NCBI GenBank assembly: GCA_963969395.1
Contig: OZ017802.1
Coordinates: forward strand, 8,620,501-8,684,500
Direction: 5' to 3'
Source of the DNA: Pseudoscleropodium purum
Taxonomy: Eukaryota; Streptophyta; Bryopsida; Hypnales; Brachytheciaceae
Length of the DNA: 64,000 nt
In this document: positions 1 through 64,000 of the stretch, piece by piece
Numbering within the stretch: position 1 is the stretch's first letter
Layout of the letters: each line of letters starts with the position of its first letter
Program-made: the position numbers and the translations under genes
The notes under the pieces: model-generated
Told to the model about the DNA's origin: nothing
What the model saw: the letters and a program-made list of their open reading frames with translations, nothing else
Database searches by the model: none

Positions 1-1968
1 CTTCCCCCAATGTTGATAATTTTGAAATTTGTACGGCGCTTGATCAAGAGGAAGATTCCAACGATTGTACTCGTGGCCTGGAGGCATAGCTTCCAAGATA
101 CCAAACATTTTGTAGAACCTAGCACTCAATGGACTACGACACTTGGCACACACCAAACGAATGAGTGATGCTTTCACAATGCAAGTGACATGGAAAGTGT
201 GGCGACATTGGCCCATGGTTACCGCACCTTCCGGTCCAAAGAAGACTTGGCAAAGGCTACAACAACCATCCAAGATTGGAGAGGCTGGATCACAAGCATG
301 CACCACTCGCTTGTCTTTCACATTGATGTGTGCTGAAAGTGTGTTGTAAGGGACCCATCCTTCCTCTACTTCCAAGGCCCAATTGATGGGTGGAGCTTGG
401 TCCTTCTTTGTGTGGTTTAACCGCTCAAACATAGCATCCATGTCTCCCCAACATGTGATCTCCGTATATCCCTTTGAAGGATGTTGGTCAAACATAGTCT
501 TGAACCAGCTCAAAGAGTTTTGAATGGCATCGCAATTTTCATTCGACTCCATTGCCAATGTTTGAAGACCTACCATTGCTCGAGATACTATAGAGGGTCT
601 GTCTTGGAGTCTTTGTACCCATGCTAACCATCAAGACTCCAAGCCGCTAGATGGCATAAACTTCTTCAAATCCAAGGACAATTGCAATCGATTCAACTTG
701 GATTCAATGATTCCTTTTGCTTCAATTGCCTCCTTCAATTTATGCTTCAACTCTTTAAAGTCACAACTCTCCGTTTGCGTCTCCGCATTCACGTAAACGG
801 ATGAAAGCTTTTCCATTGATGGTTGTTGTGTCGCTTTTAACATGCTCATGTCGTGACTTTTTTGTACATTCACAATGGCAGGATTGTCGCTTGCTTTGGC
901 CTTATCAAAAGGAAGAAAGAGCTTATCTTCACTCTCTTGAGTCTCTTGACTGTCTCCGAGTACAATCACTGGTGAGATTGCAACCTCACTTGGATTTTTG
1001 GAGGTCCCTTGCAATTCTGCAATCCGTTTACGCATCTTCATCAACTCTTCTATTTGCCTCGATGATTGTTGATTTAAATGTTCAATCTCACTCTTCGAAG
1101 TCTTTAATTTCAACTCCAATACTTTGCACCTTGCTTCCACTCCTTCATGGTCAGCAATTTTCTTCTCATATTCCACCAATTGTAGTATGTGAAAATCTCT
1201 TTCTTTGAAAAGTGGTTCGAAAGTCTTCGTGAGATTCTGAAATGCTATAGCACCTTTCAACATCTCTGGTGCTATTAAAGAAAACTCCTTGGCCAAATTC
1301 ATAAAAGTCGGAGCAGCTTGCGCTAAAAATTCAGCTGACATCGTTATCTTGAAAGCTGTGTCAAGTATATGTGCAACATCCTTTGGATTTGCAAGTGGAC
1401 TCATTAGAACAGTAGTAGCACCATCATTGGGGTTTGACGATCTGCCTATTTCTTCATGAAGGTTAGCAAATTGAACCGAGAGCTTCAAAAGATTTTCCAA
1501 TTGTTTTGGATTGGACATGTCTTGCAAGGTTCGATGTAGAGGACTTGGCAATGCCGCTGTAATTGGAAACTCCTCCGCCCGCCTTTTACGCTCGGAACTC
1601 CATAATGACGATATATTATCAATCGTCACGTCTTGTCCACGAGGCGTATGTACTTTGTCTTCTAAACTTAACGCTGGACTAGATTCAACGCCTTGATGCA
1701 TAGGCGGAGATTTGTAGACCAAACTATCAAAACAATTGTTGGCTATCAGACTATCAATTGTAGCATTAGCCTTTGCCACTTTCTCCGCCAAGACTTCGTC
1801 TACTTTACTTTTTGAAGTTTCCCCGCGTTCCGTGCAAACCTTGCCTTTGTTTACAAACTCCGTTTGCGTTTGTGCCGCAACATTTGGTGTAAAGGTCAAA
1901 CGCGTTGGAGCTATGGAAAAGACTTCACCCTCCTGCGCCTCTACATCTTTCTCCACATCTTTCCCCAC
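1..1968 (-). pseudogene. Gene A1, C-terminal part: coiled-coil and RING-finger protein, interrupted by one TGA, open at window edge
   Basis: Read on the minus strand, an open frame runs from 1968 to 634. It meets a single TGA at 631-633 and stays open in the same frame to base 1, so the gene continues outside the window. The first 445 codons carry heptad-like, Lys/Glu-rich stretches (about residues 253-315 and 400-435) typical of coiled coils. Beyond the TGA, 139-261 encode a complete RING finger. RING fingers usually recruit E2 enzymes for ubiquitin ligation, so a ubiquitin-ligase role is a family-based inference. The frame opens at a GTG inside the 3' end of the upstream ORF (1941-2597) and has no convincing start of its own, so it probably belongs to the same gene, separated by a frameshift or an unrecognised intron. 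The TGA may be a nonsense mutation, a sequence error or a read-through site. Codon use and absence of other stops suggest recent or ongoing constraint. Confidence 0.6.
139..261 (-). other. RING finger domain of gene A1
   Basis: The minus-strand translation gives the spacing C-x2-C-x14-C-x-H-x2-H-x2-C-x10-C-x2-C, with the eight ligands encoded at 259-261, 250-252, 205-207, 199-201, 190-192, 181-183, 148-150 and 139-141. This matches the canonical RING consensus with His at positions four and five (RING-H2). A block after it, including ARFYKMFG and MPPGHEYNRW, looks conserved rather than random but I cannot assign it to a named domain. All ligands are intact even though the domain lies downstream of the in-frame TGA. 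Confidence 0.85.
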
Positions 1969-2597
1969 ATTTTTCGAAGAGCTTTATTGATTGCTTTTGT
2001 TGGAGATTGTACAGACCGTAATTCTTCAACATTTGAGGCTTTCTCCACACCATCCGTTTTCACCTCAATAGTATTTTTTAATACTTTTTCTGTTTCTCCC
2101 TCTGAATTGTACAAGTCGGGAATGTCCTTTTGATTGGCTTCAAGTAGAAGTGGGCAAGCTGTTGTCGTCGGAAACGTGCTCCAATCGATCTTGCGCTCTA
2201 ATATAAGTTCCGCATAAACCATACACGCCACGCTATAATTAATATAGCCTTTACTTCTGCGCTTGTTTCCGAATAGAACACGCCACACCTCCTCAGATCG
2301 ATGGACAAAATGTTTGTTGTTGCAAGTCCATGGTTTACAACAAAAATCCCGTGTATGATTCCTATGTGACTCCTGAGGCCACAACTTGTCAATGTGGTAC
2401 ATTTTAACATAGGTCCTGCACATTTTTGATGTCCAATATTCCGCATCTTCATCTTCCCACTCGCTCTCTGCTTTAATTGTAGGGTCATTTAAAATGTCAA
2501 GCCGAAGGTCGTGCGTAGCCCCCTTTACTTTGCTTTTTTTCTTCACTTCGCTTCCCGGAGTCACCCCATCCATATTTCGATCACCTTCGCCGTTCAT
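1941..2597 (-). CDS. Gene A1, N-terminal part: protein with unrecognised Cys/His domain (218 aa)
   Basis: The first true ATG is at 2597-2595; a longer reading would need a TTG at 2606. The product starts with a Lys-rich segment. A Cys/His block follows at about residues 55-139, with C60, H68, H81, C92 and H96 and the string YVKMYHIDKLWP. It is clearly related to the block in gene A2 at 6172-6420: both share MC, YVKM-HI-KLWP-E, TC-x3-HF, a V-RVL motif, NY and AE-x-x-L, then an acidic D-W end. The pattern suggests a zinc-binding domain but I know no family name for it. The ORF ends at a TAG at 1941-1943 and overlaps the next frame (1-1968) by 28 bases through a shift near an AAAAA run, so both parts probably come from one gene. 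A TATA-like site lies about 214 bases upstream. Confidence 0.6.
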   Translation of the reverse strand: MNGEGDRNMDGVTPGSEVKKKSKVKGATHDLRLDILNDPTIKAESEWEDEDAEYWTSKMCRTYVKMYHIDKLWPQESHRNHTRDFCCKPWTCNNKHFVHRSEEVWRVLFGNKRRSKGYINYSVACMVYAELILERKIDWSTFPTTTACPLLLEANQKDIPDLYNSEGETEKVLKNTIEVKTDGVEKASNVEELRSVQSPTKAINKALRKMWGKMWRKM

Positions 2598-2810
2598 GAT
2601 TGTCAATTGGATTCAATAACCAATTGAAGTGAATAAAAAAATCTCACGTGATAGTCAAAAGTGATGGCATCAATCGCAACACAGTAACACAAGATAGAGG
2701 ACCCCAACTCTCCACCCCGTAGGAGCAACTAGCGCATAAAGCAATAGTAGCACATCCAACTTGGCACCGAAGGAGAATTGAAGTGAGAAGAAATGAAAAG
2801 TCACTCCACC

Positions 2811-2816
2811 CTTATA
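2811..2816 (-). promoter_or_regulatory. TATA-like box of gene A1
   Basis: The minus strand reads GGCTATAAGGGTGG directly at the gene-side edge of the GC-rich block. The TATAAG core is about 214 bases before the ATG at 2597, matching the spacing of AT-rich TATA-like sites before genes A2 and K. Confidence 0.45.
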
Positions 2817-2817
2817 G

Positions 2818-3098
2818 CCGTCCGCCACCGGACCTGCCCCGGACCGCGCGAAGCGGCCCCGAACCTCGCGTCCGCCACGCGGACCGACGACGTCCGCTTC
2901 GGCAGCGGACGCGCCGTCCGACCACCCGTCCGACCGCCCTGACTGACCGCCCCAATCGACCACCCCGTCCGACCGCCCGTCCGACCGGCACGTCTGCCCG
3001 GACTGTCCACACTGTCCGCCTTCCGACGTCGTCCGCGCTTTGGACACGTCGACCGCCCCACTTAAACACTGACCGCCGACGGCATCCGCCCAACTGTC
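2818..3098. repeat. GC-rich GTCCGCCC repeat block 1, upstream of gene A1
   Basis: About 280 bases packed with short degenerate units (CCGTCCGACC, GACCGCCC, CGTCCGCC) stand out sharply from AT-rich flanks. The ORFs predicted across it on both strands are compositional artefacts. It sits immediately upstream of the A1 TATA-like box. Similar blocks occur at 5537-5848, 7903-8152 and 10243-10412. Role as promoter-proximal control DNA or a methylation-prone CpG cluster is inference. Confidence 0.75.
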
Positions 3099-3226
3099 AA
3101 TTGGTGCATCCTATGAGGCCATTATTATTCAAAAAGAGCGGTAACATTTCAAAAATAAAACAGCCTAATAATCACTGCTAAATGAAGATCAATGTAATTG
3201 GTTTGTCATTTTTTTTTTTCTAAATG

Positions 3227-3240
3227 TAAACCCTAAACCT
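3227..3240 (-). promoter_or_regulatory. Telo-box-like motif upstream of GC block 1
   Basis: The minus strand reads AGGTTTAGGGTTTA about 130 bases outside GC block 1. The identical 14-base string lies on the plus strand directly before GC block 2 (5519-5532). Telo boxes (AAACCCTAA) are known plant promoter elements. Shared position relative to two related genes supports an inherited promoter, but function is inferred. Confidence 0.4.
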
Positions 3241-5013
3241 TATACCCTAATTACCCTAAATCTTTTCTTTTCTCCCCTAAATTGTTTTACGAATGAGGGG
3301 AATGTGGTTAAGTTGAATATGTTTGAATTAGTTACTGATATTATTCCTCTAAATAGGTTTTGAGAAGATCTGAAGATGGTGGGGATTTTTTTAAAGTTCA
3401 TTAGGAAATCAAATGTTTTGCAAAAATAATCAATTCCATTTTCATTGTAAGCAAATGAAATTTTAAAAAAAGGCCCCAATACATAATTAGAATAACAGTT
3501 AAATGGATTTCAACCTCATGATATTTAATGAAAGGTTGTGATTTCTCATTAAAAGTGCATCACGATCTTCAAATGAACATTGAGTCTTTCATATTTCTTA
3601 ATGAAATTTTGATTAGATTTGAAAACAAAGAAAAAGAAACAATGTTTTAACTTTCAAATCATGTATGGCTATACTTTTTCTTAAAAATATAGAAAAATTC
3701 GTTACTTGAGTTGGTGGAGTAGAATACATTATACATGTGCTATATTTATTTTGAAGGGTAATTCCAATATTCTTATTTCAGATGTTTTTAAATATTAATT
3801 TTAAAAAAGAGGGTTCATTGTTTAAAGATCTAAAAAATTGACAAATATAATTTCTATTATAAATAGGAATTGAATTCGGAATTCGATTTTTGAAATGATT
3901 CAAATGAACAAGATATTGATTATAAAATATTTCTTTGTTTGAGTTTTCAAAATGAATTCACGAAACAATTGCAAACTTTTGAACTTAGGTATATGGTATT
4001 GTTTTTGGTTTGTACTTTGTAGAGTATAATATTTCCATTTTAATCCTAAATAAATGAAAAAATTCCACATGAATGAAATGTTTCTATGTATTGCACAAAG
4101 ATTTCTACCAATTATTATGATAATTAAATACATTGTTACATTTTATAAAATATTCTACATAGAAAAAAAAAATCATTTCAATTTTCAATCATGATAAACG
4201 ATGTCTTCTACTCTTTCTGTTATATGTTCGTTTTGTATAACGTGTACATTATACAATCTTTGAGAGCAAGGTAGTTCATTTTTGGCTCTCATTGAAATAG
4301 AAAATATATTTGTGTTTGGATTTTGAAATCATTATGTATTCTACGGTCTTGCAAGAATGCATCTTGTTTCTTCCTTTGAATCCTTTTGATATTTTCTTTT
4401 TTTTCCTTTTTTTTCTGTCTCGTAGGGCTCTTATTATCTTGTTCTCTTCATTTGACCAGCCTATTTGGCTTGGCTCTTAGTTTTTTTTTTTTTTTTAATG
4501 TAATGGTTTATGCATATGTTATCAAAAATATATATTATTTATCTAAAATTAATATATTGATGAACAAACGCATAAAGGCATTGAATGCTTTCACATTGAA
4601 AGTTATAAATCTATCATAAATCACTCTTGCAAATTTGAATGATTGAATCGAAAATTTGAAAATGTAATTACAAGAGCTTTCAATTCAATCAATTGCATAA
4701 ATCATAAATGTTGAAATGCAACTCGTATAAGTTTAGCATCTATGAAGATTAATTCATGTCATCCACATGCAATTTTCCAATTTAATAAAATGCAATTGAG
4801 TACTTCAATTTTTTTCTTTTCAATTCTCTAAGTAACATTCACTTCATATCTTTCTCTATTTGTTTATCTATTTTTTGGCAACAAATGGAGAAACCATCTT
4901 TGTCTATATTTGCACATGCACTCTTATTTGATTGATGAAGAATAGATCTATGAAATATATAATCATTGATTTGTTCATGTTGATTTATCTAATATATTTT
5001 ATGTATGTATATA

Positions 5014-5017
<4 letters not shown>

Positions 5018-5062
<45 letters not shown>
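5018..5062. repeat. (TA)n microsatellite
   Basis: Uninterrupted alternating TA of about 45 bases in AT-rich intergenic DNA. Confidence 0.95.
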
Positions 5063-5064
<2 letters not shown>

Positions 5065-5518
5065 TTAAACGAGTATGAAAGACAAGATTGACAGATTGTG
5101 TTTGAATGTTGTTGATTTTGAAATGATTTAGTATTATATCATTTATAAGAATATTATAATAGTGTTATGTTATAATATTCCTAAAACAATTGCAACAAAT
5201 ATTAAAATACATGCTAAGTTAGGTTTGTTAGCCTATCAATTGTTCATTAATAGACATAATTGAGTAGCCCCCTTAAATGAAACATTCAATATCTAATATC
5301 TTACAATCCAAATGGTGGATTTGTCTAAAAATTTTTCCACATTTTTTCCAACTAATTTACTACAAGATGCTACGGTTACATATGCCCCAAAGTATTTTTC
5401 TTTTAAGACTTGATATTTGCACTACTATTGGCAGTTTTGAAGTGTTTTTAATGAAAAAAACTTTACAGGTTAAACATCTCTACCGTGAGATTTTGAAAAA
5501 AGAACAATTTCCTTCATT

Positions 5519-5532
5519 AGGTTTAGGGTTTA
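5519..5532 (+). promoter_or_regulatory. Telo-box-like motif before GC block 2
   Basis: AGGTTTAGGGTTTA lies immediately upstream of the GC-rich block of gene A2 and matches the motif beyond block 1 in the same orientation relative to its gene. Confidence 0.4.
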
Positions 5533-5536
5533 AGAT

Positions 5537-5788
5537 GAGCCGTCCGCCTTGTCCACCCCGTCCGCCCCGATACCCATCCGCCCTGTCCACCCCGTCCGCC
5601 ATGTTCGCCCGATCCGGAGTCCGCCGTGTCTGGCCTGACCGCCCCGTCCGCCCCGTCCTCCATCCGCCCAGTCCGCCCGATCCCGCGTCCGCCCCGACCG
5701 CCCCGATACCCGTCCGCCCCAGTACGGCCGTCCGATTGACACGCGGACTGATGTGGTCCGCATGATCTGGACGTCCGCCTCGGGGCGT

Positions 5789-5826
<38 letters not shown>

Positions 5827-5848
5827 GGAGGCGGACGGCTCATTCCGA
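5537..5848. repeat. GC-rich GTCCGCCC repeat block 2, upstream of gene A2
   Basis: About 310 bases of degenerate 9-10-base units (CCGTCCGCCC, CCCGATACC, TGTCCACCC) are interrupted by a (TA)n tract at 5792-5824. The gene-side end reads GAGGCGGACGGCT, which shares GGCGGACGGCT with the end of block 1. No credible protein is encoded; ORFs across it on both strands reflect base composition. Confidence 0.75.
5792..5824 (+). promoter_or_regulatory. (TA)n tract at the TATA position of gene A2
   Basis: An alternating AT run inside the GC-rich block ends 222 bases before the A2 ATG at 6046. Genes A1 and K have TATA-like sites at about 214 and 216 bases, so this tract may serve as, or have expanded from, a TATA box. 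Confidence 0.35.
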
Positions 5849-6028
5849 ACAATCATTCTCTTTGGAGTGGGCGGACCAGTGCATTGGAAGCTCTGCGCGC
5901 CCCTTCCGCTTTGAGTGAATGATTGTTGTGAGATTGTTACAAATTTTCACAAAGTTCACGCTTGTAAAATTTTAATTAATTAGTAAATAAAAATTTTGGT
6001 TCTTAAGCTTTCTAATTGTTTCATTCTC

Positions 6029-6038
6029 TTTGCTTCAG
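6029..6038 (+). promoter_or_regulatory. Possible 3' splice site in the A2 leader
   Basis: CTCTTTGCTTCAG ending at 6038, preceded by a pyrimidine-rich stretch and a branch-like TCTAAT, has the form of a plant intron acceptor seven bases before the ATG. If used, the A2 leader contains an intron. I cannot fix a matching donor. Confidence 0.3.
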
Positions 6039-6045
6039 TTTCATC

Positions 6046-7308
6046 ATGCCGAAAGATAGAACACCCAAAAAAAGTAGTCGAAAGGGAAGACCCCAATTGT
6101 TCGATTGGGATGCTTGGGCCGATCCATTGTGCGTGGGTGAACCGGGATGGGAAGAAGAACCAACAAGAGTGTGGGATTGCTCAATGTGCAAGAAGTATGT
6201 AAAAATGACTCACATTCAAAAACTTTGGCCACGTGAACGTGTAGAGCACCAAGCGCCACGTTGGGAAGGACAAATGTCTACGTGCCAAAGTGAGCACTTC
6301 AAACAACGATACACACAAGTGCATCGAGTTCTTGGCATTAAAAGTGCCAAACCAAATATAATGAATTATAATGTTATGGCAATGGTTTGGGCAGAGATTG
6401 TACTCCACAAGGACGTGGACTGACGTACTGCTACAATTCGCAATGTAGAGAACTATACGCGCACGGATGCCGTTATAGATACACAGTGGAGGGGCACAAG
6501 CGATTGCATGCCAGAGTGGTCTAATCGATGTTATCTACAACAACCTTCAGTTGTTCTACGAGATGCTGAAGATGCGTGGACAGATGACGATGATGACGAT
6601 GATATGCAAGCGCCTGTCACATTTGGAGTTAGACATGAGCGGGTAGAAGAACGAGAACGAATTGAATTCGAGCAACAAATGCAAGAGGCAACACGCAGAA
6701 GCCTTCAAGATCGTGGACAGCAAGATAGGCATGGTGGGTCCTATGAACATGAACATGGAACGCGAGAATCTGAACATGGAAGAGGTGGTTCATACTCTGG
6801 TTACGATCCTCAAAATAGATATGAAGGTGGAAGAGGGAGCTATGGATCCACGCATTATGGTGGTTCAAGTGCAGTTGGTTCTCGTTATGGCACTCCCTCT
6901 GAAATTGGCTCTCTAGGTGGGACAAGTAGCTATGGCAATACGCACTATGGAAGGTCTACTGAATCTGGTTCATATTATACGACGCCCACTCAAGTGGGCT
7001 CCGAAGGTAGTGGAGGAAGCCATGTAACCCCACAGTATAGTTGTTCTCTTCACGGAAGCGCCCAATACTATCCGGGATCAACTAGAAGTGATTCATACGG
7101 GCATCATGGGGCCTCTTATTACAGGGCTTCAAATGAAAGAGGATCAGAGCCTACTACTCCGGTTCCTGCTCCCACTTTTGGAGGTTCAAATTATGGACAA
7201 GGAGGTGCACCGAGTGGATATCACGGAAACTACGGAGGTGGTCCGTTCATTGGAGTACAAAGAAGAGGCAGCGGTCAACAATTTGAGGCCGATTCAGATT
7301 CCGAATAA
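6046..7308 (+). pseudogene. Gene A2: Cys/His-domain protein with Gly/Ser/Tyr-rich tail, interrupted by one TGA
   Basis: The frame starts at ATG 6046 (MPKDRTPKKS, basic), runs 125 codons, meets TGA at 6421-6423, and continues in the same frame for 294 codons to TAA at 7306-7308. Residues 43-125 hold the same unrecognised Cys/His block as gene A1, with C45, C48, H56, H68, C80, H84 and the YVKMTHIQKLWP string. The TGA falls exactly where A1 has the W of its D-W pair. After it come an acidic run (seven Asp in a row), a short Glu/Arg helix, and about 190 residues rich in Gly, Ser, Tyr and His (GSYGSTHYGG, SSYGNTHYGR). Such SYG-rich tails are typical of condensate-forming or RNA-binding proteins; that role is inferred. 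The region after the stop keeps a strong coding bias, so the stop is recent, an error or read through. Confidence 0.6.
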
Positions 7309-7902
7309 AAAAACATGCAAGTATATAGTGAGCATGTGTTTGTTCGATTTTCTCATTTTTACTCTCACGACAAGTATAGAGCACTAGATTGGTAGAAGTA
7401 GTACAAAATTTTAAATGAATAGAACAATTTTGAACAACAATTTTGTTCACTTTTTCAAAAAGTGTTGTGTAATAGTGTACACCAAGTATGTATGTAGGCA
7501 AGCATATTGTTGAAGACATCATTGTATTATTTTATAATAGCGTTGATGTATACGGCTATAAGCGACTTTGATAAATAATAAAAATAAGAAGAAGAAATGT
7601 AATTTTGTAAGAGCCATATTATGTCTATTTTTGAATTTAACATTCGAGGTTAAATATGTACTAGCATGGTGTGTATTTTGAAATTATTGTTGTGTGTTTA
7701 TTACATTTAGAAACTCGTAAATGATATAAATGTATTTCTAATTAATTTATGAAAGATTAAATTATTTGAATATTTGAAATTTTTTTATTTTTCATTCAAC
7801 GATTGCTAAAAACTAAAATGATTTCTTATTCGTATGAAGAAATGCCCAAATTAGACAATTAGTGGTTCTTCTTTAGATTCTATTTTCAAATATGAAAAAT
7901 AA
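7309..7902. other. Intergenic DNA between genes A2 and K
   Basis: This AT-rich stretch of about 590 bases probably holds the A2 3' UTR. An AATAA-rich stretch near 7575-7590 could serve polyadenylation. I see no ORF worth reporting and no structured element. Confidence 0.5.
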
Positions 7903-8152
7903 ATCGGATCGGGCGGACGCTTGATTTGTTCGCCCGTGCCCGTCCGATGGGGCGGACGGGCCGTCTGACGCGACCTGTCGGATCGGGCGGACGCCAGATT
8001 TGTCCGCCCGTGGCCGTCCAATCGGGCGGACGCGGCTGTAGGATTTCGGGGAGGCGGACGGCCGATGCGTCCGCCACCCCCGGCCCGTCCGATCGGGCGG
8101 ACGGTTTGGGGCCGTCTGCGCCCCAATAAAATGGGCAAATGGGCCGTCCGCA
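7903..8152. repeat. GC-rich GGGCGGACG repeat block 3, upstream of gene K
   Basis: The block contains direct repeats of a longer unit. GATCGGGCGGACGC begins at 7907 and again at 7981 (period 74), with about 50 bases of clear similarity, and a third partial start is at 8091. The words are the same as in blocks 1 and 2, with both GTCCGCCC and GGGCGGAC orientations present, so it could also fold. The ORFs crossing it are compositional. Confidence 0.75.
8125..8131 (+). promoter_or_regulatory. TATA-like site of gene K
   Basis: CCCCAATAAAATGGGC at the gene-side end of block 3 offers an AT-rich core about 216 bases before the ATG at 8347, in line with genes A1 and A2. It is a weak match to TATA but the position agrees. 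Confidence 0.3.
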
Positions 8153-8346
8153 TTGTCACTTTTGCTTTGCCCCTTGTGAATGCAAGGTGGAGCGGAGAGC
8201 TTGGTGGTTCATCCTCCATTGGCTCCTTTCCGAGGCAAGGCAAGAGTGGTTTATTGGGGCCCCCTTGTTGCCAATTTTTTAAACACTTGCGCGTGAATTC
8301 AATTTCAAATTAAAAAATTTGATCTATATCAATTTCATTTGTCACG

Positions 8347-9840
8347 ATGCCGAAGGGGAAGAAGAAGGTTGCGAAGCTTAAACATGGAGAGGGACCATCG
8401 AACTTGGAAGTAGCTCGCCAAAGTCCTTCGGAAGAATGCAAGAAATTCATGATTGAGCGCATCGTTCAATTTTATGAATCGGAAACAACATTGTCTTTAG
8501 ACAATAAGTACATCAGATATCAAGAGGAGTGCGTATCTAAATTCAAGGTAGACATGACACAAATGTTGTTGGATGCATTGAATGTGGCGAAGTGGCATGA
8601 CGAAATGCATAAAACGTACTTCACCAAATGTTTGGAGAACAAGGTTCATAATGCTTTGTGGAATTCCAAAGTCATTTTGATTAAATATGGCAAGGAATAT
8701 CGACCCAATGACGCCCAGTTTGAAGAAGTGATTCTGAAAGCGGACTTGTTTAGAGGGCGATGTGCTCCATTCGCCAAAAAACACAATCGAGTTGGTTCAA
8801 TTGGTTGGTGGAAAAGCAATGATGGAGTTGCTAAAGCGGAAAGGACCAAACGGCACCTCATAGCACTTCCAGATATAGCACGTGTGATTGCTATTGATGA
8901 TAGAACGATGAGAGGTGGATATGCAACGATTCGAAAGGTTCGTCTTGAAGGATGTCCAGGAATACTTCCTTATTGGGAGTTTGCGGCAAAGAAATCCATT
9001 CACCACCAAACTCGACCTGATCTTGCAAAGTTAGAACATCAAAACGAATCAATGGCTGTTTGAATTTCACACGCGGGTGTGATACGGTTTGCTGCAGTGC
9101 ACGGAACGACGTGTGAAGGTTATGCGTATTGGTGGAATGGTGGAACTCTTCGACAAATGTTGAATATGGATAAGGACTATCCAGACAACATTCAAATATG
9201 TTTGATGTATACAAATCCAACCGAAGAGGAGGTTGTAAAAGCTCACCATTTAGGACGATATCGGAAGAAGCGCACGGAGTTGACATGGGCGTTTATGCAT
9301 ATAATGTATGCAGTGCATCTTGCTGGACATTTGCACAATGATCTTTCTCCGGACAACATTTTGTTGCATTTTCCAGAAGATGAGTCACGTGTGTATATTG
9401 GAGTTTGCGATTGGGGCATGACCACCTTAGCTTCTCAACCAATGAAGTCTTTGTACACATTCACATCAGCAGATGAGATGAAACAAACTTTGCAGAGGAG
9501 ATGGTGGGTGGATCCACGTATTGCATATTTGCATAAAGCAGGTGCAGATGTGGAAGTCATTCCGATGTATTCACGTAAGTCGGAAGAGTATGCCGTTCGA
9601 AAAATTGCTCGGCGGATGAATGGAAACAACATGTTAGAGGCGTATTTCAACGTGCTACGAAAAACACCTAGTGCGACACAATTTGCCTTTCATGACTTTG
9701 CAAAAGTGTTTTATGCTTACTTGAAGCGCATTTCTTCGAAGCTTGACGATGAAAATACTAGTTTGGCCCATGTGATTACGCAATTTTCTAATACATATCA
9801 TTGGCTGATGCCAGATGAACATTTCCGCCATTTATATTAG
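8347..9840 (+). pseudogene. Gene K: protein kinase with DWG motif, interrupted by one TGA
   Basis: ATG 8347 (MPKGKKKVAK) opens 238 codons that end at TGA 9061-9063. The same frame then continues without a stop to TAG 9838-9840. Residues 1-180 form a helical-looking N-terminal region I do not recognise. A kinase domain follows: glycine-rich loop near RGGYATIRKV (residues 189-198), the VAIK-type lysine in FAAKK (K215), then the TGA between the N-lobe lysine and the hinge. After it come TTCEGYAYWWNGG, the catalytic loop HNDLSPDN (Asp at 9340-9342, Asn four residues on) and CDWG at 9406-9417, where the metal-binding Asp is kept but Phe is replaced by Trp. The usual alpha-C glutamate is not obvious. 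A full-length product would be expected to phosphorylate Ser/Thr or Tyr, but the TGA would remove the catalytic loop. The basic MPK start resembles that of A2. Confidence 0.7.
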
Positions 9841-10242
9841 ATTGGTAGTGCAGAAGTAGTAGTTGAATACTTGAATAGGTTATATAGGCATTAAAAATTA
9901 GTTTAGAAATATAGAGTTGGAATGAAAAAAATTATATGTGCAATTAGCCAAATGTGCACAATGTATGGTATTCTACATTAAATTGAATACATTTTGCCCA
10001 TATTGATTATGTTTGTATTTGTCTTGATCTTGATTTTTTAAATAGTATATATATATATTTGAAGTCACAAATTTTTTTAGTTTGCCTTTTGAAAATGAAT
10101 TGGAATTTTTTCATACTTTCAAGACTATCATGGACTCATGGTCAAACTTTATAATCTTTCAACTTATGAGAGACATTGTTTTAATAACAAATTGCGAACC
10201 ATTGCACTTCATTTAACATTTAATTGTTTAAAGATTAAGGGA
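9841..10242. other. Intergenic DNA after gene K
   Basis: AT-rich sequence, presumably beginning with the K 3' UTR. I see no ORF and no repeat of note. Confidence 0.5.
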
Positions 10243-10412
10243 GTGACCGCAGGGCAGTTTGGGTAGGGCGGTTGGGAGAAATAGGGCCGTCTTGGCGGAC
10301 GGGGCGGATGGGGCGGTCCCGGCGGACACTGCGTCCGCCGAGACCGCGAATGTCAGCGGACGCTGCGGACACAGCGTCCACGTCCGGACGTCGTGTCAAC
10401 CCTGCTGTGCAC
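10243..10412. repeat. GC-rich repeat block 4, without an adjacent gene
   Basis: Words such as GGCGGACGGGGCGGATGGGG and GCGTCCGCCGAGACC match the blocks upstream of genes A1, A2 and K. No ORF starts about 200 bases away on either side, so this is either a remnant of a lost gene copy or a boundary of the cluster. A telo-box-like stretch on the minus strand lies near 10487-10508. Confidence 0.65.
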
Positions 10413-10640
10413 AACTATTATTATTTTGGATGGTCACATCATGTCATAATATGCCAACATTCAGTCAAAATTCTATCAGATTCTTAACAATCCTAATCCT
10501 AAACTTTAAATCTTTTAGGACTTTATTTCACTATTTTTTGACAATTATAGATGGAAAATCAAAAGTATCATTATTATTTATCATATTAGTATAATTTATA
10601 TTTCTCTTTCTAATTATTTAATGATATTCCATTCAATGTA

Positions 10641-11572
10641 TTAACCTCTAAAATTCCATGACTATGTATTTATCAAAAAATGCTCCAAATTGCCATTTCT
10701 AATACAACTACTAAATTTTTGGAGAAAAACAACTTTTGACACATGTAGCGATAGGATCTTGTAGTATGATGACTTGGAAACATGTGGTAAAAATTTCAGA
10801 AAATTCCGTTGTGTGAATCGTAAGATATGAGCATTCAAATTCACCAAAACCATCTTTTCAACCCTATAAAAAAACGGGCAGCTGCACTTCACAAGCTCAC
10901 TTTTCTATGAAAAAATGACCAAAATGGTGGTGCTTCTTTGAATTAATTTTCCTAGACAATTTGTCTAAATGCTTGAAAATTTTCACATCATTTGGAATAG
11001 TACAACATATGGGAAAAAATAGTAAGTACGTAACAATAGAGAATGATTCAAAATACTAAATTATTAAGAATTTAAATATGGGATTGAAAAATGTCAATCC
11101 CAATGGTTGAAATGTTGTAATAAACAATTTCCATCCTAGGATTTTATTTTTTTCAAAAATATTGAAAATTGGATAAGATATAGGATTTCAAAGTTTTATT
11201 TTAGAGTAGGGAGTCCATAACTACCAACAAACAAAAAATCCTCATAACTTTTGATTTGTTGATCAAAATGGAAGGATTCGAAGATTTCCTCATATATATA
11301 AGTCTAGAAAACCAATTTCAAGTCTTGATTTTTGAAAAAATGATTTTTTCTAATCTGCCCAAACTGCCCAGTTACAAAAAAAAATAGTATATTAGGCTAT
11401 AGCTTTTGACTCCTATTTTCAAATTTTATGAAATTTGTTGCATATAAAAGATATTCCTTGTCTACACCTTCTATTCAAATTTCAGTCTAAAATATGGAAA
11501 TTTTTGGTCACAATGACGTACCTAAAATTTCTATACAACCAAAATATGCAGCCCAGTCCTTTAGGGGATAAA
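10641..11572 (+). mobile_element. TTAACCCCTAAAG-family element, near-full copy R1
   Basis: Starts TTAACCTCTAAAATTCCATG and ends CAGTCCTTTAGGGGATAA, about 932 bases. The body aligns throughout with copies at 23250-24184, 53753-54691 and 60492-61421, including the landmarks CTTGTAGTATGATG, CAGCTGCACTTCACAAG, ATCAAAATGGAA and GATATTCCTTGTC. It encodes no protein, so it is non-autonomous. The right terminus is slightly decayed. Confidence 0.75.
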
Positions 11573-12721
11573 ATATTCCATCATGATAAACTTTGGAGTC
11601 ATGTCACCTCACGCATGGTGACATTTGAACGTCATAACTTGATGTCATCCAGACAACCTTGTTTCCAATAATTTAGGGAATTTGACAACGACATTTTAAA
11701 GTTAGAGCTTCCTTTTTATGGAGACATTCCTTACACTTTTATATCAAAATTCAAGGGCTTTGGATGGATGGAACTCGATAGTCACATTTTGAAGTTATAT
11801 TTGTCTTTTGGAGGGATACATTTCTTGACAATCTTTACAAAAATTCAATGGATTTAGGCAAATGGAATCAGTAAGCAACATGTAGAAGTTAGAATATCCT
11901 TTTTGAATTTTAGAAACTATTTTTTTGCTATACTAAATAGTGCTTTTATAATCAATGTACTATGAGTGTGAGTTGTGGGAAATTCTACATTTGGATTTAG
12001 GCAATTTAGGTAAGTAGGATGGACATCCTCATAAAATTCTTCTTTATTAATTTTATAAAAACACAAACTTTTCAAGACTCATAATTCCCAAAATCTAATT
12101 GATAAGATAGAAGCCCCCTCAAATCAAGGCAATAAATTACCCAAACATCAAGTCATCTCACTACTTTATAGAAACCATTGAATAGAAGCATATTTTTAAA
12201 CCAAATATAAATCAAATTAAGATTAATACATGGTAAAGTTCCAATAGACTATCATGTTGGGTGACTAAGGACTAAAGTACTGATCATGCCACAAACTAAT
12301 TCCTACCAATAGAATAATTTCAAGTCCCAATTGAGAAAAATTGCAATAAACTTGGTGCAAATTGCATTGGTGAATCAATAAAAGAAGTTGTAGACCTCTT
12401 ATGTCTCTATGACAATCCAAATACTCAAAAATATAAAGTTCTTTGTAGACAAGGTGTTTTCAAACCACAACATGTTATTGCAAGTTACAATAGAAAAAAC
12501 AATCAGCGAAGCTCAAAATATCATATTATACAAAAAATAAACAAACTACAATCCAACAAATTGTGAAACGTAAGGATCCATAAAGATGCCATCTATAGTC
12601 TCCTCACTCTAAACATATGTAGTCACTTCCAAATCCTCATGATAACCAACCTACAAAAACAAATTGTGTAAGCTTAACTCCTAATGCTTGGACTGTGTCT
12701 CTTAAAAACATTAAGATTTTA
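11573..12721. other. AT-rich intergenic DNA
   Basis: No gene is supported. The sequence contains scattered words shared with the TTAACCCCTAAAG family but no copy I can delimit. Confidence 0.5.
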
Positions 12722-13215
12722 GGCAACTCACTACGAAGAGTTTTTAAATTTTTTTCCCTAAAATTTTCAAATAACATGTGTCCAATTTTCATAACTTTTG
12801 ACTACATGGTTAAAAAATTTATTACATGATATGTAATTTTTATTGCTTAGTAGGTAGTTTAAACAACTTAGAAAAAATTACTTTTTTAAGAAATAAAAAT
12901 TTGAACTTGGTTTCCTATATATATATGAAAAGCTTTTATTCATTCCATTTAACTAATGAGATCAAAGCTATGAGGAATTTTAGTTTGCAAGTAATTATAA
13001 AATCTCTACTCTAAAATAAACTTTTAAGACTTTTATTTTACACAATTATTGAAATTTTTGAAAAAAAATTAAATGATTGGGTGTAGATTGTTTATTGGAA
13101 CATTAAACTATTAGAACTAGCTTTTTTCAATTCCATAACTAAATTCTTAACAATTTGATAATTTAAATCATACTCTACTTTCTAATTACTATTTTTTTCA
13201 AGCATGAGTATGAAA
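12722..13215 (-). mobile_element. TTAACCCCTAAAG-family element, partial copy R2
   Basis: Reverse-oriented homology to the family is clear from the string CATAACTTTTGACTAC through TCAATTCCATAACTAAATTC. Both termini are missing or diverged, so the ends are approximate. Its left end resembles the fragment at 18674 (TTTTAGGCAACTCACTAC). Confidence 0.5.
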
Positions 13216-13733
13216 TTTTCTTTTTTGAAATTTTTTGTATGTATTGCCAACTTATTTCTTCAACATATTATAGAGAAAAATAAGTTGTAGGATCTACTTA
13301 TTTTTGTGTAAAAATTTTGAAAAATGAAATCCAACCATTGAAAAAGAGTTGAAAATATTTCTTTTTGAAATTTGAGCAACTTGCAATTGGTGAGGTTTCT
13401 TTATTTTGAAATTTTAGGAAAGTATATCCTAAAAAGTTAACTAAAGGATACTACAATTAATTGAATTTGTTAACATCTAAAGGACTAACATGCATAACAT
13501 GCATATTTTGGTTATATAGCAATTCTAGGTAGGTGCATGTGATTGGATATTTCTATACTTTTAGACCAAATTTTAACACAAGGTGGGAATGAAGAATGTT
13601 TTTTACATGAACACTTGGAAATACAAATCAAAAGTTATGGCCTAATATGTTATTTTTTTTAAAAATGGGTAGTCCTGGAAAATCACAAAAAATCACTTCT
13701 TTTAGAAACAAAAATTTGAAATTGATTTTCTAG

Positions 13734-13956
13734 CCCTTAAATGTTGACAAGGACATTTGGCATCCAATGGATGATAAAGAATTCTTTTAATAGGATAGAT
13801 GTTCAACTATTTATCCTCAAAGTTTTGTCTTTAAAATGGAAGGTCTTCTATAATAGTTTGACTTCTAGTGAATACTTTTGCAATATTCTAAACCAATGAT
13901 TCACATGGTAATGAATAGGAATGATTTCCAAGGTCACCCCCTTTGCATTTTAAAGG
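13734..13956. mobile_element. Nested MITE-like insertion with CTAG target duplication
   Basis: The segment starts CCCTTAAATG and ends CATTTTAAAGG, an imperfect inverted repeat of 10-11 bases. It is flanked on both sides by CTAG (13730-13733 and 13957-13960). Other family copies have one CTAG at this point in the host element (for example TTTTCTAGAATAT near 48784). It is 223 bases long and encodes nothing. Confidence 0.6.
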
Positions 13957-14500
13957 CTAGAGTTATAAATACATAGAAAGCTTTGAATCATTCCATTTTG
14001 ATGAATGAATCAAAAGTTATGAGGATTTTTTATTTGTAGGTAATTATAGATTCTCTACACTAAAATAAACTTTGAAGTCCTTTCTCTTACTCAATTTTCA
14101 GTATTTTGGGAAAAAAGGGAAATCATAGGATGTAAAATTCTTACTAAAACATTGCCACCATTTGGATTAACATTTTTCAATTCCATAATTAAATTCTTAA
14201 CAATTTAATATTTTAAATCATTTGCTACTACTATCTACTTACTATTTTTTCCTATATATTGTACAACTTTAAATGATTTGAAAATTTTCAAGCATTTTAG
14301 CCAATTTGTCTAGAAAAAAGAATCTAAAGAAGCACCATTATTTTGGATATTTTTTCTTAGAAAAGTGAGCTTGTGAAGTGTAGCTGACTTGTTTTTTGTA
14401 GGGCCAAAAAATGATTTCAATGAATTTGCATGTTTTATATCTTACAATTCACACAATGGAAATTAAAAAAAATTTATCTCATATTTTTATGTCAATGTAC

Positions 14501-14764
14501 TCATTAGAAGATTTTTCACCCCTAGGAGGACTGTAGGTTCCCACATTGTGGAAACAGCCCCGCAAGGGGCGACGACAGCTCGTTGATGTGGCATGGCAAC
14601 TACCACATTTGAAAAAAAAAAAATTCTGTTTTTTTTTGCATTTCAAGAGTAATTTTTTTTAATTTTTTTGTCGGAAACAGTTGTTCCCCAAAACTGCAGG
14701 GGAGGGTAGTTCTTGACGCACCAACTTGAAGCGGCCCTTCTTGAGCCTAGAAATCCTCTAATGA
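14501..14764. mobile_element. Second nested insertion with TCATTAGA inverted ends
   Basis: The segment begins TCATTAGAAGATTT and ends AAATCCTCTAATGA, an inverted repeat of about 14 bases. The inside is much richer in G and C than the host and includes a GCCCCgcaaGGGGC hairpin at 14567-14580. It interrupts homology between copy R3 and the other family members. No clear target duplication is visible and no protein is encoded. Confidence 0.5.
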
Positions 14765-14897
14765 TAAGAGCCTACAATTATATGTATCAAAAAAAGTTTC
14801 TTTTTCAAAAATTTGGTACTTGTACCGAGACTTGTACTAAAAATGGCAATTTTTAAGCATTTTTGGTGAAAATATAATCATGGAACTTTAGGGGTTA

Positions 14898-17800
14898 CTG
14901 AATAAAATACATGAAGATTTTAGCCTTGCTTTGGGTTTAAGTACTTTTACACAATTTTGGGCCTAAAAACACTCATTGTCCTTTACGGATGAAGAATAGT
15001 TTCAGCCCTTAATTTATACTAAAACCATAGCATGGGGCAACCATGGCTAAGTAAACCTCTGCTTTGGGCACTAACCAAATGTGCCTTGTACTCGAAAAAT
15101 CTAGGCCCTAGGCTCCAAGAAATATGTCTTGGGCTCTAAAGAAATAGAACTCATGAAGTCAAACAAACTTGTTCTAGAAGGCAATCCAAATTAGTAGATT
15201 CAAAAACTCCATTGTCCATGGTCAATTTATGACCACTTATATGAACTAATGGCCACCAATCACTAATCATGGTATGGTGCAACCCATCATGTTTGAGACA
15301 TGTCTGCAATAATAACCAATATATGAGAAGGAGTTGGTCAAGTCAAAAGATCTTGTAGTAAAGGCCATCCCACATCGAGATCCTAATTGCTTCATATCCC
15401 ATGATTAAATGAGAACCATGTATACAAATTTTTATAAATACCTATTTATATGGTATTCCCTTTATTTTCTTTGTATTTTATAAAGGAAGTATTGGTCTTA
15501 TTTTGAGACTAAGGGAGTGCATTACAATCATATAGAGTCAAACCATAGCCTTCTATGGTTGGAATAATAATGACAACTCAATATGGAAAAGATCAAATCA
15601 CATATTTTGGTGCCATATTTAAAATGCCCAAAGACAAACCTATAGCCCTAAAATCTATAAAAATAACAACTTAACCAGTGCTTTAGAAAGATGGGAAGGA
15701 AAGACCTACAAACCTTAAATCTAAATGGAAAGTATTTAAATAAAACTTTTCCCATCAAATTTTCTCCCAAAGCCAACAAATTAAAATAGCCATGAATATA
15801 GGCTACTCACTTATTTTAAGCATATTTATAAGGGGACCAACTACCTTATAAACATAACACTCTTGCAAGGGGTTATAAAATCACATTCATCTTTGTCAAT
15901 AATTTAAAAAACAAAATGCAACAAGACTAGGGGTTTGGGATTTAGAATTTGAAATGAATGAAGTTCTTGTATAGCCGACCCAATTTGATTTGGTATTTTG
16001 CTTTTTAAATTTTCAATAAACATTTTTGCACGTTAAGTAATTTTCAAACTAATGAAGCTTTGAGAAGTCCTTCAATATACAATTTGAGCTTCTTTTTCTA
16101 AGGAATTATCATATAACTATATTTCAAAGTGGTTCATTAAAAAAAACTAAAATTAATCCTTTGTACAAACTATAGCTACAATACTTCATAATTTGTGAAT
16201 TTGCTAGGATGAATATTCTATTTTTGAGGCTTATTTTTCACATAAGTCATGGTTACTTTATTGTTGGACATAATTTCTTAATCACCATATGTAATTTGAT
16301 TAAATGTGACAACTGAATAAAACATTTTTCTATTGTTTTCAACTTGTGCAACATGTACATACCTATCATAATTTGTTTCTAAACTACTTGGTACAATAGT
16401 TGATATTAGGAGCTTCAAATTTTGTTAAGGGATAAAAACATTAATATGGACATGTTGGATTACTATATTTATCAAATTTAGGATTCTTTTATATGTTTTT
16501 GTGATAAGCAATTCAATCATCTATTTTATAGAATAAAAATGAAATGTGCATACCAATACACAAATAATATTATTTAGACTTCACGTATCCATCTGAATCG
16601 TATAGTAAATACAAAAACATGTATATATATAACCTTTAAACCCTAAATTTCTTTGGATCAAAAATTAGATAATATTCCTATATTTGCCAAAAATAGAATC
16701 CCATGAAAAGAGATTTGTAAATCCTAATTTATCCATTGTTTGAGAAATTGGAATTCTGATGTCTTATTCTTGACTACTACAAGGATCTTGCCTAAAAAAA
16801 TTGGGGTTTAAAAGTAATGTATGTGTGGAATATGATAGAGCAAAAAGCAACACAATGTTTTCTTTAAGGTTGCCTTAGCTTTAAACAATGTGAATTTGTT
16901 TAGTTCTTGAGCCCCATAACTCAAATTCTACTTTGAAAAGGATCATTTAAATAAAAAGACCTGAAAAAAGCCTTCAAACTAAAGACCAACACTAATGTCA
17001 TTGATGCACAAAATACAAAGAAAAAAAATCTAGAAAGGACAATCCTAGGTAGTCAAATTTCAACAAGTAAAGGTAGTGATTATTAAATTATTAAAAAAAT
17101 TGAAAAAAATTAAGGAATTTTTTTAGAAGATGATATCATTGTTGTTCAAATTTCACAACCCTCTTCAAGCCCCAATCTTCTTGTAATGCAAAAAAATCAT
17201 ATTTGACTAGAGCCTCAATTTTAAAACAAATTTTCAAAGTAAAATAACATTTTGCTATACTTGCCCAAATTGAAGATCAAAATATTGAGATCCTAGTTAT
17301 TTGTCCAAACTTTCAATGTCCTATGAACAACAAATAGTCTTTTTAGGGGTTTAACCCTCAAGGCCCAACAACCTTTTGGCAATGGAGGTTTTCAATGAAT
17401 TGTTCTCCTTTGATATTTTTTTTGTATATGGATATGCTTAAATTTTTTAATTTTAACTATACAAAAATAAAGACTAATTTGTCTTCTATATAGGTAGTTA
17501 ATAGTGGAAATATTGACCATTGGATTTTTAGATATAATAATTTTGGATGATCAACTTTATAAAGAGAAAACGTAGCTTTTGGAGAAGAAAATTATAAGAT
17601 GAATAATGCTTATTTAACCCATCAAAAAAATTGTATTGGAATTTAAAGCAAATGCAATTTTTTTAATCTAAAAATAAATAAATAAACTCTCTCAAATTTG
17701 TACACATTTTTAAACTAGAGGAATAGAAAGTCAAAACTGACCAAATTGGATCCTACAAAATTTTAAGAAATTTATATGTGCATCAATTTTTTTAATTTAA

Positions 17801-20365
17801 GAATTGATAATTGGAACATTTTTTTAAAATCTTAAAGATTTTTGGAATCATTTTAATTATTTTTTAATTCTTAATCACATCAAATTGAATCTTGTATTTT
17901 TTTAATTTCTAAATTAAAAAAAAAAAAAATCTTTCTAGAATCAGTTTATTTGTGCAAAGTGAAGACTAAAGATGTCTAAAAAATGTGTTTTTTTCCATCC
18001 CTACTACTCCTTTCATTGTAAGCAAATTATATTTGCTCCTTCTTTTTAATAAACTATATTTCCTACATTGACAATAAAAATTGCAACAAGTATATAGACT
18101 TGTTGGTCTAAAAATCCCTAGTTTACAAAATATTGAGATTTTTTTAAATCCTACCAAAAATTTGTCATTGAAAATTTAAAGAAGATAAATTGTGTCTCAT
18201 TGATCCTTGAGGGGTTAAAGCCTACATCCATAGCCAAAATAATCAAATCTCAATTTTAAACTTAATTTTGACTTCTAAATTAGATTGTTATAATGTATAA
18301 AAGTTCAATTTTGTATTTTAATTGCATGAGATTGTAAATTGTCTAGCAACATGAAATACCTCAATAAAATCTATAAAATGTTTTTTTTTAATTTTTAAAT
18401 TCGACATCTCAAACCAAAAATCTATTTGATAAATAAAACAAAAAAAATCACTTCAATATAAAAGTAGTAGATTTGTAGTGAAGAATAGGATGAAATATTC
18501 TCAAATAAATATTTTATATTGCACACCTTAAACACCCTAAGTTGCAACTTTAAGAATAAATTACCACCATGATCACGCATAATTCAATTTCTACATAATT
18601 TAGATGAATGAAATCTTATAATCTTGATTACACATATTATATCATATTTTGTAATAAAAAAATACATGGATCTTAACCCCTAAAGGACCAAAAAACATTT
18701 TTTGGCAACATAGCAATTTTAGGCAACTCACTACAAATATAAAAATTTATTATATTTGTTTAAATTCTTCTTGGATGCTGGGAGAAGAAGTACTTTGCCA
18801 CTCTACCCAAAAAAATTACAATCAAATGTGATTATGAAGAATTGTAGGGCAAAATGCTATTTTTCATGGACACGGGCAATATGGGTAGGGTACTTAATAC
18901 ATTTGAATTGCAATGCCCAACAAAACTTAGACAAGGCCTTGGATAGCCTCTTGCCCTAGGCTAAAACTAAGATACTTCTCTAATACTTTTCAAGACTAAT
19001 AAATTTCACACAATGTATAAGGAGGTGGTCAAAGGAAGCGGTTGCTCTATGGTTTCTATTGGTTTATCAATCCCTAAATGTTCAAGGTACCAAATTTTGG
19101 TGTCAACAATACTTTGAAGTTACATAAAATCTAAACTAGTTACTATTTATAGTAGTTACTATTTTTGAATTTATTTTTTAAGTCTAGTTTTAGCATCAAA
19201 AATTTAATTTTGAAAATGGTTGATTATGATTTTTTTTATTCAAGATTTTGTGCAAGGGTGACCATTGCAATCTTGAATTTTTATAGTGTTGAGAGTTTTT
19301 AGAAATAAGTCTCAAATATACTAGACCTCAAAGAAAAATTAACATTAGAAATTCATTTCAAAAAATTCTAGAAGAGATTTTGAGAAGCTATAAATTGATT
19401 AGGGTTATGCATGGTATGTCCTTTAACCTCATATTTTTTTGGTGATCAATTTTTTAGATTTGACATGTAAAAAGAGGATTAAAAAACTCCAAATCACATT
19501 CATAGTATTAACACCTTGGTCAAACATTATAATCTTTCAATTTGTGAATAGTATTATTGTGTTTTCTTTTCTAATGTGATCTCTAATATATCTAGTTTGA
19601 ATTTTTATGGTTACAATTTTTTTTTAAATTGATAGAACTTATCAAAATATTGATTTTTTGTTCAATTTAGAACAAATTCCTAGAAATTGAGAAAAGGTCT
19701 TGGCATTTAGGGGCTAAGGATGTCAATCCTAATTGACATAAGAGGAAAATAAATACAAGTGCCCAAACTCCCAAAGAATCCATCACCAATTTGACAATTG
19801 ACAATCTACCATACCAAAAAAATTGAAGGTAGAATGACACAATGACTTCTTTGCTAGTTGTTGTGCAATAAAGTGGAGAGGTTGTTTTAATAATTAAATC
19901 CATTTTTTGTAATGAATTTTCAAAAGATATGGGATAATTTGAAGATGAGAAATTGACCACTCATAGTCAAAATGTAGAAATCATATTCAAAGTAGAATTT
20001 CAAACCTCATTTTAGCAAAATAGAATAACTTATTCCAAAAAACTCTGAACTAAAAAAACTTGAGAAATTAAGCTAGATTTCATTTCCAAAGAAGAATTTT
20101 GATTTTGAACCTTCAAGAAAAAATTATAGACAAAATTTAGAGAGAATTTTTGAAAATGTCAATGAAAATGTTCTTTCCAACCCCTCTCTGAAATTTGTCC
20201 TTTATTTTTTTTATTGGAGACTTGAAATCTCAAAAGGATTTTTTAGAATGAAAAGTTAGCTTGATTTATCAAATTTTCTTAGTTAATAAGTTTTGGGAAA
20301 AAGATATTCTACTTAGTCAAAATGAGTTGTCAAATTTTAATTTGAACACAATTCCTACTTTTCAC
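14898..20365. other. AT-rich intergenic DNA
   Basis: About 5.5 kb without a supportable gene. Fragments of the TTAACCCCTAAAG family ends are recognisable near 17348, 18205 (CCTTGAGGGGTTAAAG) and 18674 (TTAACCCCTAAAGGACC). The ORFs at 17966-18157, 18756-18959 and 19667-19960 are short, low-complexity and show no domain. Confidence 0.55.
18669..18745 (-). mobile_element. TTAACCCCTAAAG-family terminal fragment
   Basis: TTAACCCCTAAAGGACC followed by GGCAACATAGCAATTTTAGG is the right terminus of the family in reverse orientation. Homology fades after about 75 bases. Confidence 0.45.
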
Positions 20366-20965
20366 TTAACCCCTAAATGCCTAAACTACATTTTTGGCAA
20401 TTTAGAGCTGCCCAAATTTAGGCAGCTCAAATTTTAACACAATCTTCAATATTTTTTGAAAAGATTGAAATCTTAGGATGTAGATTATTTATTACAACAT
20501 TCCAAACATTTGGATTGGTATTTTTCAATTCCATAACTAAATTCTTAACAATTTAGTATTTTGAATCATTCTCCATTTCTTTCTACTTGCTATTTTTTTT
20601 ATGTTGTACATTTCAAAATTATCTAAAAAATTTCAAGCATATAGCTAGTTTGCCTTGAAGAATGAATCCAAATAAGTACCACCATTTTGGACATTTTTTC
20701 ATGCAAATGTGACCTTGTGAAGTGCAATTGCCCAATTTTTCTCAAGGCCCCAAACAAGATTTCTATCACTTCAAACACTAATATCTTGCAATCTACAAGG
20801 TCAAGATTTTAAAAAAATTCACATCTTTTGAAACTAGAATACTACAAGATCCTATGGTTATATGTATTCAAAAATATTTTTTTTCTCAAATTTGGTACTT
20901 GCACTAGAAATGACAGTTTTAGAGCGTTTTGGGTGAAAACATAGTCCAAAACATTTAGGAGTTAA
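20366..20965 (-). mobile_element. TTAACCCCTAAAG-family element, internally deleted copy R4
   Basis: Reverse-oriented copy from TTAACCCCTAAATGCC to CATTTAGGAGTTAA, 600 bases. Both termini are present but about a third of the body (the part carrying the two CATAACTTTTGA words) is missing. This is typical of non-autonomous DNA elements that lose internal sequence. Confidence 0.65.
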
Positions 20966-23249
20966 CTATGATGGTTGAACTTCTAGTAATGCTAATTTAC
21001 ATATCCCTCATGGGTTGTTCTACCTCCTACTGCTCCACTTGTATAAAGATCTTTCCTTCTCATATTAGAATAAGCAAGGTACATTGCTTTATAAGACAAG
21101 GGAGATGGGTGCCCCAATGTCTAGGAAGAATTGGTAGTAAGTTCATTGTTAGCTAGTGCCTTTGGGAAAATAAGTGGTTGGAGTGTAAAAATGGAGGATG
21201 GAAAACCGGACAAAACATTGGTAGGACTGGCAACCTACCCGTGCGCAAAAATAAATGGGGGCTATTTAGCCACCACTTCCATGAAATTGTCGGATCTTAG
21301 CCGCTTGCAATTTAGAATTCAAAGCAAATACCTGGGTTACTAGAGGTGGATATCTTCTTGGACAAGGTGGACACTACTTTTTCTTAAAAAGTCTTATTGT
21401 AGAGGTGGCTTGGTAGTAGAGCAAGAATATTACATAGTTTTTGGAGTAATCATGAAGAAATTGTCAAGTTTTTTGTAGGAGCTAAATTTCTTGAAAATGA
21501 AGATTTTCACTAATTCTTTGTGGTATTACAAATTGATATTTATTTGTGCCTATCACTTAGAATTGTCATAGTTATCTAGTTGTATTTAGGGTTGTTTGGC
21601 ACCATTACTAGTTGCTTGCTTACCATACTACAATTAGTGATGATGTTTGAGGGTTGATATCAAAGTTGGATTTTGGCACCATGACAAATAACATCATTGA
21701 TATGCAAGTTTTACAAGTAATCTGTGCAAAACTTGCATATCAACATTCAAGCTATGTTGAATCAAGTTATTGCATCAACCAAAAAATCTTGCTCATTGAC
21801 ATCAAGTTGCAAATACTTTGATCAATGAAGAGTTGATAAATTTGAGACATGTGAGAATTATACATACTTAAATGACAATTGCAATAGTTTTGAACCTAAT
21901 TGCCAAGAAAAATAGATTATTTCCAACTTATATGGAGGATGTATTGCAACCTTTATAAATTTGAAGTTGAAGGAAATTGGGCTGTGAAAATTTGATACTA
22001 TAGGAAATAAACCGGAAGATTTTGATAAGGAAAGGATGCAATTGGTGCCTCTAGGAAAAAAAAAACGGTCCCTTTATAGAGAGGAGGAAAATTACCAGGG
22101 CAACTCAAAAAACTTCCCGAATGTTGGGGTGCCCTATGTTTAGAATATTCTTGAAATTTAATGTTAATACTTATAACATTAAAGTTCATGGAATAAGGAA
22201 CATCTTCAAAATCAAGGAGAATTTAATTCAATGTTAGTAATTTGTAACTAGTTAGCTTCGCTAACCTTGACCTAACCTCCTCCCTTGCTAGGCCCAATAT
22301 TTCCAACTGCCCTTCACTTTAGCTTAAATATAGATTGATCAAGCTTGCCAAAGTTTGATATTTTAAAGATTTTTATTTTAGAGTTTCCTCCTATAAAGCT
22401 AATTGAAAGCTAGAACTCCATGATTCGCATTTTAAAGAAACTACTATATGCGCAAGCCATAAATCGTTGTAAAAAAAGGCTTTTTATAAGAGACTTTTCG
22501 AGAAGCTAGTTCCCTATTGGAATATGTTAGTACATATTTCCCAATTTGAAATGGTATGAAAGTTTTTTAACATGTGGAGAACTTTATTAAAAAAAAAAAA
22601 GCAAAAAAGTGAAATTATTTTGAACCAAAGCCTCCTTGAATCAAAGCTACCTAGAATTTGGATGCCTTTGAAAAAACATTTTTTTCAACTTCAAATGTTA
22701 TAATCTCACAATTTGTGCAATCAAAGCTTCCCATTTTTTTACAACATAATGAAGTAGTCCAATATTAGATCTACAATTAGATGCAACAAGATTTTATTTT
22801 TCATTTTCTGGTGATTTTAGCCATTAAAACAACCTATTTTGAGTGTTTTTTTTGTGAAACATAGTCAAAGAACTTTAGGGGTTAATGATAATAATTTGAT
22901 ATTTCTACTCAAAACTTTAAAATGCAATGTTGATAAAAATCATATCAATTGTATTGTATTAAGGTAATTTGAAATTTTTACTAGAAATGGAAGTTGGCAT
23001 GAGAACTACGCAAGTTAATTCAACTAGTGCAAGACACACTAAATGTTTTCACTTTCATTTTTTAATTAGGAATCATTTTTTTTCTAATTATTTAGTGTGT
23101 ATTGGAAAAAAGAAGTTTCATTAGCTCAAAAGTTGTCAAATTTTGGAAATAAATTTAGCTCTTGGGGAAAAATGCATTATAAAACAATGAATGTGTTCTG
23201 CATTAATTGAATCAACAAGTATAATATTTTTAATTTCAACTTGATATTC
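20966..23249. other. Intergenic DNA, possible decayed repeats
   Basis: No gene is supported. The stretch at 21060-21340 is somewhat less AT-rich, with short ORFs, but none shows a domain. A family terminus (AACTTTAGGGGTTAATG) lies at 22870-22886. Confidence 0.5.
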
Positions 23250-24184
23250 TTAACCCCTAAAGTTCCTTGATTGTGTTTTCAACAAAAAAAAAGCTCAAAA
23301 AATTGCCATTTTTAATACACATATCAAAAAAAAAATTAATGGTTTTTGGATACATCCAACGATAAGACCTTGTAGTATGATAATTTGAAAAGATGTGGAA
23401 AAAATTTCAGAAATTTCCGCCATGTAGATTGCAAGATATTAGTGTTTCAATGGACAAAAAGCCTTTTTTTTGCCCCCACAAATAACTGGGCTGCTTCACT
23501 TCACTAGGTCACATTTGTATGAAAAAATTTCCAAAATGGTTGCAACTCTTTGAATTCATTCTTTAAGGCAAGTTGGCTAAATGCTTGAAAATTTTCAAGA
23601 TCCTTTGAAATTGTACAACATATAGGAAAAAAATAGTAAGTAGAAAGAAGTAGAGAATGAATCAAAATACTAATTGTTAATAATTTAGTTATGGAATTAA
23701 AAAATGCCAATCCCAATGGTTGTAATGTTGTAATAAACAATATTCACCTAGTATTTTTATTTTTTTCCAAAAATATTCAAAATGGAGTTCAATAAAGGAC
23801 TTCAAAGTTTATTTTGGAGTAGAGAATCCATAACTGCCCACAAACTAAAACACCTCATAACTTTTGACTCATTGATCAAAATGGAATGATTCAAAGCTTT
23901 TCATGTAAATATAAGTCTAGAGAAATAATTTCCAATTTTTATTTTTGAAAAAAGTGATTTTTTCAGATCTGCCCTGACTGCCTGAGTTGAGAAACAAACT
24001 ACATATAAGGCCATAACTTTTGACTCATATTTCCAAATGTCTTGAAATTTTTGCACACCAAAGATATTCCTTGTCCACACCTTCTATTAAAATTTGGGCC
24101 AAAAATATGGAAATCTTTGCTTACATGCACCTGCCCAAAAATGTTATGTTGCCAAAAATTGCACCTTGGTCCTTTAGGGGTTAA
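23250..24184 (+). mobile_element. TTAACCCCTAAAG-family element, full copy R5
   Basis: Begins TTAACCCCTAAAGTTCC and ends TTGGTCCTTTAGGGGTTAA, 935 bases, with intact inverted termini and TTAA at both edges. It is very similar over its whole length to copy R7 (60492-61421), which suggests fairly recent activity. It has no coding capacity; the ORFs within it are fortuitous. Confidence 0.8.
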
Positions 24185-27100
24185 ACAATAGAAAAATATA
24201 AACAAGAACTCATTGAATGTGGTATAAGGTGGATTCTAACTCAAAGAGCTTTCAATTGCACTATTTTCTTGAAGCTTTCAAAGTTTTGAAACGCTTAAAA
24301 ACTAAAGTTGTCATGCTTCATTCTTTAAAATTTAAATAAAATTCAAAATATTGATTTTGAAAGCTTAACCACCATATACTTAGTTTTAGGATACATGGAT
24401 ATCAAGGAGTAAAATATTCATCATATTCTTGATGCAATGAGCTCATTTTCTAAAGACAAATAGGCTATAAAATAATCCTTCAAGACTTGCCCAAAAATAA
24501 ATGTAAAAAACTATCCCCTATTTTGATGATTGGTTAATTGTGTATTTTGATAACTTACCCTAGCAAATTCAAAGTAAGTAAGAGTCTCTGATTTTAAATA
24601 TGAATTCTAATGTTTTAAATGTAGTCACACATGCTAAATGATAAGGTGGGAATTTTGGATAAGCATGTGGTTTGGTTCTCCCTGGCCTGACTGTTAGAAG
24701 GGACGCTGATTTGCAGTGAAAATTTCCCATTTGCTTAAAACAAATTAATTAATTAAATTCCTGATACAACTTATGTGCCAAGCTTGCATCTTAAAATGAC
24801 GATTAATCATCTGTTTACCATAGGTAATAAATACTCAAGTTCTTGGATAGACCTCATAAGGTGGGTACCCCCAAACCACCACTTTTTGCTAATGTACCTA
24901 CTTACTATTATTAGAATAATCAAATCTCCATATAATTTTTTTTGTTGGCAAGTGAAAGGAGGTTCAGTTCCAACTCTCCAAAGAACGTAACATTCAATTG
25001 TATGGTGTATGCAGAAGTTATGAAGGGTCAAAGCTTTTTTTTGGTAGATACTCTGAAATCATTCCTTCAACATAAGTATATATTGATTTTGCAGATGTAC
25101 ACAGAGTGATGATGATGGTTTCAGGCAGGGTGCAATTTTGAGTGTACCCACCTTACCTTGAAGCCATAAACTCATAACTAATAAGCCCCTCACTGTACCC
25201 GAAGTTATCCAGTAAGAGAATAATGGAGCCCTGAAGTTTGATTAATTGTATCAAAACTTCAGAATAATGGATCAGGTGCATGTGTATGTAAGAGACCATT
25301 AGTTACCTGATTACTTATTTGATTACAAGATTGTTAGTATTGAAGAATTTGAAGTACCAAATACCTTAATTCAACCTTCAGTCAAATTCTCAAACTCCAT
25401 TGCAACTAATAAGCTATGTTATTTTACTAATAGATAGATCATGTCAATCTAAACTACCTTCCTGTCATTGAAGCACACAGGAAATTATATTGAAAAATAA
25501 ATGAACTACTGTTTCTTTCATCTTTATGGAATTGAAGCCTCCTCTCTCAGAGTCTATCTTGCAATTAAGGTTCTTTCAATTCTATTCAAATGGATACTAA
25601 ATTTCCACTTTCATTGTGAGGTTTGCATCCTAAATAAAAGGAAGCACATTAAAAAAAAAAAAAAAAAGCAGAAGCAATACAACAGTTGCACTTGATATTA
25701 TGATTGGTGTGAGAAAAACGAACCTAATTCAAAGGTGAATAAAATTTATTCTTGACATTATTGCTTGTTACCATCATTCCTAACTCTAAGTGAGAATTAA
25801 CTTTAAGGTTTGTTGTTGTAACAAAATATTTTGAAGTAGAGGATGGAAAAATGAACAATAAAGCTAAAATAGATAGATGTGCCTATGATGATCATTTTAG
25901 GCTAGAAATGCATGTGTTTAGCATATTTTTTTAATTTTATGAAATTAAAAATTAACCTATAAATGATGGGATCTATAATTGTCTATATCAAACTTCAATA
26001 AACTCTTATTTGAGCACTCCATTTGAATTATTAAAACTCAATAATAAATAAATAAATGTTTCTCATAATTTTGGCACATATTAAAAAAAAAAGATCAATT
26101 TTTTTTTATGACATCGTAGGAATTACAAAATGTACTAAAATCTTTTCTATTTTTACTTTGTCTATTGATTGTAAACAAGAATATCATGAATAAAATATAA
26201 TTATCAAATTTATTATTTTAATTTGTTTTTTGAACTTTGAGAATGTTACAACGATGTTTCCTAAATTTTGAGATGCAAAGTCTAATATTAAATTTTAGTA
26301 ATTTTTTATAATGGTTATATCTTTAATATTTTAGTACCGGTGTACATTTTGCAAACTCTTGCCTTACCCTGTAGTATATTTTGGGAAAGTTCAAAAAAAT
26401 AGTTGTTTATTAATCCCTCGAACTAAATAGAAGGCAAATGTTTATTCAATGATTTAGACATCTATAGTGAAGTATCCCATTTTGTTTTTATTTCTCATTC
26501 TTTTGAGATTAGAGAGTAAAAAAACTTCTAAAGAATTTTGTTCTTATGAAGTACCTATAATTTGAAAAAATGGGTAAACATTTTGTTTTGTTTTAGGTCC
26601 CAATGTGACTATAAATCACCTTTTGTTTGTTTTTAAGAATTTGTAAATGTAGGATCTTATTATTTACTAGTATTTGAGTCATACACAAAATATTTAAGAT
26701 CCTAAGGCAATATAGGCGTGAGATTAGTTGTGCAAGGTATACAAAGTGGAACTAAATTTTTTTCCAAGTCTATGCAAGTTTTAGTTTTTTTTAAAACCCG
26801 GAGTTTATTCCAAGAAAGTACCAAGAACAAACAATAGAAAGCTAAGGACAAAGCCTCGAGGATAAACATCAATGAAAAATAAAACAAGAAAAGAAACACT
26901 AGATTACACAAAAACTCCTAAACTTGGGTTTCCTAAGATGCTAGGTGATGGCTCTACATTAGCAAGAGCTTAAAGAGTCTCTATAAGCCTTTCAATGATT
27001 TTTCTTTGTAGGGGTTTTGATTCCGAAAACTTTAAAAAAAATTCCTTCACAAAGAAGATCTAAATTTGAGTATATATTCATATTAAGAATAAATATGCAA

Positions 27101-27344
27101 CTTGTTCAAGTAAATTGATGCTCAAAGAAAAATCCTGTTTCCCAAATTTGAAATAACCATATTCAAGATTTTTACTTTTATAAATCCATTCCTACATAAT
27201 TGATTTAGAATAGTCAACATTAGAAGGTATTAGCTATATTCAAATGGGGATATCATTTAATTTAAAATTTAGAATTTAAATTCTTTTTGTCGATATCAAT
27301 TCCAGTAAATTCTAAGCCTAAAATAATAAGTTAAGTTCAATAAT
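24185..27344. other. AT-rich intergenic DNA
   Basis: No gene is supported in about 3.2 kb. The part at 24640-25700 is less AT-rich than its flanks and could be a relic, but its ORFs are short and domain-free. Confidence 0.5.
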
Positions 27345-30300
27345 CCCGCCTTCACTTGGTATGGTATCCAGAACCTGGCTTCACCGTTTCCCCCCTTCCC
27401 CTTCGTTCCTTCGCTCGGCTTCGCTCGTTGGCTTGGCTCGTTGGCTTGGCCTCATAATTCCCCCCCAGCTTGCACTTGTTCTTCATGATGCATCGACTCC
27501 GCACATCAACTCGCGTCCCTACGAATCCCCTCGCATAGATTTGCGCAATATCGCTCGATCGATGAATGGCGCCTTCGTCGCCCTCTCCTTAAATAAAAGC
27601 CCCGCCAGGGACAAAGCCGCGGCGAGCTTCATAATGAGTCTCCTGGGGGCTGTAAATACCAGATCATAATCACCTCTTGAAGGAGCTGTTGGCCGGCATT
27701 ATGAGGGGGCTGCCCTGCAGGATCAGTATCGTAACGTGCACAGCAACGCCAGTTCGCACACTTGGGGCAACCACCATGGCAGGCCAGGCGGGAGCTAGCT
27801 AGCGGGGTGGGTACATGCATGGGCACTCGAGTGCTTTCAAGGGAGCACAGGCGGAGCATTTCCTGCAGAAGTGGAGGCATTTCAATACAATAGCTGGGCT
27901 GGCTTGCAATTGCTTGCTTGCTTGCGACCTAGCTAGCTAGCTACAGGGAGGGAGGGAGGGAGCGAGGGAGGGCTAGCTAGCTCGCTCCCGTAGCTTGCTG
28001 GCAGAAGCTAGAAAGGCCGGCTGGAAGGGAAGGGAAGGGCAGGGCAGGGCAGGCGTCAGAGGGCTATCTCCCTAGCTAACACAAGCTCCCATAGCTTAGA
28101 CCAGGCCTGCAGAGGCGTTCATAGCTAGACCCTCACCGTCTGTCTGTCTGCCTGTTGTCTGTCTGTCTGGCATGGCTAGCTTGGCTTAGCTTGGCTTAGC
28201 TTGGCTTGGCTTGGCTTAGCTTGGCTTGGCTTGCTTGCTTTGGTTTGGTCACTTTGGTTCGCTTGACGCCCATCTCAAGATCGGGGCTCTGCGGAGCCCG
28301 GGTCCTTGCACGCGGCGGCCTAGCCCCCCTAGCACGTGAATGATCAACGCAGCCTACGCCTGCAGCACTGCAGCAGGAGCTCCGCTCTTAAACCGTCTTA
28401 CACCTTGGATTCGCCTCCTTTCAACGTCACGTCATGCGCAGGATTCATCCGCATTCAAGATCCTCAATTATTGAAGCACTTGTGTCGCTCTGCTCGCAAC
28501 AGAAGAGCTCCTCTTCCACGCACTGCACCAGTGGGAAGGAGCTCCTGCTGCTGGACGTGGTCACGGTAGATGTATATATTAAGAGGGCCAGCCAGAGGGA
28601 GAGAATGAACCAATCTATCTGCTTTGATGGGGACCAAGACGACCTATCATCAACCTTATCACAAGTTTGCAGAGTAATATGCTGGGTGGGGCTTTCTTGA
28701 ACTCAACATGTATATACTATTGAAGTGTGCATATTGCGGAATGGTCGTCTGACAACAGCCAAGAGAATGGAAAAATTCGGGTATGGCAGTAGGGTTTGAT
28801 TAGGGGAGAATACTAAAACTCTGGCGTACCAGCTGGGGTCAATTAATTAAGAGTACTGAGAAAGGAATGAACCGATGTATGTGAGCTGATGGAGACCAAT
28901 ACCGGTAGAGATTATCAACCTGATTATCATAAGTGGGTGGGTTAGTTTAGTGGGTGCTTATTAGGGAGAATTGCGAGTAATAAATAGAGTTTATTGCACG
29001 GTCTGACACCAGTCAAGACAAAGGAGTAACATAACCGTAGGGTTGAAAGAGAAAACTGAGGCGTGCCAATGACCAGCTGGTGGTCTGACTGAAGGCGCAC
29101 TGTAGAAATATTGTGGCAGAGGAATCTAAGATTCAGGTAACAAGGGGCAGGAAAGACTGGGCTACTGGGGACTGGGGAGAAACAGCCTGCAACCTGTTCA
29201 CCCGTCGATCAAGCGCTAGCTGCTAGCTAAGCTGGACAAGTAGTAGTGGCCGCTGACACCCTTGGACGGCGGTTGGACCTGTTGTAATAACTCTATTGCG
29301 AGCCTGGCCAGGCGGACCCAGGTTTGAGGGCAGCGTGTCCTAACCACTGTGCCGAATATCGCTGTCACAAACATTCGGGGAGCGAAAAGCTCATCACCAC
29401 TTGGGCCGCGATATTCGCGTCGGTGAACGGTCGGCGAAGGCCCTCCAATTCATGTCCCAACACCACTAAACTGCACCTTATCGTGTATCCACAGGGAGGG
29501 CCACAGTGGGGTAGAGAGAGAAAGACGTAGACTTGGGGCCCACGAATTCCAGGCTAGCTACTGCTTCACGTTGTACGCCAGTTAAGTTACTGCTGCTGCA
29601 TGGCAGTACTAACTGAACTCGATCGCTCCTGTGTACAAAGGCCACGACTTTTCAACGCTACAGACTTCCCTTCGTGACGAAGAAACAGCATGTGTGACGG
29701 TGACAATGGAACCATCGCCAACGTACTACTGCGCACCCATTAGTAGATTCCTGCCCAGATCTGGCTCTAAACACTTATAATCATGTATACTTGCAGTATT
29801 CTGTACTCGTGGTAATGGTTTCTGCAGAACCAACAGCAGCAACTCATCTAGAAAATCACAAGGACTCATCAACCATTGAGTGCTAGAGTGGTACTCAGAA
29901 TACACACCATCACACGATAGACATCATCAATCAAAGAATTAGCGTACACACATGCACACATAATCATTCATTCAAAGCAGAAGGTATATGATCCTGTAGA
30001 CAAAATTTCAGTGAGAAGATTTATAAATATGTGCAACACGCTCAAAGCTGGGGAAAGTCCACATGAGTCTAAAATCATCCTATGTGCGCCAGCAGTGAGG
30101 GCGAGCAGGTGGAAAACTCAACACTGAGGAGGGGGGTGGGGTGGGGGGAACTCCGTCCAGCTCTAAATACAAAGGCAGGGCAGGAGAATTAAAAGAGTGC
30201 TTAGCAAATGTCTTGTCCAGAAGCAGAGTTCGTCGTATGAGTACAGATGAGCAAAGTGGCTTCAGGAGTTGTAGTCGAATTGATGGAAATCCTGCAACAT

Positions 30301-31269
30301 CTTGCGCAAAGCTAGGCTTGCGTGATCAAGCACCGGGCAACTGCGGGTGACGTCCACTCCAAGTGAGCTGGATATCGGCCACTTTGGGGAGGGCTCCGAG
30401 AGCTGATCGATCAGAGCGAGAATGGATACAACAAGTGGGAAAAGAAGCCTGCAGGTAGGGAAAAGACATGAACTAATGGCAGCACAGCGCGGAATTAAGT
30501 GGGGAAAGGGTGGGTAGGGTGGCTGCAAGCACGCAGCCGCCTCTAGAGGCTCAAAATTTGGGTCCAAGGGAAGGGACCCAGCTCAGGCTTTGGTTCGAGT
30601 AGCAATCAACCAAAGGGGAATAATGACGACGACGTTGCAACCAAGGCTGTAATATCCTCCCTGGACTAAACATGGTTGCCGCAGGTGGTGGTGGTGATAT
30701 CCTCGGGGGCGGTAGCCTCTCATCAAATCATAGCACAGGCTACTGGTCCCTACCACAGTGATCATATCCGATTTGTACTGTTGTATCAAGATGAAGATGA
30801 AGCCGCAATCTGTACTCACTCACTGCCTGTACGGGACTCTGTCGGCAGGTAGTAGACTTCACCGATGACAACCTCACTGGAAGGATCATCTCGCAGCTGG
30901 GAGACTCATCCAGATCCTGCAGGGCGGCCCAACATGATGGTGAATACAAATGTTGCAATGCAGCAACTTGACGTCAACCACACTTTTTCCCCCAGCCCTT
31001 CTCATCGACAATCTACCCCAACCACCGCAACTACTAGTTCACCCTAATGAATCCCATCCCAATCACATCAAGACTTCAGCAACGATCGAGCGGGAAGGAC
31101 GTCCTTCGCTTGCAGAGATCGATGTGAGACCTTATTCTGTTTATTTAGCTAGTAATTACTAATGCCGATGAATGAAACTAAAGAATACCATAAACCCCTA
31201 CTGCACGACCTAAACCTCGCACTAATCAACGCATGTACACAGGGAAAAGGGAGCTAGCTATCTGGCAAG
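27345..31269. other. 3' flank of the GRF gene: balanced-composition DNA without a recognised gene
   Basis: Base composition changes abruptly near 27345 from AT-rich to balanced. The stretch holds several simple repeats: GGGA at 27945-27972, GCTTGGCTTA units at 28174-28240 and CTAGCTAG runs. The ORFs at 27361-27669, 28336-28569 and 30262-30567 show no domain and I do not call them. The part next to 31269 is presumably the GRF 3' UTR; TTTATT near 31137-31143 would be an AATAAA-like signal on the minus strand. Confidence 0.5.
28174..28240. repeat. GCTTGGCTTA simple repeat
   Basis: Tandem, slightly imperfect units of GCTTG and GCTTA over about 65 bases. Confidence 0.9.
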
Positions 31270-32494
31270 CTAAACGAGCTGCTGCACAGGCGCTGCTGCA
31301 GAGGCCGGGATCTGAGAAGCAGAGTTATCAGAAGGCGGGGCATTGGCTGCAGCAGCAGCGGAAGACGCAAGGTCCATAGGGAGGGCTGAATTACGAGGGC
31401 TGCTGGCGCTACTAGTGCTAGTGCTAGAATCAGAATGGGAAGCAAAAGTGGACTTGTGAAGGACGTCGACAGGGGAAGCGGGCACACAGCGGCTTGGGGA
31501 AGTAGCAAGCACTTTGTTGTGGTGGGATTCGAGCCAGTCTGCACCTGATCCGGCACCGCCAGCAGTAGTAGGAGCAGGAGCAGGAGGAGCGACGACGACG
31601 ACAATATTACCCGACGACGACTGCAGCACCTCAGCCAGAGGGCCGCCGACCGAAGAGGGCTCCCATGGAATGGGGTCCCACGCTTCCTCGTGAGGGGGGT
31701 GCTCCTCGTGGCGAGCGTGATCGACGAGCGAAGTCCCAACCCCGAGCACCATTGGATCATGCGATGATTCATCACCCGCCCTGGACATGGAGAGCTTCAA
31801 GGGTGAAAGAGATAACTTGCCTCGGGACGGGCTGCCGCCGCTGCTCTGCGAGTTGAAGTCTCCGGATGGCGCGGCCGTGGTGGGGATGGAGATCGACAGC
31901 TGCGTGTTGTTGCTGGTGTGGTTGCTCTGTCCACCATTGCCGCCACCGCCACCGCGGCTGTTGGCGGCGTTGTTGCTGGTAGCGCGGTCCGAGTCTTCCA
32001 CATCCGAGCCCCAGGCGAGCGCACTTTGGTCGGCGCGCGAGCGCGGCGGCCAGTCGTCGGCGAAGAAGTGGCGCAGCGGCTGGCCTTCGCTGGACTCGCG
32101 TCCACCGCCACCTACGCTCGTGGTCTCCACCCCGCCATAGCCGCCGTTGCTCAGGAACGAGTGCTGCTGCTGGGATGCCGCCATCGCGGCCAGGTTCACT
32201 TGACTGGTCTCCGGCATAAGACCAAAGTCTTGCCCCAACAGGCCGCCCATCTGCGGACTGGTGTAGCTCAGGAGGGAGCTGTTGCCGCTCCCCTTGGGCT
32301 GCGGGTTCGGACTCACTTTGGATGAAGTCATTGTCTGCCATGACTTGTTCATGGTGGTGTTCAAGCGGGACAAGTTGCTCAGCGACTGCGCTTCTTGGCT
32401 CAGCCCGCGCGTGCTGCCCGACGCTTCCGAGAACAGGATCTGTTCGGGGTTCATGCCCATCTCCGACTTCACCGTCATACCGTTCATATTGTAC
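31270..32494 (-). CDS. GRF: GRF exon 4 (C-terminal activation region)
   Basis: The acceptor is TGGCGCAG|GTACAAT at 32496-32495. It encodes residues 387-794 with the FFD-type, TQL and GGPL motifs known from GRF C-termini, plus Ala/Ser-rich ends. The stop is TAG at 31272-31270. Several ORFs in other frames across this exon are shadows caused by its GC content. Confidence 0.9.
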
Positions 32495-34936
32495 CTGCGC
32501 CACATCCATCCATCCATGCATGCCAATTGATCAGGCCCACATGCAACGTGATCAATCCCATGTCTCGTAACCGACAGACAGTATATGCGCCTAAACCCCC
32601 CAAGTACACACGTTGACACTCCACAGCTCACGACTCTAACTAATTGGAGCTTTAGCAATCCTCGGTTATACATGCAAAATCAAATCAACGCATGGAGAGT
32701 GTTATGCTCCAAACACTGGAATTGACTCCACTCAAGCGTGCCAGAGATGCATCGTAGGTAACGCACCGAAATTTGACATTAATGAACGAAGGTCCCGAGC
32801 GTGGGAAACGGACGGCAGCCATGGCGATTCCATGTGCGCACATGAGCACTAATGTTGAGGTTTGAAAAAGGTCAATGCCAGTACAAATCCATGTGGTCAC
32901 GTGAGAGAGGGAGGTACCTGTAGTCTTTGCTGGTGAGGCCCGAGGTGCCGGTCGCGGAGGACAGACCCGGCAGCTGGAACTGGCCGGACGAGGCCGCCGG
33001 GGACGATCCGCCGGACAAGGCCCCAGAGCCGCCCGGGCTGTTGTAGCCCATGCCCCCGCCGCCCAAGTTGGTAGTGGATTGCGAGTTCCCCCCGGACAGA
33101 ATGGACGGCCGCAGGTTGCTGTGCGTCAGGCTGGAGCCTGGCGTGGGCGTGGACGTCCGGGATGCGCCGACGGCAATGGCGGGTTGCGGCCCAGAAGACG
33201 TCGCGGACCCCGACTGAGACGCCGACGACGTCTGACCTTCCGCGGGCCTGCGGGAGCGGTGACGCCCGCGGTGCATGTGGCGCTCGCAATACTTCTGATC
33301 GGGGACCACGTCACGAGCGCAGCGCCACTTCTTCCCGTCGGTTCGCCGGCAACGGCCGGGCTCGGGATCCGTGTTGTTGGCGACGCCTAAGTGAAATGCA
33401 CCCCACCCAACTGCACGATCGACCCCAACACACAATTTATCAGAAACCTAATGTCACCATAATTGCTAACTCACTTCGGCAATTGTAATCAAAACATCAT
33501 ATCGGCACTTGATACTTCACTTCAATTACGACTAACTGGAACATATATTCTACATTTGAATGACATCGAGTTGACCAGCATGGTGAGGAAAGATGAAGGA
33601 CTTACGGTTCGTGGCATGGTGGCTGGCAAGCCCATTCATGGTGGCGACACTCTTGCGAATTGGATTCAAGAGTTCATTCGGCACGTTGACGCCGGCCATC
33701 ATGTACTTGAAAATAAGTGCTTGGTGCTCCAATTCCGCCCACTGACCAGTGGTGAAGGGAGCGCGTGCCCCGCTGACGGAATTGTGAACCGATTGACCCA
33801 TGGGGTTCATGCTTTCTCGCCCCATCGAAAGACCACCGCCTGCAGGCACACACACGCCAGCGGAAGTCAACGCCAGATGTAGGATCAACACCGACGCTCA
33901 GACTACATTTCTAGCATTGACTCCAGCAACTCAAACCCCAAGTGGCGGTAAAGGAGCACAATCAGCCGCCAGTTCGACATTATCATACCCTATAAGGTCT
34001 CACTACCGTGTTTCAGGTTTCGATCAGACACTAATATTGCAGAAGTTTGGGCAGCGCGCGTAACATGGCAATAGTCACCTAAAGCAAGCCTCTTACTCAA
34101 TGAACAACAGGAAACCAGGACGCCGACCGCAGGACGCAATGCAGTACGTGCATGTCGACAACGATCGAGGTTACGATATATTGAAACTCGAGACACATTT
34201 GTTAACGTACTCACTCACTTACTCATAACTTGAACTTCACGAAACAAACTACACCAATGTCATCTTCGCACTCGGCTGCCCACTTGACCGATCAGACGAC
34301 GAGGAATCTCGAAAGCAAACAGCTGTGGAATAATCTAGAGAAAGCTGCACTAGCTAAGACTAGTAGCAGGCCTCGGCGTCTAGGGACCCTCACATCTTGC
34401 TTAAGAACAGCAGTTCAGTTTAAGTGGGCAAGTGGCGACGACGACGCGAGGACATAATTAAAGCGAAAGTTTACTGTACCGGAAGGCTTATAGTGGTACG
34501 CGGACGACTGCAGGTGGTGGTACGAGAGCGGCCCTCTAGCGCCGCCCTGCGCTCCGGAGTACGCCGAGGCCGACACCAGCGAATCTTGTCTGAGGAGGCG
34601 CGCATCGGAGACCACATTCCCGTGGTCGTTGCCCCCCAGGAGCGAGCCGTCGCTGGCGCACGAGTTCGTCGGGGAGCAGCCCAGCCGTCCATCGCTCACC
34701 ATGCTGGAGCTCAGTACCATGGTGCCGCTGGGGCTGCCGTTCATGTGCATCTTGAGGTCGGACTGGCGGTGGAACGAGTCCGTGCGCGCCATCTTGAGCG
34801 GGCCCCCGCCGCCGCCGCCGCCTCCTCGTCGGTCCTCCAAGTCCATCTCCGAAGCTGATCTGCACTGCTTCAAACCCAGGTGATTGTTGGGTGATAGCGA
34901 CCCCGGCGAGTTGGGTGAGCTCATAGTTTGGTGCAT
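31270..34936 (-). CDS. GRF: Growth-Regulating Factor transcription factor (QLQ-WRC), four exons, 794 aa
   Basis: GRFs bind DNA through the WRC domain and pair with the co-activator GIF through the QLQ domain to promote cell proliferation in the nucleus. My model joins 34936-34480, 33839-33606, 33386-32918 and 32494-31270; every junction is GT-AG and the total is 795 codons including TAG. QLQ lies at about residues 179-217 ([20 protein letters not shown]), WRC at 237-280 ([20 protein letters not shown], with the C3H ligands intact). C-terminal family motifs follow in order: FFADDW (530-535), TQL (584-586) and GGPL (670-673). At 794 residues it is longer than typical flowering-plant GRFs, through Ser/Gly-rich linkers and an eight-Gly run. 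The start is the first ATG after an in-frame TGA. An ATG further up through an unseen 5' exon cannot be excluded. Confidence 0.93.
32918..33386 (-). CDS. GRF: GRF exon 3 (WRC domain)
   Basis: The acceptor is CACTTAG|GCGTC at 33388-33387 and the donor is TACAG|GTACC at 32917-32916. The exon carries the nuclear-localising and zinc-binding WRC block, including [14 protein letters not shown], then a Ser/Gly/Thr-rich linker. The normal miR396 target position falls at 33238-33258. Confidence 0.9.
33606..33839 (-). CDS. GRF: GRF exon 2 (QLQ domain)
   Basis: The acceptor is CCTGCAG|GC at 33841-33840 and the donor is AACC|GTAAGT at 33605-33600, both strong. The exon carries the QLQ signature Q192 with L and the downstream [10 protein letters not shown] and [10 protein letters not shown]. 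Phase 1 at both ends gives clean joins. Confidence 0.9.
34480..34936 (-). CDS. GRF: GRF exon 1
   Basis: Encodes residues 1-152 plus one base of the next codon: a Ser/Pro-rich start ([13 protein letters not shown]), a poly-Gly run encoded by a CGG-type repeat near 34803-34825, and no known domain. The donor is CCG|GTACAGT at 34479-34478. An in-frame stop at 34988-34990 closes the frame upstream. Confidence 0.8.
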
Positions 34937-36970
34937 TGACTTGCGCTTGCAAGCGCCGTAACTCCCTTCTCTCTCGCGCACACTCAGTCACACTCTCACA
35001 CTCTCGTATTCTCACTCACTTCACCCCAACACGGTCTGGCCGAGCCCGTGCACGCGCTGCACAAATCCAACAAGCTCTTCGCTACTTCGCCGTAGCCCTG
35101 TGGTGGTCGCCACAGAGCTGAGGGGGTAGTCCATCGGGCGCACCAGTGCGGGGAGTTTTTGTTCTGGGATGCGGATTATCGATGCTCAGTGGTCCTGGAG
35201 TCTGCCCAAAACCGGTTTCCTGATCCAGTGACCCCCAATCCCTCCAGCTCAAAGTTGATCAATCACACGGCGATCTAGCTCACTTGTTTTGGGAATATTG
35301 CCGTCTCCCTCTCCACCTGTGCAGCACTGGAGGCTCAGTCACCCCGCTTGACCTTACCCTTTACGTAGCTCAGCTGCCCTGCAATCCCCGTCGAAGAGCA
35401 CGCACACGGAAGGCTGACACATGTAACAGTGGATGCGTGTCGACACCCCTGGCTGATTGATTCACCACCAAGCCACCCAAGTTGGGTACTTACACACCCA
35501 CAGGCACCGATAACCGCTCCACGCTAGCGCTCCTTCACTTTCTGATCCCTGAGCTCTGACTATCCCCACACCTGCACCCAGTTTCCACTTTCAAAACCCT
35601 TGCATCTCTCCCTTCAAAAACTCACAACTTGGGGCCTTAGCTCAGAGAGGGATAGCCGGTCCCAGGCAATACACAAGTGCTATATACAAACAAAGTTCTC
35701 TAAAGCCACCGCCGCCGTCCTCGTCCTCCTCCTCAGGACAGCCCCTGGCTGCAGTGAGCTCAACACGCTACTGAACAGAAGTCTACCTCTAGAAACCCGC
35801 ACTCATCAACATCAACACACAACCAAAACTGGAGTAAATATTCCCCGGGCCCAGCCCGCGTGCACTATCCCAGCGGTAACGAACTGTTCCTCACAGCACC
35901 GAATCAATCCCCCAAGCCCCACTACTGAATCATCATCTGCAGCAGCAGCAGCAGCAGCCTAATGTGCGCGTTATTTTTCCCCTCTCCTGAGCACCTGGGC
36001 ACCCTGCCTGGGTCCCCAACGAGGACCCTTAGTAGCAAGAGTGTAGTACTATTAGTGATGACGACAACAGACAAGCAAACGACAGGATTGTTCTCCTTTC
36101 TCAACTGAGCGCGCGACGGAGCTTTCTAACTGAGCGCGGACCCCCTTTTCCCCCCCAGTAGAGTGAGAATCAACGTGACAGACGAAAGGCAAAGGTAGTG
36201 TGACTCGTAGTAGTGAGGGGCGGAGTGACGGCACTAACCTACCTTACTACCGCTCAGACAGCCCTTGGGCCCGACGAGGACTTCACTGTTGAAGAAAGAA
36301 CACTCAGCATTGGCTAGCTCTGTCACGCCCAGACAGTGCGGAACGACGGATGTAAGTTAACTTATGTGTGCCGTGTGCGCTGCAAGCCGAGCCGAGCCAA
36401 GCCAAGCCGGGCCGTCCCCACCTCCGTCCCTTGCTTCCCTCCCTCCCTCCGTCCCTCAGTCCCCCTTCCGTCTTTCTAGATAAATGCCCAGGAGCCCACC
36501 CACTCACAGCTGGGGGTTGTTGTTCAGGTTCCACAGGCCGCCGCCTTCATCAGCACCATTGGTGTATGGCACTGTGATAGACTAAGTTAGCACTAACACC
36601 CGCACTAGCAAACGAGAAGCAGCAGCACTAAGGTAAGCTTAGAGCAAACACGAGGGAGCACTAAAGTGGGCTCCAACTCCGTCGACTAGTGCCTGTGTTG
36701 CTGCTGAACTTTCAGGCCTTGAGTTCCCTCCGGCATTCCTCCGCCTGCCTGCAGCTGCCAGTGTAAGAAAAGGCATTTTCCCCTTGGACGGGCCCCGCTT
36801 CGTCCACTTTGTAGCAGCCCCGCCTTTCCAGCTTTCGGCCCCGCGCTGCAACCGACACATCTATACCATACGGAGATCTCTACGAGTATGCTCTACGACG
36901 CGGGTCCGTCCCGGCCTCCCTCCTGCTACTGCTAACTTACGGAGGCCGGGAGGACGCCCCGCCGTTGGGG
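34937..36970 (-). promoter_or_regulatory. 5' UTR and promoter region of the GRF gene
   Basis: About 2 kb of balanced-composition DNA upstream of the GRF start contains CT-rich stretches, a (GCA)n run at 35939-35958, and CTCCCTCC-type pyrimidine tracts near 36428-36465. The long CT-rich stretch adjoining the ATG suits a leader. No TATA box stands out and I place no start site. The ORFs here show no domain. Composition returns to AT-rich by about 37000. Confidence 0.45.
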
Positions 36971-39900
36971 ACGCAGTGGGCACAAGTTTGGATGAGCTCA
37001 TTGCTGGCAAAACTCTTCGGGGATGTACATTTCATGTCACATGTGTGCATTACTATACAAGGAGAAGTTGGCTTGCAACAAGCTTGTCCAAACTTTGTGC
37101 CTACAATGCACTTAGAGTGCACTTATCTTGATTAAGAGAGGAGGTTCCAAAAGCACCCATTTCAAAGCTAAAAATTAATTTCATCTAGGGAGGTTGAAGC
37201 TTCTTGAAATATTTTTTGGTGAATTTTTTTCCCAAAACAATTGGAATTGACATCTAAACCAAGTCATTTCATATTTTATAGAGTGATGAAATTTTGAAGT
37301 TGGAACACATTGGTCACTAAAAGTATCCACCTTTATAAATGTACATTATCTATGCATTGTTGGTACGATGAGAAAGCAAAATTTTCAAATAGTGTACATT
37401 TGGGGATGTGGATGCTATTAGAACGTGTGCATTTTGTGGACCTCTTACGTTACATTTAAAAGTAGTACCAATTAGGTTGTTTCAAAGCCAATAAGTCTCT
37501 TATATACGTTTTTCCACTTTTTTTACCTCTGATTTGTCCTTCGCAATAAAGTCCACCACTTTTGAGTTGTGTAACAATCCATGACTATCCCTACTATGTA
37601 GGTGATTCCTTCACTATGTACTCAAGTGAACCTATATGTCTTCACTCGTGCCAAAAGGACACAAGATTCAATATTCAACTAAGATAAGGGGTCGGTGAAG
37701 CATTATTGCATTGGGTGGTTTTAATTGGCACAACACCACGAGTTTCAATTAAAGTTGCCCTTATTGAATTTACAAATATTTTTGACAAAAGTCAAAATAA
37801 CCAAACATACAATATTGTACATATATTTTAGTCAATTCATTTTTGAGAAGAAGAAGAAGATCCATTATAGGCAGTCAAAGCAAAACCACACAACTTTTCA
37901 TTGTTGACTCTAAAAAGAGAGAAATGCCATGTTTGGAGGTTCTAAAAGCACACAAGTTCTAAAATCATCCACCTCTTCTAATGTATTCTATTTGTATATG
38001 TTGCATTTTATAGCCTTCAACAAAGAACAAACAATGTACATTATAGGGAATGAGAAATTTTAGAATCCTATGCCATTTCAACTTCAAAAATTTCATAACT
38101 AATTCCACAAAGCTCCAAAAATATGAAACAACTTGCGTTAAATGCCAATTCCGCTTATCTTTCAAGGAAATTTTACTACAAAATATTTCAAAACGTTTCA
38201 CCTCCCCCAAAATCAGTTCCATTTTTAAATGGTCGATTCATGAACCTCCTACTTTCATGTAGAAGCAGGCATGCTATCGTTCATCAATTGAGATCATCCA
38301 TAGGATGACTTTTCAACCCAATTCCAACCCTTTCAGCCCCCAATTCCACGAATGAGGAGCCAATTTTTTTTTCCCCTCCATTTGCATGTCAGAGAGCAAA
38401 ATTGAGTCCTTGACTGGGGATCCGTCCCAATTGGACTTAGTCCATAATGGGTCTGCTTACCCTAATAACTACCCTCCCTGTTTTTTCCCCTCCCTTCCCT
38501 TGTACCCTGCCTGTCTCTCTACCTTTCTCTTTTCACACCCTCATCCATTCATCAGTACAATTCCCTCTCTACGAGGTTACTTCCTTCCGAGTATTAAATG
38601 GTATTTTGGCAATGGAGTGGGTCTGGGTTTTGTATGGTTAAGCGGGGGATAAGTTAAGTTAAGTTAATTGAAGTTAAATTAATTTGAAGTGGTTGCCAAT
38701 TGGCAGACGGAATGGAAGGACCACTTTGTTGGGTTATGTTTTGGGGGCTCACACATGCAAGGACCTGTATTAATACTCGAGCCGACAATTAAATCTTTGG
38801 GTAGGTTGAGCTTTGATGTTAGTAAGGTATGTAGCCCACAATGTACCGCAGCCCTGGGTAGATGCTATGTCTTATGGGTAAGCTTCCAACGCACATTGGG
38901 AAGGTGCTGAAGTACGTCGTGGAAATGGAATGATTGCCTGGAGAAAATGAGGGATGACAATTGCTATTGATGAAGTCCAAGAGGGGGAGCGGAGGGAAGG
39001 GTGGGCGGACATTGGGTTCGCAAAAGCAAAATTACTAAAGCGTGTGCCAACTTCAGTACCGGTATCCCCCCATGTATTTTTTTTTTTTGAAAACGGTGTT
39101 AATTAAGAGAAAAGAAATACAAGTCAGACCGGTTCACTCCCCTTGTATTTTATGTCACTACAAAGTGTTATTATCCTCAATGGACCATCTGAAATTGTAC
39201 TTAACTTACTTTAGGTTTTTAAGGGAAATTGCCCAATGTATGGGCAGAATTCTTTTTTAATTCAGTGGGGTGTCCATATCCACAAATTCCTCTTTTTTTT
39301 TAATGTATTGTGGACTACTAGCATGACCTTGGAGATACTTGAAGTTCCCACCCTTAGAGAGTGTGCTTGAAAACAAGATGTACCAGCGCCGTCTGTCTGT
39401 CTGTCTGCAGCCGCTTTGGTGCGTAATAACGCAAAAAAAATTAGGAGTGGCAAAAGCACCATCTTTTGCATCTTTACCCGCAAAAGGGAAGGCAGGTGAA
39501 AGTTTGAAAGTTTGAGACTTCTTACAGTTGGGCTGTCCGTCCTTCCTTTGACTGAATGGCAGGTAGGCTTTTTTTTTTTTTTAATTTTAATTTTTTTTTA
39601 TCCCAGGTGATAACTTAAGTACTGTAATTTGGAGCTGAAAAGCTGAAATGGTGGGGTTGGCTTCGTCAAGACAGACATGATACATCAATCCCGAGACAAA
39701 CACCATAATTAATATTATCAACAATACTAGCAATTGAAATGGAAATCAGGAAATTTGTATTTTTTTTTTTCCATATGATACAAGCATGTCAATTTTATTT
39801 ATTTAGTAGTTTTCTTGAAACGAATCAGACATCAAAATCCAGTAAAAGAATGAAGGCAATCATATAACTTATTACTGTATGTGTACTTTTCTACTTCAGT

Positions 39901-42900
39901 TTTTCTACACAATTGGAGGCTTTTCTGTGCTGCAAAAAAGACAGTCGCACTCTACACTTGAGTAGCATCAAATCTATTAAGTGAGATTGTTTTTGCATTG
40001 GATCATGTTCAAGTATTTATTTAGATTAACAATTTGGAAGAGTAATCATTCTTAGTTGAGAGATTCAATCAGCAATGCTTTAGGAATTTTAGTATAACCT
40101 ATTATGGGATGTATTGTAAAGAAAGTATGTTTAAACATAAGAGTGTGTAAGGTTTTAGGGAACTATTGAAAGCTTAGAAGAGTAATTAGATTTCATAGGA
40201 TATTCAATTTGGTAGAAAATTTCAACACATTATATCAGGGTTCATGAATGGAGAAGACGTGCCTCCTATGATCCAATCCAACCACTATGTCTTGTATGTA
40301 GCCATGAAAGATTGATAATTATGGGTAGGTGACATTTTAAAATGGTTTGAATCCTCACATTAATTCTGAGGCCTTAAAACTTATTTACCAACTTTGCTAG
40401 CACTGAAATCATAGTTGAGATTCAATAAAAAGTAACAATAGTGGTAGATATGGTATTATTAATGTACTTGATCTCCACCCATTTCCTTCCACTAGTATCT
40501 TGGCTATAAATATTGCCCAAATTATAGGATATGGCAACATTGGCTTGCTTTCAATTAAAGCAAGCCATTTTATTTAAGACAAACTTTTAAATGAGCACTA
40601 CTAGTTTTTAGTGGCACAAACATGTTCAAATAAGCTGTTGTACAATAATATGGTTTATGTTAAGGTCTACTCAAACCACGTGTAGATGTAGCTTTTGTCT
40701 TTCTGCAACAACTTTTTCTTCTATTTGAAGCCAATTCAATCAATCAATTAGTCCAAGATGAATTAGTAAATTATCATAGCTAACAGTCACAACAATGTGA
40801 TTGTGCAAAATATTTCTATTTTTAGTATACATTAAAACCTCAATTTTTTAAATAAATAAATAAATCACAAGATGTCAATCTTAACCATAGATACATTAGT
40901 CTACCAATCAATCCATTAGTTTTAATTCATTTGTCACTCCATCCATTCGTCAATTAGTGTATCAATTATTCAATTTGTTCATCCATCAATTTATTAAATA
41001 CTTCATTTATTTTATTTGTTCAATCCATCACAAAGTTAAGAAAGTAATCTATCAATTAGTTAGTCCATTATTCAAATAGTATTTAATCTATTAAATCTTG
41101 AAGACCCAAAGATGAGGGTTTCATCTAAAATTCAAAATTGTCTTTTATAAAATCATAATTGAATGAAATCGAGTCCTAGAAATTTATATTTTGTGTTGTA
41201 AGTGACAATTTCAAAATATAAGTATTGACAATATAAAATGTTTAAATGGTTTAAAAGAAACAAAAGATCAAAATTTCCCACTTTTTGCTTCAAAAAATAT
41301 ATTTCACTTTGAAGAATAATTGTTGACTTGGTTTTTTGAAATAGAGGAATTTTTTTCCTTTCAAATCATAGAGTTGAAAATGTTTGCCTAAAATTTCTCT
41401 ATTTTTTTTTTTTTTTTTTTCAATTTTCAGTTTTGAGTCAAACATGTAATTTAATATTCCACAAAATGAAAATAAATTTTCAAAAAATCACAAAAATGGA
41501 CAAATTTGTTAGTAGACTTAACCCTTAAACATTAGATCCAAACTAAGGGACTTGGTTTTTTAGAATCTTCATTGAAACTTTTCTAGTACTTAGCTAGCTA
41601 CATGTGAAATTCTTGATATAATTCTCTTTGTCTTCATAAAATGTATCTATCAATCTAAGTCTTGGGTTTCGAATCACAAATCGAAATTGTATTTTTTACA
41701 TTAGAAAGTTTGATAAAAATAAAAGTAAAAGTAAAATGAGTAGTAGCTTTGAAGTTATCCTTGAGGAGGCTCATCATTGATTGGTCATTTGAACAACCTA
41801 ATGATGCCCGCAAAAGATTATTATTTATCAATAATAGATATTTTTGTTAAAATCATGACAATTATTCTTCAAAGTAATAGAAGTGCTTTTAGATGACAAT
41901 AGTGAGATAAAACAAGAATGAAAATTGGTAAGGAATAGCATTAGAAACAAGTGGAGTAGCTTGAAGGTCATATATTTTTACCATGTTGACAATGTTCACT
42001 TGCAATTTTTTACATAGTTTAAATTAGAATATTTATAGACAAATGCAAGATCCCATACTTTAGATTTAAACCTTGACAATTTTAAAACTTTTTATGATAC
42101 AACTTAATGGTGCGTTGATTGTTACTTTATATTCTTTATTTTTATTTTTATAAATATACATTAAACAAATCCCATTTTATAGCATATGAGTTCCTTTCAT
42201 TTTTTTGAACTCATCCTCTTTAACTTTTTCTATTTGTATTCTAACTCTATGTTATTAAATTTGGGCTATGTACAAGTTTTAAGAGAATTTGAATAAAAAC
42301 TAATTGTTTAGTTGACTAAGATTGTTACTAATGCCATAACACAATTGCAAACCTAGCAATGAATTTATTAGATTTATGGAAGATAGACTTGCAATAAGTT
42401 TGTACATCGTAGTTCAACAAAAACAACAAAAATAACAATTCAAGGATTATTTTAGTAACTATAGATATACACATACATATACACATACCACATTGTTTAC
42501 CTCTTATTCTATACATCTCTTGGTAATAATATTATATTTTTATCATCCTTTACATTTAAAATTTGAAAAAAGGATTAATTTCTAAAGGACTAGGCATTCA
42601 AATTTGGAATAATGGATGAACACAAACACATGCCAAGCATATAAAAATGCATTTTTCATTCATCATTTTTTTTGTAGATATGTATTTTAGTTCTTTAACA
42701 TTTGTATGGCAAAAATTTTGAAGGCTTTGCTTTAGAAATATTCTACTTTTCCTTAAATATTGGTAGGTTTGGCCTCAAAAGGTAAAATTTTTAGTTTAAA
42801 AATGATTGTTCAAAAACCAATTGAATAAAAAATATAAAAAATCTTCAAAAATCACTACAATCGAAATTTTATGTTTTGAGCTTCAAAGAAAAATGTATTA

Positions 42901-45900
42901 GAAAAATCACAAATATTCAATGTTCAATCAATTTTAGAATAAATTTTCAATTTTTGGTTTCAAATTTCATTGAAAAATATTAATTTGTATACAAGTAGAT
43001 CTAATTGTAAGAATATAATCTAAAGATTGTATCTTACAACTATTGCATGTGAGTCAATATTAAATCATTATTCTACGTTGCATTTTACAATATATCTTCA
43101 CAATTTTAGAAATTTAGACTACCTTTGGTCTTTAATTCTTCAAGGATTAAGAGGACAGAATGTGTTCTCTTCAAATTCTCAATGGCAAATTTTCAAGAGG
43201 GCAAAGCAAATTTCAATATAATTGAAAGTAGGATCTTATAGAGTAGAATGTTGACACTTGTTGCATTTTCAAATTTTTCAAATTTTAATGTGAGAATTAT
43301 GTTTAAACTTATTTTAAAAATGTAGTCTTATTGAAAAGGGGAATAAACATGATTATTTTTATAGTGAAAAGAATAGCGGAGATGAGATAAAAAAATATTT
43401 TTGGACATTTCTAGACTTTCTTTTGCATTAATAAGTTGGATTTGGAAAAAAACTCAAATTTGTATTTTTAGAAATTTAAAAATACATAGTTCAATCTATT
43501 GTGCTTAAGAGCACAAATAATTATAATGATTCCATTTTTTTTTTAAATATTTTACAAAAATATGCTCATAATATCAACTTAAAATTTTTTTAAAACTGAA
43601 TTTAAAAATTTTATAGGATTGAATTTGGTCAATTTTGGCTTTTTACTTCTTTTGTTTGAAAATGTTTACAGATTTGAAAGAGTTTTTTATTTTTATTTTT
43701 TATTTTTATTTAGATTCCAATAGAAAAATTTTAGAGAGTAAAAAATCACTACTATTAATATTTGACAATTTTTCTTCCCTTCAAATTGCATTTTTTTGCC
43801 TATGAATTGGTCATCCAAAATTGTTATAATCTAAAGATAGTCAATACTTTCCAAAATTAATTCCATGCATACTAGACAAGTAGTAGTCTTTACTTTTGTG
43901 TGGTTAAAATAAAAAATTCAATCACATTCATGTGCAAAAGAATATCAAAGTGAAAAAACTTGTTAAAAAACTCCATTGTCAAAAAGTTGTTTGGCCTTCA
44001 GGGATTAAGGTCCTTAACCCTTGAATAGAAGAATTTTGACAATTCCATCTCAAAGAGTCATATGCATGCAATTATTCATCAATAAGCCATAGAATTAGAT
44101 TGGAATGAATTACTAGATGAACCCTAGCGAACATTAATTATAGAACAGTGACAAAATTAAGCCTGATCTTACCAAATCTCATTCAAAAAATCCAACTAAA
44201 AGATACTATTAATTTAAGTAAATAGTATCTTGTATTTAGAACATAAAGTGAGGCAGAGGTTATAGGTGCCTTTGCTTCACCCAATTAATTTTTTTAATTC
44301 CCACCCCTAAACACCAATCTAGATACACCAATTTGTAATTTCATATTCAATTTGGAATATACAATCAATATGGGATATTGGCGTATTTGTCTTCTACATC
44401 CATATTGTATCTATATCCCATATCGATGGCTTGGATTATTTTATTTTCAGTAAGGATTAGCAACAAGGAGAGGGACGATTTTTTTAAGTTTTATGATTTC
44501 CCAATTTCATCAGAGGAGATTTGAAGGCAACAACAACCTAGTTCAACATGTTCCTTTTGTTGTTCCCCCAATGGCAAAGGAATGTTTGGTTGTCAGAATT
44601 AAAAATTAATTAAAGAAATAAATTATATTCAATTCTTTAAATGCAAAAAAAATTGAATTAATTTTTTTTTAAATTAATAGAAATGACGTGGCACTCTCTC
44701 GACTACGTTAGAGTGCATCGCTGGCAACATTTCCAATGTTTTCAAGATTGGGGAACTTGTAGTTTTGTAGAGCCCTCAAATCTCATGTAATGGGAGGGGA
44801 GGCGGGAAGTTCTAAGCCATGTCACATCTTTTCATTAGATAGTAGATTAAGCACTTTGCTTTGCCAAATTAAACTTTCATATGTGTTCACCAATTAAATG
44901 ATGCTACAAGACACTTTTGGAGAAAATATAATTGTTCTATACCAAATTTTTGTTATCAAACTACAACAAATTATTGTATGTAGATTGTAGAGTTTGCACA
45001 TGTATGTTCTATGAATAATTTGTTAAAAATATATTTGGTATATATTAAAAATAGAATTATTTTGTAAATATTCCCCATAATTTAAAAAAATTCCCTCAAT
45101 TTTAGAATCTATTACTTTTCCACTTATATTGTTTACCTATAATAGTCATTATATGTTAAAAAGTTCTACAATAGGTTGCATTACAATAGTGGGTTGTAAA
45201 TTCAAAGTCAAGGTAATCCTCACAATATCATGTTGTACTACCTTTAGTTTGATGTTCCGTTTTGTTGGGTTGTGTCTTTTGGAAAGGACCTCTTTTGCAT
45301 TCATATGTAAAATCCACATTAGTAGTCCTATTTTTAGCACAATCACATTGAATCTCTTAATTTCTTTTTATACATTGAAGATTTATTTAGTAAACCTTAG
45401 AATTTTAGGTTTGAAATTCCTTCTAAAAAATATTTATTACTTGTTCTACTTGTTTTCTTAGGAGATTTTGATTTAAAAGAAGAATGTATGATCTACTTGC
45501 CTCTAGTGACTTTCATAAGTATTCATACACTTCAAAAATTGCCAAATCTAATTGAGAAATTAGATTTTTTTTAAATGGACATATTGAAGTACTAGTAATA
45601 TAGTAGTATAAATAATTTGTCAAAAATTTTAACTATTTTTTATTTTATAAGAATCTATTTTAAACAAGAATGTTATTTACACCACAACATGTCCAAATTT
45701 AGTTTAAAATCTCTAATTTCTCAATTAGCTATGAATTGTTTTCTAAGTGTACAAAACATTTTGAGAGCCCATTGTATGTGAGTGTAATTTTCAGTAATTT
45801 ATTTCAAAAAGTAGTAATTTTCATTGATTTTCATTTGCACTTGGATCATATTTCATAAAAACACAGTCCCTTCACTTCATTTCAATAATAATGGAGGCTT

Positions 45901-46440
45901 ATTAGGAAGATCAAAGGTCAACATTTTTTTTTATTGCAATCTACTACATTTGGCTTCAACCCATTATATTTGATGTTCAGATTCCAACAAGTGCCAAATA
46001 TCAAATATATTTAGAGGCATCTCCAACAACAACAACTAATTTTTTTTATTTGGGAAGGCCCCTCATATCATATCCTATATCTTCGTTCTCTTGCACTGGA
46101 AAAAACAAACAAAAACCATAATGTAATGTAAAAAATAAAAATGAAATCTCAGTCCTTGTCTGGGCTAACTTATGATCCCTTGACAAATGATGAAAAAATT
46201 TATCATGGAACTGACCATACCTCATTTGTGCCACAACAATATCAAACAAATAAAATAAACAAACGATTGCTATGATAAAACAAAACAAAACAACTTCCTC
46301 CCACAGGTTTATGACTTGGATTTCTAATATTAAATTGAAGAGAGGGTAACAAATGCCAAGAGTGTGTGAGCAAACCACAGTAGGTAGACTTTTTTTAAGT
46401 ATGTTTTTAATTCTTAGTTTATTTCCCCTCCCCAATAATG
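36971..46440. other. AT-rich intergenic DNA with a less AT-rich patch at 38330-39540
   Basis: About 9.5 kb with no gene I can support. The patch at 38330-39540 has balanced composition, ORFs of up to 88 codons and a GTCTGTCT run near 39392, but none shows a domain. Terminus-like words (TTAACCCTTAAAC at 41519, TCCTTAACCCTTG at 44008) hint at decayed family copies. A small inverted repeat, ATATGGGATAT with ATATCCCATAT, lies at 44370-44425. Confidence 0.55.
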
Positions 46441-46977
46441 AAAGCTGATAATGAGTTGGTGATGCCCCCCCTTCAAATGATGTGACTCCTTTCAATTATG
46501 TTTTTCCCTTCTTTCGTTGCGAGTTTTGATCATTCATTATCTATCTCTCCGTTCTACGGTATTGTAGGTCACATTTTCAATGTCAATTGTTTCAAGCTCT
46601 CCGCATTGCAAAAGCAAAACAATGACCCGGACTCAAATGGTAGGCTAGGCCGCTTTCGGTGTTGGGCTTCCATGGTACCATGCCCAATGTGGACCAATGT
46701 CTTTGACACCCCATGTGTGCAGGAAGCTTTGTCCCAGTTGATGAATTTGCTAAAAAAAATTTTCCCCCTTTTTTCAATGTTCATAAATAATAAACAGAGT
46801 GCAGTACTCTGGTGTTTCTGGTGAAAGAGATGGGCCTCACTGTTGGAGTGTCCATGTGTTGGTTTTCCTAGGAAATCCACAGATGAATCATTGATCAATT
46901 AGACCTTCTGTTCTGTTTGAAGGTGAATGACAATAATCACAAATTGCTTTCATTCAGCCCCGAGGGATTTAGCATAA

Positions 46978-47089
46978 GGCAACGTCCGAGGAGGAGGGCA
47001 CTTTGCAAAATAAAGGACTGACAAGGAGGTCGGGGCCTTTCTTGTCCGCCCTTTATTTTGCAAAGTGCCCGACGACAGGAGACGTTGCC
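46978..47089. other. Foldback with perfect 21-bp stem (hairpin candidate)
   Basis: 46996-47016 is the exact reverse complement of 47050-47070 (21 of 21). A 9-bp outer stem (GGCAACGTC at 46978-46986 with GACGTTGCC at 47081-47089) closes it after a small internal bulge. The loop of 33 bases can partly pair. Arm length and bulge placement resemble a plant miRNA precursor, but a small foldback transposon remnant is also possible. Confidence 0.6.
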
Positions 47090-47704
47090 CAACGTAAAAT
47101 CGCGGCCAAGAAAATGTTCCATACATGCAAAATTAGAAGAATGTTCAGGATGAACTTTGGGATGCAATAGTTGTTGGATGAAATGGTCATATTGCCTGAT
47201 AATGCTGGCAAAACTGCATACCCGGGCATCACAACCTGATTGCGCAACAGAACCCACCCACAATTCACTAGAAATTTCTTAGGAGGGATTTGAGCATGAG
47301 CTTACTATAAGAAGAAGAGTAACTCTCGTCTCATCATATGACTAGCGTGAATGAAGAGTCTGTTGGGGATAGCTAACTTAGTCTGCATACTGTAAGTAAG
47401 TAAATCCATTGATTTCGCTCTGTTTCAGTGTTTTTTCAGATGCTGTTTTTTGTTGAAGGTAAGGCCTGTTTGGTATTCAAGTACCTAGTGTGTAGTACTG
47501 GAAGGGAAGGGGGAATACCTTCCTTATTGCTTGCTTGCCTGCCCGCCCATGTGTCCGCAGTGGAGTGAGAATTTCCAAGTCAAAGTGCGGAGGACAAGCT
47601 AATCAGATCCACGTACCTGGTGCATCAAGCATATGATTTTGAGATCATATGCTCGCTCGCTCAGTTGCTCTCCTCTCAGTCTCGGTCTCGATCTCAAGGT
47701 GTGG

Positions 47705-47729
47705 AGCAGAGCAGAGCAGAGCAGAGCAG
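47705..47729. repeat. (GCAGA)n microsatellite
   Basis: Five tandem GCAGA units in balanced-composition DNA. Confidence 0.9.
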
Positions 47730-48516
47730 GTGATGTCACTCCTTTTGCTATTCCTAGACACATTCAGGCTTCAGACAAACGGGCTGGGGCAATCAGATCG
47801 CAACCTCAAAGTCATACTGGAAACACCAACGCTCATGCTTATTTATTAAACCCTGGAGGACGAGGCCCAGACTGGGTTCCACGCCAGACTTGTTTCTCAC
47901 GGAACCGGACAAATATTGTTCATGATCCAGGGTGTCAGTTGCGAGAAATTCATAAAGCAGCAGAGGTGTTGTTAACAGGGGGAAACCACTGTGACAACAC
48001 TGTATACAAAACTCTAAAAAATGTATAGGCAAGTTTCACCACTTGTTACTGTAAAAAAACCCAGAAGAGATGGGCATAGCAAACTTTGGGATTCACGAGA
48101 CGGAGAACCAAGGTGACTGCACCTAAATTTGATTGACCAAACAAGTAATTCTTCAGCATGGTTTTCATTATTATGTTGAATTTTTTTTTTGGAGTCTCAT
48201 TGGTAGTTGAAAGGGAATTCTATAATTTCTTAAAAATGCATTTTTCCAACCCAACATGAAGAAACTATGAATTTTAAAAGTACTGAAATAGATGTTTCTA
48301 AAACTGACACGGGACTCTCATGAATAGTGGCAGTACATTTTGGGCAAGAATTTGTGGGAGTTGGGTTTTAAAAAGGGGTCATAATTACTTGTAGTTATCT
48401 TAGTCTTTGTATGCAATCGATGACCACACAAAATTGAGCCCAATTTTTGTAGAAATATAAACATTATGTACAAAACCACACATAGTCACTGTACAAATAG
48501 TCTTCATATTCTATAG

Positions 48517-48785
48517 TTAACCCCTAAAGGATCAAGCTACGTTTTTTTGGCAACACTACAAATTTGGACAAGTGTATGTGACTAGAGGTTCCTATGTTTT
48601 TAGCCCAAATTTTTATAAAAGGTGTAGATGCAGAATATCTTTCATGTGCAATAAATTTCAAGACATTTGGAAATATGAGCCAAAAGTTATAGCCTAATGT
48701 GTAGTTTTTTTCTCAACTCGGGCAGGACAGATTTGAAAAAAAAAATCCTTTTTTTCAAAGATACAGATTTGAAATTGATTTTCTA

Positions 48786-48787
<2 letters not shown>
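48517..48787 (-). mobile_element. TTAACCCCTAAAG-family element, truncated copy R8
   Basis: Begins TTAACCCCTAAAGGATC and follows the family in reverse orientation through AAAAGTTATAGCCTAATG to GATTTTCTAGA. There homology stops at a (TA)n expansion. Confidence 0.6.

Positions 48788-48841
<54 letters not shown>
48788..48841. repeat. (TA)n microsatellite at the break of copy R8
   Basis: An alternating AT tract of about 54 bases begins exactly where family copies carry a short TATATA stretch after CTAGA, so it probably expanded from the element and may have caused its truncation. Confidence 0.8.
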
Positions 48842-48846
<5 letters not shown>

Positions 48847-50500
48847 CTCAATATATGAGCCAAAATTTTAAGTTGTTAGAAGCAGGTCCAATGCATGCTT
48901 TATATGGGAGTTCAAAATGGAGTGAGCAATTATTTTGGTGTTCTAGTGAATGTCGACAATCTTTCGGGGAGATGACTATACAATTCTCCTTAAAAGTATC
49001 TCAAACGGTATAACAATCATGACAAGATTCTATCTCAAAGTACATACTTCTACTCCAATATACTTCTCCAAGCTTTAGGCCTACTTGTAGGAAAAGAAGA
49101 CTTGACCATATATGGTAAATCGTCAACAACAAGGCTTTAAGCTTACTTAAATTCTTCATCTGATGATTCTTCAAGACCTTGCACCAACACTTGCTGCAAT
49201 TCTCAACACCATTCCTTCATCACGACAAGGTTACAACTTGAGTCCTCTTCCACCCTCTACAATATTGAGTTTAGGTGACTATACCTAGTCTCAACCCTTT
49301 AAATTAGCCTTCTTTTATTATCAAGAGTCATAAATGATTATTTTTCATTAGTCTTTTGGTAAAAATATATTTTTTCTAAATTTTCTATAAATAACATATT
49401 TCAAGTTGAATTATAATAGGTACTCATTAGTGTTCCCATACATTTCTTAAAATGGTTCTTCAAAAACTAGGTTTCTAAGGGATGAGAGCCCATCACTATC
49501 TTAAAAGATAAATGAACTTTGCTTAGTAGAGTTGATTTATAAACATGTTGGATTCGGAATCAAAAGGGAAGGCTCAAGAATGGTGAAGAAGGAGGGATGG
49601 GTTGTTCTACCTTAGATTTGGCACTAAAGTTTAATTTGGAGTTTTGCATTAACCAATTATTATAGTAGCAATATTGGTCAATAATATAAGGCTACAATTG
49701 AAGACATCTTTAATAAATTTGGATGTAAGTTGATGCTTTATATGACCAAAAGGGACTTGATAGCTATTGATGGATAGTGGTAGTAGCTTTATTTTGATTT
49801 TTTAAGCTATTTTTCATTGAATTATATTTGTAGACATACATCATTTTTGTGTATAGAGACAATTTTAAGTCTTCAAAATGTAGGCCATATTCATCATTTA
49901 TAAAGGAGAGAAATACATTTGTCTTATAAAGATAATTGGTATATTTTTAGATACAGAGATGTATTAAATGTTGTACACCAAGCATTTTAGACAAATAACA
50001 TGCACTTTTAAAGAAAACAACAATTAGAGCTCTATGTTCAAATTTGACTTTTAGTTATTATTATTTTTTCTATATTTTCTAAATTTAATTAGTCTTATAG
50101 AAGATACCTTCACCAATAGTGGGGTCTTCTAAATTTAGATAATTTCTTAGAATAAAATTAATTATCTTTAAAATATGAAAATATGAATATGTGTGATTGA
50201 TAAAATTTATACTTTAGGATTGGGCAAATCTCTACTAATTTATAGATGGTCAAAAGTTGTTACCTTTTTTAAAGTAATTCATTTTTTTAGTTTATCACTT
50301 GATACTTAGTGGATAGAAGATAGAAAAAATTAATAAATGAATTGAAGATGTTTAAAAAGGGTCTCAACTGACTAAAGCTATTGTATTGAGATTTTTAGTT
50401 TTTTATTTATTTTAAATTCACTTATTAGATCTCTTGGGCAAGTAGGGTCTATTAACAAATGCATCTTCAAATCAATTGAAATTAGAACCTTAAACTATAA

Positions 50501-50560
50501 TTAACCTCTAAAGTTCCATGCAAACCAAAACAATTTTTGAGAAATTTGAGCATTTAAAAT
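50501..50560 (+). mobile_element. TTAACCCCTAAAG-family left-terminal fragment
   Basis: TTAACCTCTAAAGTTCCATG matches the left end of copies R1 and R6. Similarity fades within about 60 bases. Confidence 0.4.
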
Positions 50561-51040
50561 TAAATATTAAATATTGTTTTTTCTTCTTCATTTTTTTGAT
50601 GAAAGTAGAGAAACAAATAAATTTATAGGATAACTAGTTTTTGTGAAGATCCAACGGTTGGAAAATAGGGGAATTTTTGGAGGGGTACCTTAGGTCGGAG
50701 GAGGGCATTGTCATTTTGCTTTAAAATTTTGCATACTCCTTCCTAACTTAAAGCCTTCTACAAATATGAAGTCCCTAAATCTTCATTGCAAAGAAATTTT
50801 GAGCTTAGGCCTTAAAAGCTTGACAAAGTCACATTGTCAAAATTTCACACAATCTTGAAAAAAACATTTTGCTTCACTTTGCAAGCTTTGTTCTCACACA
50901 TACATTGTTCACATTCCCTAATTTATTTGTGACCCTAATACCAATAAAGAATAAGATCCCATGGTTATAAATTCTAAAAATGAAATGAAATTTGATTTTT
51001 CCATATTAGGAGATTGTAGACTGAGAAAAATTTGCGCCAT

Positions 51041-52850
51041 AGAGTGCTCCTCCCTTACTAACTTATTGGTCCATCATGGAAACTAGCTCTGACTCTTATT
51101 AAGTTACCTCCAATCTAACTTAACCAAACCCCATGACTTCTCCACTATAAATTCTGCCCTGTTTTGGTTCATTAAATTTATTTTTCTTGAAACTGTTTTG
51201 GTTCGTTTTGCTTCCGCAGTTTTTTTTGGTTTTTTTTCTTGAAATATTTCCACAGTTTTTAGGTGTTTGTAGTTGACTGCTCTCTCTACTTCAAAAGAAA
51301 AAGAAAGTGGTCCTCATTTGAGCCGTGCTTCCCTACTAGTAAATTCCATTTTTCAAGTCTCCACCAGCATGGCCCCTGAGATGTGTCCAGATTTTAGCAA
51401 CTATGGTGACTTTGGCATTATTGTGTTAGGGCTCGGCTTGGAGGTAACCACCCCTAATCATGGGCATTGGTGGTAGTTGATTTTTGATAAACCCCTGGTT
51501 TGGCCCATGGATTAGCTTAGAACAGACCCCACTAAGAACTAATTATATAAACCACCCTCTTCCTTCCATGTGCCCCTCGATTTCCTCCACTGGCTCCCAT
51601 TGATTTAAACATAAACCAAATGCAGCAGAACTTTGGAACTTCAGTCGAGTGCCTGAGTTCAGTTCTTCCTCCCCCTTTATTCTTAGAATTTTTTTCTGTT
51701 TTTTTAGCACATGGACATTGGATAATTTCCATTGCAAGGGGAGCTATACAAAGAACCAGAGGATAAAGGTAACTTTGCCTATGACAGCCCAAATGGGAGC
51801 GAGCCCATCACAGACAAAACTGTATTTATGGTATAAATTCTGGTTCTTAAAATGTGCATCACTAGAATTTTCGCTTGTGACGGGTTGGTTGGCATTTGGA
51901 TTGTCGTAGGCTGGTTTACCTTATTCTTAGAATTTCAGCAAACAAATAATAAAAAGGGTTCAGTTCTGAGCATGCTGTGGTGTAGCACCTGGTTCCTTGG
52001 TCACTCTTTCTTTGTACTGTACAGGACAGAGATTCTTTTAGGACTCTATGTCTCTGCTGTTGTATAGTGTTTTTTGGGGCTACAGGGGATTAGGGGAATT
52101 AATTCCAATTTCCCAATTTTTGCAGTTCCCCAGTAGCAAAAAGAAAAAAGGGAAAAGAAAAAAGAAAAGGAGGAAAAATGTACTGCTTGTACAGTAGTAT
52201 TGAGATATGTAGGTCATCTGCCATCCCTACCCAAAGCTTGCTCTTCCCCTGTTTTCCTGCCAGTTGCCCATGGAATATGGATATTGGGGCGATAGATTTC
52301 AGGAATGAACAGTCGCTGGAAATGGGAGCATTCAGTTGCCCAACAGGAAAAAAGGGGAAGCCCTAGATTCCCCTATTACTAATTTTGAAAAAAGGGTTCA
52401 TCAGCTTTGGGAATATTGTATAAGAAATGGCGGAGGAGGGGAAACGGAGAACAGGGCATTGGAAAGGGGGACAGGGAGAGGAGATGGGGGTGCACAACAA
52501 GGGTGGGCTGGGATTTGGTGGGGACCCTGGCTTGGGGGAGCCGTGAGAACTGAAGGGGGCCCTGGGTCTCAAAAAAGTTCAAAAAAGTTCAGTGGCTGAG
52601 CCGGGTGGGGTGGGGAGGCAAGTTCAAATTTCACGTACTATAACGTAAGTTATTAAGTGCATGAAAAAGAAATGAAATGACGGACTTCCATGCACTGAAC
52701 TGAACTGAAAGCGATGATTTTCAATTTTCTAGAAGACTAGAAGAATATTCTCAAAACAAAACGGATGGAGGAGGAGGAGAAGAAGAACTTCAGTTCAGTT
52801 GGGGTCCAAGGTCAACATGAATGAATCAGTTTGGACTTTGAAGGTGTAGT
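51041..52850. other. Less AT-rich patch without a recognised gene
   Basis: Contains ORFs of 60-87 codons with no domain, purine-rich tracts (52140-52180, 52430-52500) and no repeat I can name. Confidence 0.45.
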
Positions 52851-53752
52851 TTGACACTCAAGTCTCTTGAATTTGACCCTGGTTTCAATGATGTTTGGGA
52901 ACATCCTACCATATACACTTGTGTCACTATCATTCCCTACAACACACTTGTCGAAGAGCATCTTCACCGTTGCACTTCAAGTAAGTAAGGTAAACTACCC
53001 CATTCCAGACCAAATGGAAATAAGCCCATTATGGGCTGAATTCTATTAGTGGTGTACATTTTAGAACTTGAATGTATACCATTAACATAACTTAGTTGAG
53101 AATGGGCTCATTCACATTTGATCTTGAATGGGGGTAGTTTTACCTTATGGCTTGTCAAAGCTCTTTTGGGGAGCTTTTCAATTTTGGAAAGCTTGGGTGG
53201 GTGGCCAAAGAGTTAAAAATCACCACTATGGTGCTCTAAATTTGCTCTTTAAAATTGCCAATTGAATTGAAGTCATTATATACTTTTGCATCTAACATTC
53301 ACTTCTCCTTTGTTCATAAATAGATGTATATTGATTAGTTTTCTATTTTGCATGTATAGCTAGAAATAGACTCAATTTTAGAATATAGACCAAAATAAGA
53401 ATTATTCTTTGGAGGTCTTTATTTGCTAATTTCGATTCTCTACAGCTTCAAATTTGCACCTCTATTGATGGAATTTTAGTTTTTCATCATTCAATGTTAA
53501 TATTTCTTACTCTATAACTTGAATAATTGATCTGATTGAAGAATTAGATTTCAAGGCATGGTAGAAATTAATCTGATAGGATAAAAATCATTCCATTGAG
53601 TTATCATTAGTATACATTTTTTAAAAGTGGTATGAAAAATATAAAATATAATAGGACTTTGGAGGAATTCCTAGAAGGGACTTTAAACCACTGGATGAAG
53701 ATCAATGTTCACAGTTAGATTTTTTATAATTCAAGATTCAATTGATATATAT

Positions 53753-54691
53753 TTAACCTCTAAAGTTTCATAACTATATTTTTATTGAAAACTCTCAAAC
53801 ACTGCCATTTTTTGTACAAGTACCAAATTTTAGAAGAAAAAACTTTTTTGACACGTTTTACCAAAGGCTCTTGTAGTATGCTAAATTGAAAACATGTGGT
53901 AAATATCTCAGAATTTTCCACCATGTGGATTGCAAGATATAAGCATTCAAATTCACTAAAATCATTTTTTCAGCCCTATGGAAAATAGGGCAATTGTATA
54001 GTTTCATAGGCTCACCTTTCTATAAAAAAATGTCCAAAATGGTGGTACTTCTTTGGATTCTTTTTCCTAGATAAGTTGGCCACATGCTTGAAAAATTTTA
54101 GATTGTTTGGAATTGTATAATATATAAGGAAAAATATAGTAAGTATACAATAGTAGAGAACAATTCAAAATACAAAATCATTAAGAATCTAATTAAGGAA
54201 TAAAAAAATGCCAATCCCAATGGTTGCAATGTTGTAAAAAAAATTTACATCCGATGATTTTATTTTATTTCCAAAATATTGAAAATTGAGTAAGATAAAG
54301 GACTTCAAAGTTTATTTTAGAATATATAATCCATAATTGCCCACAAACAAAAAATCCTTGTAACTTTTGATTCATTGATCAAAATGGAATGATTCAAAGC
54401 TTTCCACATGTATATAACTCTAGAAAACCAATTAAAAAATTTTGTTTAAAAAAATGATTTTTTTTATCCTACCCATATTGCCCATTTATGAAGAAAAAAA
54501 TAGTAACATATTAGGCCATAAATTTTAACTCATATTTCCAAATATCATGAAATTTAGAGCATATGAAAGATATTCCTTGTCCCCACTTTTTGTTAAAATT
54601 TGGGCCCAAAATTGGAAATCTCCAATCACATGTACTTGCCTAAAATTGCTATTTAGCCCCCCAAAACGCATGCTAGTAATTTAAGGGTTAA
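53753..54691 (+). mobile_element. TTAACCCCTAAAG-family element, full copy R6
   Basis: Runs from TTAACCTCTAAAGTTTCATA to ATTTAAGGGTTAA, 939 bases, with both termini recognisable but mutated, which suggests an older copy than R5 or R7. No coding capacity. Confidence 0.75.
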
Positions 54692-57492
54692 GCAAAACAT
54701 TTTTTCAAGAGTTTCAATCTATTTAGATGTTAATATACTCCAAAATGATATAGTTCCAATTATGCTTTTGTATTATTTGGTACCATTGTAATAAAATTAT
54801 TTTCTTGTATATACATATTAATTTACTTAAAAACAATAAAAGAATGTTCAAAATATTTTCAAGTATCCAATTGGATATATTACAAACGAATTACAATTTA
54901 ATTAATAGTAAAAATTTCAAACCTACAAACTTGATGGTGATGGTGAATTGTCTAGAGATGATCATTAATATATTTCTAGATTGGAAGGCTTTTATCTATG
55001 TTCATCACCAAAGTTGTTTGAACTAGTACATGTGATATTAGAATATATAAAGACCACAATTGATATTTGTTTGTGTCAAGTTTCCTTAATGTAAAGCTTT
55101 TTGTAGTCAAAGCTTATTTCAATGCCAACCAACTATCCTATCTCATAAAACATATATACTTTAATTCCTCTAACTTAATTTTTTATTTATTTACAAGGCA
55201 AAACTTGATCCATTCAATTCTATTTAGAATTATCAAACAAAAAGAAATTGACAGTGTAAAGTTTTTAGTTGGATTTCATTTTGTCATTTTTGGATATATT
55301 TTAGGTGGGTTTTGTTGGCTAGTTGGGAACCCACTTTTTGTTTTGTTGTTCAAATTGGAGATTTAATGTGTTATTTTACTATTTGTGGTGTATTTTTTGC
55401 TTGTGTAATGCTAAGTCGGTGAGTTCCCAATCAATCTAATTGGGATTCTTAGTAGTCCAAAGTGGAGTTCTAATAGATAGTTTGTATGTTTCAAATGGCT
55501 TGTGAGTGCCTATTAGTTTGGGAAGTTCTATTTGATTTGCATCTACTTTGTGAAAGGAAAGTGGCAATCCCCCAAGTAGTTGTGTAATTTCTTTGTTTTT
55601 TTGTGTTATGTGATGTGTATTAGTGTGTGAGAACAAATGTGTAGAATTTGGAAGGATGGAAACACTAGTTGGTAGAAGTATCATGTGATGACAAACTTTT
55701 GATCAAATGAATGAAGAAATTTGAATATGGTGATTTGTTCATCAAATGAATTCAATTAAATACGATGATATGTTTAGCCTAATTGATCCTTTTGTGATGT
55801 ATATGGATGCTTGTGGTTGTGAAATTGATTGAAGCAATGAGAGAATGAGCTATAAATCCAAATTATTATTTTTTATGAAAATAAGGAATTGCAATTGCTG
55901 AAGTCCAATTTGTGTGTGCAGTGTCGTTGTAGTATGAATGATGATTTCTAAGTTGGAATGTTGAGAATTGATTGAATGTTTTTGCCAAGAGCAAAGGTAA
56001 GTGAAAAATTGTATGGTTAATCTTTGTGCCATATGAGTGAATTTTGATTAAGAGAATGAATAATTTCAAATTAAGAAATATTGTTTAGTGCTAGCAAGGG
56101 TTTGAATGTTTGAAAGAATGATTTGTAGTTAATTTATGAGAGAAATGTGTCATTGATTTACATTACTTCAAGTTGGGAATGTTTAGCCTGAATGTTGTTT
56201 AATAAATAATTCCCAATTGGTTTAGTTTATGAGTGAATATCAATTATTTAATCGTTGAGCTTACTTGAGTATTTTCAAATGAGAGATTGTATATTTTTAA
56301 GTTGTAATACCTAGTTAAGGAATGAATCTATTAGCATAGAAATTTCCTACTCGATCGCCTCCCTTGAAACAAACTTATTATACCAAATGGATAATTTATG
56401 AATAGGTCTTATTCTTGTTCAATAGATAGTGTTATCATTGGAAACACATTACAAAATTGCATTAAATTAACCCCTCAATTTTTTGCATTTGGACATTGGA
56501 CTACCAAAACATCCCAAATTTATTCCTTTACATTGCAAAATAAATACCCAATTCGAAATTTTTTGTTGCTTCAACAAATTTGTAAAATTTTTAGGAGTCA
56601 ACAATAAATTTTGGAGTGGCAACTATATTCTTTTCTTTTCTAATGGAGATATTTACATTTTTTTTCAATCAATCAATCAATGTAATTTTATAGATTTTAT
56701 TGTGTTAAATTTATGTCATGCTTCCCATGGTAATATTCTCAAGGAACAATTTATATGTAGGGATATTTTGTTGATTGGAAATATTAAAAATAAATTGGAA
56801 TATTTTTCAAAATATTTTTTATTTAAAAAATATCTATGAATGATCCAGCCTAAATTTCAAGGCAACGCTTTACCATCGCATTTAAACTAATATACATAAG
56901 CTTAGATGAATAAATGGTATTTCATCCATAGTTTTGGGTATAAATAGTTACATTTTTCCAGTGAAGATTGGAATTTACTCTACCTTAATAAAATAAATAA
57001 AATCCTTACTCATAGGTTTGATTTCCAACTGAATAAAAAAGGTTGGTTTATAGTTTCGAGGAACACAATGGATATGCTATAAAAAAAATTTAATATCAAT
57101 ATTCAATGCTCATTGGTATAAAACCCTAATATAATTTCTTCCCTTGTATTTGAGCACAAGTTTACAAATGATTTTAATAACATTTAGTGACAATTTTATA
57201 AGAAAATCAGTGAAAAAACAAAAAAATTGAAATATTATTTTTTACACTTATTCTGGTTTAAACCTCTTTATTTAGTAAATAGAACATTCTGTAATAGAAT
57301 AATTAATTAATTAATTAACACTATTTTAAAGTACATGACTAGACTTGGATTGATTTGATTTTGACTTTACTAGGAAAAATGGTATCAAAATAACACACCT
57401 CTCCAAAGAATTTTTTATTCATTTTGTGAAAAAAATTTACCATATAGATCTTTTACATGTAGGAATTAGATTTATAAACTACAATTGATAGA

Positions 57493-57748
57493 GATCCTAA
57501 TGTTTAATCTCTGAGGGTTCATGACTATGTTTTGTCATAAACCACTTCAAAACTACCATTTCAAGAGATCCTAATGTTTGTTCAATGCAATTATCTTCCC
57601 ATTAGAATTGACATGTTTCAGTATCATTTTAGAAGTTTCATACAAGTTGAATATGCATTTTTTTTCTTTCGTAGCTCTTTGCACCCAAAAAATGGCAATT
57701 TTGGGTTTTTTTTTTTATAAAGTATAGTCACAATCTTTAGGGGTTAAA
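57493..57748. mobile_element. Foldback made of two left ends of the TTAACCCCTAAAG family
   Basis: The left part (GGGTTCATGACTATGTTTTG, then AAAACTACCATTT) is the family left end in plus orientation. The right part (AAATGGCAATTTT to AGTATAGTCACAATCTTTAGGGGTTAA) is the same left end in minus orientation. The right ends are absent. Confidence 0.4.
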
Positions 57749-58080
57749 TTGTTGATAGTTTTGAAATGGATTTGAATTGAAATATGTCAATCCTAATATT
57801 GAGATTGTTGTAGCAAGTAATTCACATTCTATGACTTGTTTTGTTTTGTGTTGGAAAATTGTAAAAATTGAGTTTGGAAACAATTTGTTTACATAGTCTT
57901 TTTTGAGGAAGATGCCACGACTCTCCTCCAAACAAGACTCTTTATAAATCTTACATCACTATTTTTATGAAACCAATAAAAGTTTTCCATGTAGACATAA
58001 ATAATCACTACTAGAAGAAAAATTGGAAATTGAAAATGAATTAAATTTTTTTTTTGCATATTTCAAAACGTGCACAATTG

Positions 58081-58731
58081 ATGAATTCACATCCCTCGCA
58101 CTAGTGCTATGAGGACAATCAGTGTACCTCGAGCCACCCGACTCATGAAGAATGCATTAACAAAGCTAGGTGGATGTGCGACTAAGTGTCGGGCATTTCG
58201 TTGCACAAATCGTTGGGAGTTGAAGTCTCCACCGCAAGACACGGCCCTCGCCAGCCCTGCCCAGCTCAATGATTTCATGCAGCTGGCTCCCCTTGTCCTC
58301 GCCCTCGCCCTCGCCCTCACCGAGGGTATGAAGCACGTGTAGTAATACGGTGAGCGGGGAGGTGTCTTCAAGTCAACTTCGATACGCTCCTTGGAACTCT
58401 CCCCCCTCCCCTTCCCTTTCTCCCTCCACCAGCATAGCCTTTACGTTGCTTGAGTGGACAATGGCGTTCAGATCTACGACAAGCTCTTGGGGTATCATAT
58501 CATACCGTAGTTAAAGTGTAACATAGTGTGAAATCCATCGTTAAACTTAACCTTAGTTTGTGACAAGTTCTGCAGCAATAGACCAACTGCAACACATAGT
58601 AAGCCCTGTACAAGTTCAAGCATACGCCATGACTAACTGATGCATCAAGCCCAAAGGATTTTTGAGAACAGTTCCATTTGAATAATAAAAGCAATGCGTT
58701 AATAGGTTGGAGTCCCTTAAGCTAGCTAGCT

Positions 58732-58763
<32 letters not shown>

Positions 58764-59900
58764 GATTGATATTCCTCTAGAGTGCAATGATGGTGGTGCA
58801 TCATGGTCATGGCCAGTAGTGGAGGCTACCTTAATTGAATGGAATGGATGTATGGGTCCACGCAGACAGATGGATGGAGGTCTGGGGATAAGAAGAAGAA
58901 GAAGACGACCGTGGTCTTCTTCAACTTCAAGTTGGGTAACATAGTAATGAAGGGGAAGGGAAAAAAAAAAGCAGCTAGGCAGGTCAGTCATTGAGACGGA
59001 GCAGGAAGTGGAAAACCCCCAACAAAAACAACAATAAATTTACAAAAAACAGGTTGGGATAAGAGGCAGGACGGTGGCCTTCTTCAAGTTGGGTAATGAA
59101 GGGGGGGAAAAGCAGTGAGGCAGGGCAGTCATTGAGATGGAGCAGAAAGGGAAAAATTAATAAATTAATAAATTAATTCACAAAACAGAGGAGAGGAGGA
59201 ACGGTGAATGTTGGTTGATTCTTCATTGTTATTGGGTTTTTTGGGGGGGAACACATGGACAACTCCTGTTGATGGTTAAAATTCTTCATGGAGTGGGGAA
59301 GCTGGAAGGAAAACTGTGAAAGGCAGGCCGGGTGGGCGGGTACGTGATTTTCTTTCGTCCTTGAGGGGGGTGTCTTTTAATGTGTGCATTGGAAAAGAAG
59401 GAGCTTTTGTTGGTAAGGTACTGAAAGAGAGGCTCTGCCAGGGGGCAGTGGTTGGGGTGAATGGGACTGAGAGGCTTTTTCCCTTGGAAAAGAGGGACTT
59501 GGAAAAGAGGTCCTGTCCTGTCCTGTCCAGGGCAGGGAAGGCCAGGGTGCAGACGCTGCAGACGCTGCTGCAGGCGTTCTTACAAGTGGACTGCAAAATC
59601 AAAAAATCACGCACTCATGACACTCCACCCGCCTCTCGCCTGCCACAGCTGGAGTGGCTCGAACTTCAGGAACTTCAGTTTAACTTACGGAGGACGGACG
59701 GGGTGACAACGCATGGCTTTCTTTTCACCCTCCCTGCAGAACTGAAGGAAAAGGAAGGCCGTGTCATTCCTCGGTCTGTCTTATCTTGTGCCAAGGGCTT
59801 TTACATCTCAGCCCAATGTTTTTCACTTCTTATCTTCCTTCATTTATAAGGGGCAGGGGGGGAAGCAAGGACGGACAGAGAGATGAATGGAGGGAGGAAT
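58081..59900. other. Balanced-composition patch with simple repeats and no recognised gene
   Basis: Holds a CTCGCC repeat near 58290-58318, the (GGCA)n run at 58733-58761, two similar purine-rich stretches (58865-58995 and 59050-59150, both with CTTCTTCAA..GTTGGGTAA), and a 177-codon ORF at 59316-59849 without a known domain. The ORF is the longest here but I cannot show it is a gene. Confidence 0.4.
58733..58761. repeat. (GGCA)n microsatellite
   Basis: About seven tandem GGCA units following CTAGCTAGCTAG. Confidence 0.95.
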
Positions 59901-60491
59901 TTTTTTAAAACAAATTTAAAAGACTACATGTACCATCCATGGTTGTCAGTTTGAGTGAGTGGGATGGGCACTGGAGTGACGAAATATTTCTTTTTCAGAA
60001 TGCCACATAAGATTTTACATAGTAGTACTTGGGACCATCAATAATGGACAACGTTTTTAGTATTTAGAAATGGAGGTACTATTGATTTGCATCGATCACA
60101 TATGGAAATTAAACAATAGTCAACAATAGTATCTTTGAAGAAGAACTCATTTACACATTACTTCCATAAGACAAGTTGCTTCATTAGTAATTGGTCGTGG
60201 TATTAATGGGCTTTGATGTTCGGAAAAGGCTTATGCATTACCTTAAACATTCAAAAATCAACATTAGTTGTCTCTTTTATGTAAACTTAAGATTAAAAAA
60301 TTGGAATTTTGTCATCCATCATTATTTTAGAGTATGTTGTGTACAAAAGGTTCAATTTTTTTCTTTTTTGTATCGTTCTTTTTTGTCTATTCAGGCCATG
60401 TTGTTGTTTTCCTTAAATTGTTGTTTCTTTTAGGAGTTGGCCTAGTGAAGGGACCTTTGTGTTTGTACTCATTCTCTTCTTAAGTCCCATT

Positions 60492-61421
60492 TTAACCCCT
60501 AAAGTTCTTTGCCTAATGTTTTCACCAAAAACTCTCCAAAATTGTCATTTTTAGGACAAATACCCCCCCCAAAAAAATTAATTTTTTGGACACATCCAAC
60601 CATAGGATCTTGTAGTATGATAATTTGAAAAGATGTAGGGAAAATTTCAGAAATTTCCACCATATAGATTGCAAGATATTAGCGTTTCAATTAATAAAAA
60701 GTTTTTTTTTGGCCCTACAAAAAACCAAGCAGCTGCACTTCACAAGATCACATTTGTATGAAAAAATGTCCAAAATGGTTACAACTCTTTGAATTATTCT
60801 TCAAGGCAAGTTGGCTACATGCTTGAAAATTTTTAGATCATTTGAAATTGTTCAATATATAGGAAAAAATTAATAAGTAGAAAGAAATAGAGAATGAATC
60901 AAAATACTAAATTGTTAAGAATTTAATTATGAAATTGAAAAATGCCAATTCCAATGGTGTAATGTTGTAATAAATAATCTTCACCTAGTATTTTTATTTA
61001 TTTCCAAAAATATTTGAAATCGAGTTCAATAAAGAACTTCAAAGTTTATTTGGGAGTAGAGAATCGATAACTGCCCACAAACTAAAACACCTCATAACTT
61101 TTGATTCATTGATCAAAATGGAATGATTCAAAGCTTTATATGTATATATAAATCTAGAAAGATAATTTCCAATTTTTATTTTTGAAAAAAGTGATTTTTT
61201 CAGATCTGCCCGGACTGCCCAAATTGAGAAACAAACTACATATAAGGCCATAACTTTTGACTCATATTTCCAAATGTCTTGAAATTTGTGCACATGAAAG
61301 ATATTCCTTGTCCACACCTTTTGCTAAAATTTGGGCTAAAAATATGGAAATCTCCACTCACATGCACCTACCCCACAAAATTATATTGCCAAAAAATACA
61401 CCTTGGTCCTTCAGGGGTTAA
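60492..61421 (+). mobile_element. TTAACCCCTAAAG-family element, full copy R7
   Basis: Starts TTAACCCCTAAAGTTC and ends TTGGTCCTTCAGGGGTTAA, 930 bases. It is closely similar to copy R5 throughout. Its right TTAA also begins a second family terminus, TTAACCCCTAAAATTCCGTG, at 61418. Confidence 0.8.
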
Positions 61422-62733
61422 CCCCTAAAATTCCGTGACTATGTTTTTGCTTTAGAAAAAAACAAAATCTTGTTTGAACATTAGTACATCAATATATTTT
61501 AGGTTTCTAACTTATACTACCATATTATTAACTCATTTGAAATCACCTACAGGTAACCTCCTAAATAACATGCATAGAGTCAACTAATAGGTAAATTGTA
61601 TCCATACCTAGCCATGACATTGTGCATCTCTCGATCTTGCCCACCGAGAATTACAAGATTTTCAGTGAACTATACAAACATGTTTAGATTTTTGAAACTT
61701 TACTTATAGAATGCCCCTTCTTCTGTCTAAAATCTATCAAATCAAGTCATTAATTAAAATCTTGTCATCTAAAAGCATTAATATTTTGAGAAAAGTATAT
61801 ACCACATACGAGAACCTTCATTTAATGGCTATTAGGTAGTTTCTCTAAGCTAGAATGCTATACCACTAGGTGCACAATTGAAAAAAACAAAACAAAACAA
61901 CACAAATATGAGAATTTTCATAATTAGCATCTTGAAAACATTCTTGAACTATAAATAAAGATTTTCTACCAATTCAAAATAACACTTGTGCAAGTACATA
62001 GACACGCACTTGCAAATTAAGAATAAAAACTTCATATCTAGGTTTGTTGAGGTGGTGATGAATGATCCCAACTATTGGCATCAATCATTCCAGATGACAT
62101 AAGAATTTTGCTATTCAATGTGAATATGTATAAGGTAATTTTTTCAATTGCAATTACTACATTATGATTGTCACTTGCAATGAGGAGAAACAATATAACA
62201 TGATAGATGAATACAACAAAGTGAATTAGTGAGATCTAAATCACAGCATGTCTCCATATACAATAAAAAGATGACTATAAATCTATCAAAAACAAAATTT
62301 TAATGTGCCCTAAGCATTAGAAATCGAGTCTTCTCTTGCACTAAAAGAATCAAAGGTTGCTTCAAGAAATAAGCTCATGCAAATGTAAAATCTTGGATCT
62401 CTATAGATGTGTACTTGAAAGGCACTTCCATATGTGTACATATAAGTAAATTGCACATTGTCAGTAGCAAATTATGCAACTACTATAAAACATACCCTTG
62501 TGAAAATAAAGCCAACATAATCAATAGATAGAAGAAAATTATGAAAAATAAATCGTTTCCTTAAAAAAATTGATTGTAATATTAAATACAAGGACCAATA
62601 ATTTCCAAAGTAGACAAAAGGCATTAGTTAACAAGTCCATTCTATGCATTGCAAGTATCTTAAAATGCTCTAGCAAAAAATATTTCACCACCAAATAGGT
62701 TTCAATTGGGATGAGCATGTATTGTAGACATCA

Positions 62734-62980
62734 ATAGTGCTAGTATGTGAGCCCAAGAATGTGAGCTTGTGAACATTTAGCCTACAATATAGGTACCTAT
62801 AATATAAATACTATACACTATAGAAGGTGTATGTACCATAAACAACTATAATTTAGGTATTTGTAATGTGTATATCATGTAATCATAAAATATTTCTATA
62901 GTATATATACCTATAATATAGGAGTGTAATACTCTAGGCTTATAGACTCACACTCATATGCTCACATAATAGCAACCCTT
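62734..62980. mobile_element. MITE-like foldback element flanked by a 12-bp direct repeat
   Basis: TTGTAGACATCA occurs at 62722-62733 and again at 62981-62992. Between them the ends form an imperfect inverted repeat (AGTGCTAGTATGTGAGC at the left, GCTCACATAATAGCAAC at the right). The inside is almost pure AT with repeated TACCTATAATATA words. It is about 247 bases long and non-coding. Confidence 0.55.
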
Positions 62981-64000
62981 TTGTAGACATCATGTAGATA
63001 TTCTTTACATGAAATTCTAAAAGCACAAAAATTTGGTAAAAATTACAATTTTTTTAATACTAATTTAATATAAAATCACAATATAAAAAATACAAAATCA
63101 CTAAAACTTCTCACACCCTAAATATGATCAACATTTATATTCCATTAAAACAACTATACATAGCAATTCTCAAAGAATGTACAACCACAACGATTTGTCA
63201 TCACCAACACAATCATACCTTTTATAGTTTCTTCTAACGAGACACAAATAAAAGCACCTCCACTCTAAAGCCACTCTTCTATCAAGTAATTCAAAAACAT
63301 AATAAAAACCAACTTAAAATTCTTGCAAACCTTGATTGCTACTCATACAAATTCCAAAACAATATACATTCTCATCAAACTTCAAACCTATTTTGTCAAT
63401 TTAAGTGAAGAACTTCACTAACTCATCAACTTCACCTCTCTATTCCTATCTCTTAGCTATTTCATCTCAAGACTTCCAATATTCAATCTCATATAATTTG
63501 AGACATTTATGATAACATTTTAAACACGCCAAATATAATATAAATAAAAAATCTCCAATTTCATGTTAATTGTTAGGCTCATAGACACAAATTTTACAAA
63601 TGGAGAATTTTTTTAGTTGTGTAACTTTGAAATTATATTATATTTGTTTTGAATTTATTCCACCATTTTGTCCTATGGCATCCTCGTTCATATGAAAAAT
63701 GTAGTGCCCTAAAGAAAAGAAATCCATCCTTGCAAATAAAAAAATTTGCAAATTAAGTAGGTTCAATTGATTGGTTGCTTTAGGTTTTTAGTTTCACTAG
63801 GTCATGGGTGCTTTATTGTATGGTAATAGTGTCAAAGTGCAATCATACAAGTGAGCTTGGATTTAGAGGTTGGATTGAAAAAGCAATCCATTGTATAAAA
63901 CAAATTGTCCTCTTTTTGCAGAACGTGAGTTGATTTTTTTTATAGCAAACCATTGGAGATGGGATAATATAGGAAAACCTTGTTTTATAAATGCACAACT

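What the first reader, a model, noticed from the sequence alone, without database searches (positions are those of the whole stretch)
631..9063. All three cluster genes carry exactly one in-frame TGA
At 631-633, 6421-6423 and 9061-9063 a lone TGA splits an otherwise open, domain-bearing frame. No TAA or TAG is involved, and downstream parts keep intact RING ligands, SYG bias and kinase catalytic residues. In A2 the TGA sits exactly where A1 has TGG (Trp). Candidate explanations: CGA-to-TGA or TGG-to-TGA decay of methylated copies, assembly error, RNA-level correction, or regulated read-through.
Basis: partly seen in the sequence, partly recalled or inferred. Interest (0 to 1): 0.85.

Follow-up and report, generated by a model that had tools for sequence, protein, structure and literature searches.

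The report
Decayed jumping-gene copy, not readthrough
The three interrupted genes are the cargo of one decaying copy of a very common transposon in a plant, probably a moss, and the stop codons are ordinary C-to-T mutations of the kind that sister copies carry at other places, so nothing suggests that the cell reads through them.

Summary
The three TGAs exist, but "exactly one in-frame TGA each, nothing else" does not hold: A1 also has a private 1-base deletion (near 1986) and a TAG just left of the window. The three genes lie in one 11,677-bp DNA transposon (1,273 bases before the window to window 10404) with 10-bp CAGGGTTGAC inverted ends and 8-bp target-site duplications (7 or 8 of 8 bases matching in 10 of 13 copies). 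The 313-Mb genome, of a plant and probably a moss, holds 3,256 left ends. Most sister copies have CGA, TGG and CGA at the three codons, so each TGA is one C>T or G>A step. Sisters carry scattered TGA, TAG and TAA; 470 of 691 private changes in A1 are C>T/G>A, at similar rates in CG, CHG and CHH contexts. Post-insertion nonsense and missense changes accumulate at about the synonymous rate, so the stops look neutral. All-TGA is a 5% event given one stop per gene. Read-through, RNA correction and recoding are very unlikely; assembly error was not tested on reads. More interesting is the transposon: a transposase-less hAT relative carrying a RING protein, a related zinc-finger-like protein and a kinase, beside a sister type with a hAT transposase.

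The parts
1..10404 (.). Part of the transposon that lies in the window; the element begins 1,273 bases further left (L031:8728) and is 11,677 bp in all
   Evidence: In 29 of 30 sister A1 loci the match begins between -1278 and -1271; L022 begins at -1033. The match ends between 10403 and 10406 in 9 of 14 right halves, at 10392 in two, at 10420 in one; L034 and L041 do not reach it. 8-bp TSD CTGGGCAC / CTGTGCAC
1..2597 (-). Gene A1: RING-finger protein, 1,132 codons in the majority frame; its last part lies left of the window, stop near -800
   Evidence: the window copy's own RING matches are below the Pfam cut-offs
631..633 (-). TGA in A1 (codon 656); 31 rows: CGA 27, TGA 2 (window and L003), CAA 1, CCA 1
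1984..1988 (-). Private 1-base deletion in A1 (frameshift); exact place ambiguous within a few bases
2820..3060 (.). GC-rich CGTCCGCC-type array; the match to the transposase-bearing sister type begins here (2992 or 3001)
   Evidence: array by eye; boundary
3001..5518 (.). AT-rich spacer shared with the sister type at 92%
5540..5790 (.). GC-rich CGTCCGCC-type array; left edge of the A2 module
6046..7308 (+). Gene A2: 420 codons, N-terminal domain shared with A1, SYG-rich tail
6421..6423 (+). TGA in A2 (codon 126); 13 sisters: TGG 9, TAG 3, TGA 1; 44 of 44 homologous proteins found have Trp
7904..8130 (.). GC-rich array; the match to the sister type resumes here (7972 or 8004)
8347..9840 (+). 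Kinase-like gene, 497 codons
9061..9063 (+). TGA in the kinase (codon 239); 13 sisters: CGA 12, GGA 1; Arg in 43 of 59 homologous proteins found
10395..10404 (+). Right terminal inverted repeat GTCAACCCTG
10405..10412 (+). Right copy of the 8-bp target-site duplication (7 of 8 bases match the left copy)

Best explanation
The three genes are the cargo of one silenced, decaying copy of a high-copy DNA transposon of the hAT kind in a plant (probably moss) nuclear genome. The copy lacks a recognisable transposase of its own and was most likely moved in trans by a transposase from a sister type that shares its kinase, spacer and right end. After insertion it drifted without visible constraint. C>T changes on either strand, most likely deamination of methylated cytosine in all sequence contexts, made CGA into TGA twice and TGG into TGA once; a 1-base deletion and a TGG-to-TAG change also hit A1. 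Shown here: element ends, target-site duplications, number of ends, codons in sisters, C>T bias, neutrality, the sister type with a hAT transposase. Inferred: methylation as the cause, silencing, mobilisation in trans, moss as host.
For: Ends and TSDs: 10 of 13 copies match in 7 or 8 of 8 bases, against at most 5 of 8 in 156 mismatched pairings; CAGGGTTGAC on both sides. 3,256 left ends with up to 3 mismatches (full elements and shorter derivatives together), 0 in the reversed control. Codons at the three sites in sisters. A1, 31 rows: 470 of 691 private changes are C>T/G>A, against 64 reverse transitions; hits per available site CHH 340/1137, CG 82/276, CHG 48/172. Private C>T/G>A rates, nonsynonymous/synonymous 1.0, 1.14, 1.0 and nonsense/synonymous 1.12, 0.75, 0.98 for A1, A2, kinase. 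Stop censuses of scored copies: A1 35 TGA, 44 TAG, 50 TAA in 41 copies (1 without a stop); kinase 45/36/5 in 86 copies (36 without); A2 74/40/46 in 100 copies (17 without). The window's A1 has two further lesions. The moss P. patens methylates transposons in CG, CHG and CHH, CHH at more than twice the Arabidopsis level (PMC6453930, passages seen).
Against: No methylation, RNA or read data. The visible lesions in A2 and the kinase are single and TGA. 36 of 86 kinase copies and 17 of 100 A2 copies have no stop, so some copies may be active. C>T bias is also the usual spontaneous bias (recalled), so methylation is not proved. 3 of 13 copies show no TSD.
Confidence: 0.93

Rival explanations
1. Regulated stop-codon read-through or recoding at TGA keeps the three proteins functional.
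For: Frames are open on both sides in A2 and the kinase; the three stops inside the window are TGA.
Against: Nonsense changes accumulate at about the synonymous rate; sisters carry TAG and TAA too; the kinase TGA is in 0 of 13 sisters; A1 also has a frameshift and a TAG, which read-through of TGA cannot bypass.
Confidence: 0.01
2. Assembly or base-calling error made the TGAs.
For: Not tested on reads; high-copy repeats are prone to consensus errors.
Against: The stops fit the same C>T/G>A spectrum as hundreds of other private changes in 31 copies; 31 of 41 scored A1 copies carry at least one TGA.
Confidence: 0.03
3. RNA editing changes the stop codons in the transcript.
For: Bryophyte organelles edit RNA (recalled, no call).
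Against: This is a nuclear transposon; TGG-to-TGA would need A-to-G editing while CGA-to-TGA would need U-to-C; neutral accumulation.
Confidence: 0.01
4. A fast, RIP-like or deaminase-driven hypermutation process, not slow decay, produced the C>T changes.
For: Strong C>T/G>A bias without context preference.
Against: In the 27 A1 rows that have private changes their number is modest (10-38 per 3.6 kb) and each row has transversions too; no clustering test was run.
Confidence: 0.06
5. An immobile host gene cluster that became pseudogenes.
For: Three neighbouring genes with plant-like domains.
Against: Thousands of ends, 8-bp TSDs, and A2 (13 of 14) and kinase (14 of 14, L034 only its start) found at the expected distance from A1 in the right halves fetched.
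Confidence: 0.01

Closest known systems
hAT superfamily DNA transposons (PF05699 Dimer_Tnp_hAT, PF04937 DUF659, BED finger)
   Same: 8-bp target-site duplication, short CAGGG inverted ends, sister type with DUF659 and hAT dimerisation domains that shares spacer, kinase and right end
   Different: The window's copy has no recognised transposase; it carries a RING protein, a second protein with the same N-terminal domain and a kinase
KDZ and hAT transposons of fungi that carry a TET/JBP dioxygenase cargo gene (PMC12730594; outline, abstract and found passages seen)
   Same: DNA transposons with a cargo gene thought to help them against silencing; 8-bp TSD in Zisupton and usual in hAT
   Different: Other cargo (kinase, RING), plant host, and no transposase in this type
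Ordinary decayed non-autonomous transposon copies in methylated plant DNA (general knowledge)
   Same: C>T-driven nonsense changes, neutral decay, a short derivative with the same ends (L026)
   Different: Nothing essential as far as the stop codons go

Membership tests
hAT superfamily, non-autonomous element | 8-bp target-site duplication | tested here: met
   7 of 13 copies perfect, 3 of 13 with 7 of 8, 3 of 13 (L001, L024, L027) with 1 or 2 of 8; control of 156 mismatched pairings at most 5 of 8. KDZ elements share this feature
hAT superfamily, non-autonomous element | Short terminal inverted repeats beginning CAG/TAG (consensus recalled) | tested here: met
   CAGGGTTGAC at both ends of the window copy
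hAT superfamily, non-autonomous element | Sequence shared with an element that encodes a hAT transposase | tested here: met
   L049 and L050 share spacer (92%), kinase stretch (94-95%) and right end (83-85%) and encode DUF659 and hAT dimerisation domains; 20 of 86 scored kinase copies have a hAT hit on the opposite strand 5.46-5.93 kb upstream, controls 1 (same strand) and 0 (downstream). Left end of that type not read
hAT superfamily, autonomous element | Own transposase gene | tested here: not met
   No transposase model listed for A1, A2 or kinase of the window copy (E up to 1), nor for 17 A1-type homologues (E 0.01) and 29 of 59 kinase homologues (E 0.001); among 32 of 44 A2-type homologues one has a weak PF20700 match, E 0.081
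KDZ transposons | KDZ transposase (PF18758) | not tested
   The genome search did not complete and was not repeated after the hAT result
Stop-codon read-through gene | Conserved stop at the same codon and constraint beyond it | tested here: not met

The most novel reading that the evidence does not exclude
A two-type hAT system in moss: a transposase-plus-kinase type and a very abundant transposase-less type in which A1 and A2 take the transposase's place, with modules exchanged at GC-rich subterminal-like arrays. The kinase and the RING protein would act for the transposon, for example against host silencing or to favour trans-mobilisation, and copies with broken genes keep spreading because the proteins act in trans.
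Probability: 0.35. Interest if true: 0.6.

Novelty: new variant of a known kind. Interest (0 to 1): 0.3.

Why it matters
The stop codons themselves are ordinary and close off a tempting read-through story. The element is worth a transposon specialist's look: a high-copy hAT-type element, one abundant form of which carries a kinase and a RING protein but no recognised transposase, would be a case of cargo kept by selection on the mobile lineage (kinase, majority of the window's type against two copies of the other type: 10 synonymous and 9 nonsynonymous shared differences, ratio 0.24; small numbers) while each inserted copy decays neutrally. It also gives a record of context-blind C>T decay in a probable moss genome.

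Tried and rejected
Read-through, editing and recoding were rejected on neutrality and on the mixed stop types. The idea that '1 TGA' in many A1 copies marked one conserved TGA was tested and rejected: the TGAs lie at scattered codons. The shared TGA at codon 656 in L003 was tested for common descent: L003 shares 2 of the window copy's 59 derived sites and is not its neighbour on the tree, so recurrence is likelier. A palindromic element of 20-odd kb, suggested by inverted identical pairs, was dropped: the single unit with its own ends and TSDs is 11.7 kb. The viral-contig scan found nothing. The solved-structure search with A2-type proteins found nothing. Paper searches for a moss hAT with kinase or RING cargo showed none among the rows listed (20 of 48, 10 of 15, 8 of 13, 0 of 0, 1 of 1, 6 of 32 and 6 of 7 rows seen; titles and abstract starts only). 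In PMC7466625 (found passages) one DNA transposon, PpTc2, is named and the word hAT does not occur. The library lacks most subscription papers.

Selection of rows: the 30 A1 loci are the best scoring of 41 scored out of 1,659 candidates, so they are biased towards unbroken frames; the same holds for the kinase and A2 censuses (86 of 1,541; 100 of 1,385). The 14 right halves were chosen by me out of those 30. L032 has no A2 and L034 only 155 bases of kinase; both were left out of the counts concerned. In one search, 12 of the 14 pairs plus the window were used; L003/L034 (right end not in the fetched stretch) and L012/L041 (only a nested end found) were dropped. In the neutrality test the near-identical pairs L014/L015 and L020/L022 contribute no private changes to A1. 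The profile work used 32 of 44 A2-type and 29 of 59 kinase homologues.
Full report
What was claimed and what is there. The three TGA codons are at the stated places. In A2 (6046-7308, plus strand) and the kinase gene (8347-9840, plus strand) the TGA is the only stop, and neither has an indel against the majority of the copies aligned. A1 (minus strand, start at 2597) is different. Its frame breaks near 1986 through a 1-base deletion that none of 30 sister copies has, and its last part, which lies left of the window in L031, has an in-frame TAG at L031:9923-9925. A1 thus has three lesions, one of them a TAG.

What the cluster is. All three genes belong to one transposon. In 29 of 30 sister A1 loci the match to the window's sequence begins between -1278 and -1271; L022 begins at -1033. 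At the right the match ends between 10403 and 10406 in 9 of 14 fetched halves, at 10392 in two and at 10420 in one; two halves do not reach that far. The window copy runs from -1272 to 10404 and is 11,677 bp long, with a 10-bp inverted repeat, CAGGGTTGAC, and an 8-bp target-site duplication. Left and right flanks agree in 8 of 8 bases in 7 of 13 copies, in 7 of 8 in three (the window copy among them: CTGGGCAC / CTGTGCAC) and in only 1 or 2 of 8 in three; 156 mismatched pairings never exceed 5 of 8. The left end occurs 3,256 times with up to 3 mismatches and never in the reversed control; this counts full elements and shorter derivatives together. The host genome has 313 Mb in 52 contigs. A WRC domain, as in plant GRF genes, lies at 32.9-33.4 kb, and two of the kinase homologues bear the name of the moss Ceratodon purpureus (another is labelled a Bacilli metagenome bin), so a moss is likely; the species is not known to me.

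The genes. A1 is a RING protein (17 of 17 homologues match RING models at E 0.01; the window copy's own matches are below the Pfam cut-offs). A2 shares A1's N-terminal domain and has no reliable Pfam match. The third is a kinase-like protein (27 of 29 homologues scanned match Pkinase at E 0.001; the window copy's own match is below the Pfam cut-off). No transposase is recognised in them apart from one weak Mutator-type match (E 0.081) in one of 32 A2-type homologues. A sister type supplies one: two fetched copies, L049 and L050, share the AT-rich spacer (92%), the kinase stretch (94-95%) and the right end (83-85%) with the window's element, lack the A2 stretch, and have where the window's element has A1 a gene with DUF659 and hAT dimerisation domains, split over two open frames in both copies (lesion or intron). 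Whether an A1 lies still further left of that gene was not read. Of 86 scored kinase copies, 20 have a hAT hit on the opposite strand 5.46 to 5.93 kb upstream (1 on the same strand and 0 downstream as controls), 11 have an A1 or A2 hit, none has both, and 55 have neither among the scored lists, which are incomplete. The edges between shared and unshared stretches fall in or beside the GC-rich CGTCCGCC arrays. I infer that this is a hAT-type family with exchangeable modules and that the window's type is moved by a transposase made elsewhere.

Where the stops come from. The three codons are CGA in 27 of 31 A1 rows (TGA in the window and L003, CAA and CCA once each), TGG in 9 of 13 A2 sisters (3 TAG, 1 TGA) and CGA in 12 of 13 kinase sisters (1 GGA). 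In homologous proteins the positions are Arg in 7 of 17 (Pro 8, Ser 1, gap 1), Trp in 44 of 44 and Arg in 43 of 59. Each TGA is therefore one C>T or G>A step. Across 31 A1 rows 470 of 691 private changes are C>T/G>A, against 64 reverse transitions, with nearly the same hits per site in CHH (340/1137), CG (82/276) and CHG (48/172). A moss, P. patens, methylates transposons in all three contexts, with CHH more than twice the Arabidopsis level (PMC6453930, found passages), which fits; methylation was not measured here.

Are the stops used? Private C>T/G>A changes are nonsynonymous and nonsense about as often as the sites allow: nonsynonymous to synonymous 1.0, 1.14 and 1.0, nonsense to synonymous 1.12, 0.75 and 0.98 for A1, A2 and kinase. 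Stops of all kinds occur: 35 TGA, 44 TAG and 50 TAA in 41 A1 copies (one without a stop), 45, 36 and 5 in 86 kinase copies (36 without), 74, 40 and 46 in 100 A2 copies (17 without). These censuses hold only the scored candidates (41 of 1,659, 86 of 1,541, 100 of 1,385), which favours copies with few lesions. With such neutrality, read-through or correction has nothing to preserve in inserted copies.

Chance. With the window copy's own numbers of C>T/G>A changes (41, 14 and 25 in the visible parts), a simulation gives one stop per gene in 2.1% of runs and one TGA per gene in 0.115%; given one each, 5.4% are all TGA. The simulation treats all derived changes as neutral, which probably overstates the expected number of stops (about 5 against 3 seen). 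Over some 1,400 copies one or two would look like this one.

Against a purely dull reading. The kinase differs between the majority sequence of the window's type and the two copies of the other type by 10 synonymous and 9 nonsynonymous shared changes, ratio 0.24, so the mobile lineage seems to be under constraint; numbers are small, and the changes private to those two copies (17 synonymous, 31 nonsynonymous) give an intermediate value. A TAA at A1 codon 57 is present in 14 of 31 rows spread over the tree, three of them with perfect target-site duplications (L010, L016, L017), which suggests that copies with this stop have transposed; a Met two codons downstream could serve as start.

Verdict. 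The finding is a correct reading of three codons with an over-read pattern. It is a decayed transposon copy. The element is a new variant of a known kind and worth a short note by itself.

Noticed in passing
A1 codon 57 in L001, L003, L005, L008, L010-L013, L016-L018, L025, L029, L030: TCA-to-TAA in 14 of 31 A1 rows, spread over the tree; the homologue P0107 begins at the Met two codons later. Copies with this stop seem to have transposed, or gene conversion spreads it.
   Followed up: partly
L014/L015 and L020/L022 (contig C46): Nearly identical inverted pairs of the element about 20 kb apart with the same stops: no private differences in A1; L014/L015 99.0% over 5,404 columns with the differences at the left end, L020/L022 3 mismatches in 5,132.
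   Followed up: partly
L026:5582-5887: A 306-bp MITE-like derivative with both ends of the element, inserted inside another copy with an 8-bp duplication GGGGAATG.
   Followed up: partly
window 2820-3060, 5540-5790, 7904-8130, 10250-10404: GC-rich CGTCCGCC-type arrays between the genes and at the ends; module boundaries between the two element types fall in or beside them.
   Followed up: partly
window 10.6-11.6k, 23.2-24.2k, 53.7-54.6k, 60.5-61.4k: Another dispersed repeat of about 0.9 kb in four direct copies, with inverted relatives near 13-14k and 20.5k.
   Followed up: no
window 32875-33435, minus strand: Open frame with a WRC domain as in plant GRF genes, inside a GC-richer stretch of 27-37 kb.
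   Followed up: no
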